Of a DNA stretch of 64,000 nucleotides, positions 1 through 64,000 are shown one piece after another. Under the pieces are notes generated by a model that worked only from the letters and a program-made list of their open reading frames with translations, did no database searches and was not told where the DNA came from. The stretch comes from Clostridiales bacterium. Its GTDB lineage: Bacteria; Bacillota; Clostridia; Lachnospirales; Lachnospiraceae. The position numbers were made by a program, and so were the translations under genes. The stretch spans positions 33,822-97,821 of the forward strand of contig JAJBTU010000037.1 in NCBI GenBank assembly GCA_020860715.1, read 5' to 3'. Numbering within the stretch: position 1 is the first letter of the stretch; the number at the start of each line of letters is the position of its first letter.

Positions 1-2
1 AA

Positions 3-521
3 CTTCTGACGGATGAAAACGGCCTGCATATCAGCCAGAGAAACATTACGGTATCGACCTGCGGATTGACGGAGCGGATCCGCGAACTTGCGGATGAAAA
101 GCTGCAGATCACTCTTGCGCTGTCCCTGCACGCTCCATCGCAGGAAAAACGCAGGGAACTGATGCCGGTCGCTTATAAATATGAACTGGGCGAGGTGCTG
201 GATGCCTGCCGGTATTATTTTGAGCAAACCGGGCGGAGGGTGACCTTTGAGTACAGCCTGGTGGATGGAGTAAACGCTTCGGAGGAAGATGCCCGCAGAC
301 TGGCAGGGCTTCTTGGAAACATGAACTGCCATATTAACCTGATTCCGGTTAATCCGGTTTCGGAGCGGAAATACGTGCAGCCGGATCGCCGGAGGATCCT
401 TGCATTTAAAAATGTTCTTGAAAATTGCGGGAAAACTGTTACTATAAGGAGAGAGATGGGGCGTGACATCGCGGGAGCCTGCGGTCAGCTCCGCAAAGGA
501 TATATGGAAAAGGGCTCATGA
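3..521 (+). CDS. rlmN: 23S rRNA/tRNA adenine methyltransferase RlmN, C-terminal part (5' end outside window)
   Basis: Open frame from the window edge; NITVSTCGL...LALSLHA...NLIPVNP...GQL motifs typical of RlmN. Confidence 0.9.
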   Translation, partial: LLTDENGLHISQRNITVSTCGLTERIRELADEKLQITLALSLHAPSQEKRRELMPVAYKYELGEVLDACRYYFEQTGRRVTFEYSLVDGVNASEEDARRLAGLLGNMNCHINLIPVNPVSERKYVQPDRRRILAFKNVLENCGKTVTIRREMGRDIAGACGQLRKGYMEKGS

Positions 522-537
522 GAAAGGACAAGGAAAT

Positions 538-1263
538 ATGAGGGTTTACAGTGTCACAGACATTGGCAGGAAACGTTCTTCCAATCAGGATTTCATCTAC
601 GCGTCAGAACAGCCGGTAGGCAATCTGCCGAATCTTATGATTGTCGCTGACGGAATGGGCGGGCACAACGGAGGAGATACTGCTTCCCGGTGCACGGTGG
701 AGTCAATGATAGAATACCTGGGACAGGCGCAGGATAAGCGCCCGATTCCGCTGCTGTCTGAGGCAATCCATTATGCGAACGAGCAGGTGATTGAAAAGGC
801 TGCTTCTGACCGCTCTCTGGAAGGCATGGGGACAACGGTGGTCGCGGCTTCCATTGTGGACGGATACCTGTATGTTGCCAATGTCGGGGACAGCAGGCTG
901 TATCTGATCGATCAGGAGATCGCGCAGATCACCAGAGACCATTCGCTGGTGGAAGAGATGGTACGGATGGGGGAGCTGCAGCGCAAAGACGCGCGCAGTC
1001 ATCCGGACAAAAATGTGATTACGCGGGCGGTTGGAGTCAAATCTCCGGTGCGGATTGATTTCTTTGATGTAAAACTGGAAGAAGGAGATTTTATTCTGCT
1101 CTGCTCTGACGGGCTCACCAATATGGTTGAGGACGCGGAGATTCTGCAGATTGTAAAAAAATACCATTCACCAAAAGAAGCGGCATGCCACCTGGTGAAT
1201 GAAGCGAATAAAAACGGGGGAAAAGACAACATTTCCGTGGTACTTGCGGAAGTTGATCGGTGA
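538..1263 (+). CDS. PP2C-family serine/threonine phosphatase
   Basis: ADGMGGHNGGDTAS, GDSRLYL, CSDGLTN motifs; directly upstream of a PASTA kinase; ATG at 538. Confidence 0.9.
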   Translation: MRVYSVTDIGRKRSSNQDFIYASEQPVGNLPNLMIVADGMGGHNGGDTASRCTVESMIEYLGQAQDKRPIPLLSEAIHYANEQVIEKAASDRSLEGMGTTVVAASIVDGYLYVANVGDSRLYLIDQEIAQITRDHSLVEEMVRMGELQRKDARSHPDKNVITRAVGVKSPVRIDFFDVKLEEGDFILLCSDGLTNMVEDAEILQIVKKYHSPKEAACHLVNEANKNGGKDNISVVLAEVDR

Positions 1264-1279
1264 TTATGGGGAAAAAGAT

Positions 1280-3561
1280 ATGTTAAGTTCAGGAATGTTT
1301 ATTCAGAACAGGTATGAGATCGTCTCAAGGATCGGCTCAGGGGGCATGGCCGATGTTTATAAAGCTCTGGACCATAAGCTGAATCGCTTTGTGGCTGTCA
1401 AGGTGCTGAAAAAAGAATTCCGGGAGGATAAGGTTTTTACTTCCAAGTTCCGGGCGGAGGCACAGGCGGCCGCGGGTCTGGCGCACGGGAATATTGTCAA
1501 TATATACGATGAAGGCGAAGAAGCAGGCGTCAATTATATTGTGATGGAGCTGGTGGAAGGAATCACGCTCAAGGACTATATTGCGGATAAAGGCCGGCTG
1601 TCCGTCCGTGAGGCTACCAGTATAGCTCTGCAGATCTGTGCGGGGCTGGAGGCTGCTCACAACAATGGAATCATTCATCGCGACATTAAGCCGCAGAATA
1701 TCATGATATCTACGGACGGCAAGGTAAAGGTGGCGGATTTTGGAATTGCACGGGCGGCTTCTTCGAATACCATGACCTCAGGCGTGATGGGCTCGGTGCA
1801 TTACAGCTCGCCGGAGCAGGCCAGAGGCGGATACAGCGATGAGAAGAGCGATATTTACTCGCTTGGCATTACAATGTACGAGATGCTGACCGGCCATGTC
1901 CCATTTGGCGGCGATACGGCAGTCGCGGTGGCACTTCACCATTTGCAGGACGAGATGCACGGCCCTAAGGAAGAAGTGCCGGAGATTCCGTTCAGCACCA
2001 ATCAGATCGTACTGAAATGTACGCAGAAAAGCCCGGACCGGCGTTACCCGAATATGACGGAACTGATCCGCGACTTAAGAGAGTCTCTGGTCAATCCGGA
2101 AGGCGATTTTGTGACCTGGCAGGTGACGGACCGCACCTCCCGGACGATTGTAATGTCCAAAGAGGAACTGGAACAGATCAAGACCGAACAGCGCATGCCT
2201 TCCTATGATGAGACACTGGACGTGGGCGCGGCAAACCTGCAGCCGCAGGAGACCGGCTCTGTGCAGAACCGGGCGTATCAGCCGGGAAGTTACTATCAGA
2301 AGAGTCAGTATCAGGATGCTGCAGCCGGCCATCAGGAAAGCATTTACGACAATTATGACGGAACACGCTGGAATATGGGATACGGAGAGGATGATGTCAG
2401 CGATCCTTCCTATTTGGGCTCTTATGATGAAACGGAAGGATACGGCGAGACGGATGAGGAGGAGAGTTATCATCTGGAGGACAGCTTTGAGACCTCCCGT
2501 GCCAGAAAGAAAAAAGAGAACGATACAGACAGTGAACTGAATCCGAAGCTGGAAAAAGCAGTGACGCTGGGAGGCATTATCATAGCGGTGGTGGTTGGTT
2601 TTGTCTTTCTGGCTCTTCTTGCGAATGCGCTTGGCGCAGTGAATTTTTCTTCCTCCAAAAAGGCGGATGATGACAGCGTTGTGATTGAGGAGACGACCGG
2701 GACGCAGACGGAAAGTGAAAGCGAATCGGAAACGATGAGTGAAAGCGAGAGCGAATCCGAGACGGCGGCATCATTTGCACTGGATGATATCAGCAATATG
2801 GAACTGTCACAGGCGGAGGCGCTGCTGATCACGCGGGGACTGAAATATTCCGTTGACCGGACGCAGTACAGCGATACGGTGGCGGGCGGATATGTGATCT
2901 CAACAGACCCGGAGGCCGGTGAGACTGTGCGCAGGGGGGACACGATCACAATCTTCGTCAGTCAGGGTGTACAGGAGACCGAGACGGAAGAGACGGTAAC
3001 AGAGTATAAGACCCTCTGGGACCTGACCGGATATACAGTGGAACGCGCGGAGGAAGCATTGGAAATGCTTGGCCTGACTGCGGCATATGCGTATGAGGCC
3101 AGCGATACGATCAGCAAAGACATGGTGACCCGTACGAGCGCGGAGGATACGGATGGCCAGGTGCCGGCGGGCAGCACGGTTACCATCTATATCAGTACCG
3201 GTTCTTCGACATCTTCCGGCATATCGGACGAGGATGAAATATAACGATTGACAGCAGTACATCGACGGCTTCGGATACGTCTTCGTCGACAAACGGATCT
3301 GAAAGCGGTACCTGGCAGTGCAATGCCTCCCTGACCGCTCCGTCCGGATACACGGGGCAGCCTGTACGGATTACTCTGTATCAGAATGGCACGGAGACGA
3401 CCGTATTTGAGGGAACAACGACGTTTCCCTATCTGCTGCAGGTGACCGGGGAGACCGGCGTTTCTACCGGGATTGCGTATGTCTACCTGCTTGATGCGGA
3501 TACCGGAGAAGTGACGAGCAAGATCGAGTATTCCGGAATTACGTTCAGCGAAGTGAACTAG
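1280..3561 (+). CDS. prkC: PASTA-domain Ser/Thr protein kinase (PrkC/Stk1-like) with an apparent frameshift near 3240
   Basis: GSGGMADVYKA, HRDIKPQNI, DFGIA kinase motifs, TM segment and PASTA repeats to 3244; 3244-3561 continues in another frame as TIDSSTSTASDTSSSTNGSESGTWQCNASLTAPSG...YSGITFSEVN*. Confidence 0.85.
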
Positions 3562-3607
3562 GAATGTCTGTTTGGGATAAGCTGAAGCAGTTACAGACGG
3601 AGGATGC

Positions 3608-4519
3608 ATGCGCGGGAAAATAATCAGAGGAGTTGGCGGGTTTTATTATGTGCACGCTGAGGACAGCGCGGTCTATGAGTGCAGGGCAAAGGGCATTTTC
3701 CGAAAAGAAAATAGAAAACCGCTGGTCGGGGACGATGTGGAGATTTCCGTTCTGGATGCGGAGAAGCGGATCGGCAATGTTGATGGGCTTCTGCCGAGGA
3801 GAAACATGCTGATCCGGCCTGCGGCGGCCAACGTCGATCAGGCGATGGTGGTGTTTGCGCTGAATCATCCGAAACCGAATCTGAACCTGCTTGACCGCTT
3901 TCTGATTCTGATGAGCCGCCAGAAAATACCGGTGATTATCTGTTTCAATAAGACAGACCTCGCAGATATGGAACTGCCCGGCATGCTGGAACAGATTTAC
4001 CGGGACTGCGGCTGCGAGGTGTATTTTGTGAGCGTGGCGTGCCGGGAGGGACTGGATTCGGTGCGGCGCACCCTGGAAGGAAAGACTACGGTTCTGGCCG
4101 GTCCGTCCGGCGTTGGGAAATCTTCACTGACCAATTCGTTTCTTTCCGAACAGCATATGGAGGTCGGAGAGATCAGCCGGAAGGCCGACCGGGGCAAGCA
4201 TACGACCAGGCATACAGAACTGCTTCTGCTGAAACCGGGTGATTTGCCAAAGGGGCAGGCAGAGTGCCGGAACAGCTATATCCTGGATACACCCGGCTTC
4301 AGTTCTCTTTATCTGCCGGATATGGAATATGAGGAATTAAAAGAGTATTTTTATGAATTTATTCCATATGAACAGCAGTGCAGGTTTCAGGGCTGCATGC
4401 ATTTAAAAGAGCCGGACTGTGCCGTGAAAGCCGCGGTGGAGTCAGGAAAAATACCGGCGGCGCGCTATGAGAGTTATGTGCTGCTGGCGGAGGAACTCCG
4501 GACACGCAGAAAATATTGA
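3608..4519 (+). CDS. rsgA: ribosome small subunit-dependent GTPase RsgA
   Basis: Circularly permuted GTPase: NKTD ... GPSGVGKSSL ... DTPGF, then C-terminal Cys/His zinc motif. Confidence 0.93.
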   Translation: MRGKIIRGVGGFYYVHAEDSAVYECRAKGIFRKENRKPLVGDDVEISVLDAEKRIGNVDGLLPRRNMLIRPAAANVDQAMVVFALNHPKPNLNLLDRFLILMSRQKIPVIICFNKTDLADMELPGMLEQIYRDCGCEVYFVSVACREGLDSVRRTLEGKTTVLAGPSGVGKSSLTNSFLSEQHMEVGEISRKADRGKHTTRHTELLLLKPGDLPKGQAECRNSYILDTPGFSSLYLPDMEYEELKEYFYEFIPYEQQCRFQGCMHLKEPDCAVKAAVESGKIPAARYESYVLLAEELRTRRKY

Positions 4520-4535
4520 ATACAGGAGAACAGTT

Positions 4536-5210
4536 ATGAAGCGGAAGAATATTCTGGCGCCGTCAATTCTGGCAGCCGACTTTAAGACACTTGGCGATGA
4601 GGCAGTTATCGTAAACAAAGCAGGAGCCGGCTATCTTCATATTGACGTGATGGACGGCGTGTTTGTGCCCAGCATATCATTTGGCATGCCGGTCGTTTCT
4701 TCCATCCGCAGCGCAACGGACGCTCTGTTCGATGTGCATCTGATGATCGTTGAGCCGGAAAAATACATAGCGGATTTTGCCGCCTGCGGAGCGGACAGCA
4801 TTACTGTGCACGCGGAGGCGGCCCGCCATCTGCAGCGGGTGGTCTGCGACATCAAAGAACGCGGCCTGCGGGCAGGCGTGGCCCTGAATCCGGCCACTCC
4901 CCTGAATGCGCTGGATTATGTGCTTCCGTATCTTGATATGGTACTGATTATGACGGTAAATCCGGGTTACGGCGGACAGCCCTATATCCCGGAGATGACA
5001 GAGAAAATTCGTTCCCTACGCCGCAAAGCGCTTGATCTTGGGCTGGATCTGGATATTGAGGTGGACGGCGGCATCAACGACCGCACCCTGCCGCTGGTGC
5101 TTGCGGCCGGAGCCAATGTATGCGTTGCCGGGTCTGCCGTCTTTGGAGGCGACCGTGCCGCGAACGTGAAAAAGCTGCTGGGCGTGATGGCTGAGTATAC
5201 GGAATATTAG
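4536..5210 (+). CDS. rpe: ribulose-phosphate 3-epimerase
   Basis: APSILAADF, HIDVMDGVFVP, TVNPGYGGQ, EVDGGI motifs. Confidence 0.95.
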   Translation: MKRKNILAPSILAADFKTLGDEAVIVNKAGAGYLHIDVMDGVFVPSISFGMPVVSSIRSATDALFDVHLMIVEPEKYIADFAACGADSITVHAEAARHLQRVVCDIKERGLRAGVALNPATPLNALDYVLPYLDMVLIMTVNPGYGGQPYIPEMTEKIRSLRRKALDLGLDLDIEVDGGINDRTLPLVLAAGANVCVAGSAVFGGDRAANVKKLLGVMAEYTEY

Positions 5211-5262
5211 AATAAACAGGATTTGCGGAGCAAATCTATGACATAATAAGGAGTGACAGAAA

Positions 5263-6360
5263 ATGAAACTTGGAATTGTAGGACTTCCGAATGTAGGCAA
5301 GAGTACATTGTTTAACTCTCTCACAAAAGCGGGGGCGGAATCGGCAAACTATCCGTTCTGCACGATTGACCCGAATGTAGGTGTGGTAGCCGTGCCGGAT
5401 GAGAGATTGAATCAGCTTGCGGATCTATATCATTCCGCGAAGGTGACTCCCGCGGTGATTGAATTTGTCGATATAGCCGGCCTTGTAAAAGGCGCGTCAA
5501 AGGGAGAAGGACTGGGGAACCAGTTTCTGGCGAATATCCGTGAGGTGGATGCCATCGTCCATGTGGTGCGCTGCTTTGAAGATCCGAATGTGGTGCATGT
5601 GGATGGTATGGTGGATCCGGCACGCGATATTGAGACGATCAATCTGGAACTGATATTTTCTGATCTGGAGATTCTGGAGCGGCGGATCGCGAAGACCGGG
5701 CGCGCGGCGAACAACAACAAAGCTGCGGCGAAGGAACTGGCTCTTCTGAAAGCGTTGAAAGAGCATCTGGAGGATGGAAAACTGGCCATCACCTATGAGA
5801 CGGACGACGAGGATGAACTCGCCTGGCTTGCCGAATACAACCTGCTTACAGCTAAGCCGGTGATCTTCGCGGCGAATGTCGCGGAGGAAGATCTGGAGGA
5901 CGACGGTGCGTCCAATTCCTATGTACAGTCGGTACGCAGCTACGCGGCGCAGACAGCAAGCGAGGTCTTTGTGATCTGTGCGGAGATTGAGGAAGAAATT
6001 TCCGAACTGGAAGAAGATGAAAAGCAAATGTTTTTGGAAGATCTCGGATTAAAGGAGTCCGGTCTGGAGAAACTGATAAAGGCGAGCTACAGTCTGCTTG
6101 GACTGCAGAGTTTTCTGACGGCGGGTGAGACGGAAACACGGGCGTGGACCATCAAAAAAGGGACAAAGGCTCCGCAGGCCGCCGGCAAGATTCACTCTGA
6201 TTTTGAACGAGGCTTTATCCGCGCGGAGGTTGTGAATTACCGCAATCTGCTGGAGTGCGGCTCTCTTTCCGCTGCGAAGGAAAAAGGACTGGTGGGACTT
6301 GAGGGCAAGGATTATGTTGTACAGGACGGAGATGTGATCCTGTTCCGGTTTAACGTGTGA
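5263..6360 (+). CDS. ychF: redox-regulated ATPase YchF
   Basis: [38 protein letters not shown]; full-length Obg-family protein. Confidence 0.96.
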
Positions 6361-6430
6361 ACGAAGTCCGCAGCGAATGAGGCGGAACCGCGAAGCGGTT
6401 CGTTCACATATTTTTGGTTTGGGAGGATAT

Positions 6431-7339
6431 ATGGAAGGCACCATTCGTTTTCCCCATCTGGGGATAACACTGACGAATGTGATCAAAAACTTTTCAGTCG
6501 GAGGTATTTCCATCGCCTGCTACGGGGTAGTCCTGGCGATAGCCATGATGACGGGACTGCTTCTGACCATGAAGGTGGCAAAATGGACCGGGCAGAAGGA
6601 AGAAGATTATTTTGACTTTGGCATGATTGCGATTATCGTGTCAGTGGTCTGTGCCCGGATTTATTACGTTGTATTTTCCTGGGATTATTACAGAAATCAT
6701 ATCGCGGAGATTTTTAATCTGCGAAAAGGCGGCCTGGCTATCTATGGCGGCGTGATCGGCGGCGTCCTGACCGCGCTGGTTTTCTGCCATATCAGAAAGA
6801 TTGACTGGCGCAGCGCGCTGGATACAGCCTGCATCGGACTGGTGTGGGGACAGGCAGTCGGGAGATGGGGCAATTTTTTCAATCGCGAGGCATTCGGAGA
6901 TTACACGGACAACCTTCTGGCGATGCAGCTTCCGGTCAGTGATGTGAGGGCTTCGGAGATCACGGACGCGATGCGCGCACACATTCAGACCATCGACGGG
7001 ATTGAATATATTCAGGTACACCCTGCGTTTTTATACGAGTCTCTCTGGAATCTCGGCGTGCTGGTGATATTACTTTTCGTTACGTTCTTTTTTACGGAAA
7101 AAAGTGAAGATACCTCATCTGCTTCACAAACCGGAAAGCAGCGTCGGCGCCGAAAAAAGCTCACGGTATTTTTGCTGTATCTGCTGCTGTACGGAGCCGG
7201 CCGATTCTGGATTGAAAGCCTTCGCACGGATCAGCTGCTTCTGTTCGGGACGGGACTTCCCGTGTCGCAGGTTCTCTCCGGGATTTTTGTTGTCGTCTCG
7301 CTGGTGCTTCTGATCAAAAGGCCCAGGTTTATGCAGTAA
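6431..7339 (+). CDS. lgt: prolipoprotein diacylglyceryl transferase
   Basis: SWDYY, GGLAIYGGVIGG, GRWGNFFNREAFG, HPAFLYES motifs. Confidence 0.93.
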   Translation: MEGTIRFPHLGITLTNVIKNFSVGGISIACYGVVLAIAMMTGLLLTMKVAKWTGQKEEDYFDFGMIAIIVSVVCARIYYVVFSWDYYRNHIAEIFNLRKGGLAIYGGVIGGVLTALVFCHIRKIDWRSALDTACIGLVWGQAVGRWGNFFNREAFGDYTDNLLAMQLPVSDVRASEITDAMRAHIQTIDGIEYIQVHPAFLYESLWNLGVLVILLFVTFFFTEKSEDTSSASQTGKQRRRRKKLTVFLLYLLLYGAGRFWIESLRTDQLLLFGTGLPVSQVLSGIFVVVSLVLLIKRPRFMQ

Positions 7340-7411
7340 GGAGAGCGCGGCAGTGCGTTCACCCCGCACAAAAGAGATATGGGAGCCTGTGGCAGAGAGG
7401 AACGAAAGACA

Positions 7412-7594
7412 ATGAGCAAAAAGGAACTGCTTTCTGAACTGATTGAAAAAGAAAGGGCAAAGCTGAACCGGCTGATCGAACTGGGGTCGGAAGAGACATA
7501 TGGTCAGAGCCGTTATGTGGATCGGCTGATTGAACTGTATATGGAAGGCTGTGTGCAGTCCTGTGATTCTGATACAATTGGAGGCATGATATGA
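7412..7594 (+). CDS. Spo0E-like aspartyl-phosphate phosphatase family small protein
   Basis: ~60 aa; two-helix pattern with GQSRYVDRLIELY resembling the Spo0E SxxxD motif. Confidence 0.5.
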   Translation: MSKKELLSELIEKERAKLNRLIELGSEETYGQSRYVDRLIELYMEGCVQSCDSDTIGGMI

Positions 7595-8610
7595 AAACGT
7601 CTGTCAGAAGAACGGATCTTGATGCCGCGAAGGGAATCGGCATTATAATGGTGGTATGGGCTCACGCGCAGGGACCCTGTTCTTCCTATATTACATATTT
7701 TCATATGCCTTTATTCTTTTTTATTTCCGGCCTGCTGTTTGTGCCTGAGAAAAAAACGGTAAAAGAATATTGTCTGGGTAAAATGAAATCCCTGCTTTTT
7801 CCATTCTGGTTCTGGAATCTGCTTGCGTATCCTGTGTATTTTATATTGTTTTTCTGGAAAAACTGGAAACCGTCCACAATGGCTGCCGACATCATCAGGA
7901 TCATTCTTACGGTATACAAGGTTCCTTTTTTGGGAGCCACCTGGTTTTTAGCCGGACTGTTCTGGATTTCTGTATTATTTAAGATTTTGTATTCGACGCT
8001 GGAAAAGAGCCGCTGCAGGGATATTATAACTGTTCTTGCTTTTTTACTCCTCTGTCTTTTGGGATTCAATGTGGATTTTCCATACCGTATCAGCAGGAAC
8101 CTGATCTGCGGCTTGTTTTATATGATGGGATTCTATTACGGGAAATCTCTGGATAAACTGGAAGGCCCCGTATCCTCATTTCTGGCCGTTGTATGCGCGG
8201 TCGGGTTTGTTATCATAGCAGGAAACAATTCCGTGTCGCTGGGAAATAACCGTTATGAGAATAAAATACTGTTCATCGTAGGCGCCTGCATGGCTATTTA
8301 TGCGGTGCTGTATATTTCGAAAATACTCAGCCGGATTTTGGCCGGCCGTGCGCTGGCATGGCTTGGTTCCCGTTCGATTTCCATTGTGATCTGGCAGTTT
8401 CTGGCATTCCGATTTACAATATTACTTCAGATAGTGGTGCTGCATGGGAATCTGAAATGGCTGGTAGCTTTTCCAATTTACGATGCCGCGCATGGCTGGT
8501 GGATCGCTTATGTGATTTCCGGGCTTGCCGGCTCCGTCCTGATTGATTATGTCTTGCACCATAACCCCATTGCCGCCCGATTACGTCTGGCCGTATCGCG
8601 CAGAACATAA
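7591..8610 (+). CDS. acyltransferase family 3 membrane protein
   Basis: R.TDLDAAKGIGIIMVVWAHA...YFHMPLFFFISG and multiple TM helices. Confidence 0.85.
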   Translation: MKTSVRRTDLDAAKGIGIIMVVWAHAQGPCSSYITYFHMPLFFFISGLLFVPEKKTVKEYCLGKMKSLLFPFWFWNLLAYPVYFILFFWKNWKPSTMAADIIRIILTVYKVPFLGATWFLAGLFWISVLFKILYSTLEKSRCRDIITVLAFLLLCLLGFNVDFPYRISRNLICGLFYMMGFYYGKSLDKLEGPVSSFLAVVCAVGFVIIAGNNSVSLGNNRYENKILFIVGACMAIYAVLYISKILSRILAGRALAWLGSRSISIVIWQFLAFRFTILLQIVVLHGNLKWLVAFPIYDAAHGWWIAYVISGLAGSVLIDYVLHHNPIAARLRLAVSRRT

Positions 8611-8628
8611 GAGAAAAATCATTTTTTT

Positions 8629-8664
8629 AAAGACCGTCGCTAGATTTAGCGGCGGTCTTTTTTT
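8629..8664 (+). terminator. Rho-independent terminator
   Basis: AAAGACCGTCGCTA-gat-TTAGCGGCGGTCTTTTTTTG stem-loop and T tract. Confidence 0.85.
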
Positions 8665-8727
8665 GTTTCACTAAATGTTGTAAATGGACGGATAATTCGC
8701 GAATCTTTGAAAAATTCATGGAATTTG

Positions 8728-8825
8728 GGCTTGTTTTTTGTGAAAAAAACCTGTATTATTATCGCAAGTGGTAGAAAGTGGTGCATCGTGGGACGAAAGT
8801 GGAAGATTGTGGCGGCTGTGGGAAA
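8728..8825 (+). promoter_or_regulatory. mraZ promoter region with clustered MraZ-type operator repeats
   Basis: TTGTTT-17-TATTAT upstream; six GTGG boxes at ~8768, 8778, 8788, 8799, 8809, 8818 with ~10-bp spacing. Confidence 0.75.
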
Positions 8826-9018
8826 GTAAAAGCAGCTTATCAAATCGGTTTTTCGCTGGAAACACGGTGAAATATCATCACGAGCAGTCGTTGCGTATTT
8901 GCGAAGCTGCCTGCTGGGGAGCCTGGCAGCATAAGGGTTTACGGAGAGGGTACGGGAATGCCCCTTCCGGATCGAACCGCGGGAATACAAGACGGGCAGA
9001 TTTCTAAGAAGGTGCATC

Positions 9019-9453
9019 ATGATGTTTATGGGAGAATACAATCATACGATTGATTCCAAAGGCAGACTGATCATCCCGGCAAAATTCAGAGAGTTGTTGG
9101 ACGATGAATTTATTGTGACGAAGGGATTGGATGGATGTCTGTTTGCGTTTCCCAAAAACGAATGGCAGATCTTTGAGGAGAAGCTGCGCAAGCTGCCGCT
9201 TACACAGAAAAACGCCAGAAAATTCACACGTTTCTTCATGGGAGGCGCGACCACATGCGAACTGGACAAGCAGGGGAGAATTCTCTTGCCGCAGAATTTA
9301 AGAGAATTTGCGAAGCTGGATAAGGATGTGGTGCTTTCGGGCAACCTGAATCGTATAGAAATCTGGAATAAGGCAGACTGGACGGAAAACAATGCTTACG
9401 ATGACATGGACGACATCGCAGAACAGATGTCTGATTTGGGGCTGGATATCTGA
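9019..9453 (+). CDS. mraZ: transcriptional regulator MraZ
   Basis: [24 protein letters not shown]...[14 protein letters not shown] SpoVT/AbrB-like repeats. Confidence 0.96.
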
Positions 9454-10454
9454 TGGAATTTAAACACAAATCGGTACTTCTGAAAGAGAGCATTGAGGAA
9501 CTGCAGATAAAACCGGATGGAATTTATGTGGATGGGACGCTCGGAGGCGGCGGACATTCTCTGGAAATATGTAAAAGGCTGACAGAAGGCGGGCGGCTGA
9601 TCGGGATTGATCAGGATGCTGACGCGATCAGGGCAGCTACAGGGCGTTTGGATGAGTTTCGGGATCGGGTGACGATCGTTCGCAGCAATTACTGCGATAT
9701 GAGGGCCGTGCTCTCGGAACTTGGTGTGTCATCTGTAGATGGAGTCATTTTGGACCTGGGGGTTTCCTCTTACCAGCTTGATACGGCAGAACGGGGATTT
9801 ACCTACCGGGAAGACGCACCGCTGGACATGCGCATGGATCAGCGGCAGGCACTGACGGCGATGGATGTTGTGAACGAATACAGTGAGGCGGAACTGGTCC
9901 GTGTCATTCGTGATTATGGGGAGGAAAGGTTCGCAAAAAACATTGCCCGACATATTGTGATCGCACGCAAAGAAAAAAAACTGGAAACAACTGGGGAGTT
10001 AATTCATGTTATAAAAGCTGCGATTCCAATGAAGGTGCAGGCAGTAGGGGGACACCCGGCCAAAAGGACATTTCAGGCCATCCGGATTGAGGTGAACCGG
10101 GAACTTACCGTTCTCGAGGATTCACTGGAGGATATGGTGGATCTGCTTGGCGATGGAGGAAGAATCTGCGTGATTACGTTCCATTCGCTGGAAGATCGGA
10201 TTGTAAAAAACAAATTTCGATATATGGAAAATCCGTGTACATGCCCGAAAGAATTTCCTGTGTGTGTATGCGGAAAAAAATCCAGAGGAATCGTTATCAC
10301 ACGCAAACCGATTCTTCCTTCCGAGGAAGAATTACGGGAAAACAAAAGGGCAAAGAGCGCAAAACTCAGGGTGTTTGAAAGCAGGGACAGCTATGGCAGG
10401 ATCAGGGTACGGCAGGACGACTTCTGCAAAAAAAAGAACAGGAAATCAGAATAA
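9453..10454 (+). CDS. rsmH: 16S rRNA (cytosine(1402)-N(4))-methyltransferase RsmH
   Basis: [59 protein letters not shown]. Confidence 0.97.
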
Positions 10455-10902
10455 AAACACGTACACTTATATCGATGGGAATACCGTCCGCAAACTGGAT
10501 GTGCAGACGCAGCCGATCACACAGCCGGAACAGCAATCTGAGGTTAGCCCAGGCATTCGCAGAAATCGGGAACGCGCACTGCAGATGAATTTCGGATATG
10601 TCCTTTTCCTCACAGCGGCAGCAGTGGTGGTTGTGTTTGTCTGTGTGAATTTTCTGCAGCTTCGGGCTGTGAACACACTTCTTTCTGAGGAGGTGGCAAC
10701 TCTTTCCGCGGAGCTGGATTCTGCGATACTGGAAAACGATTCAGAGTACAACCGTGTTATAAACAGTGTGGATCTGGAGCATGTCAAAGAGGTGGCTACG
10801 GAGGAACTCGGCATGCAGCAGGCCACGTCGGATCAGATCGTTACCTACGAAGTAGAGGATGGCGATTATGTACGGCAGTATTCTGAGATACCGACAGAGT
10901 AG
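10393..10902 (+). CDS. ftsL: FtsL-like cell division protein
   Basis: Position between rsmH and PBP; single TM then coiled coil; start codon chosen by eye. Confidence 0.7.
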
Positions 10903-10912
10903 GTGAATCATT

Positions 10913-13240
10913 TTGGCAAATCGAACAAAAAGAGAACGCAGGTTTACGAAACGAATGCAAATAAAGCTTCTGGCTGTATTTGCATTCGTTTTATTGGGAC
11001 TGATTGTTTTATTGCTGCGCATTGCTCAGATCAATATCACGGAGGGAAGCAGTTACGCGAAACAGGTGCTTTCCCAGAATAATTATGACAGCGAAACGCT
11101 GTATGCACGCAGAGGAGAGATTCAGGACTCAAACGGCCGGGTTCTGGCTTACAGTGAAAAGGTCTATAACCTCGTGATCGACTGTTATGCCATCAATCAG
11201 GATCAGGAAAATGCTCTGGAGCCCACCATCAATGTCCTGTGCTCCTATTTTGGACTTGACGAGACGGCACTTCGCTCTCTGATCCTTTCGGACGAGACAA
11301 AGGACAGCCAGTATCAGGTGCTGCAGGTCAAGGGAGAAGATGAGGAACAGTATCTGACGCAGGATGAAAAGGAAGCGTATGAGGAATACATAGACGAGTA
11401 TGCGGATGTTTCTTCCTCGACATTAAGCGAATCAGAAAAAGAGGAGAAAGCCAGGCGTGCCGCAGTGACCGGAGTCTGGTTTGAGGAAAAATATGTCCGG
11501 CATTATCCGCTTGGTTCGCTCGCCAGCAACACCATCGGCTTCGCGAACAGTCTGGGCGACGGCATTGTCGGGCTGGAGGCGTATTATGATGAGCAGCTGC
11601 AGGGCACGAACGGGCGCATCTTCGGTTATCTGAATGAGGATACGGAATACCAGACGAAGACGATCGCCCCGGAGAACGGCTATACACTGGTGACGACACT
11701 GGACGCGAATATTCAGGAAATTGTGGAAAACGCGATCGCGGAATTTGATGAGACCTACGGCGGCGACGACGATGGCGACGATGACGACGATGACGGGACG
11801 GCAAAGCACGGCGCCGCAAATGTCGGGGTGGTAGTGATGGATCCGAATACCGGAGGCATTCTGGCGATGGCGACCAACCAGAGCTATGATCTGAACGATC
11901 CGGACAGTGTGATTTACGACTGGTATACGGAGGCGGAGATTCAGGAACTTCTGGAAGCGGACGATGACGGCAGCGCGTACAATGCGGCGCTCTATGACCT
12001 GTGGGGGAACTTCTGCGTGTCCGACAGTTTTGAACCGGGATCAACGTATAAGCCCATTACACTTGCGTCCGCACTGGAGATCGGTGCGGTCACGACGAGC
12101 GATACTTTTTACTGCGACGGCGGGGAATTTATTACCGATACAGAGATACACTGCAACGCGTATCCCGGCGCGCACGGGCTGGAGACCCTGGAGGATGCTC
12201 TGGTAAACTCCTGTAACGATGCCCTGATGCAGATTGCGGCGAAAATGAGAGTATCGAATTTTATCGAATATCAGTCTCTTTTCAATTTTGGCAAAAAGAC
12301 AGGCATCGATCTGCCGAATGAGTCGAGCGGTGTTGTTTATACGACGGAAACCATGAATGAGGTAGAACTTGCGACCTGTTCCTTCGGGCAGGGATTTACC
12401 TGTACCATGATACAGGAAATTGCCGCGTTTTCTGCGGTCGTCAACGGCGGCTATTATTATCAGCCGCACGTCGTGGACAAGATTCTCGACGAGGACGGCG
12501 CGATCGTCAAAGACAATTCGCAGCTGCTTTTAAAACAGATTATTTCTTCTTCCACCTCGGACACACTGAAAGAGTATCTGGAGAGCGTTGTGCTGGAAGG
12601 TACCGGCAAGAAAGCCCGTGTGCCGGGCTACCGTGTCGGCGGCAAGACCGGTACGGCGGAAAAGATCGATTCTGAGACCGGCGAGCGCGCTGAGGGCCTG
12701 TATCTGGTTTCCTTCATCGGAGCGGCTCCGATCAATGATCCGGAGGTCGTGATCTATGTCGTTGTCGATGAGCCGAATGTCGAGAATCAGGCAAGCAACA
12801 GTTATGCGCAGAAGCTGTTTCAGACGATTGCCCTGGATGTGTTCCCATATCTGGGCATCACCGCCACTGAGGAGATCACGGAATCCCTTCTGGTGGAACT
12901 TGGCCTTACAGAGGACGAGGTAGCAGAGGTGAACACCGTGACGACATTCCAGGCGTTTGATTCCTATGGCAATCTGTACAATGACGCCCGTGTCGTGGAT
13001 GGCCAGGTGGTTGACGGAAGCGGCAATGTGATCGAGGGCGCCTACATCGACGAAGACGGGACCGTCTATGACGGTTATATGAATGAGGTATCAAGTATCG
13101 CGACAGAGGAAGATGAGGATGAGGAATCGGTTGCGACGAATCCGGATATGGCTGCGCCGCTGGATGAGAACACTGCGGATGATTCCGATTCGACGCTTGT
13201 CGATCCGACCGACATCGCGGAGGAGGAGGAAGAGGAATAA
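10913..13240 (+). CDS. class B penicillin-binding protein (FtsI/SpoVD-like) with acidic C-terminal extension
   Basis: N-terminal TM, ARRGEIQDSNGRVLAYS, EPGSTYKPI, SCND, KTGTAEK; poly-Asp insert; long tail. Confidence 0.9.
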   Translation: MANRTKRERRFTKRMQIKLLAVFAFVLLGLIVLLLRIAQINITEGSSYAKQVLSQNNYDSETLYARRGEIQDSNGRVLAYSEKVYNLVIDCYAINQDQENALEPTINVLCSYFGLDETALRSLILSDETKDSQYQVLQVKGEDEEQYLTQDEKEAYEEYIDEYADVSSSTLSESEKEEKARRAAVTGVWFEEKYVRHYPLGSLASNTIGFANSLGDGIVGLEAYYDEQLQGTNGRIFGYLNEDTEYQTKTIAPENGYTLVTTLDANIQEIVENAIAEFDETYGGDDDGDDDDDDGTAKHGAANVGVVVMDPNTGGILAMATNQSYDLNDPDSVIYDWYTEAEIQELLEADDDGSAYNAALYDLWGNFCVSDSFEPGSTYKPITLASALEIGAVTTSDTFYCDGGEFITDTEIHCNAYPGAHGLETLEDALVNSCNDALMQIAAKMRVSNFIEYQSLFNFGKKTGIDLPNESSGVVYTTETMNEVELATCSFGQGFTCTMIQEIAAFSAVVNGGYYYQPHVVDKILDEDGAIVKDNSQLLLKQIISSSTSDTLKEYLESVVLEGTGKKARVPGYRVGGKTGTAEKIDSETGERAEGLYLVSFIGAAPINDPEVVIYVVVDEPNVENQASNSYAQKLFQTIALDVFPYLGITATEEITESLLVELGLTEDEVAEVNTVTTFQAFDSYGNLYNDARVVDGQVVDGSGNVIEGAYIDEDGTVYDGYMNEVSSIATEEDEDEESVATNPDMAAPLDENTADDSDSTLVDPTDIAEEEEEE

Positions 13241-13311
13241 AAGAGCCGGCGCGGCTTTCCCCGTAACATGATTTCAGGTTTCGCCGAATAGATATAGAAC
13301 AGCAGAATTTT

Positions 13312-15138
13312 GTGATCAGCTCATCATTCGGGGGACTCATGCATAAAACGAAATCTTTTCACCGCAGGAAAATCCTGCTGATATTTGCCTGCTGCGCGGC
13401 GGCGCTGCTGTTTCTGATCGGGCGTCTGGCCTGGCTGATGATTGCAAAATCCGGGTACTATACGACTCTGGCGGAAGATCTGCATGAACGAGAACGTTCC
13501 ATCAAGGCGGCCCGCGGCCGGATCCTGGACCGTAACGGCACAGTCCTGGCAGACAACCGTACGGTCTGCACGGTCTCTGTCATTCACAGCCAGATCACGG
13601 ATCCGGACCGGGTTGTTGAGGTGCTTTGCACCGAGCTGGGAATGGATGAGGCGGCGGTGCGTGAGCGGGTGGAAAAAAACAGTTCCATCGAACGGATCAA
13701 AAGCAACGTGGACAAAGAGATCGGCGATGCGATCCGAAGCTGCGGACTTGACGGGGTGAAGGTGGATGAAGATTATAAACGATATTATCCGTATGAAAGT
13801 ATGGCTTCGAAGGTGCTGGGCTTTACGGGCGCCGACAATCAGGGCATCATCGGGCTGGAAGTACAGTATGATGAAGCGCTCTCCGGCACGCCCGGCACGA
13901 TCCTGACGCTGACCGACGCGCGGGGGATTGAGATCGAGGATGCCGCGGAGACACGCGTGGAGCCGGTGGCAGGGAACGACCTGGTCATCAGCATGGACTA
14001 TAATATCCAGGAGTATGTCGAGCAGGCCGCGTACCGGGTGCTTGAGGAAAAGCAGGCGGACAGCGTGTCGATTATAGTAATGAACCCGCAGAACGGGGAA
14101 ATCTATGCGATGACGAATGTGCCGGAATTTGATCTGAACGATCCGTATACGCTGACGGAATTGTATCTGCAGACACAGCTGCCGGAGGAAACAGCGGAAG
14201 GTGAGGAGACATCGGCGGCAGCCGCTCTGAACGATGAGGAACTGCAGGACGCCCTCAATCAGATGTGGCGCAACGGCTGTATCAACGACACCTACGAGCC
14301 GGGATCGACATTTAAGATCGTTACTGCGGCGGCCGGGCTGGAAGAGGGTGTGGTGACCCTCTCGGATACCTTTTACTGTCCCGGCTACAAGCTGGTCGAC
14401 GACCGCCGGATCCGCTGCCACAAAACTGTCGGGCATGGGTCAGAAACTTTCCTTGAGGCTGCGCAGAATTCCTGCAATCCGGTTTTTATTGAAGTTGGAC
14501 TGCGCCTCGGCGTGGATAATTATTTTAAATATTTCAATCAGTTTGGCATAAACGAGAAGACCGGCATTGATCTGCCGGGCGAGGCGGCGACGATCATGCA
14601 TAAAAAAGAAAATGTCGGCCAGGTCGAACTTGCCACGATCTCTTTCGGGCAGTCTTTTCAGATCACGCCGCTGCAGCTGATCACAACCGCTGCTTCCATT
14701 ATTAACGGCGGTATCCGTATCACGCCGCATTTTGCTGTGAGCGTGAAAGATACGGACGGCACTTTGCTGGAAGTCTGTCAGTATGAAGAGGGGGAACGGA
14801 TCCTCTCAGAGGAGACCTCTGAGACCATGCGTTATCTGCTGGAGCAGGTCGTTGACGGCGGCTCCGGCAAGAATGCGTATATTGAGGGTTACCGGATTGG
14901 CGGCAAGACCGCAACATCCGAGACATTACCCCGCGGGCAGGGGAAGTACATTTCTTCCTTCGTCGGCTTTGCTCCGGCGGATGATCCGCAGGTGATCTGC
15001 CTGTGCGTCATCAACAATCCGCAGGGTACTTATTACGGCGGTACGATCGCCGCGCCGGTGGTGAAAGATATTTTTGAAAACATACTGCCGTATCTGGGAA
15101 TTGAAAAAACCCTTGCCGAAACAGAAATGACAGAGTAG
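13312..15138 (+). CDS. class B penicillin-binding protein (SpoVD/FtsI-like)
   Basis: AARGRILDRNGTVLADN, EPGSTFKIVTA, SCNPVF, GGKTATSE motifs. Confidence 0.9.
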   Translation: MISSSFGGLMHKTKSFHRRKILLIFACCAAALLFLIGRLAWLMIAKSGYYTTLAEDLHERERSIKAARGRILDRNGTVLADNRTVCTVSVIHSQITDPDRVVEVLCTELGMDEAAVRERVEKNSSIERIKSNVDKEIGDAIRSCGLDGVKVDEDYKRYYPYESMASKVLGFTGADNQGIIGLEVQYDEALSGTPGTILTLTDARGIEIEDAAETRVEPVAGNDLVISMDYNIQEYVEQAAYRVLEEKQADSVSIIVMNPQNGEIYAMTNVPEFDLNDPYTLTELYLQTQLPEETAEGEETSAAAALNDEELQDALNQMWRNGCINDTYEPGSTFKIVTAAAGLEEGVVTLSDTFYCPGYKLVDDRRIRCHKTVGHGSETFLEAAQNSCNPVFIEVGLRLGVDNYFKYFNQFGINEKTGIDLPGEAATIMHKKENVGQVELATISFGQSFQITPLQLITTAASIINGGIRITPHFAVSVKDTDGTLLEVCQYEEGERILSEETSETMRYLLEQVVDGGSGKNAYIEGYRIGGKTATSETLPRGQGKYISSFVGFAPADDPQVICLCVINNPQGTYYGGTIAAPVVKDIFENILPYLGIEKTLAETEMTE

Positions 15139-15198
15139 TATAATGTATCATTTAGATTTTTATGACAGGAGACGGGACAAAATAAGGAGGGGAACCGT

Positions 15199-16185
15199 AT
15201 GAAAATGAATCCGGATATTATCATTCCACTTTGTGTGGCTTTTGCAATCTGCCTGATCCTGGGACCAGTGGTGATCCCGTTTCTGCGAAAGCTGAAAGTC
15301 GGCCAGACCGAGCGCGAGGAGGGAGTGCAGTCTCATCTGCAGAAAGCGGGGACTCCGACGATGGGCGGTCTGATCATGCTGATCAGCGTCGTGATCACTT
15401 CTCTTTTTTATGTGAGAAAATATCCCCGGATCATTCCGGTGCTGTTTCTGGTGCTGGGTTTTGGACTGATCGGATTTCTTGACGACTATCTGAAAGTGGT
15501 GCTGCGCCGTTCCGACGGCCTCTATCCGAAGCAGAAAATGCTGGGACAGATCATAGTGACCACGATTTTTATCGTTTATGTATGGATGATGGACAAGTCC
15601 GCTCTGGAACTGATCATTCCGTTTAGCGGAGGAAAGCTGCTTACGGGAGATTCGTTCGGAGGACTGTTCAAATATCTGTCAATTCCGCTCGCTTATTTCG
15701 TGATCATTGGCACTGTCAATGGCGTGAACTTTACTGACGGGCTGGATGGTCTGGCCAGCAGCGTAACGCTGATGGTAGCCATCTTCTTTACTGCGGCATC
15801 CATGGTGCTTGGCGGGCAGATCGAACCGATCACGGCGGCCGTGGCGGGTGCGCTGCTCGGTTTCCTGCTGTTTAATGTATATCCTGCGAAAGTATTCATG
15901 GGCGATACCGGCTCGCTTGCGCTCGGCGGATTCGTGGCCGGAAGCGCTTATCTGCTGAAGCTGCCGATCTTCATCCTGATTATTGGTCTGGTGTATCTGG
16001 TCGAGGTGCTTTCTGTTATTATTCAGGTCACGTACTTCAAGGTGACCGGCGGCAAACGTTTCTTCAAGATGGCGCCGATCCATCATCACTTTGAACTTTG
16101 CGGATGGTCGGAAACCCGTATTGTGACTGTGTTCGCGATTGTGACCGCTTTTCTGTGCCTGCTGGCGCTGTATGCGATCGGGTAA
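15199..16185 (+). CDS. mraY: phospho-N-acetylmuramoyl-pentapeptide-transferase
   Basis: GTPTMGGLI, FLDDYLKV, NFTDGLDGLA, MGDTGSLALGG, APIHHHFE. Confidence 0.97.
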   Translation: MKMNPDIIIPLCVAFAICLILGPVVIPFLRKLKVGQTEREEGVQSHLQKAGTPTMGGLIMLISVVITSLFYVRKYPRIIPVLFLVLGFGLIGFLDDYLKVVLRRSDGLYPKQKMLGQIIVTTIFIVYVWMMDKSALELIIPFSGGKLLTGDSFGGLFKYLSIPLAYFVIIGTVNGVNFTDGLDGLASSVTLMVAIFFTAASMVLGGQIEPITAAVAGALLGFLLFNVYPAKVFMGDTGSLALGGFVAGSAYLLKLPIFILIIGLVYLVEVLSVIIQVTYFKVTGGKRFFKMAPIHHHFELCGWSETRIVTVFAIVTAFLCLLALYAIG

Positions 16186-16320
16186 CTTGTAATCAGATAT
16201 TGACGAAAAACGATCCTCCATTTCCACCGCAGAGACGTTGATTTTTACACTTGCCTTGAAAGGCTTTTGGAAAATGGATTATTCTTACAAAAAGCTAATT
16301 GGCAGAAAAGGAGAACAATC

Positions 16321-17850
16321 ATGAATTTAAGTAACAGCCGCGTCCTTGTCTTTGGCGCGGGTATCAGCGGTATCGGGGCGGCCAGGCTCCTGCTTGGCGT
16401 ACCGGCTGCGGAAGTAATCCTGTATGACGGGAATGAGAATCTGGATGCGAAAGAACTGGAAGAGAAAGTGAGGTCCGCACCGGCGCAGGAGGCCAGAACA
16501 GACAATGCCGGAACGGTTATGGAAAAAGGCAGGGAGGAAGAGAATCCCGGCGGACGTCTGCAGATTCTTCTCGGCGGGCTGCCTGAGGAAGTGCTTGCGC
16601 GGATCGACCTTGCGGTTTTAAGTCCCGGGGTGCCGACGGACCTGCCTCTCGTGAATGCGATGCGGGAGCGCGGCATACGCATCTGGGGTGAAGTGGAACT
16701 TGCCTGGGAGTGCGGTAAGGGGGATGTGCTTGCGGTGACAGGCACGAACGGCAAGACGACGACGACAAGCCTGCTGGGCGAGATCATGCGGAATTATGCC
16801 GTATGGCTTCAGACGACAGGAAAATCTCATGGAGCAGGAGGCGAAACGTGCAGCGCAGGGAAGGAATCCTGTGCGGATGAGGACACGCTTCCGGATGAGC
16901 GTGTCTGCGTCGTCGGCAATATCGGCAATCCTTATACGGATGCGGCGGAGCGGCTGACAGAGGACTCCATTGTGGTTGCGGAAATCTCGAGTTTCCAGCT
17001 TGAGACGATTGAAGGCTTTGCGCCGCGGGTGAGCGCGATTCTGAACATTACGCCGGACCATCTGAACCGCCATCATACAATGGAGGAATACATACGCGTC
17101 AAGGAAAGCATCACACAAAATCAGGGGCCGGACGATACCTGTGTCCTCAATTATGAAGACCCGATTCTGCGGGAGTTTGGAAAGACTTTGCATACAAAAG
17201 TCATTTACTTCAGCAGTCTGCATAAACTGAAAGAGGGGATGTACTTAAACGGGGATCAGATCTGTTTTTCGGACGGAATGGCGGAGACGGTGATCTGTTC
17301 CACAAAAGAACTGAATATCCCTGGCCGCCACAATTATGAAAATGTCATGGCGGCGGCGGCAATGGCGCATGCCTATGGCGTACCGTTTGAGACTATCCGC
17401 GAAACCGTCTGCACATTTCAGGCTGTGGAACACCGCATTGAATATGTGACTGAAAAACATGGCGTCGTTTACTACAACGACTCAAAAGGGACGAATCCTG
17501 ACGCGGCAATCAAGGGGATTCAGGCGATGGACCGCCCGACGCTGCTGATCGGCGGCGGCTATGATAAAGATTCTTCCTACGAAGAATGGATTCAGGCGTT
17601 TGACGGTAAGGTGAAATATCTGGTGCTGATCGGACAGACAAGAGAAAAAATTGCCGAGGCAGCGCAAAACTGCGGCTTTTCCAGCTGTGTGCTGAAAGAT
17701 TCGCTGGAGGACGCGGTAGCGTTCTGCGCGGAGCACGCAAAGAGCGGAGACGCGGTGCTGCTCTCACCGGCCTGTGCAAGCTGGGGAATGTTTCCCAACT
17801 ATGAGGTGCGCGGCAGGCGATTCAAAGAACTGGTAAATCAACTCGACTGA
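16321..17850 (+). CDS. murD: UDP-N-acetylmuramoyl-L-alanine--D-glutamate ligase
   Basis: TGTNGKTTTTSLLGEI, EISSFQLETI, NITPDHLNRH, YNDSKGTNPDA motifs. Confidence 0.95.
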   Translation: MNLSNSRVLVFGAGISGIGAARLLLGVPAAEVILYDGNENLDAKELEEKVRSAPAQEARTDNAGTVMEKGREEENPGGRLQILLGGLPEEVLARIDLAVLSPGVPTDLPLVNAMRERGIRIWGEVELAWECGKGDVLAVTGTNGKTTTTSLLGEIMRNYAVWLQTTGKSHGAGGETCSAGKESCADEDTLPDERVCVVGNIGNPYTDAAERLTEDSIVVAEISSFQLETIEGFAPRVSAILNITPDHLNRHHTMEEYIRVKESITQNQGPDDTCVLNYEDPILREFGKTLHTKVIYFSSLHKLKEGMYLNGDQICFSDGMAETVICSTKELNIPGRHNYENVMAAAAMAHAYGVPFETIRETVCTFQAVEHRIEYVTEKHGVVYYNDSKGTNPDAAIKGIQAMDRPTLLIGGGYDKDSSYEEWIQAFDGKVKYLVLIGQTREKIAEAAQNCGFSSCVLKDSLEDAVAFCAEHAKSGDAVLLSPACASWGMFPNYEVRGRRFKELVNQLD

Positions 17851-17857
17851 TGGGGTG

Positions 17858-18969
17858 ATGTTCTGGTCACAGGCAAAAAAAACAGGGTGGACGGACTGCT
17901 TTTGCTTGCAGTCCTTTTCCTGTGCGGATATGGTCTGCTTATTCTGTACAGCGCCAGTTCTTACAACGGGCAGGTCCGTTTCGGGGATTCTGCCTGGTAT
18001 CTGAAAAAACAGTTTTTTGCTATGGCACTGGGCATGGCGGCAATGGCCGGGATTTCCTCGGTGGACTACCATGTTCTGAAAAAGCTGGCGGGACCGGCGT
18101 ATGTGCTTTCGCTTGTGTTATCGCTGGCAGTGCTTCTGTTCGGGGACGCTTACAACGGTTCCCGGCGCTGGCTCTCAATCGGACCGCTTTCGTTTCAGCC
18201 GGCCGAGTACGCAAAACCGGCGGTAATTCTTCTGCTTGCCGGGGTGGTGTCCGGGAACGGCAGAAATACTCGCTCCGGACAATCCCGACGGGGTATGACG
18301 GCGTCTGTTTTTCTCGCGGTATTTCCCATCGTTGCGCTGGTCGGAAAAAATAATCTGAGCACCGCGGTGATCATTCTCGGAATCGCGATGATCATGATTT
18401 TTGTCTCCAATCCAAAGTATCTTCCGTTCCTCTGGATGATTCTGGCAGGCATCGGATTCCTTGCCGTTTTTTTGAGCCTGGAATCTTACCGGCTGGAGCG
18501 GCTGGCCATCTGGAGGAATCCGGAACTGTATGAAAAAGGCTATCAGACCATGCAGGGCCTGTATGCCATCGGCTCCGGCGGCCTGTTCGGGCTTGGGCTG
18601 GGCAATGGCCTGCAAAAGCTGGGCTTTGTTCCGGAAGCGCAGAATGACATGATTTTTTCCGTGATCTGCGAGGAACTTGGGCTGTTTGGAGCCGTTCTGC
18701 TGATTCTGCTGTTTCTTTTGCTGCTCTGGCGCTTCATGGTGATTGCAACACACGCGCCGGATCTGTTCGGATCTCTGATGGCGGCGGGCATCATGGGTCA
18801 TATTGCGATTCAGGTCATTTTAAACATCGCGGTGGTGACCAACACCATTCCGAACACTGGTATCACGCTTCCGTTCATCAGTTACGGAGGCACTTCCATG
18901 CTGTTTTTGCTGTCTGAAATGGGGCTGGCGCTCTCCGTAAGCCGCAGCAGAAGCAGCCGGGTCTCCTGA
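17858..18969 (+). CDS. ftsW: FtsW/RodA/SpoVE-family glycosyltransferase (apparent one-base deletion in A8 tract near the start)
   Basis: SEDS topology; FVSNPKYLPFLW, NTGITLPFISYGGTSML; adding one A to the A8 tract (17875-17882) joins ATG 17858 (GGGGTG RBS) to the main frame. Confidence 0.9.
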
Positions 18970-18994
18970 TGGGGAAGAAATCCGATACGCACAG

Positions 18995-20384
18995 ATGGAT
19001 ACTTTGGCGCATATACTGGGTTACCATGAGTATTTGCGAACGGGGGAAGACCATGTGGCATATCTGGAAATTACTGGAGGCAAACCGCTTTACGGAGAAA
19101 TTACAGTGCAGGGCTCCAAAAACGCGGCGCTGCCGATTCTTGCGGCGTGTATTCTGGGGAATGGACCCTGCCTGATTGAAAACTGTCCGCAAATTCAGGA
19201 CGTTGACGATACGATTGCCATCCTTACGATGCTGGGCTGCAGCGTAAAAAAAGAAGGCCGCACGGTAACTGTGAATGCCGGCGAGATGGAAAAAACCGCC
19301 ATATGCGGGAGCGAAGCGGGAAGAATCCGTTCCTCCATCTTGTTTTTGGGAGCACTTCTTGGTAGAATGGGAAAGGCTGAAGTTCCGTATCCGGGCGGAT
19401 GCGCGATCGGCAGCCGGCCGATTGACCTGCATCTGCAGGCACTCAAGAAGCTGGGCGTGTATTTTGATACAAAGGAATGCGGGATTTCCTGTGTTTCGGA
19501 TCCTCTGGAAGATCCGGATGCGTGCGGGCTGCAGAAAGATCGGAAGATTCAGGACTGCCGCGCCGGAATCCTGGCCGGGACATCTCATCTCCACGGCGGC
19601 AGCATTACGCTTGACGTGCCGAGTGTGGGAGCCACGGAAAACAGTATTCTGGCGGCTGTCTGTGCCGATGGTGAGACACTCATCCGGCACGGGGCCATGG
19701 AGCCGGAAGTGGAGGAACTCTGTGATTTTCTGAGAGCGCGCGGCGCCCGAATTTCACGGGACGAGGATCAGAACATTCATATATGCGGCGTGAAGACACT
19801 CTCTCCGGTACGCTACCGGCTGCGTGCCGACCGGATTGTAGCGGGCAGTTATCTGCTGGCTGCGGCTTCCTGCGGCGGCTGCGTATGTGTCCGCAATCTG
19901 CCTGCCGGTCAGCTTGATACACTGTTCGACGTACTCAGGAGAATGGGAGCAGAAGTGAGCACAGACGGTGTTGTGCGTGCCGCGCTGCCTCTGCTGGCGG
20001 TGCATGAGGTGCGGACGGCACCTTATCCGGGATTTCCGACCGATCTGCAGTCTCCGCTGATGGCGGCGCTGTGCACGGCAAAAGGGATAAGCCGGATTCG
20101 GGAGACGGTCTTTGAAAACCGGTTTCAGACTGCTGTCCAGCTGAAAAAAAATGGGAGCGCGGATTCAGGTGAGCGGCAGCCTTGCCCGAATCGAAGGAAT
20201 CCATCAGCTTCACGGCGCTTCCGTGAGCGCTCCGGATCTGCGCGGCGGGGCAGCGCTTGTGCAGGCGGCGCTGACAGCATGCGGGCGCACGGTACTTGGC
20301 GGATATGAATACATTGCGCGCGGTTATGAGGATATCTGCCGTGATTACAGAAGCCTGGGAGCGGACATTCATTTCTGCGAATGA
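18995..20384 (+). CDS. murA: UDP-N-acetylglucosamine 1-carboxyvinyltransferase, interrupted by an apparent +1 homopolymer frameshift at ~20150
   Basis: ITGGKPLYGEITVQGSKNAALPILAA; continues in another frame after CTGAAAAAAAATGGG as MGARIQVSGSLARIEGIHQLHGASVSAPDLRGGAALVQAAL...ARGYEDICRDYRSLGADI. Confidence 0.9.
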
Positions 20385-20474
20385 TGCACGGCCTGAGGAT
20401 GACGCAGACGAAGGCACAGTTTGATGCGCCGGGCTGCATAAGGGAATTTAAAAGATAAGAGGCTTGGGGAACTT

Positions 20475-21674
20475 ATGAGAAAAAAGAGAAAAAGACGCCT
20501 GACCAATCTTATGATACTGCTTGTGGCGGTACTGCTGATTCTGGCCGCACTGTTTTTATTTCGGATAAAGAAAGTGACGGTGTCCGGCAACACCCGCCAC
20601 TCGGCGGAAAAAATAGAGGAAGACCTGATCACGGATTTTCTCTCCGGCAGTACACTGTATCTCTGGTGGACCTGCAAAAGCGGCGACATTCCGGATTCGA
20701 TGCCCTATCTGGAAACAATGAAAGTCACAATGACATCGCCGTTTTCGATTCGGGTGACGGTTACGGAAAAGGATCTGGCCGGCTATTTTGACACAGGCAG
20801 CTATGTGTATTTTGATGAGGACGGGGTCGTGCTGGAGATTTCGGATGAACTCTATGATGACATCCCGATTATTACCGGCGCTGCGCTCGGAGAGGTGACT
20901 TTGTACCAGAAGGTTCCGACGGAAAGCAGTTCTCAGCTGCGTACGATCTTAAGTCTTCTGGAACTGCTGGATTATCAGGAATTGACGGCCTCTGAGATCC
21001 GGTTTGCGGAGGACTCCGAGATTACGGTTTACATCGGTTATATCGAAGCAGTTCTCGGACAGGACGAATATCTGGAAGAAAAAATCGCCAACCTGAAGGC
21101 CATTCTGGATACCATGACTGCTTCGACGGCCGGGACTCTGCATCTGGAAAATGTGACCGGAAAGAATGAAGACATTACGTTCACACCGTCGGATGAGGTG
21201 ATTGTTGAGACGGAGACGGAAACGGAATCTTCTGATGCTGGGGACGATGAGACGCAGGCGGCTACGGACACCTCGACTCTGAGCGGCGCCACGACAGACG
21301 GCGGGGCGGCGGCCGGTACGGCGGATGCCGGTGATACAGATTCTGCCGGTGAAAACGAAGATTCCGGCAGCGGCACGGACAGTGCGGACGGATCGGACAC
21401 GGGGACAGCGGACTCTTCCGGGACAGATGACGGGAGCAGTGACAGCACCGCGGATGAGGATACTGCGGCAGACGACGGAGAGTCAACGACAGACCTGATG
21501 GTGTTTAATTCGAGCGGCCAGCTGGTTTACCATGTCCATGTAAAAAATGGTGTGGTCGTGGACTCCTCCGGAAATGAAGTGCCGGGCTGCTATGTCAATG
21601 AAGACGGAAATGTGGTGGACGCGTATATGAATATCATTGATCCGGATACCGGGGACGTGCTGAACATTGATTGA
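20475..21674 (+). CDS. ftsQ: DivIB/FtsQ-like POTRA protein with long acidic Ser/Thr/Asp-rich C-terminal extension
   Basis: Single TM, FRIKKVTVSGNTRHSAEKIEEDL POTRA start, LETMKVTMTSPFSIRVTVTEKDLAGYF; position upstream of ftsZ. Confidence 0.85.
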   Translation: MRKKRKRRLTNLMILLVAVLLILAALFLFRIKKVTVSGNTRHSAEKIEEDLITDFLSGSTLYLWWTCKSGDIPDSMPYLETMKVTMTSPFSIRVTVTEKDLAGYFDTGSYVYFDEDGVVLEISDELYDDIPIITGAALGEVTLYQKVPTESSSQLRTILSLLELLDYQELTASEIRFAEDSEITVYIGYIEAVLGQDEYLEEKIANLKAILDTMTASTAGTLHLENVTGKNEDITFTPSDEVIVETETETESSDAGDDETQAATDTSTLSGATTDGGAAAGTADAGDTDSAGENEDSGSGTDSADGSDTGTADSSGTDDGSSDSTADEDTAADDGESTTDLMVFNSSGQLVYHVHVKNGVVVDSSGNEVPGCYVNEDGNVVDAYMNIIDPDTGDVLNID

Positions 21675-21689
21675 AAGTCTGTTCTGATA

Positions 21690-21847
21690 CAGAACAGCAG
21701 GCCACAGACCGCTTTCTTCGAAAGCTATATGCCGCTTACGCGTCATATGTCTGAGGCTTAATGGGTGTTCCGCCCATCCCGAAATGAAAATACAGTCTTT
21801 AGCAGGTAAACCTGCACAGCCTGTCTTTTCATTTCGCTGCTGTTCTG
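21690..21847 (+). repeat. Intergenic multibranched palindromic element, copy A1
   Basis: Outer arms CAGAACAGC...GCTGTTCTG, inner stems GCC-a-CAGAC/GTCTG-a-GGC, GCTTTC/GAAAGC, ATATG/CATAT, ATGGG/CCCAT, GAAATGAAAA/TTTTCATTTC; same element at 36966 and 43491. Confidence 0.9.
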
Positions 21848-22075
21848 AACTTTTAGAAAAAAATATAGAAAAAGACTTGATAAATCCGGAAAGAAATTAT
21901 ATTATATGAGGTAGTGTGTGCAGATATTAAATCAAAGCATATCATGCCTGCTGCTTTTTAGCTGCGCTATACATAGAAGCCCGACTGAATTTGGGGCAGG
22001 CCCGCGCATTTGCCGCGCGGAGCGTATGGAACAGTATTATTATACGATGCCGGACTGCAAGAAGGAGGAAACACG

Positions 22076-23233
22076 GTGTTAGAGATTATGTCAAATGAAA
22101 TGGAATCTGCTGCGAAGATTATCGTGATCGGAGTCGGCGGCGCCGGGAACAACGCAGTGAACCGAATGGTTGAGGACACAATTGCCGGGGTGGAGTTCAT
22201 CGGCATCAATACGGACAAGCAGGCTCTTCTTATGAGCAAAGCCCCTATGACCATCCAGATTGGAGAGAAAGTGACGAAGGGCCTCGGCGCGGGAGCAAGA
22301 CCGGAGATTGGCCAGCAGGCGGCTGAGGAGAGTACGGAAGAGATTCGTCAGGCCATACAGGGAGCGGACATGGTGTTTGTTACCTGCGGTATGGGAGGCG
22401 GCACCGGTACGGGAGCTGCTCCGGTGGTAGCCGGTATCGCAAAAGAGATGGGGATTCTGACGGTCGGCGTTGTGACGAAGCCGTTTCGTTTTGAGGCGAA
22501 GACCCGTATGAACAATGCTCTGATGGGCATTGATAAACTGAAAGAGAATGTGGACACGCTGATTGTCATTCCGAATGACAAGCTGCTTGAGATTGTAGAC
22601 CGCCGCACGACGATGCCGGAGGCATTGAAGAAGGCGGACGAAGTGCTCCAGCAGGCGGTGCAGGGCATCACAGACCTGATCAACCTGCCGGCTCTGATCA
22701 ACCTGGACTTCGCTGATGTGCAGACGGTTATGAAGGAGAAAGGCATCGCTCATATCGGTATCGGCCAGTCAAAGGGCGACGACAAGGCGCTTGAAGCTGT
22801 GAAACAGGCGGTATCGAGCCCACTGCTTGAGACGACCATCGAGGGCGCGAGCCACGTGATTATCAATATTTCCGGAGATATCTCCCTGATCGACGCGAAC
22901 GATGCGGCAAGTTATGTACAGGAACTGACCGGAGACGATACGAATATTATCTTTGGCGCGATGTACGACGATACCTACGCGGACGAGTGCAGCATCACCG
23001 TAATCGCGACAGGCCTCGAGGACACGAGCAACGCAAAGCCGGAGCGCACAAGACGCACTTATGGTTCTCATAGAGAGATTTCATCTGCTTCCGCTCCGTC
23101 AACGCTTCCGAAGATGCCTTCTGTCTCACCGATTCGCACCGGTTCTCAGAATTCGGCTGCTTCGACCCGTACACCGGGCAGCAGGGTTCAGGAAAAGGAT
23201 ATTCAGATTCCGGATTTCCTGAAGAGAAGCTGA
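22076..23233 (+). CDS. ftsZ: cell division protein FtsZ
   Basis: [25 protein letters not shown]-terminal [10 protein letters not shown]. Confidence 0.98.
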
Positions 23234-23263
23234 AGCCTGAAAAACAATCAATCCAGTTAATAT

Positions 23264-23294
23264 CAAAAGGGACTGTACGACAGTCCCTTTTTTC
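23264..23294 (+). terminator. Rho-independent terminator after ftsZ
   Basis: AAAGGGACTG-tacga-CAGTCCCTTTTTTC. Confidence 0.9.
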
Positions 23295-23373
23295 ACAGGA
23301 AGTTCCGATTCCCATGCGTTTTGTGCGCATTCTCGCGGAGCGTTTCATGATATAGGGAATGAAGATTCTCATA

Positions 23374-24237
23374 TCATGAAAAATACGCTTCACGGATTGC
23401 CTCAATGGGCATATCCTGGCCGGTCCAGATATGGAATGCAGCGGCTCCCTGATAGAGCAGCATGTAAAGGCCGTTTAACGTGCGGCAGCCGCGCGCCCTG
23501 GCTTCGGCCAGAAGCCTGGTCTGGCGCGGATTGTAAATGATATCCGATACGGTAAGATCCGGATGCAGACAGGTCGGGTCCGGAAGCGGAAGCGCATCTG
23601 TGCCGGGCACCATCCCGACCGACGTCGCATTTGTCAGAAGGGAACTTTTTTCTACGCAGTCCTGGACCGCTTTTGCATCATTCAGGTCGATTACGTCGGC
23701 CCGGCAGGCGGTTTCCGCATTGATTTGTTCGGCCAGCCGTATGGCGTTTGGAAAGGAACGGCCATTTTTCCGGTTCAGAATATGAAGCACCGGCGCGCCG
23801 CTCAGCGCGGCCTGTACGGCGATGGAGGAGGCTGCGCCGCCTGCGCCTAAAAGGCACATTTCTCCTTCGGTGATCTCGTATCCGACGTCGCTTAAGGAAC
23901 GGATATAGCCTTCACCGTCCGTGTTGTAGCCGACCAGTCGCCCGTTCTCATTTTTAACCGTATTGACTGCGCCGATCATCCGGGCAGCCGGAGAAAGCGC
24001 ATCCAGATACTCCATGACGCGTTCTTTATCCGGCATGGTAATATTGAATCCGAGGACGTTCATATCGCGCAGCGCGCGGATTATGGTTCCGAGCTCCTTA
24101 TCCTTTGTGTCAAAACACAGATAGACCGCATCCAGATCGAGCAGCCGGAACGCCTCGTTGTGCATCATAGGGGAAATGCTGTGCGCCACCGGCGAGCCGA
24201 TCAGGCAGGCCAGGCGGGTGTGACCGGTAATTTGCAT
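23374..24237 (-). CDS. aroE: shikimate dehydrogenase
   Basis: CLIGSPVAHSISPMMHNEAF, GFNITMPDKE, GAVNTV, LGAGGAASSIAVQ. Confidence 0.95.
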   Translation of the reverse strand: MQITGHTRLACLIGSPVAHSISPMMHNEAFRLLDLDAVYLCFDTKDKELGTIIRALRDMNVLGFNITMPDKERVMEYLDALSPAARMIGAVNTVKNENGRLVGYNTDGEGYIRSLSDVGYEITEGEMCLLGAGGAASSIAVQAALSGAPVLHILNRKNGRSFPNAIRLAEQINAETACRADVIDLNDAKAVQDCVEKSSLLTNATSVGMVPGTDALPLPDPTCLHPDLTVSDIIYNPRQTRLLAEARARGCRTLNGLYMLLYQGAAAFHIWTGQDMPIEAIREAYFS

Positions 24238-24466
24238 GGCAGGGACCTCCGAATATTAAAAATTTGTAACAGTCTGGGACAGCATCAGAGGAAATTGCTT
24301 TCAGAAATCTGTTCCGTATCATTACAGTTGTGTGTTGAACGTAGTATAGCATGAGAAAAATCATTTGGAAAGCGGCAGTTTCCGTCGTACCGGACGGACG
24401 CCTGGAAAATGGTCAAAACAGGAACGAACCGAAACAGAAATTCATCAGAACAGCAGGAGAATAAAA

Positions 24467-25243
24467 ATGTCGGAAAAGACTCAAACAGTTACCGTTCGAA
24501 ACGTCACTCTGGGCGACGGCACACCGAAAATCTGCGCCCCGGTGACAGCGCGCAGCCTGTCAGAGATGGCGGAGCAGCTTAAGAAGATCCGTCTGGCTCC
24601 GTGTGATATGGTGGAACTTCGTGCGGACTATTACGAAGGTGATCCGATCGAGCAGCTTACCGCGCTGCGTGCGGCACTGCCGGATACGCCCATCCTTTTT
24701 ACCTTCCGGACGAAAGAGGAGGGCGGGGAGCGAAAGACGACCCGCGGCAGCTATGCCGCACTGAACCGGCAGGCAGCCGGTCTGCCGACCGCAGAGATAA
24801 AAAGACCTCTTGCTGATCTGATTGATCTGGAATACAATCTGGGGGAAGATTTTCTGCGCGGCCTTTGCCCTGAACTCCAAAAAAGCGGTGTGAAGGTCGT
24901 CATGTCCTATCACGATTTTGAAAAAACTCCGGAGCCGGAAACGCTGACGGCTTTGCTGTGCCGGATGCAGGCTCTGGGAGCCGATGTCACGAAGGCAGCT
25001 GTGATGCCGCGCTGCGAGCGTGATGTACTGGCTCTTCTGACAGCCGCTGTGAAAATGAAAGAGCAGCTTGCGGATCGTCCATACATTGTCATGTCCATGG
25101 GGGCACTTGGCGGGATCAGCCGGCTGGCCGGCAGTCTGACCGGGTCCGCCGTGACATTTGCTTCCGCCGGAGCAGTCTCTGCTCCCGGGCAGATGGATGC
25201 CGCGCTTGTCGCGCAGGTGCGGTCTGCTCTGGCTGAACGCTGA
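24467..25243 (+). CDS. aroD: type I 3-dehydroquinate dehydratase
   Basis: CAPVTARS, VELRADYYEG, LFTFRTKEEGGER, MSYHDFEKTP, SMGALGGISRL. Confidence 0.94.
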   Translation: MSEKTQTVTVRNVTLGDGTPKICAPVTARSLSEMAEQLKKIRLAPCDMVELRADYYEGDPIEQLTALRAALPDTPILFTFRTKEEGGERKTTRGSYAALNRQAAGLPTAEIKRPLADLIDLEYNLGEDFLRGLCPELQKSGVKVVMSYHDFEKTPEPETLTALLCRMQALGADVTKAAVMPRCERDVLALLTAAVKMKEQLADRPYIVMSMGALGGISRLAGSLTGSAVTFASAGAVSAPGQMDAALVAQVRSALAER

Positions 25244-25329
25244 ACACTTCTATCCTTTTGGATAAGATGCGGTATGTCGACTCCTGTCGATGAAAAATCA
25301 AAAACCTGTCCCCTGTTTTGACAAAAAAG

Positions 25330-25384
25330 GAAAAGCCCTGTGGAGTATACTCATCGCAGTTACGCCGCAGGGCTTTTCTTTTGA
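25330..25384. terminator. Possibly bidirectional terminator
   Basis: AAAAGCCCTG...CGCAGGGCTTTTCTTTT inverted repeat. Confidence 0.65.
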
Positions 25385-25448
25385 TTTTCTGTCTCAGATA
25401 TAGAGTCTTTTGAAAATCCCCTGCGAAAAATATACCCAGATACTGCAT

Positions 25449-26228
25449 ATGTATTATGAAATCTACATCGATCAGTTTTTTGTGGAGCAGTTTCTCATTG
25501 GAATCATGCTGCTGTCTGTGACCGGAATGCTTCTGTCAGCTTCTTTTTCCCGGCGGCGGCTGATGACGGGCGCCCTTCTTGGCGCCGGCTGTATGACGGC
25601 CTTTGTGTGCCTGCGGACGCCGTACCTTTATCCGATGAGTCTGCCTGCTGCTGCCGCTGCCGCGTTCTGGAGACGACCTCTGAAAAAGGAGTGGAGACGC
25701 AACCGGAACGGGACCCTTTGCCTGCTGGCCGTGACCGTCTGTTTTGGCGGCGCGGCTGAGGCGGTATGCTCGCTGCTTCCCCTTCCCGTGACGGCAGTGT
25801 CAGCGCTGGCGGCGGCAGCAGCGTATGGGCTGATGCACGATCTTGGGCGTCAGAACCGAAAAGCCGACAGCGCGGCGGAGATTACACTTCGAAAAGGAAA
25901 CCGCACGCTTGTGCTTCATGGTTTTCTTGACACCGGGAATCAGCTCACAGAGCCGCTGACCGGCCGGCCGGTCAGCATAGCGGAAACAGCTAAGATCGCG
26001 CCGCTGCTAGGAGAAAACTGGGAGGAAGAGCAGGGATTTTGTCTAGTGCCCTACCATTCACTGGGAGAGAAGGACGGATGGATGCGCGCTGTCGTGCTTG
26101 ATGAGATGGAGGTCAGCATGCGGCGCGGCAGACAGGCGGCAAGACGGCCTCTTATCGCTCTTTATGACGGAGAACTTGGCGGGAAAGAGAACTGTCAGAT
26201 CATTCTGCATCCGGAGCATGCGCCATGA
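25449..26228 (+). CDS. spoIIGA: sigma-E processing peptidase SpoIIGA
   Basis: MYYEIYIDQFFVEQFLIG, FLDTGNQLTEPLTGRPV aspartic-protease-like motif; adjacent to sigE. Confidence 0.88.
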   Translation: MYYEIYIDQFFVEQFLIGIMLLSVTGMLLSASFSRRRLMTGALLGAGCMTAFVCLRTPYLYPMSLPAAAAAAFWRRPLKKEWRRNRNGTLCLLAVTVCFGGAAEAVCSLLPLPVTAVSALAAAAAYGLMHDLGRQNRKADSAAEITLRKGNRTLVLHGFLDTGNQLTEPLTGRPVSIAETAKIAPLLGENWEEEQGFCLVPYHSLGEKDGWMRAVVLDEMEVSMRRGRQAARRPLIALYDGELGGKENCQIILHPEHAP

Positions 26229-26307
26229 GAAGTCCTGCAGCGGAAAAAGCCCGGGAACTGCGACGGGCATAACGGTATTAATCAAAGAAAGGGAGTTTAG
26301 GATTGCC

Positions 26308-27046
26308 ATGATAGTAAAAGTTGCGGTTCCACAGCGTTTTCAAATCAAAATGACGGCAGGCCCAAGAGAACTTTTGTTTTCAAAACCAGGCGACTGCCAT
26401 TATATCGGAGGGTCGGAAGTGTTGCCTGCGCCTCTTGAAGCAGAGGAGGAGAGAGAACTTCTTTCGGAGTTCGGCGCAAAGGGAGATGCAAAGGCGAAAA
26501 AAAGCTGATCGAACATAATCTGCGGCTGGTCGTATACATAGCGAAAAAATTTGATAATACCGGTGTCGGCACAGAGGATCTGGTTTCCATCGGCACGATC
26601 GGCCTGATCAAAGGGATCAATACGTTCAATCCGGACAAAAAATCAAGCTGGCGACTTACGCTTCCCGCTGTATTGAAAACGAGATCCTGATGTATCTGCG
26701 CCGGAACAGCAAAAACAGGATGGAAGTCTCTATTGAGGAACCGCTGAATATGGACTGGGACGGGAACGAACTGCTGCTTTCAGATATCCTTGGCACGGAT
26801 GAGGATGAAATTTCCCGTGGCATGGAGACCGAAGCGGAATATAAGGTACTGCAGAACGCGATCAGCAAACTTTCCGGACGTGAGCGGACCATTGTGCAGC
26901 TTCGTTTCGGCCTCAATACCAAAGATGGAGAGGAAAAAACCCAAAAAGAGGTGGCTGACCTTCTTGGTATCTCCCAGTCTTATATTTCCCGTCTCGAAAA
27001 ACGGATTATCCGGCGTCTGCGATGTGAGATGGTGAGATTCCAGTAA
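26308..27046 (+). CDS. sigE: RNA polymerase sporulation sigma factor SigE, disrupted by two homopolymer-associated frameshifts
   Basis: YYIGGSE-like start, then [46 protein letters not shown] / [20 protein letters not shown]...[18 protein letters not shown] across three frames; shifts at GCGAAAAAAAGC (~26495) and GACAAAAAATC (~26640). Confidence 0.9.
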
Positions 27047-27072
27047 ACCCAGGCTGCTGAATCAGCTCCGCG

Positions 27073-27101
27073 AGAATGCGCCCCGGCGCATTCTTTTTTT
27101 C
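27073..27101 (+). terminator. Rho-independent terminator after sigE
   Basis: GAATGCGCC-cc-GGCGCATTCTTTTTTT. Confidence 0.85.
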
Positions 27102-27292
27102 GGCTGATGTGCCGGACTGCATCCTTTTTTGGCTGACGTGCCGGCAGGCGGATCTGAAATGGCGAAGAGGAAAGTCTGTTCTGTCAAGGCCTAAAAGTTT
27201 TTAAATTTCAAAGCCTCGCGAATATCCGGGCCGCAAAAAGTGAATCATTTTATCAGGGACTTCGGTCCCGGTCATGAAAGAAAGGCAGGTTC

Positions 27293-27625
27293 ATGACAGG
27301 AAGCAGGAGGATGATTCACATGGCATTTACCAAGGTAGAAATATGCGGCGTCAATACATCAAAGCTGCCGGTTCTGACAAATGAGGAAAAAGAGTTCCTT
27401 TTTGAACAGATTCAAAAAGGAGATGAGAACGCGCGGGAACTTTATATCAAGGGCAACTTAAGGCTGGTGCTTTCTGTGATCCGGCGTTTTTCGAACAGTA
27501 ATGAAAACGTGGACGATCTCTTTCAGATCGGGTGCATCGGCCTGATGAAAGCCATCGACAATTTTGATACAAATCTGAATGTGAAATTCTCTACGTACGC
27601 GGTTCCGACGATGATAGGTAGTTGA
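27293..27625 (+). pseudogene. sigG: RNA polymerase sporulation sigma factor SigG, 5' fragment truncated after STYAVPTMIG
   Basis: KVEICGVNTSKLPVLTNEEKEFLFEQIQKGDENARELYIKGNLRLVLSVIRRF...NLNVKFSTYAVP then stop; expected EIRRYLRDN... is absent from the window. Confidence 0.92.
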
Positions 27626-27645
27626 GAAACCGAAAGGAGCTACCT

Positions 27646-28362
27646 ATGAAAAAAATGGACAGTCGTACCGCACTGAAAATGGCAATTCTGCTTTTTGAAA
27701 AAGAACCTCAGACTGAAGAAAACATTCAGGCAAAACAATGCCTGGAAAAACTGAGCCGGCGAGACCTTGTGGCCAAATGGACGAAAAGAAGGATTTGTAA
27801 TACTTTGGATCAATGGACAAAGGAACACGGTCATCCCCCCACCGTCAGTAATCTGAGAGAGCCGGGGATGCCTTCCCCGGCTGTCATACAAAAACATTTT
27901 GAAATGGGAGCGTCGGCATTTTTGAACAGCAGATATCCCGGCGATAAAAAGGATAATCAATATGGATTCAATGGGCCGGATGATTGGCTGGACTGCTTTC
28001 GTACTCAATTTGTGAAGCATATGCATGAGGATGGATTTTCCTCAAATACATACAACCAGCTGAAAGATCCAGGCACTCCTGTTTGGACAACCATAGCTGC
28101 CCGATGCGGCACGACGAGATGGACGAAGCTGATGGAAATGGCGGAAGTAAAATATCCAAATAAAACTGAGGTACGTAAATCCGAAAAACCGATGTGTATT
28201 GGAAAAATATCTTCGCCGTTTCTGGATCGCCTGGAGGCGGACCTGAAAGAACGTGAAAGGCTGGATACTATACTGATTACTGCAATAGATAGAGCTTCTC
28301 AAAAGGATAAGGAATTCATGAACACATTAGACCTGTGTCCGACAAGAATTGCTTTGCACTGA
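27646..28362 (+). CDS. hypothetical protein with homing-endonuclease-associated-repeat-like segments
   Basis: Good RBS (AAGGAG); WTKRRICNTLDQWTKEHGHPPTVSNLREPGMPSPAVIQKHF resembles that repeat. Confidence 0.45.
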   Translation: MKKMDSRTALKMAILLFEKEPQTEENIQAKQCLEKLSRRDLVAKWTKRRICNTLDQWTKEHGHPPTVSNLREPGMPSPAVIQKHFEMGASAFLNSRYPGDKKDNQYGFNGPDDWLDCFRTQFVKHMHEDGFSSNTYNQLKDPGTPVWTTIAARCGTTRWTKLMEMAEVKYPNKTEVRKSEKPMCIGKISSPFLDRLEADLKERERLDTILITAIDRASQKDKEFMNTLDLCPTRIALH

Positions 28363-28609
28363 ATTTGCAATAGAGAAACAGGGATATGAGAGATTGCTTC
28401 GCTGGTTCGGGAAAACCTATGGGGAAAGCATAAACGTATTTGATACAGAGATTCCCTACTCCGTACGGGCTAAGGAAGCCACTGCGGAAGGAAAAAGTAT
28501 TTACAAACATGACCCGAATGGCAAGGTGGCAGCGGCCTGCCGGGAATTAACGAAAGAGGTGATCAGTTATGAAAAGCAGCGCGAAGAATATAAAGATTGC
28601 ATCCGTTGA
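28349..28609 (+). pseudogene. ParA/Soj-family ATPase, C-terminal fragment
   Basis: YGESINVFDTEIPYSVRAKEATAEGKSIYKHDPNGKVAAACRELTKEV resembles the ParA C-terminus; Walker A region absent; abuts parB. Confidence 0.7.
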
Positions 28610-29483
28610 TGATCTTTTTAAGACAGATGAGAGCCGGGAGGACGATGTAAAAGAACGTGTGCAGGAAATTGCGTTATCGGAACTGCATCCTTTTAAGAAT
28701 CATCCGTTTAAGGTCCTGGATGATGAGAGGATGATGGAGACGGTTGAGAGTGTACAGCAGTATGGCGTTTTGGTTCCGATTATAGCCCGGCCGTTGTCTG
28801 AGGGTGGGTATGAGATTGTTTCAGGCCATCGGAGACACAGGGCAAGTGAACTGGCGGGAAAGGAGTCGATACCAGTGATTGTACGGGAACTGGACGACGA
28901 CGAGGCGGTGTTGTTGATGGTGGACAGCAATCTGCAGCGGGAAACAATCCTGCCGAGCGAAAAAGCATTTGCGTTTAAGATGAAATTAGAAGCTATGAAA
29001 CATCAAGGCTCAAGGGGAGATTTAACTTCGGGCCAAGTTGGCCCGAAGTTACGTTCAGATGAAATAGTTGCTGCGGAAGCGGGTGAAAGCAGAAAGCAGG
29101 TTCAGCGCTACATCCGCCTGACAGAACTCATCCCGCCGCTCCTCGATATGGTCGACGAAAAGAAAGTGGCTTTTAACCCAGCCTATGAGTTGTCTTTTCT
29201 GAAACCGGAAGAGCAACAGATGCTGATTGAAACAATGGATTACGAGCAGACATCCCCATCGCTTTCACAGGCACAGCGCCTGAAACAGTTCAGTCAGGAA
29301 GGAAGATTAACCGAGGATTCGATGCTTGCCATTATGTCAGAAGAAAAGAAACCGCCGCAGGATCGGGTCATGCTTACATCGGATGTTCTCAGACAATATT
29401 TTCCAAAGGACTATACGCCGAAAAAAATGGAGGAAACGATCATACTACTACTGGAACAGTGGAAACAGAGACGCCTGCAGTAA
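28569..29483 (+). CDS. parB: ParB/Spo0J-family partition protein (mobile-element type)
   Basis: LHPFKNHPFKVLDDERMMETVESVQQYGVLVPIIARP, YEIVSGHRRHRASELAG, ESRKQVQRYIRL. Confidence 0.9.
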   Translation: MKSSAKNIKIASVDDLFKTDESREDDVKERVQEIALSELHPFKNHPFKVLDDERMMETVESVQQYGVLVPIIARPLSEGGYEIVSGHRRHRASELAGKESIPVIVRELDDDEAVLLMVDSNLQRETILPSEKAFAFKMKLEAMKHQGSRGDLTSGQVGPKLRSDEIVAAEAGESRKQVQRYIRLTELIPPLLDMVDEKKVAFNPAYELSFLKPEEQQMLIETMDYEQTSPSLSQAQRLKQFSQEGRLTEDSMLAIMSEEKKPPQDRVMLTSDVLRQYFPKDYTPKKMEETIILLLEQWKQRRLQ

Positions 29484-29608
29484 AAAGACTAACTATTAAA
29501 AGTCAAACACAAAATTGAAAAATTTTGAGTTTGTCAGAGAAAGTCTTTTGTAAAACAATTGTACCTTGAAAAGCGCATAACAAATAGAGCATCTTTACAG
29601 GTGCTCAA

Positions 29609-29638
29609 ATACTGCCTGCAGCACGGATATTTTGCGTG
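29609..29638 (+). repeat. 30-bp direct repeat, copy 1 (partner 48169-48198)
   Basis: ATACTGCCTGCAGCACGGATATTTTGCGTG, one mismatch to the other copy. Confidence 0.85.
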
Positions 29639-29774
29639 GCTGTTTCTTGCACATTGTCCGTCATTTGTCTGTGGAAGAACCGGAAGAATTGTGGTAGGAT
29701 TGCATAACGAAAGAACGGGGACACAATATAATAAGTATTGAGTTTATTGCAGCTTTGAAGGAAGATGATCGAGA

Positions 29775-30875
29775 ATGAAAAAAGGAACAAAGAGACTGAT
29801 TGCTGCCGCCCTTGGAGCGGTAACTGGGACAGCCGCAGTGAAGGCGGTGCATAATACATCAAAAAATCTGGCTGATATGGCAATGAACAGGGAACTGCCG
29901 GAAACGGCCAATCAGTCCAAACAGGAGGCGGGAAAGCCGCGCCATTCCGAATCGCGCGCAGGCGCGATGGCGCGGCCTGCATCCATGATTTGCTGGCGCA
30001 AATCACGGACAATTTCGGGCTCTGCAAAAGACCAGGAGTTGGAGAACCGGAAGAATGCCGCGGCGGATCGTCTGCGAAACAGTGAATATAAAACGGTTGA
30101 AATCACAGCTCATGACGGCATTCGTCTGACCGGTCACTTTCATCTTGTAGAGAATCCAAAAAGAACAATAATTGCGGTTCATGGGTGGAGATCTTCGTGG
30201 GCGAGAGAGTTTGGCCTGATCGCAGATTTCCTATATAAAAATGGGTGTAATGTCCTTTATATCGAGCAGCGTGCGCATGGAGCAAGCGACGGTGAGTATA
30301 TCGGTTTTGGTTTACTGGAGCGCTTTGATCTGCTGGAATGGATTGATTGGATAAATACGCAGGGGAATGAGCAGGAGAATTCGCAGAGTCTGGGTTTATC
30401 CGCACTTCCAATTTATCTGTTCGGTCTGTCCATGGGCGCAGCGACGGTATTAATGACCGCCGGGGAGAGTCTGCCGGAGAATGTGCATGGTGTGATCGCG
30501 GATTCGGGTTATACTTCGCCTCATGATGAATGGAGGCACGTAGCGGAAAATAATCTGCATTATCATTACAAGCTGATGGAGAAATATGTGGATAAGCTGT
30601 CCATGGAACGGATTGGTTTTTCTTCGGATGAATATTCCGCCACACAGGCCATGCAGGAATGCAGAACACCGGTGCTGTTTATCCATGGGACGGACGATAC
30701 CTTTGTGCCGATTGAAATGACCTACGAGAACTACAAAGTCTGTGCAGCCCCGAAGCGGCTGCTGGTCGTACCGGGGGCAGGACACTGCCAGAGCTATCTG
30801 CTGGAGCAGGAGCGGTATGAGGAGGAACTGCTGCGGTTCTGGCAGGAATTTGATAAGATGGATGCTGGCTCATGA
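29775..30875 (+). CDS. alpha/beta hydrolase
   Basis: VHGWRSSW, FGLSMGAATV nucleophile elbow, DGxx...GAGH C-terminal His. Confidence 0.85.
   Translation: MKKGTKRLIAAALGAVTGTAAVKAVHNTSKNLADMAMNRELPETANQSKQEAGKPRHSESRAGAMARPASMICWRKSRTISGSAKDQELENRKNAAADRLRNSEYKTVEITAHDGIRLTGHFHLVENPKRTIIAVHGWRSSWAREFGLIADFLYKNGCNVLYIEQRAHGASDGEYIGFGLLERFDLLEWIDWINTQGNEQENSQSLGLSALPIYLFGLSMGAATVLMTAGESLPENVHGVIADSGYTSPHDEWRHVAENNLHYHYKLMEKYVDKLSMERIGFSSDEYSATQAMQECRTPVLFIHGTDDTFVPIEMTYENYKVCAAPKRLLVVPGAGHCQSYLLEQERYEEELLRFWQEFDKMDAGS
29936..29976 (+). repeat. Palindromic REP-like hairpin inside the hydrolase ORF (copy B4)
   Basis: GCCGCGCCAT-tccgaa-TCGCGC-gcag-GCGCGATGGCGCGGC nested stems. Confidence 0.7.
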
Positions 30876-31178
30876 AAAAGGGGAAAAGCGAAATTTTGAA
30901 AGAGTGGATTGCAGAACATAAATACTGCTACGCCATCTGTTTTCAGTGCGTTTTATGATTCCGCAAAATCAATGTTTGTAATGAGAACTATATTCGCTCT
31001 AAAGCGTTTCGCGGTTTGGCGATGATACACCGCTAAATTGCGGATTTTTGCATGGTTCCAATAAAATTCACTCGAATTAGCGAAATGGAAAAATCCCTTA
31101 CCGTGGAGATGTCCATGCCGGCAATGAAAACAGCCGGATAAGAAACTACCCGGCCTGTTTTACCATATGGTTTTATTT

Positions 31179-31715
31179 TTACTGTCGAAAGATCTTTTTA
31201 AAAATGGTTCTTACCAACGGCTGGATGAAGAACAGCTGGCTGAAAAATGCAAATGGGAAATTATAGCATACCAGCTTCAGCCAGTTCGCCAGAAATGTCA
31301 GGATATGAAAGCCATTGTAATACGGATAGTAAAACAGAGCGGCCAGAAAACTCATCGCAGGAACCATCAAGCCGACCGTTGCGCAGATGACGGCGCTTTC
31401 AAAAATTACCGGATGAGTTTCCTTCGGGTCGAAGTTCATGCAGGCGAGCTTGAACGAGCACGGACTTCCGAGCAGACACTCCAGCGCATAGGCAAAGCAA
31501 AACTCGATCAGGATCAGTGCCCAGATGGGCAGCATTCGACCGAACATATACACACCGCCCTGCGCCTGAATGGCATGAAGGACGCTGTCGGCGCCAGTCA
31601 CTTCCATAAGTGTCGCTCCGTTTATAACGTACAGGCTGTAGAATACGTACCCGTGTACGGTAATGATGACAGTGATAAGTGCGAAAATCATTCGCTGAAA
31701 CTGATTCTTGGGCAT
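31179..31715 (-). CDS. DUF2798-like small membrane protein
   Basis: MPKNQFQRMIFALITVIITVHGYVFYSLYVINGA, several TM helices. Confidence 0.55.
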   Translation of the reverse strand: MPKNQFQRMIFALITVIITVHGYVFYSLYVINGATLMEVTGADSVLHAIQAQGGVYMFGRMLPIWALILIEFCFAYALECLLGSPCSFKLACMNFDPKETHPVIFESAVICATVGLMVPAMSFLAALFYYPYYNGFHILTFLANWLKLVCYNFPFAFFSQLFFIQPLVRTIFKKIFRQ

Positions 31716-32206
31716 CTCTTTTTCTCCTTTTTTTAATCTGTGTAACCGTTCGTAAAAGCATAACAGCAGGCGTCTCAAATAACTGGACACCATCTCAATA
31801 AAACAACAAAAAACACAAGCATCTATTGCGCAATCAGATCAGTTGTTACATAATTCCGTGATCAGATTTACGTGCATAGCACTACTTGTGTCATTCATGT
31901 GTTTATTATTCAATTATACTTTTGAACGTTTTCGAATATTTTACTGTTTTTCGTCCTAAAAATCAACAGACGTATTCCACAAAAATCGGTGGGAAATGGT
32001 TGGTCACATTGTCCCAGAACTGCTTTGATCGATAACGTAAATTTAATTTCGTGCTTTGACTTTTCCCGCAAAATAATGATATGATTTAAACATATTCAAG
32101 TACATATTTTACAGTCTTCCATGTAATTTTGATACTTGTATATCTCTATTCAGGCTCTCGCTGTAATAGGTAAACAGGCTTTTGCCAGACAAGGAGGTGT
32201 GCAGGG

Positions 32207-32446
32207 ATGAAAAGAGTAAAAGCAGCCTGTATCTGCCAGACACTGCATTTTATGCTCAAAGAAGACTTAGGGCATGATTATGCTGTGAAGATGGTTCAGG
32301 AAGAAGTGGCACAGTATAAACGGACACTTGAAAAAAACCATACGCAGTATAAAATTATTGACGAATCCGAACAACCTGACGGTTCTATCATGATCAAGGT
32401 TATCAAGCAGTATAATAACAGTCCTGTTGGCGATTATCTTAACTGA
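32207..32446 (+). CDS. conserved small hypothetical protein
   Basis: 79 aa ORF with AAGGAGG RBS, followed by a terminator-like hairpin. Confidence 0.55.
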   Translation: MKRVKAACICQTLHFMLKEDLGHDYAVKMVQEEVAQYKRTLEKNHTQYKIIDESEQPDGSIMIKVIKQYNNSPVGDYLN

Positions 32447-32638
32447 TTCCAATCGAGCAGGAGGCGGCTGCCGTCTCCTGCTTATGTTTTTCATATTCTG
32501 GCTGTTTTTCTTATGGAAGTGTTAATGTCATGAACGCCGCGTGGGGAACCATGCTCGAAAGAAATCAGGTGATTCTGAATGGAAAAGTGATTTTGATTCT
32601 GGGGCTGGCGGCAGGGTGTTTCAGCGTAGCCTGAAAAA

Positions 32639-32671
32639 GCAGGAAATTGTTTAGGAATTTCCTGTTTTTTT
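32639..32671 (+). terminator. Rho-independent terminator
   Basis: GCAGGAAATT-gtttagg-AATTTCCTGTTTTTTT. Confidence 0.8.
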
Positions 32672-32718
32672 AAACTCGATTCGTAAGTCGGGATTATTCT
32701 GATTAATAAAATTTTACT

Positions 32719-33072
32719 TCACTGTCCATTCTGTGCTTTGTAGTTCTCGCCCCAGTCCCACATGGCATCCAGAATCGGTTTCAGACTGTAGCCTAAATCG
32801 GTCAGGGTATATTCTACATGAGGTGGGACTTCCGGGAAAACGGTCCGGATCACCAGACCGCTTTCTTCCATCTGGCGGAGCTGAGCAGTCAGCACCTTCT
32901 GCGAAATATGCCCGATGGATTTTCTTAATTCTCCAAACCGTTTCGTTCCAGGCATCAGATCCCGAAGAATCAGTACCTTCCATTTGTCACTGATTAGAGT
33001 CAGTGTCGTTTCAACCGGACAGGTCGGCAGTTCTTTTGCCGGCGTTGTTTTGATATCTTTTTCTGTTTCCAT
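32719..33072 (-). CDS. HxlR-family winged-helix regulator
   Basis: CPVETTLTLISDKWKVLILRDLMPGTKRFGELRKSIGHISQKVLTAQLRQMEESGLV. Confidence 0.93.
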   Translation of the reverse strand: METEKDIKTTPAKELPTCPVETTLTLISDKWKVLILRDLMPGTKRFGELRKSIGHISQKVLTAQLRQMEESGLVIRTVFPEVPPHVEYTLTDLGYSLKPILDAMWDWGENYKAQNGQ

Positions 33073-33237
33073 GATAAAAATCCTCCTCAGAGATGTTATA
33101 TGGTTTCCATTTGGTAACTATGGCACTTTTTTGTGCTTACTTTACAGGCTCGGCGTTCGGCCTTATTATATAAGCAGCGAAAGGGAAAAGCAAGATGGTT
33201 CTGATCAGACCGTCTCCCGAAAAGCAAAATAATTTAT

Positions 33238-33648
33238 ATGGAGGTATTCATCATGAAGAAAGTAATCGAATTCTTAAACGCGAATCCTGTTCAGTATCTT
33301 GCAACCGTAGGCCGTGATGGTAAGGCAAAATGCCGTCCGTTCATGTTTGCCGGTGAGATGGATGGAAAACTTTGGTTCTGCACCAACAATACCAAGGATG
33401 TTTACAAGGATATGCAGGAAAATCCGGAGATAGAGATTTCCGTATCCAGCCCGGAGTATGCATGGATTCGTCTGCACGGCAAGGCTGTATTTGAGAACAA
33501 CATGGCAGCAAAGGAAATGTGCATCCAGAACCCAATCGTGAAAGGGCAGTATCAGACCGCTGACAACCCCATCTTCGAGGTATTCTATCTGGAGAACGCA
33601 CACGGCCTGATCGCGGACTTCTCCGGCAACCCGCCGTATGAGTTCTAA
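33238..33648 (+). CDS. pyridoxamine 5'-phosphate oxidase-like flavoprotein
   Basis: FLNANPVQYLATVGRDGKAKCRPF...LWFCTNNTKDVYKDMQENPEIEI; divergent from HxlR. Confidence 0.85.
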   Translation: MEVFIMKKVIEFLNANPVQYLATVGRDGKAKCRPFMFAGEMDGKLWFCTNNTKDVYKDMQENPEIEISVSSPEYAWIRLHGKAVFENNMAAKEMCIQNPIVKGQYQTADNPIFEVFYLENAHGLIADFSGNPPYEF

Positions 33649-33669
33649 AACAAAAAAACATAAAAAATA

Positions 33670-33862
33670 TTCTTCGGGGCAGGGTGCAATTCCTGACCGG
33701 CAGTAAAGTCTGCGACCCGCGAGAGCGGCTGGAAGCGCCCCCTCACATGCGTTTGGCGGCAAGTCGCACCGCCCATGCAAAAAAACGCTTCGCGTTTGGG
33801 CGGTGCTGCTGAAACGGTGTGATTCCGTTACCGACGGTGACAGTCCGGATGATAGAAGATAT
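33670..33862 (+). ncRNA. FMN riboswitch (RFN element) with extended variable helix
   Basis: TCTTCGGGGCAGGGTGCAATTCCTGACCGGCAGTAAAGTCTGCGACCCGCGAGAGCGG...GGTGTGATTCCGTTACCGACGGTGACAGTCCGGATGATAGAAGA. Confidence 0.93.
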
Positions 33863-33870
33863 GACAGGTA

Positions 33871-33906
33871 ACGCCCCGCAGTCTTTTGTTCTGCGGGGCG
33901 TTGCTT
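33871..33906 (+). terminator. Hairpin downstream of FMN aptamer (candidate expression platform terminator)
   Basis: ACGCCCCGCAG-tcttttgtt-CTGCGGGGCGTTGCTT. Confidence 0.6.
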
Positions 33907-33934
33907 AATCCAAAGCATATCTCAAAGGAGAAAG

Positions 33935-34567
33935 ATGAGTCAGACAGCAGTTACAAATAAACCGGCAGCTAAGAAAACCACCGCTTCTGTTTTAAACACA
34001 CGCGCTGTGACAATGACAGCAATGCTTGCGGCGATATCCTATATTCTTGCATTTGTAGAATTCCCAGTGCCATTGTCACCATCATTTGCTAAAATGGATT
34101 TATCGGATTTTCCCGCTTTGATTGGGGCGTTTGCATTTGGACCGGTGTATGGTGTCATGATCGAGCTGGTCAAAAATGCCCTGCAGATGATATCGACGTC
34201 AACCGGCGGTGTGGGCGAATTTGCAAATTTCCTGATGGGTGGTTCTTATGTATTGACTGCAGGTATGATTTATAAATGGCATAAAACAAAGAAAATGGCG
34301 ATGTTCTCCTGCGTGATTGCCAGTATTGTAATGGGAATCGTGGCAGCGCTTGCAAACTATTTTATTCTGCTTCCGCTGTTCGAGACATTCATGCCGCTGG
34401 ATCAGCTGATTGCTTCATTTGAAGCATTTATTCCGTTCATCCACACAAAACTGGATGTGGTTCTGTATAATGCCTTCCCGTTTAATCTGCTGAAGGGACT
34501 GGTTATCGGCGCTTTTACGATGTTGATTTATAAACGGCTGACCCCTGTTTTGAAAGGGATTCGTTAA
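33935..34567 (+). CDS. ribU: riboflavin ECF transporter S component
   Basis: TMTAMLAAISYILAFVEFPVPLSPSFAKMDLSDFPALIGAFAFGP; controlled by FMN riboswitch. Confidence 0.9.
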   Translation: MSQTAVTNKPAAKKTTASVLNTRAVTMTAMLAAISYILAFVEFPVPLSPSFAKMDLSDFPALIGAFAFGPVYGVMIELVKNALQMISTSTGGVGEFANFLMGGSYVLTAGMIYKWHKTKKMAMFSCVIASIVMGIVAALANYFILLPLFETFMPLDQLIASFEAFIPFIHTKLDVVLYNAFPFNLLKGLVIGAFTMLIYKRLTPVLKGIR

Positions 34568-34578
34568 GGGAGGATACC

Positions 34579-35187
34579 ATGTGCGATAATAATTATCTGA
34601 AAATGCTTGTTGAAGAAATTCATTCTGCCACGGTGGCAACCATTGGAACGGACGGTCATCCCCAGACCCGCACCATAGATATGATGCTGTGGGATGAAAA
34701 TGGCATATACTTTCTGACAGCGAAAGGAAAGGCTTTTTACACGCAGCTGATGGAGCAGAAGTACATTGCCCTCTCTGCCACAAAGGATAAAAAATCCGTA
34801 TCCCTCCGCGGCCGGATTCGGAATATTGGCAGTGAAAAGCTGGATGAGATTTTTGAAAAGAATACTTATATGCAGGCAATTTATCCGTCCGATACCCGTA
34901 GTGCGCTGGAGGTGTTCCAGCTTTATGAAGCAAGCGGGGAATATTTCGACATCAGCGATCCGTCCCATGTGACACGCGACAGCATTGTAATCGGTCAGCC
35001 GCAGGCTGTGGAGAGCGGTTATTTTGTAGGAGAAAAATGCATCGGCTGCAAGCTGTGCTATTCTGTCTGCCCGCAGAAATGCATTGACATTTCCACTAAA
35101 CCGGTAGTAATTGACCAGAGCCGTTGCCTGCACTGCGGAAGATGCGCGGAGACCTGCCCGAAGCAGACGATTGAAAAGAAAGGATAA
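34579..35187 (+). CDS. PNPOx-like flavin protein fused to a 2x[4Fe-4S] ferredoxin domain
   Basis: VATIGTDGHPQTRTIDMMLWDENGIYFLTAKGKAFY plus CIGCKLCYSVCPQKCI...CLHCGRCAETCPKQ. Confidence 0.9.
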   Translation: MCDNNYLKMLVEEIHSATVATIGTDGHPQTRTIDMMLWDENGIYFLTAKGKAFYTQLMEQKYIALSATKDKKSVSLRGRIRNIGSEKLDEIFEKNTYMQAIYPSDTRSALEVFQLYEASGEYFDISDPSHVTRDSIVIGQPQAVESGYFVGEKCIGCKLCYSVCPQKCIDISTKPVVIDQSRCLHCGRCAETCPKQTIEKKG

Positions 35188-35268
35188 GAGACCACAGGCA
35201 ATCAACAGGAGATCACAGGAGATTATCAGGAATCGCCAGAGATTGTAAGAGAGGGACAGTGTGGAACC

Positions 35269-36078
35269 ATGACACAGGACGAACGCAGGATTTATTTAAT
35301 CAGGGAACTTCTTTCTGAGGAAAAACAGTACCGGGATATGGAAATTCCGGCAGTTGAACAGCAGCAGAAACAGCTTCTGCGGGCGCTGTTTAATATACGG
35401 ATGCCAAAACCGGTCAGTCCGGATTTTTTAGAAGTACAGGATCAATATCTGCAGGAAGAGCTTCGGCAAAAAGGTATTACGGATATTGCTGACCTGACCC
35501 CCGTGCAGGATAACATGTATCTCTGGCAGGGAGACATTACCACGCTTCGCTGCGGAGCAATCGTAAATGCCGCCAACTCCCAAATGCTCGGCTGCTTCTG
35601 CCCCAATCATGGCTGCATTGACAATGCGATTCACACATATGCCGGAGTCCAGCTTCGTGCGGCCTGTGCAGAATTGATGGCACAGCAGGGACAAAAGGAA
35701 CCGGAAAGGAGCAGCCTGCTGCATTTGGGGGAAGCCAGGACCGGAGCAGCAAAAATTACGCCTGCGTTTAATCTGCCCTGCGATTATGTTATTCACACGG
35801 TTGGGCCTGTTGTCACCGGCAGGCTGACCGTAAGAGACAAAGAACTACTTGCCTCCTGCTACCGCTCCTGTCTGCAGCTTGCGGAGCAGAACGGTATCAA
35901 GAGTATTGCTTTCTGCTGCATTTCCACCGGAGAATTTCATTTTCCAAATGAAAGGGCGGCGCAGATTGCAGTCAATACGGTAAAGGAATATAAAGAACAG
36001 ACTCATAGTGAAATCGAGGTGATCTTCAATGTCTTTAAGGACTACGACTTACAAATCTACCGGAACATCCTTCGGTGA
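35269..36078 (+). CDS. Zn-containing macrodomain, putative protein-ADP-ribose hydrolase
   Basis: QGDITTLRCGAIVNAANSQMLGCFCPNHGCIDNAIHTYAG...CISTGEFHFPNERAAQIAV. Confidence 0.92.
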   Translation: MTQDERRIYLIRELLSEEKQYRDMEIPAVEQQQKQLLRALFNIRMPKPVSPDFLEVQDQYLQEELRQKGITDIADLTPVQDNMYLWQGDITTLRCGAIVNAANSQMLGCFCPNHGCIDNAIHTYAGVQLRAACAELMAQQGQKEPERSSLLHLGEARTGAAKITPAFNLPCDYVIHTVGPVVTGRLTVRDKELLASCYRSCLQLAEQNGIKSIAFCCISTGEFHFPNERAAQIAVNTVKEYKEQTHSEIEVIFNVFKDYDLQIYRNILR

Positions 36079-36940
36079 AACATTCAGCAGGGCATTTTCC
36101 ACGCCAACAAAGGCGTCGGATAGAATTTCACTGCTGAAAAATGAAATTGAGACGGCGGATGCTATCGTGATCGGTGCGGGTGCCGGGCTGTCCGCATCCG
36201 CAGGCATGAGCTACAGCGGGGAGCGGTTCGAAAAGACATTTGCGGATTTTCATCGGAAATACGGTATCACCGATATGTATTCCGGCGGCTTCTATCCCTT
36301 TGATACGCTTGAAGAATACTGGGCATGGTGGTCGCGGCATATTCTGGTCAACCGCTATGAAGCAGGTGTGGGAAAACCATATACCGATCTGCTGGAGCTG
36401 GTGAAGGACAAAGATTATTTTGTGCTGACCACCAACGTGGATCATCAGTTCCAGCTGGCCGGATTTGATAAAAAACGTCTGTTCTACACGCAGGGCGACT
36501 ACGGTCTGTGGCAATGCTCGAAGCCCTGCCATGACAGGACCTACGACAACGAGGAAGCGGTCCGGCAGATGGTTGCTGAACAGAAAGACATGAAGATCCC
36601 GTCGGAATTGGTTCCTCATTGTCCAATCTGCGGTAAGCCAATGACGATGAATCTGCGCTGTGATGACACGTTTGTCGAGGACGAGGGCTGGCATAACGCG
36701 TCAGAACGTTATTCTCTGTTCCTTCGCCGCCACCAGAATGTGAAAACGCTGTTTCTTGAATTAGGCACGGGAATGAACACGCCCGGCATAATAAAATTCA
36801 GCTTCTGGCGAATGGTTCACGAATGGCCGGACGCGACGTATGCCTGTATCAACCTGAATGAAGCCTATGCTCCGGATGAAATACGAACAAAATCCATCTG
36901 CATCAATAATGATATTGGAAAAGTATTGGAGCAACTGTAA
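36029..36940 (+). CDS. SirTM-type (class M) sirtuin
   Basis: DAIVIGAGAGLSASAGMSYSGERF, TTNVDHQFQLAGF, CPICGKPM zinc knuckle; overlaps the macrodomain gene by 50 bp. Confidence 0.9.
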   Translation: MSLRTTTYKSTGTSFGETFSRAFSTPTKASDRISLLKNEIETADAIVIGAGAGLSASAGMSYSGERFEKTFADFHRKYGITDMYSGGFYPFDTLEEYWAWWSRHILVNRYEAGVGKPYTDLLELVKDKDYFVLTTNVDHQFQLAGFDKKRLFYTQGDYGLWQCSKPCHDRTYDNEEAVRQMVAEQKDMKIPSELVPHCPICGKPMTMNLRCDDTFVEDEGWHNASERYSLFLRRHQNVKTLFLELGTGMNTPGIIKFSFWRMVHEWPDATYACINLNEAYAPDEIRTKSICINNDIGKVLEQL

Positions 36941-36965
36941 CCTGTACGTGGTGGAAACCGGCATT

Positions 36966-37173
36966 CAGAACAGCAGGCCACAGACCGCTTTCTTCGAAGG
37001 CTATATGCCGCTTACGCGTCATATGTCTGAGGCTTGATGGGCGTCTACGCTACCGCTTCGGTCGGTGCTAAACGCGTGCCACTGGCACGCAGCACCCGCC
37101 CATCCCGAAATGAAAATACAGCCTTTAGCAGGTAAACCTGCACAGTCTGTTTTTTCATTTCGATGCTGTTCTG
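36966..37173 (+). repeat. Multibranched palindromic element, copy A2, with module inserted at 37043-37095
   Basis: Same arms and stems as A1; extra TCTACGCTACCGCTTCGGTCGGTGCTAAACGCGTGCCACTGGCACGCAGCAC inside the ATGGG/CCCAT hairpin. Confidence 0.9.
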
Positions 37174-37208
37174 AACTGTTAGGCAACATGCCGGAAAGGA
37201 TAAATAAA

Positions 37209-37430
37209 ATGAAATCACTGTATGAAAGAATGGGCGGCACCTATACACTGGCAGGGGATGGGATGTATTCTTCACTGTTGTTGACCGGAAAGCTGACAGC
37301 ACATCTGAAGGAGATTGACGATACTGCTCATGAGAGGATGGACTTGCTGATCAGCCATTATCTTCCGGTAGGAGCTGCCCTGATTCCAGTTGCCTTTCTG
37401 GTTCCGGCGTTTTGCTTTTTTGAGGAATGA
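37209..37430 (+). pseudogene. TnpV-like transposon protein remnant, chimeric C-terminus
   Basis: MKSLYERMGGTYTLAGD...LLLTGKLTAHLKEIDDTAHERMDLLI resembles TnpV with internal deletion, then unrelated hydrophobic tail. Confidence 0.6.
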
Positions 37431-37613
37431 GGTGGAATCCTTACCGTTATCCTGTTGCTTGTGATGCTCCAGCGGCATATGCTGGGGTTGAAAAATATTC
37501 CGACTGGAACAGAGCCGAGGAAAGATTTACTGAAGGCATTGAAGCGCAGAAAATGGTAAAATTCAATTTAAAAGCACAAACAATCTGACAATTCACAAAT
37601 TTTTCACATAAAT

Positions 37614-37656
37614 TTAGCACTCACCTCTTGACATTGCTAACAATCGGTGTTATAAC
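37614..37656 (+). promoter_or_regulatory. sigma-A promoter overlapped by degenerate CIRCE operator
   Basis: TTAGCACTC-N9-CATTGCTAA (CIRCE TTAGCACTC-N9-GAGTGCTAA, 16/18); TTGACA(37628)-17 bp-TATAAC(37651). Confidence 0.8.
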
Positions 37657-37766
37657 TCTCATAGAACAAAGGAAAGAGATGGAAAACAAAAGCAGATTCC
37701 ATTTTGATCCGGTTCCAATGCAGATAAAAACAAAATTGTTATGAATGATAAAAGGAGAGATGAGAT

Positions 37767-38207
37767 ATGTTGAGACCGAGTTTTTACAGAGAAAATTTAT
37801 GGGATGAGTTTTTTGATGATTTCTTTAATGAGCCGTTTTACCGTACAAACGCATCCAGAGGGCAGACAGACCTGATGAGAACGGATGTGAAAGAGAGCGA
37901 AAGCGAATATGAGCTGACAATGAATCTTCCGGGAATCAAGAAGGAGGATGTGAAGGCTGAACTGAAGGATGGATATCTGACGATCCAGGCATCCACGAAT
38001 ACAAATAATGATCAGAAGGACAGCAACGGTAAGTATGTTCGCCGTGAACGTTTTGCCGGGTCTTTCAGCAGATCGTTCTATGTGGGTGAGGATGTGAAGC
38101 AGGAAGACATCAAGGCAAAGTTTGAGAATGGAACCTTGATTCTTACCGTGCCGAAGAAAGTCCAGCAGCCGGTGGTTGAAGAAAACAGGTATATTGCCAT
38201 CGAGTAA
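37767..38207 (+). CDS. Hsp20/alpha-crystallin family small heat shock protein
   Basis: FFDDFFNEPF...RTDVKESESEYELTMNLPGIKKEDVKAELKDGYLTI...FENGTLILTVPKK. Confidence 0.95.
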   Translation: MLRPSFYRENLWDEFFDDFFNEPFYRTNASRGQTDLMRTDVKESESEYELTMNLPGIKKEDVKAELKDGYLTIQASTNTNNDQKDSNGKYVRRERFAGSFSRSFYVGEDVKQEDIKAKFENGTLILTVPKKVQQPVVEENRYIAIE

Positions 38208-38291
38208 TATAGCTTACAAGAATTTCGTTGCGCTTGCGGAAGCGAAATTCGTAAGCTAACGAGCAGCTGTTATTTGCTGCGAGTAATATAG
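38201..38291 (+). repeat. Hairpin element bounded by perfect 12-bp direct repeats
   Basis: CGAGTAATATAG at 38201 and 38280; internal AGCTTACaaGAATTTCG...CGAAATTCGTAAGCT hairpin. Confidence 0.75.
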
Positions 38292-38336
38292 AAAAAGCGG
38301 CGGATAGACCGCCGCAAGTAAGGTCCTTTTTCTCTG

Positions 38337-38368
38337 CGGTGCAGCCTTAAACAGCTGCACCGTTTTTT
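38337..38368 (+). terminator. Rho-independent terminator
   Basis: CGGTGCAGC-cttaaaca-GCTGCACCGTTTTTT. Confidence 0.9.
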
Positions 38369-38370
38369 GA

Positions 38371-38491
38371 TGCGCAGGGCCGGGCAAGGTATATCCCGCG
38401 CACAGCGTGGGATGCCACCCGGCGAGGGCTAAGCGCGTGCCATTGGCACGCAGCAACCGCGCGGGCGAGTAGGGGAGAATCTCCCTACTCG
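38371..38491 (+). repeat. Modular palindromic intergenic element, copy B1
   Basis: TGCGCAGGGC...ATATCCCGCGCACAGCGTGGGAT...GGCTAAGCGCGTGCCATTGGCACGCAGC...GCGAGTAGGGGAGAATCTCCCTACTCG; near copy at 40785. Confidence 0.85.
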
Positions 38492-38621
38492 ATTTAGGAC
38501 GAGAGTTGCTTGTTGTAATGTTTCTGAATTGGTATTATAATGCTTCTATAACACAGGGACTGGATCAGGAAAAAAATGGAAGAATAAAAAATCATAAACC
38601 CTTGGTTTACAGGGGATTGCA

Positions 38622-39127
38622 ATGAATGATACAGGCAGAATCGAAGAAGCTGTTTTATCGCTTTGTGAATACACGCAGAAGCCGGATCACAAAAAGCTGC
38701 AGGACGATATCGAAACTATACTGAATCGGTATGGCCAGATTGGAATGGGAAATCTGAAGACTGTGAATTTCCTTGCGGATCTGATGGACATTATGCGGGA
38801 CAATCGGATAAAAATGCCGCACAGTCTGACTATGCTTGTTCGCGGCCTGACGCACATGGAAGGCGTATTGGCCGAGCTGTCACCGGATATTAATATCGTG
38901 GAAATTGCCCGTACAAAAATTGTGGAGAGCTTTTTGAAACCGGCTAATATCTCAAAGGAATTAGAGGACTGCTGATCACGGCGCTGCTGATCAGTGCAAG
39001 CATCATCTGCACGACGAACCTGCAGCCCCGGTTTTTGGGAATGCCTGTGATTGCCGCAGTCGGTTATGGGCTGGCAATCCTGCTTGCCGTATGTTTAATC
39101 ATTCATTACTTCCACGGAAAAAAATAA
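38622..39127 (+). pseudogene. UbiB/AarF (ABC1-like kinase) C-terminal remnant, frameshifted
   Basis: IKMPHSLTMLVRGLTHMEGVLAELSPDINIVEIA followed in another frame by GLLITALLISASIICT...IIHYFHGKK* (TM tail); kinase core absent. Confidence 0.7.
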
Positions 39128-39160
39128 TTTTATAAGACGGCGATTCTTTTAAGCAGATAG

Positions 39161-39622
39161 TCACTGGATTGGGGCTTCATTTTTCTGCATATCAGCCAGC
39201 AGGTTTTTCAACTCATTCAAAAGCGTTTCTAATGTTACCTGTTCCAGGCTTTCCTTCATTGCGTCTACAGCGGAAAGCATGTGTGGATACAGGAGCTGAT
39301 AGATATTTTTGCCGACAGGACAGTCGCTGTCTGTCTCGTGAATTTTAAAAATTTCTTCGACATCATTGGTTTCCACTGACTGGTAGATGTCCCATAAGGT
39401 GATGTCCTTTGGCTCTCTGGCGAGCTGTACGCCTCCGTTTTTTCCGGGAGATGCGGTAAGCAGGCCACTTTTTGACAAATTTTGAAAAATGTTCCGGATG
39501 ATGACAGCGTTAGACCCGGTACTTTCTGCGATAAGGGTACTGGTGACGCGGCGCTTTGGGGACAGTACCGCAACGAAAAGCAGCGAATGGACTGCTGTTG
39601 GAAATCGTTTACTGACACGCAT
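39161..39622 (-). CDS. Rrf2-family transcriptional regulator
   Basis: FPTAVHSLLFVAV...VTSTLIAESTGSNAVIIRNIFQNLSKSGLLTASPGKNGGVQLAR. Confidence 0.88.
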   Translation of the reverse strand: MRVSKRFPTAVHSLLFVAVLSPKRRVTSTLIAESTGSNAVIIRNIFQNLSKSGLLTASPGKNGGVQLAREPKDITLWDIYQSVETNDVEEIFKIHETDSDCPVGKNIYQLLYPHMLSAVDAMKESLEQVTLETLLNELKNLLADMQKNEAPIQ

Positions 39623-39657
39623 GGAATTACCTTCTTCCTCAAACATAAATCTGGAGA

Positions 39658-39778
39658 GCCGCGCCCTCGCCGGGTGGCATCCCGCACTTCGTGCGGGATA
39701 TTCCATACAAAATTGCCTGCGGCAATGGTGCGGCCTGCGTCATAAGGAATCCACCGGCAAGCCGGTTCCCTTTATGAC
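39658..39778 (-). repeat. Modular palindromic intergenic element, copy B3
   Basis: GCCGCGCC-CTCGCCGGGTGGCATCCCGCACTTCGTGCGGGATATTCC (shares module with B1/B2 in inverse orientation), ATTGCC-tgc-GGCAAT, GTGCGGC, GTCATAA...TTTATGAC hairpin. Confidence 0.75.
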
Positions 39779-39925
39779 ATATTATAAAAAGAAGTATAAC
39801 AGAATTTTTCTAAAAAATCAATTGTAAGTATTGACATTACTTTAATATGACTTTATAATGTAAAAACAATAATTACATTAAATTGGATGGGAGAATTAAG
39901 GAGGTATATATAATGGAGGGGGAAA

Positions 39926-40675
39926 ATGAGAGCAGGAGATGCAGTCACACTGGAAGCAGGGAATAAGAAGATACAGATATTTTGTTCAAAACAGAAAGCA
40001 CCGTTGATCATTTATCACGCTGTGATGGGAGAAGGGAAAAGACTGTGGCAGGCCTGTCGGAATATTGACTGCTCTGAATTCTCCCTTGCGGTTATAAATG
40101 ATGTCAATTGGGATGACGAGATGACGCCGTGGCCAATTCCGCCGATTTCGAAAGGAGATACGCCATGCTCCGGCGGCGCTGACGTATATCTGAAACAGCT
40201 GACCGATGAATTGCTGCCGCAGATTGAGGCTTCCCTTTTGTTTCCTCCGGAGTACTGTGTACTTGCAGGCTATTCCCTTGCAGGGCTGTTCGCGGTCTAT
40301 GCGGCGTACAAAACAGACTGTTTTTCCCGTATTGTCTCCGCATCCGGTTCTCTGTGGTATCCGGATTTTGTACCGTTTGTCCGCCAGAATCAGATTTCCG
40401 AGCGAGTTGAGGCAATCTATTTTTCCCTTGGGGATAAAGAAAGTCATACGAAGAATCCATATCTGGCTCCTGTGGAAGAGAATACTCGATTGCTTTTTCA
40501 CTATTTTTCAGAAAAAGGAATCCGGACAACGTTTCACCTGAATAAGGGAAATCATTATCAAAATTCTACCGGAAGAACAGCATCCGGAATAAAATGGATT
40601 TTACAGCAGCAGCAACGATCAGGAAAAGCAGTAGTCTTCCCTGCGGTCGGCACTGCCGGGAATTCTGGTAGGTGA
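39926..40675 (+). CDS. alpha/beta-hydrolase superfamily esterase-like protein
   Basis: LAGYSLAGLFAVYAAYKTDCFSRIVSASGSLWYP nucleophile elbow; C-terminal GNHY. Confidence 0.75.
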   Translation: MRAGDAVTLEAGNKKIQIFCSKQKAPLIIYHAVMGEGKRLWQACRNIDCSEFSLAVINDVNWDDEMTPWPIPPISKGDTPCSGGADVYLKQLTDELLPQIEASLLFPPEYCVLAGYSLAGLFAVYAAYKTDCFSRIVSASGSLWYPDFVPFVRQNQISERVEAIYFSLGDKESHTKNPYLAPVEENTRLLFHYFSEKGIRTTFHLNKGNHYQNSTGRTASGIKWILQQQQRSGKAVVFPAVGTAGNSGR

Positions 40676-40747
40676 GATTGATGTACAACCCCTTTTTTGA
40701 AACTCTGGAAAAAGTTGAAGAAAAGCACTACGTAACGATTGAGTGAC

Positions 40748-40783
40748 AGAATTTCTCCCCGGGAGCATTCCCGGGGATTTTTA
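40748..40783 (+). terminator. Rho-independent terminator
   Basis: CTCCCCGGGA-gcat-TCCCGGGGATTTTT. Confidence 0.8.
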
Positions 40784-40784
40784 A

Positions 40785-40953
40785 TGCGCAGGGGCGCGTA
40801 TGGAAATTTTCCAGCTGGTGCTGGATGCGTCTCCGCTGCCGCTCCGGTCGTTGAATATCCCGCGCACAGCGTGGGATGTCACCCGGCGAGGGCTAAACGC
40901 GTGCCACTGGCACGCAGCAACCGCGCGGCGAGTAGGGAAAATCACCCTACTCG
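40785..40953 (+). repeat. Modular palindromic intergenic element, copy B2
   Basis: ATATCCCGCGCACAGCGTGGGATGTCACCCGGCGAGGGCTAAACGCGTGCCACTGGCACGCAGCAACCGCGCGGCGAGTAGGG...CCCTACTCG; near copy of B1. Confidence 0.85.
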
Positions 40954-40954
40954 A

Positions 40955-41575
40955 TTATAGATTAAAGCGGAAGGGATCGTTGGTTTCCGGAAGATAAGCC
41001 ATCAGACCGTGCAGCACCAGATTTTGCATTAATGTGCTGACTTCTTCGGCAGACAGATCCTTCCCTCTTTCATTCCACAGCTGCAAAATGCTGAACATTG
41101 CAGAATTTATGTAGTCTAACAGATAATCAAAATATGGCGAATCCGCCGGGAGTGGAAGATAATCTTCCACCAAGGGGAGTAATTCTGATTTTACTTTTGA
41201 GAAAAAAGCAGAGTCCCCATTCGGTCCAAGCAGGAGGTAGATTTTTTCATTCATAGCATTAAAAACAATCTGAAAAAGGTTTTTCAGGGAATCCGCCCTT
41301 TCAGAAGCCATCTGGTGTATCGCATTCCCGGAGCCGGATTCCGGCATAACCTGACGAATCGTCTGCTTCAGCTCATCTAACAGGTCTGCCTCTGCATTTG
41401 CGACCAGGTCGTCAATATCTATAAAATACTCATAAAATGTACCGCGGTTATAGGATGTACGTCTTGTAAGTTCATTGACTGCGATTTTGGAAATCGGCTT
41501 TTCCTTTACCAATGCCCAGAAGGCGTCAATGAAGATTCGGCGTGTCCTTTTGGTGGTCGCTGATTGCTTTTTCAT
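40955..41575 (-). CDS. TetR-family transcriptional regulator
   Basis: TKRTRRIFIDAFWALVKEKPISKIAVNELTRRTSYNRGTFYEYFIDIDDL. Confidence 0.9.
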   Translation of the reverse strand: MKKQSATTKRTRRIFIDAFWALVKEKPISKIAVNELTRRTSYNRGTFYEYFIDIDDLVANAEADLLDELKQTIRQVMPESGSGNAIHQMASERADSLKNLFQIVFNAMNEKIYLLLGPNGDSAFFSKVKSELLPLVEDYLPLPADSPYFDYLLDYINSAMFSILQLWNERGKDLSAEEVSTLMQNLVLHGLMAYLPETNDPFRFNL

Positions 41576-41694
41576 TTACGTTCCTCCGTCACAAAAATCC
41601 GACAGATTTTGAAAATCTGATGGTTGAATTATGCTTTTGTCGTGTGTATAATGCATCGTACAACAGAATGTTGGAAAAATCAAGGAGGAATTTT

Positions 41695-42609
41695 ATGACA
41701 GTGATTTCTGTGGATCATCTGACAAAAGACTACGGCCATGGCCGGGGCGTGTTCGATGTATCAATTCAAGTGGATAAAGGCGAATGCTACGGGTTCCTTG
41801 GCCCGAATGGTGCAGGGAAAACGACGACCATTCGTCATCTGATGGGCTTTTCCAAACCTGAGAAGGGCAGTACGGCAATTTCCGGGATGGACAGCTGGAA
41901 AAACAGTGCGACTTTGAAAAATACGGTCGGCTATCTTCCGGGGGAAGTAACGCTGCCGGCGGGACTTTCGGGAACCGGGTTCCTGCGCATGATGGGTCAG
42001 ATGCGCCATGTGGAAAATGACAGCTATCTGAAGATGCTGCTGAAAAAGTTTGATCTGGATCCCAATGTCAGCATCAAACGGATGAGCCTGGGCGTAAAGC
42101 GTAAGCTGGCTGTCGTCACGGCCTTTATGCAGGACCCGGATATTCTGATCCTGGATGAACCGACATCCGGACTTGATCCGGTCATGCAGGAGACATTCAT
42201 TGAATTTGTAAAGGAAGAAAAGGAACGGGGCAAGACGATTTTCCTCTCTTCCCATATTTTCCATGAGGTGGATGCCACCTGCGACCGCATTGCGATCATA
42301 AGGGATGGAAAGATTGTCTCCGAGTTCAAGTCGGAGGAATTGAAGCAGAAGCATGATCGCATCTATCGCGTAACATTTGCGGACGAAATATCTTATATGA
42401 ATTTTGTTCAGAAACCGTTCCGGTTCACATCGAAAAACAGGGGAAAACTCCGTGCGAGGGTGCAGATGGAGGCAGACCGGGTCGGCGAGCTTATGACCTG
42501 TCTGTGCGATTATAATGTTGCGGACTTCATTGAGATCCCGTTTACTCTGGAAGACTATTTCATGGGCTTCTACGATACCGGCCATCATTTTCAGGGGGTG
42601 AGTGCATGA
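41695..42609 (+). CDS. ABC transporter ATP-binding protein 1
   Basis: GPNGAGKTTTIRHLMG, MSLGVKRKLAVV, ILDEPTSGLDPV. Confidence 0.95.
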   Translation: MTVISVDHLTKDYGHGRGVFDVSIQVDKGECYGFLGPNGAGKTTTIRHLMGFSKPEKGSTAISGMDSWKNSATLKNTVGYLPGEVTLPAGLSGTGFLRMMGQMRHVENDSYLKMLLKKFDLDPNVSIKRMSLGVKRKLAVVTAFMQDPDILILDEPTSGLDPVMQETFIEFVKEEKERGKTIFLSSHIFHEVDATCDRIAIIRDGKIVSEFKSEELKQKHDRIYRVTFADEISYMNFVQKPFRFTSKNRGKLRARVQMEADRVGELMTCLCDYNVADFIEIPFTLEDYFMGFYDTGHHFQGVSA

Positions 42610-43517
42610 GTGCAGGTCTTATATCTGTGAGGAATCTTACGAAGGATTATGGAGATAACCGTGGTGTGTTTGACATCTCCCTTGACATCCAGGAAGGTGA
42701 GGTGTTTGGCTATCTGGGAACCAACGGATCCGGAAAGACGACCACGATCCGCCATATGATGGGCTTTTTGAAGCCGGATTCCGGCGAAGTGCTGGTGAAT
42801 GGGTTAAACCCATGGAAGCAGGCGCCGGAGGTCATGAGAGATGTCAGCTATATACCCGGGGAGATCGCGTTTCCAGATGTGGCCACCGGCACGGACTTTT
42901 TTAGGGTGCAGGCACAGTTCCTGGGCGTGAAGGATTTTACTTACATGAATCACTTGATTGATCTTCTGGGGCTGGACCCGTCCGCCAACCTGAAACGCAT
43001 GAGCAAAGGAATGAAGCAGAAGACAGCGATTGTAGCGGCACTGATGGGTGATAAGAAAATACTGATCATGGACGAACCGACCACCGGCCTGGATCCGCTG
43101 ATGCGGGAGACCTTCCTGGAACTGGTTCGTGAGGAAAAGAAAAAAGGCAGGACTATCTTTATGTCCAGCCATATTTTTGAGGAAATCGAGGATGTCTGCG
43201 ACCGGGTTGCCATCATCGGGAACGGTAAAATTAAGGATGTACTGAGTCTCTATAAGCTGCGCCACGACACGCCGAGAATGTTCCGGATCACGTTTGCTAA
43301 TGAAGCAGCTGCGCAGGAATATGCGCAGAGGATTTCCGATGCAGTCGTGGATGAGAACGAAAAGTCAAAAGTAACTTTTGCCGTTCCTGCTGCCGAAATT
43401 GACCGTATGATCAAGGCAACGAAAGAACTGCCGGTTGTTTCGGTTGATGAGAAGCATGAGGATCTGGAGGAGTATTTTATGAAAATAGTTCAGAACAGCA
43501 GCAAAAGCATAACATAG
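42606..43517 (+). CDS. ABC transporter ATP-binding protein 2 (paralogue)
   Basis: GTNGSGKTTTIRHMMG, MSKGMKQKTAIV, IMDEPTTGLDPL; ATGA overlap with ATPase 1. Confidence 0.95.
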   Translation: MSAGLISVRNLTKDYGDNRGVFDISLDIQEGEVFGYLGTNGSGKTTTIRHMMGFLKPDSGEVLVNGLNPWKQAPEVMRDVSYIPGEIAFPDVATGTDFFRVQAQFLGVKDFTYMNHLIDLLGLDPSANLKRMSKGMKQKTAIVAALMGDKKILIMDEPTTGLDPLMRETFLELVREEKKKGRTIFMSSHIFEEIEDVCDRVAIIGNGKIKDVLSLYKLRHDTPRMFRITFANEAAAQEYAQRISDAVVDENEKSKVTFAVPAAEIDRMIKATKELPVVSVDEKHEDLEEYFMKIVQNSSKSIT

Positions 43518-43700
43518 ATCATGCAGATTTATCTGCGATGGGCTATGCTATGCTTTTGGGATGGGCGGAACACCCATACAGCCTCAGACATATGACGCGT
43601 AAGCGGCATATAGCCTTCGAAGAAGGCGGCGCTGAACGTCCAGTGGACGTTCGTTTAGCGCCGACCGGAGCGGAGCGTAGACCTGTGGCCTGATGTTCTG
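43491..43700 (-). repeat. Multibranched palindromic element, copy A3 (inverse orientation), with module at 43627-43682
   Basis: CAGAACAGCA...GATGTTCTG ends; ATGGGCGGAACACCCAT, CCTCAGACATATGACGCGTAAGCGGCATAT shared with A1/A2; covarying internal stems. Confidence 0.88.
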
Positions 43701-43726
43701 AAAGAAATAGAAAAGGAGATCAGAAA

Positions 43727-44908
43727 ATGAAAGTTACAAAAATATTTTCCTGGCCGCTGATGAAGCAGAGCCTGAATGCCAATAAAGTCCTGTTTATCGC
43801 CTGCACGGTTGTCCTTTGCCTGATGACGGTGGTCACTACCTACGCGAATAATCTGCTGGGCGGAACGGAGACCGTGGATTATACCGATGCACAGACGGAT
43901 TTCTACAGCCATCTGTATGTATTGGCTTCCTACAATGAAATGATGGGAACGGAACTGAGCTATGAGGATTTTGCGGAAGCAGAAGATCAGACCATGTATG
44001 AGACGGCATTTGAGATGGCCTCCGCACAGTCTGAGGACCTCGACCTTTCCTGCGAGAACTTTGAAACGGCGGCGGAAACTCTGGCCGGATCGGAAGCTGG
44101 CCTGGATGCCTATATTTCCCAGTTTGAGTATGTTTATGCTTTAGGCTCTGTACAAGGCTGCTTCTCCGGAGACGATCTGGACATCGAGTCCATGATGACC
44201 ATGATGCTGGAGATGATGGGTATCCCGTCTGATATGCTGGAAACGATGAGTGAAATGGACACGACTGTCATGATGAATCAGATGTATTTCACGATCATGA
44301 GCCCGCTGCCGTTAATTCTGTTTCTGGTATTTGCCGGAAACGCGCTCGTGGTCGATCAGGTGGATAAGGGTTCCATGGCTTATATCCTCTCTACCCCGAC
44401 GAAGCGCAGTGCGGTGGTCATCACGCAGGCGATTTATATGGTTATCATGCCGTTCCTCATGGTTGGATGCGCGTTCCTTGTAAAGCTGGCTGCTACCCAG
44501 GCATTTGTCGGGGAAGTGGATGTTGCTAAATATGCGGCGCTTTATGGAGGACTGTATGTGCTGACAGAGGCAATGGCGGGCATTTGCTATCTGGCGAGCT
44601 GCCTGTTTAACCTCAGCAAATATGCGCTGGGGCTGGGCGGCGGCCTGAATGTATGGTTTTTCCTCTGCTCCCTGCTTGGTATGTTTGGTTCAGAGACCAT
44701 GGTCAGCATGGGCATCGGTGTGGAGATGCTGGATAATTTCAATCGTCTCACACTGGTTGGTCTGTTTGACATTGAAGCGTTGGAAACGGTTGGCTCCGGG
44801 AGTGTGGACTATGCGTTTGTACCGAAGCTGATTATTCTGGCAGTGATTGCGGTAGCCTGCTATGTGGTGGGTATGATTCGGTTCCAGAAAAAGGATCTGC
44901 CGCTGTAA
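43727..44908 (+). CDS. ABC transporter permease (ABC-2 type)
   Basis: Six-TM-like protein downstream of two ATPases; LPLILFLVFAGNALVVDQVDKGSMAYILSTPTKRSAVVITQ. Confidence 0.85.
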   Translation: MKVTKIFSWPLMKQSLNANKVLFIACTVVLCLMTVVTTYANNLLGGTETVDYTDAQTDFYSHLYVLASYNEMMGTELSYEDFAEAEDQTMYETAFEMASAQSEDLDLSCENFETAAETLAGSEAGLDAYISQFEYVYALGSVQGCFSGDDLDIESMMTMMLEMMGIPSDMLETMSEMDTTVMMNQMYFTIMSPLPLILFLVFAGNALVVDQVDKGSMAYILSTPTKRSAVVITQAIYMVIMPFLMVGCAFLVKLAATQAFVGEVDVAKYAALYGGLYVLTEAMAGICYLASCLFNLSKYALGLGGGLNVWFFLCSLLGMFGSETMVSMGIGVEMLDNFNRLTLVGLFDIEALETVGSGSVDYAFVPKLIILAVIAVACYVVGMIRFQKKDLPL

Positions 44909-45013
44909 TGAACAGCTGGTCATGCTGCAGAAAAAACCAGACGAAGCCAAAAGGCTGAATGGATAATTTGTTTGACTATTTTGTAAATCTGTACTAAACT
45001 TTTCAATGACAAA

Positions 45014-45053
45014 GACGTCGCAGATACCTGTCTGGTATTATGCGGCGTTTTTT
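45014..45053 (+). terminator. Rho-independent terminator
   Basis: ACGTCGCAgatACC-tgtct-GGTattaTGCGGCGTTTTTT. Confidence 0.7.
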
Positions 45054-45056
45054 ATA

Positions 45057-45137
45057 CGCACGGCCGCGAAAGGAAGTTAGTGGCTTTGCCACTCGCGGCC
45101 GCGCGGGCGGATAAGGTGAGAAGACTCTCCTTATCCG
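45057..45137 (+). repeat. Palindromic intergenic element, divergent copy B5
   Basis: CGGCCGCGa...AGTGGC-ttt-GCCACT-CGCGGCCG then GCGGGCGGATAAGGtgagaagactctCCTTATCCG, same layout as the 3' half of B1/B2. Confidence 0.6.
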
Positions 45138-45174
45138 ATAGAAATTACATGGAGAAGAATGGACAGGAGAGAAC

Positions 45175-45876
45175 ATGATGGCAAAGCGAAAAATAGCGGT
45201 GGTACCCTTGTGGGATGATGAAAAAGAGAGCATCTGGATGCTTCCCGGATACATGGATGGAATCAGGGATGCCGGGGCAATCCCGGTCATTCTTCCTTTA
45301 TCCAGCAGCACAGAGGACGTGCTGGAGTTATTTGACTTGTGTGACGGCCTGCTTATGACCGGCGGGCATGATGTTTCGCCTGTTTTGTATCATCAGGAGA
45401 AAAAAGAAGCCTGCGGACAGATTTGCCCGGCAAGGGATCAGATGGAACGCGTACTGTATGAAAATGCGCTATCAAACGAGAAGCCGGTGCTGGGTATTTG
45501 CCGCGGCATTCAGCTGATCAATGTCCTGCAGGGCGGTACGCTCTATCAGGATCTGTTGACAGAATATAAAAGCCCGGCTGAGCACCATATGAATCCGCCA
45601 TACACCAATATTGCCCATACGGTTCAGATAAGAAAGGAATCTCCGCTGTATGATCTGCTGGGGATAGAAACTCTGGGAGTAAACAGCTACCACCATCAGG
45701 CAGTAAAGGAACTGGGGGCGGATCTTGAGATCATGGCAGAATCTGAGGATGGACTGGTAGAAGCCGTGTGCCATACGAAGCATAAATTTGTATGGGCGGT
45801 TCAGTGGCATCCGGAATTTGATTATCATGTAAATCCGGCCAGTAAAAGGATATTTGAGGCTTTTGTCAATTTTTAA
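45175..45876 (+). CDS. gamma-glutamyl-gamma-aminobutyrate hydrolase family (peptidase C26)
   Basis: LLMTGGHDVSP, KPVLGICRGIQLINVLQGGTLYQD, VQWHPEF. Confidence 0.93.
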   Translation: MMAKRKIAVVPLWDDEKESIWMLPGYMDGIRDAGAIPVILPLSSSTEDVLELFDLCDGLLMTGGHDVSPVLYHQEKKEACGQICPARDQMERVLYENALSNEKPVLGICRGIQLINVLQGGTLYQDLLTEYKSPAEHHMNPPYTNIAHTVQIRKESPLYDLLGIETLGVNSYHHQAVKELGADLEIMAESEDGLVEAVCHTKHKFVWAVQWHPEFDYHVNPASKRIFEAFVNF

Positions 45877-45971
45877 TGCCTAAGGCTCTAAATCTTTTTA
45901 CATATCCTAATTCCGGTAACCACTTTGTTTTCTTTTTGAGATCAGCTTTAAAATTCACCTTACTTGATTTT

Positions 45972-46190
45972 TTACTCGTAGTGTTTGCGATACTGTGCCG
46001 GAGTACATCCTATAATAGATTTGAACTTTGCAATATAATTGCCTGGCTGGTTATATCCGCAAAGACCTGCTATTTCAGATATTGTCAATGAGCCGGAAAG
46101 CAGTTCTGTACTCTTGCGCACCCGGTATTCAGTTAAAAACTGGTAATGATGATCCCACAGGGTATTTATCTCACGTAAGACTTCAATCAC
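45972..46190 (-). pseudogene. AraC-family regulator, C-terminal HTH fragment
   Basis: YRVRKSTELLSGSLTISEIAGLCGYNQPGNYIAKFKSIIGCTPAQYRK; N-terminus missing. Confidence 0.75.
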
Positions 46191-46330
46191 TGAATCCTGA
46201 GATGCTATATCTGAACGAAGGATTTGTAACAGTTCAGAACAGCATCGCAGGCGGTCTGCGGCCTTGAATAGAATAGTTACAAGTTACATTACTTTTATAT
46301 TGAGATACATACAAAGATGAGGCTGATTGT

Positions 46331-46711
46331 ATGGTGCATGAATTTGAGAAAATTCCCATCCCCAGACTGGTGCTTAAGTTGGGGATACCGGCGATGTTTG
46401 CCCAGTTTTTAATATTTTGTATAGTATTATGGACAGGGCTTTTGTCGGGAATATTGCTGGAGAGGGGGGAACTGGCGCTTGCGAGTATTGGCATTTGCGC
46501 CCCTGTATTGACGGCGGTTACATCTATTTCTTCTCTCGTGGGCATTGGCGGCGCTTCTGTTATGAGCATTTCGATTGGGAAAAAGGATTACGAAACCGCC
46601 CACCTTGCGATGAACCATGCGGCGAAATTGCTGTTTGGCCTGGCGGTGGCTGTTACCGTCCTTTTGCTGATCTGCATGAAACCGCTGCTTCCAATGGAAC
46701 AGACGCATTGA
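46331..46711 (+). pseudogene. MATE-family efflux protein, N-terminal fragment with frameshifts
   Basis: RLVLKLGIPAMFAQF then (other frame) NILYSIMDRAFVGNIAGEGG then ALASIGICAPVLTAV...GIGGASVMSISIGKKD; ends at ~46711. Confidence 0.75.
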
Positions 46712-46735
46712 ATTTAATTCGGAAGGAGAATGATG

Positions 46736-48073
46736 GTTATGGAAACAATCAGAGAAATGCTGGAGTCAAATCCCACGCTGAAAAAAATACAGGCTGCGGA
46801 GGAAGTGATCTGGATTAATCCGGATAAAATATCTTTCGCAGATTCAAAAGACTCCTGCGAACTTACTATGACCGATATCGACGACGCAGAAGCGCGCCTG
46901 CAGCGTTTTGCGCCTTTTATCATGAAGTGTTTTCCGGAGACGGAAGAGCGTGGCGGGATCATTGAGTCTGTTTTAACAGATATTCCGAATATGCGCACCC
47001 GCATCAACGAGAAGTATGACAGTCATTTACAGGGACGGCTGCTTTTAAAGCAGGACAGCCATCTGGCAATCGCGGGATCTGTGAAAGCAAGAGGCGGCAT
47101 TTATGAGGTACTGAAGCATACGGAGGAGCTGGCGTTTGCGAATGGAATTCTCAAAGAGAGTGACAACTACGCAAAGCTGGCGGAGCCGGAATGCAGGAAC
47201 TTTTTTGCAAAATATACGATACAGGTGGGTTCGACCGGAAACCTCGGCATGAGCATTGGCATCATGAGTGCTGCAGTGGGATATCAAGTCATCGTGCATA
47301 TGTCCGCAGATGCAAAACAGTGGAAGAAAGACCTGCTGCGAAGCCATGGCGTGACCGTGATAGAGTATCAGGCTGATTACAGTGAGGCCGTAAAGAACGG
47401 AAGGAAGCAATCCGATGAAAATCCGATGAGCTATTTTGTAGACGATGAGAATTCCAGAAATCTGTTCCTTGGCTACGCGGTGGCGGCAAAGCGCCTGATC
47501 AGCCAATTGGCAGAAAAGCAGGTTCCGGTGGATGAAATGCATCCGCTGTTTGTCTATATTCCCTGCGGAGTCGGCGGAGCGCCGGGTGGTATTACCTTTG
47601 GACTAAAGCAGGTGTTCGGCGATGCGGTACACTGTTTCTTTGTGGAACCGGTGCAGGCTCCCTGTATGCTGCTCGGCATGAGTACCGGACTGCAAAATGG
47701 TATTTCCGTACAGGATATCGGCCTGACCGGCCTTACCCACGCAGACGGCCTTGCCGTTGGCAGACCTTCCGGATTTGTAGGCAGCGTCATGAAGCCGCTG
47801 ATTAGCGGCGAATTCACCATCCGCGACGGAAAGCTGTATGACTATATGCGCGATGTGCTGGATACAGAATCTGTCTTCCTGGAGCCCAGTGCCTGCGCAG
47901 CGTTTCAGGGGCCGATAAAGCTGGAGACAAGCCCGGAGACACGTATTTATCTGGAAAAGAACGGTTTAATAGATAAAATGAACGCGGCTTCCCATATCGT
48001 ATGGGCGACCGGCGGAAGCCTTGTGCCGGAAGAAATCAGAGAGGAATACAGGAATACATTCATTCAGGAATGA
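46736..48073 (+). CDS. dsdA: D-serine ammonia-lyase
   Basis: LLLKQDSHLAIAGSVKARGGIYEVLKHTEELA, VGSTGNLGMSIGIMSAAVGYQVIVHMSADAKQWKKDLLRSHGVTVIEY, PCGVGGAPGGITFGL. Confidence 0.93.
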   Translation, partial: VMETIREMLESNPTLKKIQAAEEVIWINPDKISFADSKDSCELTMTDIDDAEARLQRFAPFIMKCFPETEERGGIIESVLTDIPNMRTRINEKYDSHLQGRLLLKQDSHLAIAGSVKARGGIYEVLKHTEELAFANGILKESDNYAKLAEPECRNFFAKYTIQVGSTGNLGMSIGIMSAAVGYQVIVHMSADAKQWKKDLLRSHGVTVIEYQADYSEAVKNGRKQSDENPMSYFVDDENSRNLFLGYAVAAKRLISQLAEKQVPVDEMHPLFVYIPCGVGGAPGGITFGLKQVFGDAVHCFFVEPVQAPCMLLGMSTGLQNGISVQDIGLTGLTHADGLAVGRPSGFVGSVMKPLISGEFTIRDGKLYDYMRDVLDTESVFLEPSACAAFQGPIKLETSPETRIYLEKNGLIDKMNAASHIVWATGGSLVPEEIREEYRNTFIQE

Positions 48074-48168
48074 GATAACTTTGGCAAAAGAAAAAAGAAC
48101 AGAAATTGTAAGAATATCCCCTTATTTGTCAAAAACATACCATTATTGTTGAACCATGTCAATGACTG

Positions 48169-48198
48169 ATACTGACTGCAGCACGGATATTTTGCGTG
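48169..48198 (+). repeat. 30-bp direct repeat, copy 2 (partner 29609-29638)
   Basis: ATACTGACTGCAGCACGGATATTTTGCGTG. Confidence 0.85.
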
Positions 48199-48386
48199 AT
48201 TGCTTATTCTTGCGAAGCAGCGAGCCAACAGGAACATCTTCTGTGCGTTGGTGAATCTGGTGTGTGGGAGTGCCAGTCAAAGCTGTTTAAAGAACACAGA
48301 AGGCGTAAGGCGGCAATCATACTGCTGATGATCTTGATCAGCATTTCCACGTCATTTGTGAAGCAGCATTCGGTCATAGATGTGGT

Positions 48387-49505
48387 ATGGTGAGGAAGAA
48401 AAAACCAATCGTTCACTACACTAAAATGAGTACCTTGAAGATCCTGTTGGCAGATGCGAAGAGCCAAAATTCGAAAGGCGCAGAGCCACTGGAAGAAAAG
48501 GAGAACCAACCGCGGCTGCGCCTTTAGAATACATTTTATATGAATGATCCTATGGAAGGCAAATTATTTTTTGAACTGATGGACGACCTCGGAACCAGTG
48601 ATGAATGTGAAAAGATGGTTCATATTTTGGAAAAATATTATTGCGAGGAGGACAAGCCATTCTATTCTTCCAAAGAACAGCCCAACAATAGCAACGTATA
48701 TATTACAAGTTTGTCATCGGATAAGGATAGTCTGATGATGTGGATTGCATATTCCAACAATGCAGACGGTTGCGCCATTGAATTTGGTGATGACTTTTTT
48801 GATATTCGGTATGACACAGGAATTGAGATGGGAAAATCTCTTTATACGGACGAAGATTATCCTCTCTATACCGTCAAATATATTGACAGGAAAAGGTTCA
48901 GTGAAATTGCACGGGGAATCCAGACCTGTGATAGTCAGAAATGTGTTGAAGTGAAGGATCGAAACACAGAAGTAGAAGAATTGGAAATAATATGTAGAAA
49001 GATGATAAGGCTCCGCGAAATCCTGAGACAATTGGATGAGTACCTGAGTGCCAGAACAATCCAACTAAACAGCGAGATGGAGCAATTATGGCAGGAAAAC
49101 TCCAGGCAGCAGCCGCAGCTTCCGGGACAGAAAGGGGCAGCAGATAAAGAATTTGATAAGAAACTACAGCGAAAGAAATACGACATAAGGCAGTGGAAAG
49201 TGTGTCAGGAATCTGTAAGGAAATTTGTCGCAGACAGTTTGAATGGGATACGATTCCTGTTCAAGAACATAGAGTACCGACAAGAAAAAGAAATCCGCGC
49301 TGTCCGCTATGAGACTGACGCAAAGGTTGACTGGACAAGTTTCGAGATCCCGCGTCTTTATGTGGATGTAGATCGAGATATTTACATGAATGAAGTTCAG
49401 ATCGGCCCGCGTGTAGATCCGGTAGAAGCGGACGGCATCAGTGCGTGGCTGCAGACAACGGAAAAGGTTCACAATGTTGTGAGGTCGGAACGGCATTATC
49501 GGTAA
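48387..49505 (+). pseudogene. DUF2971-like protein with in-frame TAG at 48525
   Basis: MVRKKKPIVHYTKMSTLKILL...RL*NTFYMNDPMEGKLFF...DKDSLMMWIAYSNNADGCAIEF; frame continuous either side of the TAG. Confidence 0.65.
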
Positions 49506-49537
49506 TCTGGCTTAAAAAAATAGTAAAGAAGCATACA

Positions 49538-49777
49538 ATGGACATAAAAACAAAAATAATTGAAGTAGAAGATTGTGTACGCCGAAAGATCAGGCAGTAT
49601 TGTACTCAGGAAAAAATCAGTCTATATGCATTTGCTTTGGAGGCAAAAATATCTTACTCCACTCTTCGGGATTTTATGAATGAAAAAACAGAGCCGAAGT
49701 TGGGAACGCTGGTTTTGATTGCTGATTACATGGGTTTAACTCTGTCAAAACTTGTGGAGTTAGAAGAATCCGGTTAG
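49538..49777 (+). CDS. XRE-like helix-turn-helix regulator
   Basis: ISLYAFALEAKISYSTLRDFMNEKTEPKLGTLVLIADYMGLTLSKLV. Confidence 0.8.
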   Translation: MDIKTKIIEVEDCVRRKIRQYCTQEKISLYAFALEAKISYSTLRDFMNEKTEPKLGTLVLIADYMGLTLSKLVELEESG

Positions 49778-50058
49778 AGTATAGCCTGAGAATTGAATTG
49801 CATTTCCAATCTTCATTTGCGGTAAAACGTGAATTAAAATGGTTGCGCTGTGAGGAACTGTTGGATATAATAAAGCGAAGCGTACTTTAATGAACTAAGC
49901 ACAAATGCAATCAAATATAATGCGGAAACAAAATCAACAAATGCAAACATAATATTACAAAATGCAAGGTAACGAATCGGCGAATACTAATTCGACCAAG
50001 TGTTTTATATTAAACTTTAAATTGACGATCTGTATAGATCAATGAGGAAATCAATCCA

Positions 50059-52029
50059 ATGCGGAATAATAAGATTATCATAGATAAGTATGAAAAATTT
50101 TTGTGCTCCATTCTCAATGGTGATGATAAGGCTGAGGTGCAAGACTGGGATGTTTGCTTTCTTATTACCAGACGGGGCTATTGGTCGTATCGGATGTTCC
50201 AGGAAAAAGGAAGCATTCAGCTTAAGGATGGGCGTAAAGTATACAGCGATCGATTCCTCAGCAGGTGCTTGGACTTTTCCTGGCTGAAGGGGAAGAAAGT
50301 TCTGGTCATTGACGACAGTCTGAACGAGGGAACCAGACTGTTCTATTTTTATGTATACTTAAAGAACCGCATGGAAGGAACCGGAACAGTTATCCCAGTA
50401 GTTTACAATCTGAATGCGGATTATGTCGGACAGGGTAGTACAAATAAACGTTTTGGACTGTATAAGACTATTTTCAGGGACAGGACACTTTCTGATGATA
50501 CTCTTATGCCTGGCTTCCAGACTGAACAGGAAGCTTTTAACCAGGATCTGGTGTATGGTATCCGTGTTGGGGCGAACAGAATCAATAGCTTTTCGATTGC
50601 CTTGACAAATATGTTTCAGGAAAATCTTTGCCCGCTGGTTATGAATCTTCCGATGCTTCGGTTCACCGCAGACAGCCAGGATTTGTCACAGAGGTTTATT
50701 TCCATTACCTGGGAACAGTTTGAGAAATTGAAAAAAGGCTGCGGCAAATGGAAGTACACTGAGATCCACTATAACGAAAAGGACATAAAGGTACATTTTG
50801 GCTTTTTCCAAATGAGGGATGAGTGGCTGCTTCAAAAAACTGAGAATTATATCAGTGATCTGGTTGTAAAATGCAAATATAATATCATGAAGGACGGCAG
50901 TGTACATGTCGTTTTTGTTCCTTTTGCCATCGTGAAGTCCATGACGATGCTGGATGTGTTCCGATATTTCTGCTCCTTATTTGCGGGGACATCCTATTTT
51001 TGTGAGACAGAGAAGGAAGTATTAAAGATTTACCAGGAGCTGTGCCCGGATGGACCCTCTTATGAATCTATGGATCAGATGCCAGATGAAATCGCGCTTA
51101 AGGTTATGAAGTATGAGACGGTTCTCTGCCTGAAACTATATCGTTCTGTTATTTTTGAAATCAGCGATTTTATCAATATGCATTTTAAGAATTTTGTTAA
51201 GTCACAGATCGGTATCAGTCTGGAAGAGGACTGGCAGATTATGGAAGAAAATTTTGAGGAGTCTTTTATTGAGTCGGTTCGGGCAAGGCATCTTGATTCC
51301 TCTGTAAATGAAATGCGGAATGATGATACGACTCCGGAATGGGCACGAATGGGAGAGCAGATTATGCTGGTCATCCCGCAGTGGCTGGATGACGAAAACC
51401 CGGATGACAGGAGATATGGGACAAAGCCAGAAGTATCTGAGCAGGGTGTATATCTGTGTTTTCATGATTTGGTTCAGGAGCATAAGCAGAATACTGAAAA
51501 CTCCAATATTTCTTTCGAGGAGGTGGAAAACAGACTCTCTGTAACTTTTGCGTTTGTGTCGGAGACACAGAAGCGCACCTATACTTCCGGCATTTTGTTA
51601 ATGATGCTGGAGGAAAGCTGTGTCGGCAATGATATTCAGGTTTCTTTGGAGTATGAGACTGTCATCCGTGAAGTTCGCCCCGGAGAAAACAGCGACCTGT
51701 ATCTGGGCGAGAATATGGTATATTTTTATTCTTATATGTATGCTCTCAGTATGAAATATCAGGACGAAGAGCTGGAAGAAAAGGCAAGGAGTTATCTGGA
51801 CAGGATGCAGTACTATTTTGGCGAAAAAAATTATTTTGGGCTTTTGATGTCGGAAGATGAGTTTTTCTTTTATAAACGGTATTTTTCTCGCTTTATAGGT
51901 ACAGGAAACCTTAGAAAGCACATAGAGAACAAGCAGCTGTTGCTGGATGATTATTTCAACTCGCCGAGAGGCCAGGGCGACAGATATATAGGGGAGGCAT
52001 TCAATAATATTCGCCAGTGGTCCATGTAG
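50059..52029 (+). CDS. large protein with N-terminal phosphoribosyltransferase-like domain
   Basis: FLITRRGYWSYRMF...LKGKKVLVIDDSLNEGTRLFYFYVYLK resembles the PRPP-binding loop of PRTases; remainder unassigned. Confidence 0.65.
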   Translation: MRNNKIIIDKYEKFLCSILNGDDKAEVQDWDVCFLITRRGYWSYRMFQEKGSIQLKDGRKVYSDRFLSRCLDFSWLKGKKVLVIDDSLNEGTRLFYFYVYLKNRMEGTGTVIPVVYNLNADYVGQGSTNKRFGLYKTIFRDRTLSDDTLMPGFQTEQEAFNQDLVYGIRVGANRINSFSIALTNMFQENLCPLVMNLPMLRFTADSQDLSQRFISITWEQFEKLKKGCGKWKYTEIHYNEKDIKVHFGFFQMRDEWLLQKTENYISDLVVKCKYNIMKDGSVHVVFVPFAIVKSMTMLDVFRYFCSLFAGTSYFCETEKEVLKIYQELCPDGPSYESMDQMPDEIALKVMKYETVLCLKLYRSVIFEISDFINMHFKNFVKSQIGISLEEDWQIMEENFEESFIESVRARHLDSSVNEMRNDDTTPEWARMGEQIMLVIPQWLDDENPDDRRYGTKPEVSEQGVYLCFHDLVQEHKQNTENSNISFEEVENRLSVTFAFVSETQKRTYTSGILLMMLEESCVGNDIQVSLEYETVIREVRPGENSDLYLGENMVYFYSYMYALSMKYQDEELEEKARSYLDRMQYYFGEKNYFGLLMSEDEFFFYKRYFSRFIGTGNLRKHIENKQLLLDDYFNSPRGQGDRYIGEAFNNIRQWSM

Positions 52030-52067
52030 AGGATGGATCGCGGGGTATGGGCAAGTGAGGAAAAGAG

Positions 52068-52711
52068 ATGTCAGATTCAAATAATAAGTTTATTTTGGAT
52101 TATGTGTGGTGCGCGGATGAACACACAAGACCAGGGATGAGTCGTGAAGAACGATGGCGCTTTTTGCGGAATATACCGTTACGAGAATTTCTGGTCTGTG
52201 TATATCTGGCGAGAAAAGCGGAGAATAAAGATGGCGAACTATCGCTGAGCGAATTGCAAGGTTGCCTGCTGGAAGATCATATAATTGAAGAATCGGATAC
52301 TACCGTTCAAATAGCTGGATACGACCCCGCGGATGAGGTCGCATCCAGTTTTTATATGCGTTTGTTTGAGACGTGGCAGAATCATCTTTGCGGATTTTCG
52401 GAAGCAGAAAAACGGGATTTATTTGCTGTTGCTGCGGTTCTTCCCTTTTATAGTTATCATTATTATGACACTTGGGATTTATCGGATGAGTGGAAAGTTT
52501 TTTTGAGACTTATTTGGAACAGATAAAAAAACAGGGGGTTCCGGGTCGCAAAAATCTGTTAGCACACAGTGCTGAAACAAACAGATTGCTTGAAAAATGG
52601 CAGGTGTACAGGAAACGATGCGGTCTGGATATGATTGAAAGCTTTGACATTAAAGGCGATATCCAGTTTGGATATGAACTGATCATGGAGGGAGGCGATT
52701 CAAATGACTGA
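52068..52711 (+). CDS. uncharacterised ~214 aa protein, interrupted by a T7 homopolymer frameshift
   Basis: 52068-52526 ends ...DEWKVFLRLIWNR*; adding one T to GTTTTTTTG joins it to ...KVFFETYLEQIKKQGVPGRKNLLAHSAETNRLLEKW...GGDSND* at 52711. Confidence 0.6.
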
Positions 52712-55700
52712 AAGATGTGGCAATCAGGACCAGAAAACATATGAGATGGAAGAATCTTTCTGGAGAATGGATCCTTGCGGGACACAGGCAGATACATATA
52801 TCGAGTGGCGGTTTGAATTCCTCTGCAGAAATTCGGAAACCGGGATGCATATTCTGGACGAGTGGCATGCGAGAAAAGGAGAGTACGTGGCGAGAATCGG
52901 CACGATCGTCTATGATTTTCAGCATTTCAGCCGACATGATGCATCACATTCCATCAATATTCTGGAAGCAATCGAGATGCTGCTTGGCCGGGAACGCATC
53001 AATAAGCTCTCGCGGGGAGATCTCTGGCTTTTGCTCGAATGTGCATATTTTCATGATATCGGGATGTCCATGACCCATGAGGAGATAGTCGACCTGTGGG
53101 AAAATGACAGGGATTTCCAGAAGTATGTCCGGGAAAGACTGACCGGGTATGACAACGATGAAAAATATGCGGCAAATCTCTATTACCAGATAGAGAATCT
53201 GATTCACGATAAGCAGCAGATGGAAACGCTCCAGAAAGAGGACGAGATTGATCTCAAAAAGATTCCGGCATGGATGGTGCAGGCGCAGAATGCGCTGTTG
53301 CTTCTGACGACAGGATATAAGAGAAGAAATCACGCCGAGGAAGCTCTCAGACATTTTGATGCAAACAGAGAGTCCTATATTCCGGCTCGCCTGTACCGGG
53401 TAGTCGCTGAAGTATCCCGTATGCATGGGGAAAATCATTATGAGAATATCATGACAGAGTTGAAGTATTGCACTAAAGGAGTAGGCAGTATGGCGCTTCA
53501 TCCGCAGTTTGCGGCCGCAATGCTGCGTATCGGTGATCTTCTGGATATGGATAATAACAGGTTCGATCCCTATACGATGGAACATTTTGGAAGATTCCCC
53601 GCACTTAGCACGTTGCATTACAAGAAGCATCATGCGCTTACGCATCTTGCAATCCGGCCGGAAAAGATAGAGGCAGAGGCGATTTCGGATGAATACGATG
53701 TATGCCGAGTCACCAATGACTGGTTTCGTATGCTGAAAAGCGAGGTTGATCATCTGATCTGTTACTGGAATGTGATGGCGCCGGAGAGTCTGAAAGGCTG
53801 TCTTCTGGAGCCCGGTTCATATGAGGTATATTATAAGGACAGAAAGACTCCCTTTTCCGAACATCCGGAGATGGACTTCAAGGTAAACAAAGATCAGTTC
53901 ATCAAGCTTGTCGTGGGGAGCAATATTTATGACGGCGATTTTGAATTTTACCGGGAATATCTGCAGAATGCTCTGGACGCGAGCAAAATGAAATTATGGC
54001 TGGAGCTGAAACAGGGGACATATGCCCAGAAGGTGAATGAGGAAATCGGGGATATTCGGGAACTGTCGCCGATGGATATAGACAGAAGCGTTTTTGAACG
54101 GTATGAAATTGAGGTGTCAGTTGATCTGGATCTGTCATCGCAGCTGGTAGAGTTAGCTATTACCGACCATGGAATAGGAATGGACAGGGAATGCGTAGAA
54201 GCGATCGCTACAATTGGCAGCGGATGGAAAAAGAGGAAAAAATATGCAGTAGAACTCTCTGATATGCCGGACTGGCTACGTCCTACCGGAGGCTTTGGGA
54301 TTGGGATTCAGTCCGCGTTTATGGTTACAGATGAGGTAACGATAACGACCAGAGGCGAAGATGAGAAAACAGGAAGGAAGCTCACGATCCGCAACGCCGG
54401 CCAGAATGAGCGGGGAATCATGGAAGAAACCTGTCCTCTGCGGTGGACAGGCTCTGTCATATCAATGAAGATTCCTCTTTCCTGCTTCCAGAACTGGAAT
54501 TATATGAGGACGGAGCCCTCGAAATCAGATATCGTTTATTCAATCATGCCATTTTCGAAAACAACAGGTAGTTCCCAGCAGCCGGATTTTTTTGACAGGG
54601 AGGCGACTTTGAACTATGTGATGAGCCTCCTGGAAATGCTTACAAATAATCTGCTGGTCGATTCTCCCATACCGGTAAGAATTACGAATCCGAGCCGGAC
54701 ATCGATTTCCTGCTGTGAAGTATATCTGCCGAAGGCCTCTTACTGGGAGGAGGAACAGTATTACAAAGGGACAGAGGAAACATATCGCACAGGTGTACTG
54801 GAATACAATGGAGACAAATACCAGTATGTCTATGATAACCCGGATAAAGACAGCTACATTTATATCTGGATGAGAGAACGGAATATTCTGGCAGCGTTCA
54901 GGCTTTCTGACAAAAAAGAAATTCCTGCAAGGATAAAACTGGGATTTAAAAATGTGGTTGTAAAAAAGGCCGTTGAATCAAGAAAAATCCCGGCTCCATA
55001 TGAATCTTTGGAGGGATGCATAGACTTTCTGGGCGGAAAAGCGGAAGCGACAGTACAGATCAATAGAAATGATTTTGTTGAGGGCTTTGAATTTCAGCAG
55101 GTATATGAAGAACTGCTTTATGTATTCATATACGCACTGCGCGATCGCTATCATGCATTCCTTAATGAAATGATTGAAGATTCTATTAATCTGGAGAAAA
55201 ATTATGTGTACACGATGATAGGAAAGTTGATGCTTGATACCGATCAGTGGGTAGAAGAAATAACCGGGCAGATGAATGCGTTCAAAGGGGAGTATACGGA
55301 ACCAGAAGGAATTCCGGCTTTGAAAATGCAAAAGCACACGGTTGAAGGTAAAAGCTTTCTTGCAAAAATAGATATTGAGGAACCTATGTATGCGATGGTT
55401 CCGGATAATTATACTTTATATGAGAAGTCATTTCCTATTGAATCGCTTATGCCCAGGAAAGAGCATACTAAAGCGGTTCTTCGCGAGTTCGGTGAGGCGG
55501 AGTTCATTATTACAGATGGACAGATCTATGAGCTGTTAGTTTTATCTGCAAAATATGAAAGGAGGGGATATCGACTGCTAAACAAGAACTATGTCCTTGT
55601 CCGGTTTACGAGAGCTCAGGAAAAATCTGTTGTTACAGTGGATGAAGAACAATTTTATACAAAAATTTATGAAGATGCTCAAAACCGGGGAAGGGTGTTT

Positions 55701-56027
55701 CGTGAAAATCCCGGTATCCATGAGAAACTGCTTGTTGAACGACTCCCCTATGGAATAAGGGAAAGAAGCGAGGCAGAGAAAACGTATTTGATTTCACCGC
55801 TGACCAACAGTTGCAGAGAGGAGATAGAAAAGCTTCTAAGCTACGGCACTAAAATTACGTGGGAGAGATTTTTCCACATTATTACTGAAAAAGATGATTA
55901 TAAAGCTCTGTTGAAGTGGGTTACGGAAAGGCAGATCAACAATCCAAAACTTGAGACTTCCGATATTGAAAAGGAGTATGACCAGTTTCTTCAGAAAATC
56001 TATCAGTATAACTTCCCACCATTATGA
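52704..56027 (+). CDS. HD-domain / Hsp90-like (GHKL) ATPase fusion protein, 1107 aa
   Basis: HDASHSINILEA...CAYFHDIGMSMTHEEI (HD); EYLQNALDASKMKLW, ITDHGIGMD, GGFGIGIQSAFMV (GHKL N, G1, G2 boxes); 8-nt overlap with the upstream gene. Confidence 0.85.
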   Translation: MTERCGNQDQKTYEMEESFWRMDPCGTQADTYIEWRFEFLCRNSETGMHILDEWHARKGEYVARIGTIVYDFQHFSRHDASHSINILEAIEMLLGRERINKLSRGDLWLLLECAYFHDIGMSMTHEEIVDLWENDRDFQKYVRERLTGYDNDEKYAANLYYQIENLIHDKQQMETLQKEDEIDLKKIPAWMVQAQNALLLLTTGYKRRNHAEEALRHFDANRESYIPARLYRVVAEVSRMHGENHYENIMTELKYCTKGVGSMALHPQFAAAMLRIGDLLDMDNNRFDPYTMEHFGRFPALSTLHYKKHHALTHLAIRPEKIEAEAISDEYDVCRVTNDWFRMLKSEVDHLICYWNVMAPESLKGCLLEPGSYEVYYKDRKTPFSEHPEMDFKVNKDQFIKLVVGSNIYDGDFEFYREYLQNALDASKMKLWLELKQGTYAQKVNEEIGDIRELSPMDIDRSVFERYEIEVSVDLDLSSQLVELAITDHGIGMDRECVEAIATIGSGWKKRKKYAVELSDMPDWLRPTGGFGIGIQSAFMVTDEVTITTRGEDEKTGRKLTIRNAGQNERGIMEETCPLRWTGSVISMKIPLSCFQNWNYMRTEPSKSDIVYSIMPFSKTTGSSQQPDFFDREATLNYVMSLLEMLTNNLLVDSPIPVRITNPSRTSISCCEVYLPKASYWEEEQYYKGTEETYRTGVLEYNGDKYQYVYDNPDKDSYIYIWMRERNILAAFRLSDKKEIPARIKLGFKNVVVKKAVESRKIPAPYESLEGCIDFLGGKAEATVQINRNDFVEGFEFQQVYEELLYVFIYALRDRYHAFLNEMIEDSINLEKNYVYTMIGKLMLDTDQWVEEITGQMNAFKGEYTEPEGIPALKMQKHTVEGKSFLAKIDIEEPMYAMVPDNYTLYEKSFPIESLMPRKEHTKAVLREFGEAEFIITDGQIYELLVLSAKYERRGYRLLNKNYVLVRFTRAQEKSVVTVDEEQFYTKIYEDAQNRGRVFRENPGIHEKLLVERLPYGIRERSEAEKTYLISPLTNSCREEIEKLLSYGTKITWERFFHIITEKDDYKALLKWVTERQINNPKLETSDIEKEYDQFLQKIYQYNFPPL

Positions 56028-56115
56028 AGGAGATTTGCGCGGCGGATAGTGTCTGCCGTGCAGAGGTGGAGTGGAAGAATAAAAAAGTGGTTTTGAAATA
56101 CGGAAAATGTATACA

Positions 56116-56145
56116 AAATAAGAGCCAAAAGAGGCTCTTATTTTT
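56116..56145 (+). terminator. Rho-independent terminator after the three-gene operon
   Basis: AATAAGAGCC-aaaaga-GGCTCTTATTTTTG. Confidence 0.85.
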
Positions 56146-56259
56146 GTGCTGCAGCGAGATGAAATAATAGTAATGGGAACGGTTTAAGGAAAAGAAATAC
56201 GAAATTTATAATTAAAACTGCCCCATATTTTATAAATCGCGGAATCGGGAGATAGCGTT

Positions 56260-56463
56260 ATGATCGTTGGATTGGATTTTTTAAGCAGTATCAATGAAAG
56301 GATAATTTGTATCAACGATGGAAATAGAAAAGAATTTGCCAGTGGCCAGGAAATGAAAGAATACTATGCAAGGGCTGTTGGCCAATATGCACTTCAGCGC
56401 ATCCAGATAGAGGATGGAATGATCGTAATATCTTTAGGAAATAAAAGCGAAAAGGCGATGTGA
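56260..56463 (+). CDS. small hypothetical protein
   Basis: 67 aa ORF directly upstream of the PglD-like gene. Confidence 0.35.
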   Translation: MIVGLDFLSSINERIICINDGNRKEFASGQEMKEYYARAVGQYALQRIQIEDGMIVISLGNKSEKAM

Positions 56464-56491
56464 GAAAAATCGCATCAAGGAGAAATAGAAG

Positions 56492-57049
56492 ATGAATTTA
56501 CTAATACTTGGAGCCGGAGGCCATGGCCGTGTTGCTCTGGAAGTGGCTGAAGCAACAGGCCAATATGACAATATAGCATTTTTGGATGATAACAAGGATC
56601 GGTCAAATATTATTGGCAAGTTGTCGAATTACGATAAATTCACAGGTCAGTTCGATTACGCCTTTGTTGCGATTGGAAAACCGGAGGTAAGAAAGAAGTA
56701 TCAGGAACTACTTACACATAAGTACAAGATTGCAACTCTGATTGATCCTTCAGCACACATCAGTCCAAGCAGCTCTGTCGGCATAGGAACCTTGGTGATG
56801 ATAGGAGCTGTAATCCAGGCAAATTGCAGGATAGGTGCCGGCTGCATTATTTCAGCAGGCGCAATTGTGGACCATGATTCAGTGCTGAATGACTATTGTC
56901 ATATCAATGCGGGGGCGATTGTTCCGTCCATGTCCACAGTGGTATCTATGACAAAATTGGATTATGGGGCGTTATATCATGGAACACCTGATGACGAGTG
57001 GATTGAGGAGTATAAGCGACAATTTGGGACAGAGCCGAGTTTCTTTTGA
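56492..57049 (+). CDS. PglD/NeuD-like sugar O/N-acetyltransferase (left-handed beta helix)
   Basis: MNLLILGAGGHGRVALEVAEATGQYDNIAFLDDN...hexapeptide repeats. Confidence 0.88.
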   Translation: MNLLILGAGGHGRVALEVAEATGQYDNIAFLDDNKDRSNIIGKLSNYDKFTGQFDYAFVAIGKPEVRKKYQELLTHKYKIATLIDPSAHISPSSSVGIGTLVMIGAVIQANCRIGAGCIISAGAIVDHDSVLNDYCHINAGAIVPSMSTVVSMTKLDYGALYHGTPDDEWIEEYKRQFGTEPSFF

Positions 57050-57078
57050 AATTAATGGGAAGGGTTTAGGGGAGCAGG

Positions 57079-58752
57079 ATGGAATTTTCCGATGCAATTT
57101 TGAATAAAGAGAATGCAGAAGGTGTCTTGAAAAACGAGCCTTTTGTAGATAAAGAGAATACTGCAACAAGCAGCAAGAAGGGGAACGTTAACCACAGGCT
57201 TACAAATGAACAGCAGAAATACCTTCCATTGAAACGAGCGATTGATGTTGTGCTTTCAGGTGGAGCAATTGTGGTTTTGTCTCCTGTACTCGCAGCTATC
57301 TCTGTGGCTATTAAGTTGGATTCGCCTGGACCAGTGTTGTTCAAACAGAAACGTGTGGGCAAAAATAAAGAGCTTTTCGAAATCTGGAAATTCCGCTCTA
57401 TGCGTACAGATACACCGAAGGATATGCCGACTCATATGCTTAGCGATCCAGAGGCCTTCATCACAAAAACTGGTCGTTTCCTGCGCAAGACATCCCTTGA
57501 TGAACTACCACAGATATTCAATATTTTTCGAGGACAGATGAGCATTATTGGCCCGCGTCCTGCGCTTTGGAATCAGGATGATCTGGTGGAAGAACGCGAT
57601 AAGTACGGAGCGAACGACGTAACTCCAGGTCTTACAGGCTGGGCGCAGATTAATGGACGGGATGAACTTGAGATTCCGGTCAAAGCTAAATTTGATGGTG
57701 AGTATGTCGAGAAGATGGGCTTGTGGATGGACATAAAGTGTTTCTTAGGAACGATCGGGTCTGTATTGAACCATGATGGTGTTGTTGAAGGAGGCACCGG
57801 AGAAATGCACAAGGAAGGAGAAAAGACTGGAGATGGGAGTGATGTGCTGGTTAGTCCGGAGAAGATAAATAAAGAGATAAGAACTGGCGCTGCAGTTATA
57901 GGAGCTATCGGTACGACTGGAATTGGTGCACTTATCGCAGTAGGAAAGCATTTTTTAGGGAAGGAGCGTTCCAGAACGGATAAGAGAAGTTTGCATCTTA
58001 AGGCGAAGCTAATCGGCGGAGCAGCTTTTATCAGTACTGCGGCTACCGTTTATACAAACATAAAGAGAAGAAGCATTCTACATGATAATCATCTAAAACC
58101 TGAAAACAAACAGGAAGAGATGGAGGCGCCGGATAAAATAAAAGAGGATTCATTTGTTCAGAAAAGAATTCTGATCACCGGGGCAAATTCTTACATAGGA
58201 AATTCGGTGGAGAATTGGCTGAATCAGACACATGGCAAATACATTGTGGATACTCTCGATATGATAGGCGATGCCTGGAAAGACTATGACTTCTCATCTT
58301 ATGATGTTGTTTATCATGTAGCAGGAATCGCTCATGCAGATGTTGGAAATGTGTCTGAGGAGCAGAAAAAACTGTACTATACTGTGAACACCGATCTTGC
58401 CGTGGAAACCGCAAAGAAATCAAAAGAAGCTGGTGTAAAACAGTTTATTTTCATGTCCTCGATGATCGTCTATTCTGGTTGCAAAGAGAAGCTAATCACG
58501 GCAGCCACAGAGCCAAGACCACTAAATTTTTATGGAGATAGCAAGTGGCAGGCTGATCAGAAAATCAGAGCATTAGCTGATGAGCATTTTAAAGTGGTGG
58601 TTCTGCGTCCACCAATGATTTACGGCAAAGACTGCAAAGGTAATTACCCGGAGCTGGCAAAACTGGCATCAAAGCTGCCGGTATTTCCAATTGTGAAAAA
58701 CAAGCGTTCCATAAAGCCTATCATCTGGCTCAGGATTGCGGAATTGCAGTGA
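57079..58752 (+). CDS. sugar transferase (initiating glycosyltransferase) fused to a C-terminal NAD-dependent epimerase domain, truncated
   Basis: KRAIDVVLSGGAIVVLSPVLAAISVAIKLDSPGPVLFKQKRVGKN...SIIGPRPALW...LTGWAQINGRDEL; then KRILITGANSYIGNSV...Y-x3-K-like YGDSK. Confidence 0.88.
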   Translation: MEFSDAILNKENAEGVLKNEPFVDKENTATSSKKGNVNHRLTNEQQKYLPLKRAIDVVLSGGAIVVLSPVLAAISVAIKLDSPGPVLFKQKRVGKNKELFEIWKFRSMRTDTPKDMPTHMLSDPEAFITKTGRFLRKTSLDELPQIFNIFRGQMSIIGPRPALWNQDDLVEERDKYGANDVTPGLTGWAQINGRDELEIPVKAKFDGEYVEKMGLWMDIKCFLGTIGSVLNHDGVVEGGTGEMHKEGEKTGDGSDVLVSPEKINKEIRTGAAVIGAIGTTGIGALIAVGKHFLGKERSRTDKRSLHLKAKLIGGAAFISTAATVYTNIKRRSILHDNHLKPENKQEEMEAPDKIKEDSFVQKRILITGANSYIGNSVENWLNQTHGKYIVDTLDMIGDAWKDYDFSSYDVVYHVAGIAHADVGNVSEEQKKLYYTVNTDLAVETAKKSKEAGVKQFIFMSSMIVYSGCKEKLITAATEPRPLNFYGDSKWQADQKIRALADEHFKVVVLRPPMIYGKDCKGNYPELAKLASKLPVFPIVKNKRSIKPIIWLRIAELQ

Positions 58753-59239
58753 CTCTTTCAGTTTGGAATTCGGGAAATGCGAAAGCTACAGATGTGTTGG
58801 TTTCGATTGTTTTTCCGGAGGAAATTGCTGTTTATGATATAGAAAACATAAAAGATATGAAAAAACCTGTTGAGCTGAAACGACCTCAGAATTTGGAAAA
58901 GCTTGCATACGAAAGAGAGCTTAAAGCAAAGAAATACATGTCAGAGAACGCCATGGATAATGTTTTTGCACAGCTTAATAAGTATAGGCAGGCAGCGTAT
59001 GGTAGCGAGAACGCTTATAACTGGGCTTCTATTCCGCCACTAACGCAAATAGATGGTCAGCCCTTTGATGAAGCGCTTACGATTGCTGGTAATGTTGTGA
59101 AAGTTGAGTCTGATAATGGTATCTTGCACAGTACTTCTGGCTGCTTCGGGGGGGGATATACATCATTCCAAGACAGAAAGGCGAATTTAAAGCCAAGGTG
59201 ACTTTGATGTGTGCGGAATACGAAGAACCGCAAGAGAGA
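58749..59239 (+). pseudogene. fragment of an uncharacterised protein, joined out of frame to the preceding gene and frameshifted at a G8 tract (~59148-59155)
   Basis: IAVTLSVWNSGNAKATDVLVSIVFPEEI... ; after G8, GGYIIPRQKGEFKAKVTLMCAEYEEPQERELIFVCE* continues in another frame. Confidence 0.55.
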
Positions 59240-59795
59240 GAATTGATTTTTGTCTGTGAATAAATAAGCAGAACAGATAATTGATGTGAGTTATGCTGGT
59301 ATTGGGTATATCTGTAGCGATTGGCAAAGAGGAAGAGCCTTTTGTTATTTACACTCCTGATAATGAAACAAGTAGAAAACACCTTGCAATAGGCTGGAAA
59401 CTTGTTATGGATGAAGATACTAAGTTTCGACTGGGCCCATATGAGCTGGTTCAAAAGAAGGGAAAAGCGAAAAGCGGTTCCTTTCTTTCTATAGAAGAAA
59501 TAGTGAATTACAATATTCCTTTAGAATCATGGAGTAAAACTATTTTGTTAAAATCGAAATATCTATAGGGAGTCAAGGAAATGAGAAGTTTAAAGGGATG
59601 AAAAATATGGGCTTGCACATAGACTGTTGCAAATGTATAATGTGAATTGTAAGCAGTCCGTGACCGTAACACTTACGTATGCGGATTGAAAAAGCAGCGG
59701 CAGCGGAACATTTACGTGCGTGGAAGGGATAAGTCAACGACGGAAGTGTTGAATTCTGGAGTGTTTTTTGATATCGCAGAGAGGAGAAACTGTTC

Positions 59796-61388
59796 ATGGG
59801 AATTTATCTAAATCCAGGGTATACAGGGTTTGAAGAAATCAGAAGGGATGTATATGTGGATAAAACAGGACTCATCTCGTTCATGAACAGCCTTATAGGC
59901 AAGCCAAAGCCTCTGGTAAGCTTTAGCAGACCCAGACGTTTCGGAAAATCCTTTGATGCAAATATGATATGTGCATATTATGATAGAAGCTGTGACTCCA
60001 GATTTCTTTTTGAAGACCTCAAAATATCAAAAGATAGCAGCTTTGAGAGGCATTTGAACCAATATAATGTCATAACTTTTGATGTAACGGGTTTTATCGC
60101 GGATTCCAGGGATAAAGATACGGATATTATTTTGAACATGAAGGAATCCCTGCTTGAAGAATTAAGAGATGCCTTTCCTAACTGTATTGATGAACAGGAA
60201 AAGAATCTTGGAAAGGCTTTATATGCCGTTGTGGCAAAGGGCAACGAGAAGTTTGTTTTTGTCATAGACGAATGGGATGCCCTGTTCAGGGAATATAAGG
60301 ATGATAAACAGCTTCAGGAGGATTATATCCTTTTTTTGAGAAGTCTTTTCAAAAACAAGGATACTACTTCCAGGACGATTGCGGCCGCTTACATGACCGG
60401 AATTCTTCCGATTAAAAAATATGGTACAGAATCTGCATTGACAGATTTTAAAGAATATTCCATGACAAGGCCGGGAAGGCTGGCAGAGTACGTTGGATTT
60501 ACAGAAGATGAAGTGAAGCGGCTCTGTAAGGAGTATCAAATGGAATTTGATGATATGCAGTCCTGGTATGATGGATACTCATTTAGCAGAATCAAACATG
60601 TATACAGTCCTAATTCAGTTATGAATGCATTACAGGAAGAGGAGATTTTGAATTACTGGACGCAGACAGAAACCTTTGAAAGTCTGAAAGAATATATTGA
60701 GATGGATTTTGACGGCCTGAAAGATGCAGTTATAAAAATGCTTGGCGGAGAGCAGGTAAGCGTCAGGATAAGTACTTTCCAGAACGATATAACATCTTTT
60801 AAAAATAAAAATGATGTTCTGACGCTGTTAATCCATCTTGGATATCTGGCTTATGATTCAACAAAGCGGGAGACATACATCCCGAATCTGGAGGTGGCTG
60901 AGACATTTGAAGACGCTGTCAGCGGAGCTAAATGGGGAACGGTTGGAGCAGCGTTATCTGAATCAGAAGGACTGTTGGAGGCAACGCTTAATCGAAATGA
61001 GGAGGCTGTTGCAGAAGCATTAGAGAAAATACACGGATCCGTATCTTCAGTGTTAAATTATAATAATGAGGATTCGCTTAGCTGTGCAATTACTATAGCA
61101 TATTATACTGCAAAACGGTATTATAGCATTGTTAGAGAATTGCCTGTTGGCAAAGGTTTCGCAGATATCGCTTTTTTACCTCGCAGAGGTGTAGATAAAC
61201 CTGCAATGATTATCGAGCTTAAATACGATAAGGATGCTGACACCGCAATCCAACAGATACATGAGAATCGCTATGATGGGGATTTGAAAGAGCACTTTGG
61301 CAATTTGCTTTTGGTAGGAATCAATTACGACAAGGATGCCAGAGGAACGAATGCGAAGAAGCATAGCTGTGTGATAGAAAGAATGTGA
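59796..61388 (+). CDS. AAA-ATPase-like / PD-(D/E)XK nuclease fusion protein
   Basis: YTGFEEIRRDVYVDKTGLISFMN...FSRPRRFGKS...VFVIDEWDALFRE; C-terminal GFADIAFLP...MIIELKYDKDADTAIQQI nuclease motif. Confidence 0.9.
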   Translation: MGIYLNPGYTGFEEIRRDVYVDKTGLISFMNSLIGKPKPLVSFSRPRRFGKSFDANMICAYYDRSCDSRFLFEDLKISKDSSFERHLNQYNVITFDVTGFIADSRDKDTDIILNMKESLLEELRDAFPNCIDEQEKNLGKALYAVVAKGNEKFVFVIDEWDALFREYKDDKQLQEDYILFLRSLFKNKDTTSRTIAAAYMTGILPIKKYGTESALTDFKEYSMTRPGRLAEYVGFTEDEVKRLCKEYQMEFDDMQSWYDGYSFSRIKHVYSPNSVMNALQEEEILNYWTQTETFESLKEYIEMDFDGLKDAVIKMLGGEQVSVRISTFQNDITSFKNKNDVLTLLIHLGYLAYDSTKRETYIPNLEVAETFEDAVSGAKWGTVGAALSESEGLLEATLNRNEEAVAEALEKIHGSVSSVLNYNNEDSLSCAITIAYYTAKRYYSIVRELPVGKGFADIAFLPRRGVDKPAMIIELKYDKDADTAIQQIHENRYDGDLKEHFGNLLLVGINYDKDARGTNAKKHSCVIERM

Positions 61389-61462
61389 TTAGCTAGAAAA
61401 GGGCATTTTATGTAGCCGAGTATGGGTGCTTATATGAATTACAAATTAAAGGGTAAGACTGT

Positions 61463-61669
61463 ATGAAAAATAATGTAAGGTATGAGTTGGCTTCAGAGGA
61501 TTATGCTCAGAGCGCAAATACATTGTTTCATTTTATGAAGCAACCGGAATATTTAAAGGAGCTTCTGGAAAAACGTGCATTGATTTCCAGATATTATATG
61601 GAAAATGTTAGGTATCTTAACATACATAAAAGCGCATATTTCAGAAGATTTGGAATCATCGGAAAATGA
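61463..61669 (+). pseudogene. AbiGi-like abortive infection protein N-terminal fragment
   Basis: VRYELASEDYAQSANTLFHFMKQPEYLKELLEKRALISRYYMENVRYLNI resembles AbiGi N-termini; changes frame near 61605. Confidence 0.4.
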
Positions 61670-62213
61670 CGTTTTTAAGATTGGGCAGATAAGGAACTAT
61701 ATCGCCTCCTGTATTTCAATTTTTAAAAAGGCATTATGGATTGAAAATAATCTTAGCATTGCTTTTGTTCCAAATGAATTAACGGATGATATAGAGTCAA
61801 GAAGAGATTTAGAGGAAGTATATTTGTTGCTTAAAGAAAAAGTAGTGATTCGCTTGAATGGCAGACTCAATGTAAGCGATGAGGCGGGTATAACCATCGA
61901 TCAACAATATGAGAGTATTAAAAAGGGGAGTGATATTGATTTAACATTTTTGGGAAAGTCAGAATATTTCATATGGGGAAAGCAGATTAGTTTACATACA
62001 GCCAATTTACTTACAAATATATGCGCAAAGGATGTATTGCAAATGCAAGATGGAAAAACTAAAATATTGTATGATGAAGAAAAGGGCACACCAATGTATA
62101 TTTCCTATAGAGGATTTTTAACTGAAGAAGATGCTCGTGAAGAGATGAAAAAGATTATAGATGCAAAGGAGAAATATGTTAATGCTCTTACATTAGATGA
62201 ATATATGAAATAG
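61605..62213 (+). CDS. hypothetical protein, possibly frame-shifted continuation of the preceding ORF
   Basis: Long ORF overlapping the preceding ORF out of frame. Confidence 0.4.
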   Translation: MLGILTYIKAHISEDLESSENDVFKIGQIRNYIASCISIFKKALWIENNLSIAFVPNELTDDIESRRDLEEVYLLLKEKVVIRLNGRLNVSDEAGITIDQQYESIKKGSDIDLTFLGKSEYFIWGKQISLHTANLLTNICAKDVLQMQDGKTKILYDEEKGTPMYISYRGFLTEEDAREEMKKIIDAKEKYVNALTLDEYMK

Positions 62214-62388
62214 AAGATGGAGAGATTTCATTGAAAATTGTAAATACATTTACAGTTTGCAATGACGATTAAGTTGACTAATTTAAATTTTGCTGCGAAA
62301 AAAATGACGGATAATTAGGGATTATCCGTCACTTTTGCAGAGTGATTCATATAGATTTCCCAAAATTCATTAATAGAGACATAAGACT

Positions 62389-63276
62389 ATGGAAAATGAA
62401 TATGCTTTAACGATTGTATTAAGCAGCCTCCAAATAGACTGCTTAAAGCGCAGACGGATTGAACATTTTATTAAAAATAACGTAAATTGGTTTAAAGTTT
62501 TTCAAATAGCAACAAAGGAAAAGACAGTATTTCTGGTATATAAAAATTTGTTAGAACAACATTACTTATTTCTGCTGCCTTCCACCTTACGGGTTGTCTG
62601 GGAACGCGCATATTATGGTAATATCCAGCATAACCAATTCTTGATTTCGAGAACCTGTGAAGTCGAAGACTCGTTTGCTCAAAATCACATCACTGCATAT
62701 CCAATCAGAGGAATAATCATACTTCAATTGTTCCCAGAATGTACAGGCTGGCGTATATTAAGGGATGTTGATTTTCTGGTTAGTTCTGATTGTGTAGAAA
62801 AAGCAAGCGAAGTAATGTTAAAGGAAGGATTCGCCAAGCTTTACATCAACGATGAAGATTTACTGCTAAATAATAAGAATTCATTCAAAAGTTCTATCTT
62901 TTTCGAGAAAAAATATAAAAATTTTGGAGCCTTTGATTGTGACTTGTGCCAGGATATCAAACCTTATGAACAATATGAACGAGTTCTTTTATCCTTGTCA
63001 AAACAGGGATCAGAAGACTATTTCATTTCACATTGCATTTTGTTTTATTTATCAGCACTTGATGCAGTTGAAAAAGAAACTATGAAACAGTCGAAAGCAG
63101 ATAACTATTACCGTATTGCAAAATTATTGGATATTCAGTTGTTAGAACATTTATGTCAAAACAAGGCCATAAAATCCGGCCTTGACAGGGAAATTGAATC
63201 TTTCCAAATAGGAAATCAGGTAAATATAATCCGGAAACTCATCACTCATTACTGGGAAGGGGGCGAAACCGTATGA
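62389..63276 (+). CDS. uncharacterised nucleotidyltransferase-family protein (NTP_transf_5-like)
   Basis: ITAYPIRGIIILQLFPECTGWRILRDVDFLVSSDCVEKASEVMLKEGF (RDxDFLV pattern). Confidence 0.65.
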   Translation: MENEYALTIVLSSLQIDCLKRRRIEHFIKNNVNWFKVFQIATKEKTVFLVYKNLLEQHYLFLLPSTLRVVWERAYYGNIQHNQFLISRTCEVEDSFAQNHITAYPIRGIIILQLFPECTGWRILRDVDFLVSSDCVEKASEVMLKEGFAKLYINDEDLLLNNKNSFKSSIFFEKKYKNFGAFDCDLCQDIKPYEQYERVLLSLSKQGSEDYFISHCILFYLSALDAVEKETMKQSKADNYYRIAKLLDIQLLEHLCQNKAIKSGLDREIESFQIGNQVNIIRKLITHYWEGGETV

Positions 63277-63740
63277 ATCACATATCTATAACAAATTATT
63301 CAAAATATCCGAATCTGGTCATTCTTCTGAATGGACTGACCGAACCGGAGGAACGAATTGCTTTTTTACAAAGCGAAAAGCTATCTTTCAGCACACTGAT
63401 TCCTTATATTCAGCAGATGCAATACAGATATCAGCTATTTCCTCCACATGCTTCAAAAAAAGAAATAATGGAATTTAATCCCACTATTATTATCTGTGAA
63501 CCGGAACGATTTTTTGAATGGCACCGTTCTTTCGAAGTGTCAGGTTTGGATAAACCTCCGCTGCTTCTCTCTATAGAAAGCGCAGATACAACCAGTTCGG
63601 TCAAGGAAGATAGCGTTTTAAAAATCAGGCTATATAATGTAAATTCACAAGATGTAACCATTGTATTTTCCTCAGAGCCACAACAATGTACGGAAAAATT
63701 AAGGAATCTTAATGACTTTCCTACCGTTAAGATTCAATAA
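63273..63740 (+). CDS. hypothetical protein, translationally coupled to the nucleotidyltransferase-like gene
   Basis: ATGA overlap at 63273; no family recognised. Confidence 0.5.
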   Translation: MNHISITNYSKYPNLVILLNGLTEPEERIAFLQSEKLSFSTLIPYIQQMQYRYQLFPPHASKKEIMEFNPTIIICEPERFFEWHRSFEVSGLDKPPLLLSIESADTTSSVKEDSVLKIRLYNVNSQDVTIVFSSEPQQCTEKLRNLNDFPTVKIQ

Positions 63741-64000
63741 GAGTGAAAAATTTATTATACGTTTCCAACGTCTGGCCAAAATCTATCCATTCGAATTGCG
63801 AATGGATTTCATTAATTCTGATATAATCATTCTGCATTATCGCCACCGGAAGCCAAAGGAACTGGTAAACTTTTACTTTGTCCAGTAATAACCTGAAATT
63901 AGTTACCTGCAACGGTTGCCCTAATGCATATTGTAAATATAGTTCCACTAGTACATCGTACTAAAATAACGTGTGCAAATAATTAGATGGTGATTTCATC

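Follow-up and report, generated by a model that had tools for sequence, protein, structure and literature searches.

Small palindromic repeats are common in bacteria, and we know of no account of how most of them spread. REP and BIME sequences, which go together with RAYT (Y1) transposases, are intergenic palindromes whose structure is thought to be recognised as a single strand. In Streptococcus pneumoniae, BOX, RUP and SPRITE are small composite stem-loop repeats that lie in intergenic regions and are considered parasitic (PMC3049150), and their insertion into one another has been noted (PMC3049150, PMC10969869). Mitochondrial double-hairpin elements and yeast GC clusters are palindromic, are tens of nucleotides long, and merge and shuffle at one site (PMC4478555). 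Group IIC introns insert behind a terminator hairpin and its T-run, in one orientation (PMC7161350; Robart et al. 2007 cited therein), and the substrate used in the corresponding assay was a stem-loop followed by TTTTTTA (PMC7161350).

Here we analysed a 64,000-nt stretch of DNA (the window) from a draft Lachnospiraceae genome of 2.67 Mb in 39 contigs, the closest named relatives of which are metagenome-assembled Lachnospiraceae. A previous sequence-only reading of the window had described four modular palindromes, B1, B2, B3 and B5, as one "B family" located at gene ends and promoters. Our analysis suggests that B1, B2 and B5 are probably non-coding mobile elements, here called T-elements, that sit at terminator T-runs, and that two further units, m3-m2 and m1, insert into them and into other sequences. 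We infer movement from comparisons of relatives, while the repetition, covariation, target, presence or absence and nesting order were observed directly.

Results

Composition of the B elements

Comparison of copies identified the T-element as the base layer common to B1, B2 and B5. It consists of two hairpins and measures 82-89 nt in bare copies, and its parts follow one another in the order ATGCGCA, a long hairpin that keeps an AAGGA-type bulge on its 5' side and has a variable tip, the linker CGCGC(G)GGC, a second hairpin (e.g. CGAGTAGGG...CCCTACTCG) and a terminal CGAT. The m3-m2 unit (53-54 nt) reads TCTNCGCT.CCGCTTCGGTCGG(T/C)GC, TAAAC, a 7-8 bp stem, the loop ACT, the second half of the stem, A and GC(A/G)CC, and the m1 unit (~39 nt) comprises AATATCCC, a short hairpin of variable sequence and GGGATGCCACCCGGCGAGGG. 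B5 is a bare T-element, B1 is a T-element with m1 and m2 that is missing the m3 half, and B2 is a T-element with m3-m2 in which m1 lies between m3 and m2 (Table 1). B3 is built on another palindrome and has only m1 in common with these three; m1 is present there in inverse orientation and is 85-86% complementary to B1 and B2.

All four palindromes were thus recovered with shifts of a few bases only, including the sequence common to B1 and B2, its partly inverted occurrence in B3 and the conservation of the outer layout alone in B5. The proposed "B family" holds for B1, B2 and B5 as one base element with differing inserted units, but not for B3, with which m1 alone is common. In the folding check that had been suggested, all four folded better than their dinucleotide shuffles, with z values from -3.1 to -5.4. 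They are also intergenic as described, provided that the Rrf2 gene begins at MRVSKRF, the usual Rrf2 start; a mechanical open reading frame at 39161-39706 overlaps B3 only via an earlier in-frame ATG. B2 does abut the stop codon of the TetR gene, in that the CGAT at its end contributes its final T (40955) to the TAA, and the TetR reading frame is one codon longer in the empty-site relative L123.

Table 1. Positions of T-elements, their inserted units and adjacent terminators in the window (R1, m3-m2 model; R2, T-element model).
Feature	Position	Strand	Evidence
Intrinsic terminator (CGGTGCAGC..GCTGCACCG + TTTTTT), B1 directly behind	38337-38369	+	sequence
B1: T-element (ATGCGCA...CGAT) with m1 and m2	38370-38493	+	model R2 match 38370-38493; 91% identity to B2 over 85 nt
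m1 in B1 (ATATCCC-hairpin-GGGATGCCACCCGGCGAGGG)	38391-38428	+	sequence
m2 hairpin in B1, without m3 half	38429-38457	+	partial model R1 match 38428-38454
B1 terminal hairpin (P2)	38466-38491	+	folding
B3: composite palindrome 5' of Rrf2 gene; not in homologous L131	39658-39790	-	folding, locus comparison
m1 within B3	39664-39702	-	complementarity to B1, B2
Intrinsic terminator (CCCCGGGAGCATTCCCGGGG + T-run), B2 behind	40757-40782	+	sequence
B2: T-element with m3-m2 nested in it and m1 in m3-m2	40784-40955	+	model R2, locus comparison
m3 half of the m3-m2 in B2	40830-40853	+	model R1
m1 between m3 and m2 in B2; missing at counterpart site in L188	40854-40892	+	locus comparison
m2 half of the m3-m2 in B2	40893-40921	+	model R1
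B2 terminal hairpin (P2)	40929-40953	+	folding
B5: bare T-element, T-run of terminator directly 5'	45054-45139	+	model R2, 71.1 bits
m3-m2 nested in A-family palindrome A2 (36964-37183)	37044-37096	+	model R1, 83.9 bits; empty form at window 21728-21810 and in L144
m3-m2 nested in A-family palindrome A3 (about 43486-43712)	43628-43681	-	model R1, 64.6 bits; empty forms

Other repeats and structures were noted in the window and in related genomes. Three A-family palindromes (21687-21865, 36964-37183 and 43473-43712) are ~180-220 nt long and have inverted ends, GTTCAGAACAGC...GCTGTTCTGAAC; A3 alters the end of an ABC ATPase gene, relatives are without it, and m3-m2 is nested in both A2 and A3. 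The palindrome AACGCCCCCTC...CGGCGGCAGGTCGCG...AACGCTTCGCGTT recurs in genomes of the genus (L231/L233, L141/L186, L199) and is a further host of m1. Behind the Hsp20 gene, at 38207-38300, lies a palindrome (GCTTACAAGAATTTCGTTGCGCTTGCGGAAGCGAAATTCGTAAGC) that has a relative at L140 12030-12180 and similar sequences in L141 and L143, and it is one more repeat family. Among known structured RNAs, the window contains only one of note, an FMN riboswitch (Rfam RF00050) at 33666-33864 on the + strand, which a GA-cis match on the opposite strand overlaps.

T-elements lie at the 3' foot of hairpins

Using a T-element model that contains no upstream sequence, we inspected 38 matches and set aside four low-scoring ones without the CGAT end, which are probably something else, leaving 34. 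All 30 that were not in tandem had at least 4 T in the 9 bases just before the element, and 28 of these also passed a strict upstream-stem test; the two exceptions, B5 and L251, follow a terminator with a bulge or a long loop. At random positions in the same loci, a T-run plus hairpin occurred in 1.6%. When elements were located separately, starting from their 3' end, a T-run preceded 12/12 of them (11 by the strict count). The remaining 4 of the 34 T-elements form tandems, each beginning immediately after the last hairpin of the T-element before it, so that the terminator and tandem cases follow one rule, in which the element lies at the 3' foot of a hairpin that is usually a terminator. The GC hairpin and T-run belong to the upstream host sequence, and what comes after the terminal hairpin of the element itself is CGAT and then variable sequence, a layout that does not make the element a terminator.

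The gene-end position originally described can therefore be stated more sharply, as a start at the T-run of an intrinsic terminator. Promoters, the other location named, are not a property of the class: B5 lies upstream of a gene because its terminator does.

Related loci differ by whole units

Comparison of orthologous loci revealed several states of the B2 site. In L123 and L143 no element is present, and TTTTTAGCAYAGATTAA comes after the same terminator; L188 has a T-element with m3-m2, and the window has a T-element with m3-m2 and m1, while L124 and L139 carry a T-element of different composition and L157 a deletion remnant. What a more distant relative carries at this site is absent from closer ones, so the difference may reflect either gain or precise loss of the T-element. 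L148 has no element at the site of another T-element, near 1652 in L157, and B3 is likewise absent from its homologous locus. A3, which forms an inverted-repeat palindrome in the gap between two ABC genes, is absent at all orthologous loci spanning its site, and it is clearly a gain in the lineage of the window's genome.

The nesting order of the layers is clear, and orthologous sites exist that have or lack each of them. The m3-m2 unit is found in A palindromes and once in another m3-m2 (L045), and counterparts without the unit exist; it replaces ~3 bases (GTC, GCC, TTC, ACC or ATC, always ending in C), with a single base lost at L036. By comparison, m1 is a pure insertion of ~39 nt whose flanks are ...TTG and CTAAAC or GG and CA; L231 vs L233 and L141 vs L186 are further present/absent pairs. 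No target duplication was found in the filled/empty pairs for B2, m3-m2 and m1, nor were there terminal inverted repeats, given that the ends of the T-element (ATGCGCA/CGAT) and of m3-m2 (TCTNCG/GCNCC) are not inverted copies of each other.

Stems covary while unpaired bases are kept

In an alignment of 22 m3-m2 copies of the 7-bp stem class, 98.1% of pair cells were paired and 8/14 pairs showed double-sided changes, compared with 20-48% pairing when the partner was moved by 1-3 bases. The inner helix had been used in choosing these copies, but double changes also occurred in the outer helix and in the small helix (columns 6-7 with 12-13), neither of which had been used in selection. A set chosen by anchors only, with no pairing required, contained 46 distinct stem combinations that were Watson-Crick at 510/564 positions. 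For the T-element (43 model matches), 97.0% of cells were paired and 20/27 pairs had double changes; since this alignment was fitted to the model, the slid comparison (29-52%) is the fair one. In both units, structure is conserved while stem sequence varies freely, and specific unpaired bases are kept, namely the AAGGA bulge of the T-element and the TAAAC bulge and ACT loop of m2. The earlier description of modular palindromes with covarying stems was thus borne out by both copy comparison and covariation.

The mismatches bear on the molecule in which these structures form. Among 1,063 pair cells there were 24 G-T and 20 A-C mismatches (p = 0.65), with G-T making up 2.3% of pairs. Constraint on a transcript of one strand should allow G-U but not A-C, so that equal counts favour structure in DNA. 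In the m2 inner stem, G-T exceeded A-C (9 versus 3), numbers that are too few to decide and that give a weak hint toward RNA. The tolerance of A-C is an indirect argument, and it points to hairpins that would form in folded DNA rather than RNA.

Copy number and distribution

The repeat search across the whole genome that had been proposed as a check yielded further copies, which answers the objection that the B elements might be confined to this locus. The m3-m2 covariance model found 31 copies in the window's own genome and matched 43/47 genomes of the genus, with a maximum of at least 112, the counts being capped by how many candidates were scored, while the T-element model found 12 copies in the own genome and matched 31/40 genus genomes, also with a maximum of at least 112; the relatives are draft, mostly metagenome assemblies in which repeats at contig ends may be under-counted. 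Copy numbers of the two are unlinked (35 m3-m2 and no T-element in G023; 15 m3-m2 and at least 112 T-elements in G029), and this independent variation marks them as separate families.

In a wider draw from the order, 18/146 genomes matched the m3-m2 model, comprising the own genome, 7 more of the same family and 10 from other families, 2 of which had at least 39 matches. A DNA similarity search with B2 gave no match in the other families of the order, yet the structure model still matched relatives there, so the unit reaches wider than DNA similarity suggests. The m2 pattern had no match in viral contigs, and there was thus no sign of carriage by phages.

Variant arrangements were seen in some of the more distant genomes. 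L224 (G083) and G057, from another family of the order, have at least 39 units that resemble m3-m2 but differ in the m3 half and have the outer stem GGATGC/GCATCC; many of them lie at contig ends, and they are probably a piece of a longer repeat. Another genus of the family has, at L223 1390-1670, a tandem pair of m3-m2 units beside a tRNA-like T-arm sequence (GGATTTGAACCTGCGG), and this arrangement is repeated.

Discussion

We class the elements described here as small palindromic repeats, interspersed and probably mobile, whose target is unusually exact and whose build is layered. They fall outside the MITE, REP/RAYT, group IIC intron and terminator classes because each of these assignments fails on a defining feature. 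Like MITEs (reviewed in PMC10969869), they are short, non-coding and multi-copy and show presence/absence polymorphism, but T, m3-m2 and m1 have neither terminal inverted repeats nor target duplication, although A-family palindromes do have inverted ends. They resemble BOX, RUP and SPRITE in being composite stem-loops that insert into one another and reach high copy number in a narrow group; they differ from BOX, with its tandem boxB, in targeting a terminator T-run and in unit structure, a distinction drawn from the published description rather than from sequence. Small size, palindromic form, merging and an enzyme that is not identified in either case are shared with mitochondrial double-hairpin elements and GC clusters, which differ in belonging to eukaryote organelles, in the AG or ACT direct repeats at the ends of GC clusters and in having no terminator target. 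In the open papers, we found no description of T, m3-m2 or m1 and no system that combines mutual insertion with insertion behind terminators. Neither a known terminator, an Rfam family nor a Y1 transposase family, the kinds of match that could have accounted for the B elements, explains them.

We weighed several other explanations. The strong covariation, the conserved unpaired bases and the consistent location at transcript ends would all suit host structured RNAs or regulatory leaders or trailers, which would be transcribed and would protect or attenuate mRNA ends, the modules serving as functional domains. We consider this quite unlikely, given that G-T pairs are rare and not commoner than A-C, that the Rfam 15 covariance models give no match, and that the elements are present or absent between close relatives, with copy number ranging from 0 to at least 112. 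Moreover, the T-element starts after the T-run, so a terminated transcript would end before the element. Replication slippage or template switching at the hairpins of ordinary old palindromes, with no movement to new sites, would have in its favour that template switching can correct palindromes and so yield double changes without intermediates. We find it scarcely credible for these elements: one and the same unit recurs at numerous unrelated sites, within its own copies and within palindromes of two families that are not related, several loci have empty counterparts that match exactly, and A3 is missing from every orthologous locus across its site.

Two known kinds of mover were also considered. 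REP- or PATE-like derivatives moved in trans by an IS200/IS605-type Y1 (RAYT-like) transposase acting on folded single-stranded DNA would fit hairpins that have conserved bulges and no terminal inverted repeats or target duplication, and Y1 transposases are found in several relatives. However, PF01797 has no match in the own genome (E 1e-3), and the transposase does not track copy number in the genus: G014 and G006 have many copies but only a fragment of a Y1 transposase or none, whereas G017 and G019 have the transposase and no T-element. In addition, m3-m2 replaces target bases, unlike IS200/IS605, and the architecture and target differ from those of REP sequences, making this explanation rather unlikely. 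T-elements could alternatively derive from group IIC introns as minimal relics, or travel as their passengers. They share the target of these introns (a terminator hairpin with a T-run, in 30/30 non-tandem and 12/12 separately scanned cases), and their own ends, (A/G)TGCG...AT, resemble intron ends, but at only 82-89 nt they have no ribozyme domains or reverse transcriptase. The reverse transcriptase domain (PF00078) is absent from the own genome; G016 has 11 RVT_1 matches and no T-element, while RVT_1 has no match in G006, where T-elements number at least 112. The Rfam models for group II introns give no match up to E = 1, domain V is not visible and the branch-site A would be paired, so we regard such an origin as highly improbable.

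In the explanation that we favour, mobile T-elements with m3-m2 and m1 as separately moving units, the T-element would insert 3' of a hairpin and in practice right behind the T-runs of intrinsic terminators, where it would do little harm to genes. The m3-m2 and m1 units would insert into T-elements and other palindromes, and m3-m2 also into its own copies; insertion of units into one another would produce the nested, modular look. The conserved bulges and loops in stems of free sequence suggest that a trans-acting enzyme or host factor may recognise the folded single DNA strand, and the copies may persist as near-neutral parasites. The mover could also be a host replication or repair activity. 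Among the loci inspected, none had a gene flanked by the m3 left end and the m2 right end, as would be expected of a full-length element with its enzyme. A possible, tentatively held idea is that T, m3-m2 and m1 are moved by a not previously described hairpin-targeting DNA system, neither IS200/IS605 nor a retroelement. Such a system would place hairpins, folded from single-stranded DNA, either inside other hairpins or at their 3' foot, in the case of m3-m2 with the three-base replacement, and hairpins would then accumulate inside and behind hairpins.

With three interlocking families, copy numbers that reach 100 or more per genome, exact ends, exact empty sites and a target described by one rule, the mechanism of mobility becomes testable. 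If the target is folded terminator DNA, terminators would be places where DNA elements can land safely, a role that they already have for group IIC introns, and the nested elements of these bacteria may be a counterpart to the nested hairpins of mitochondria.
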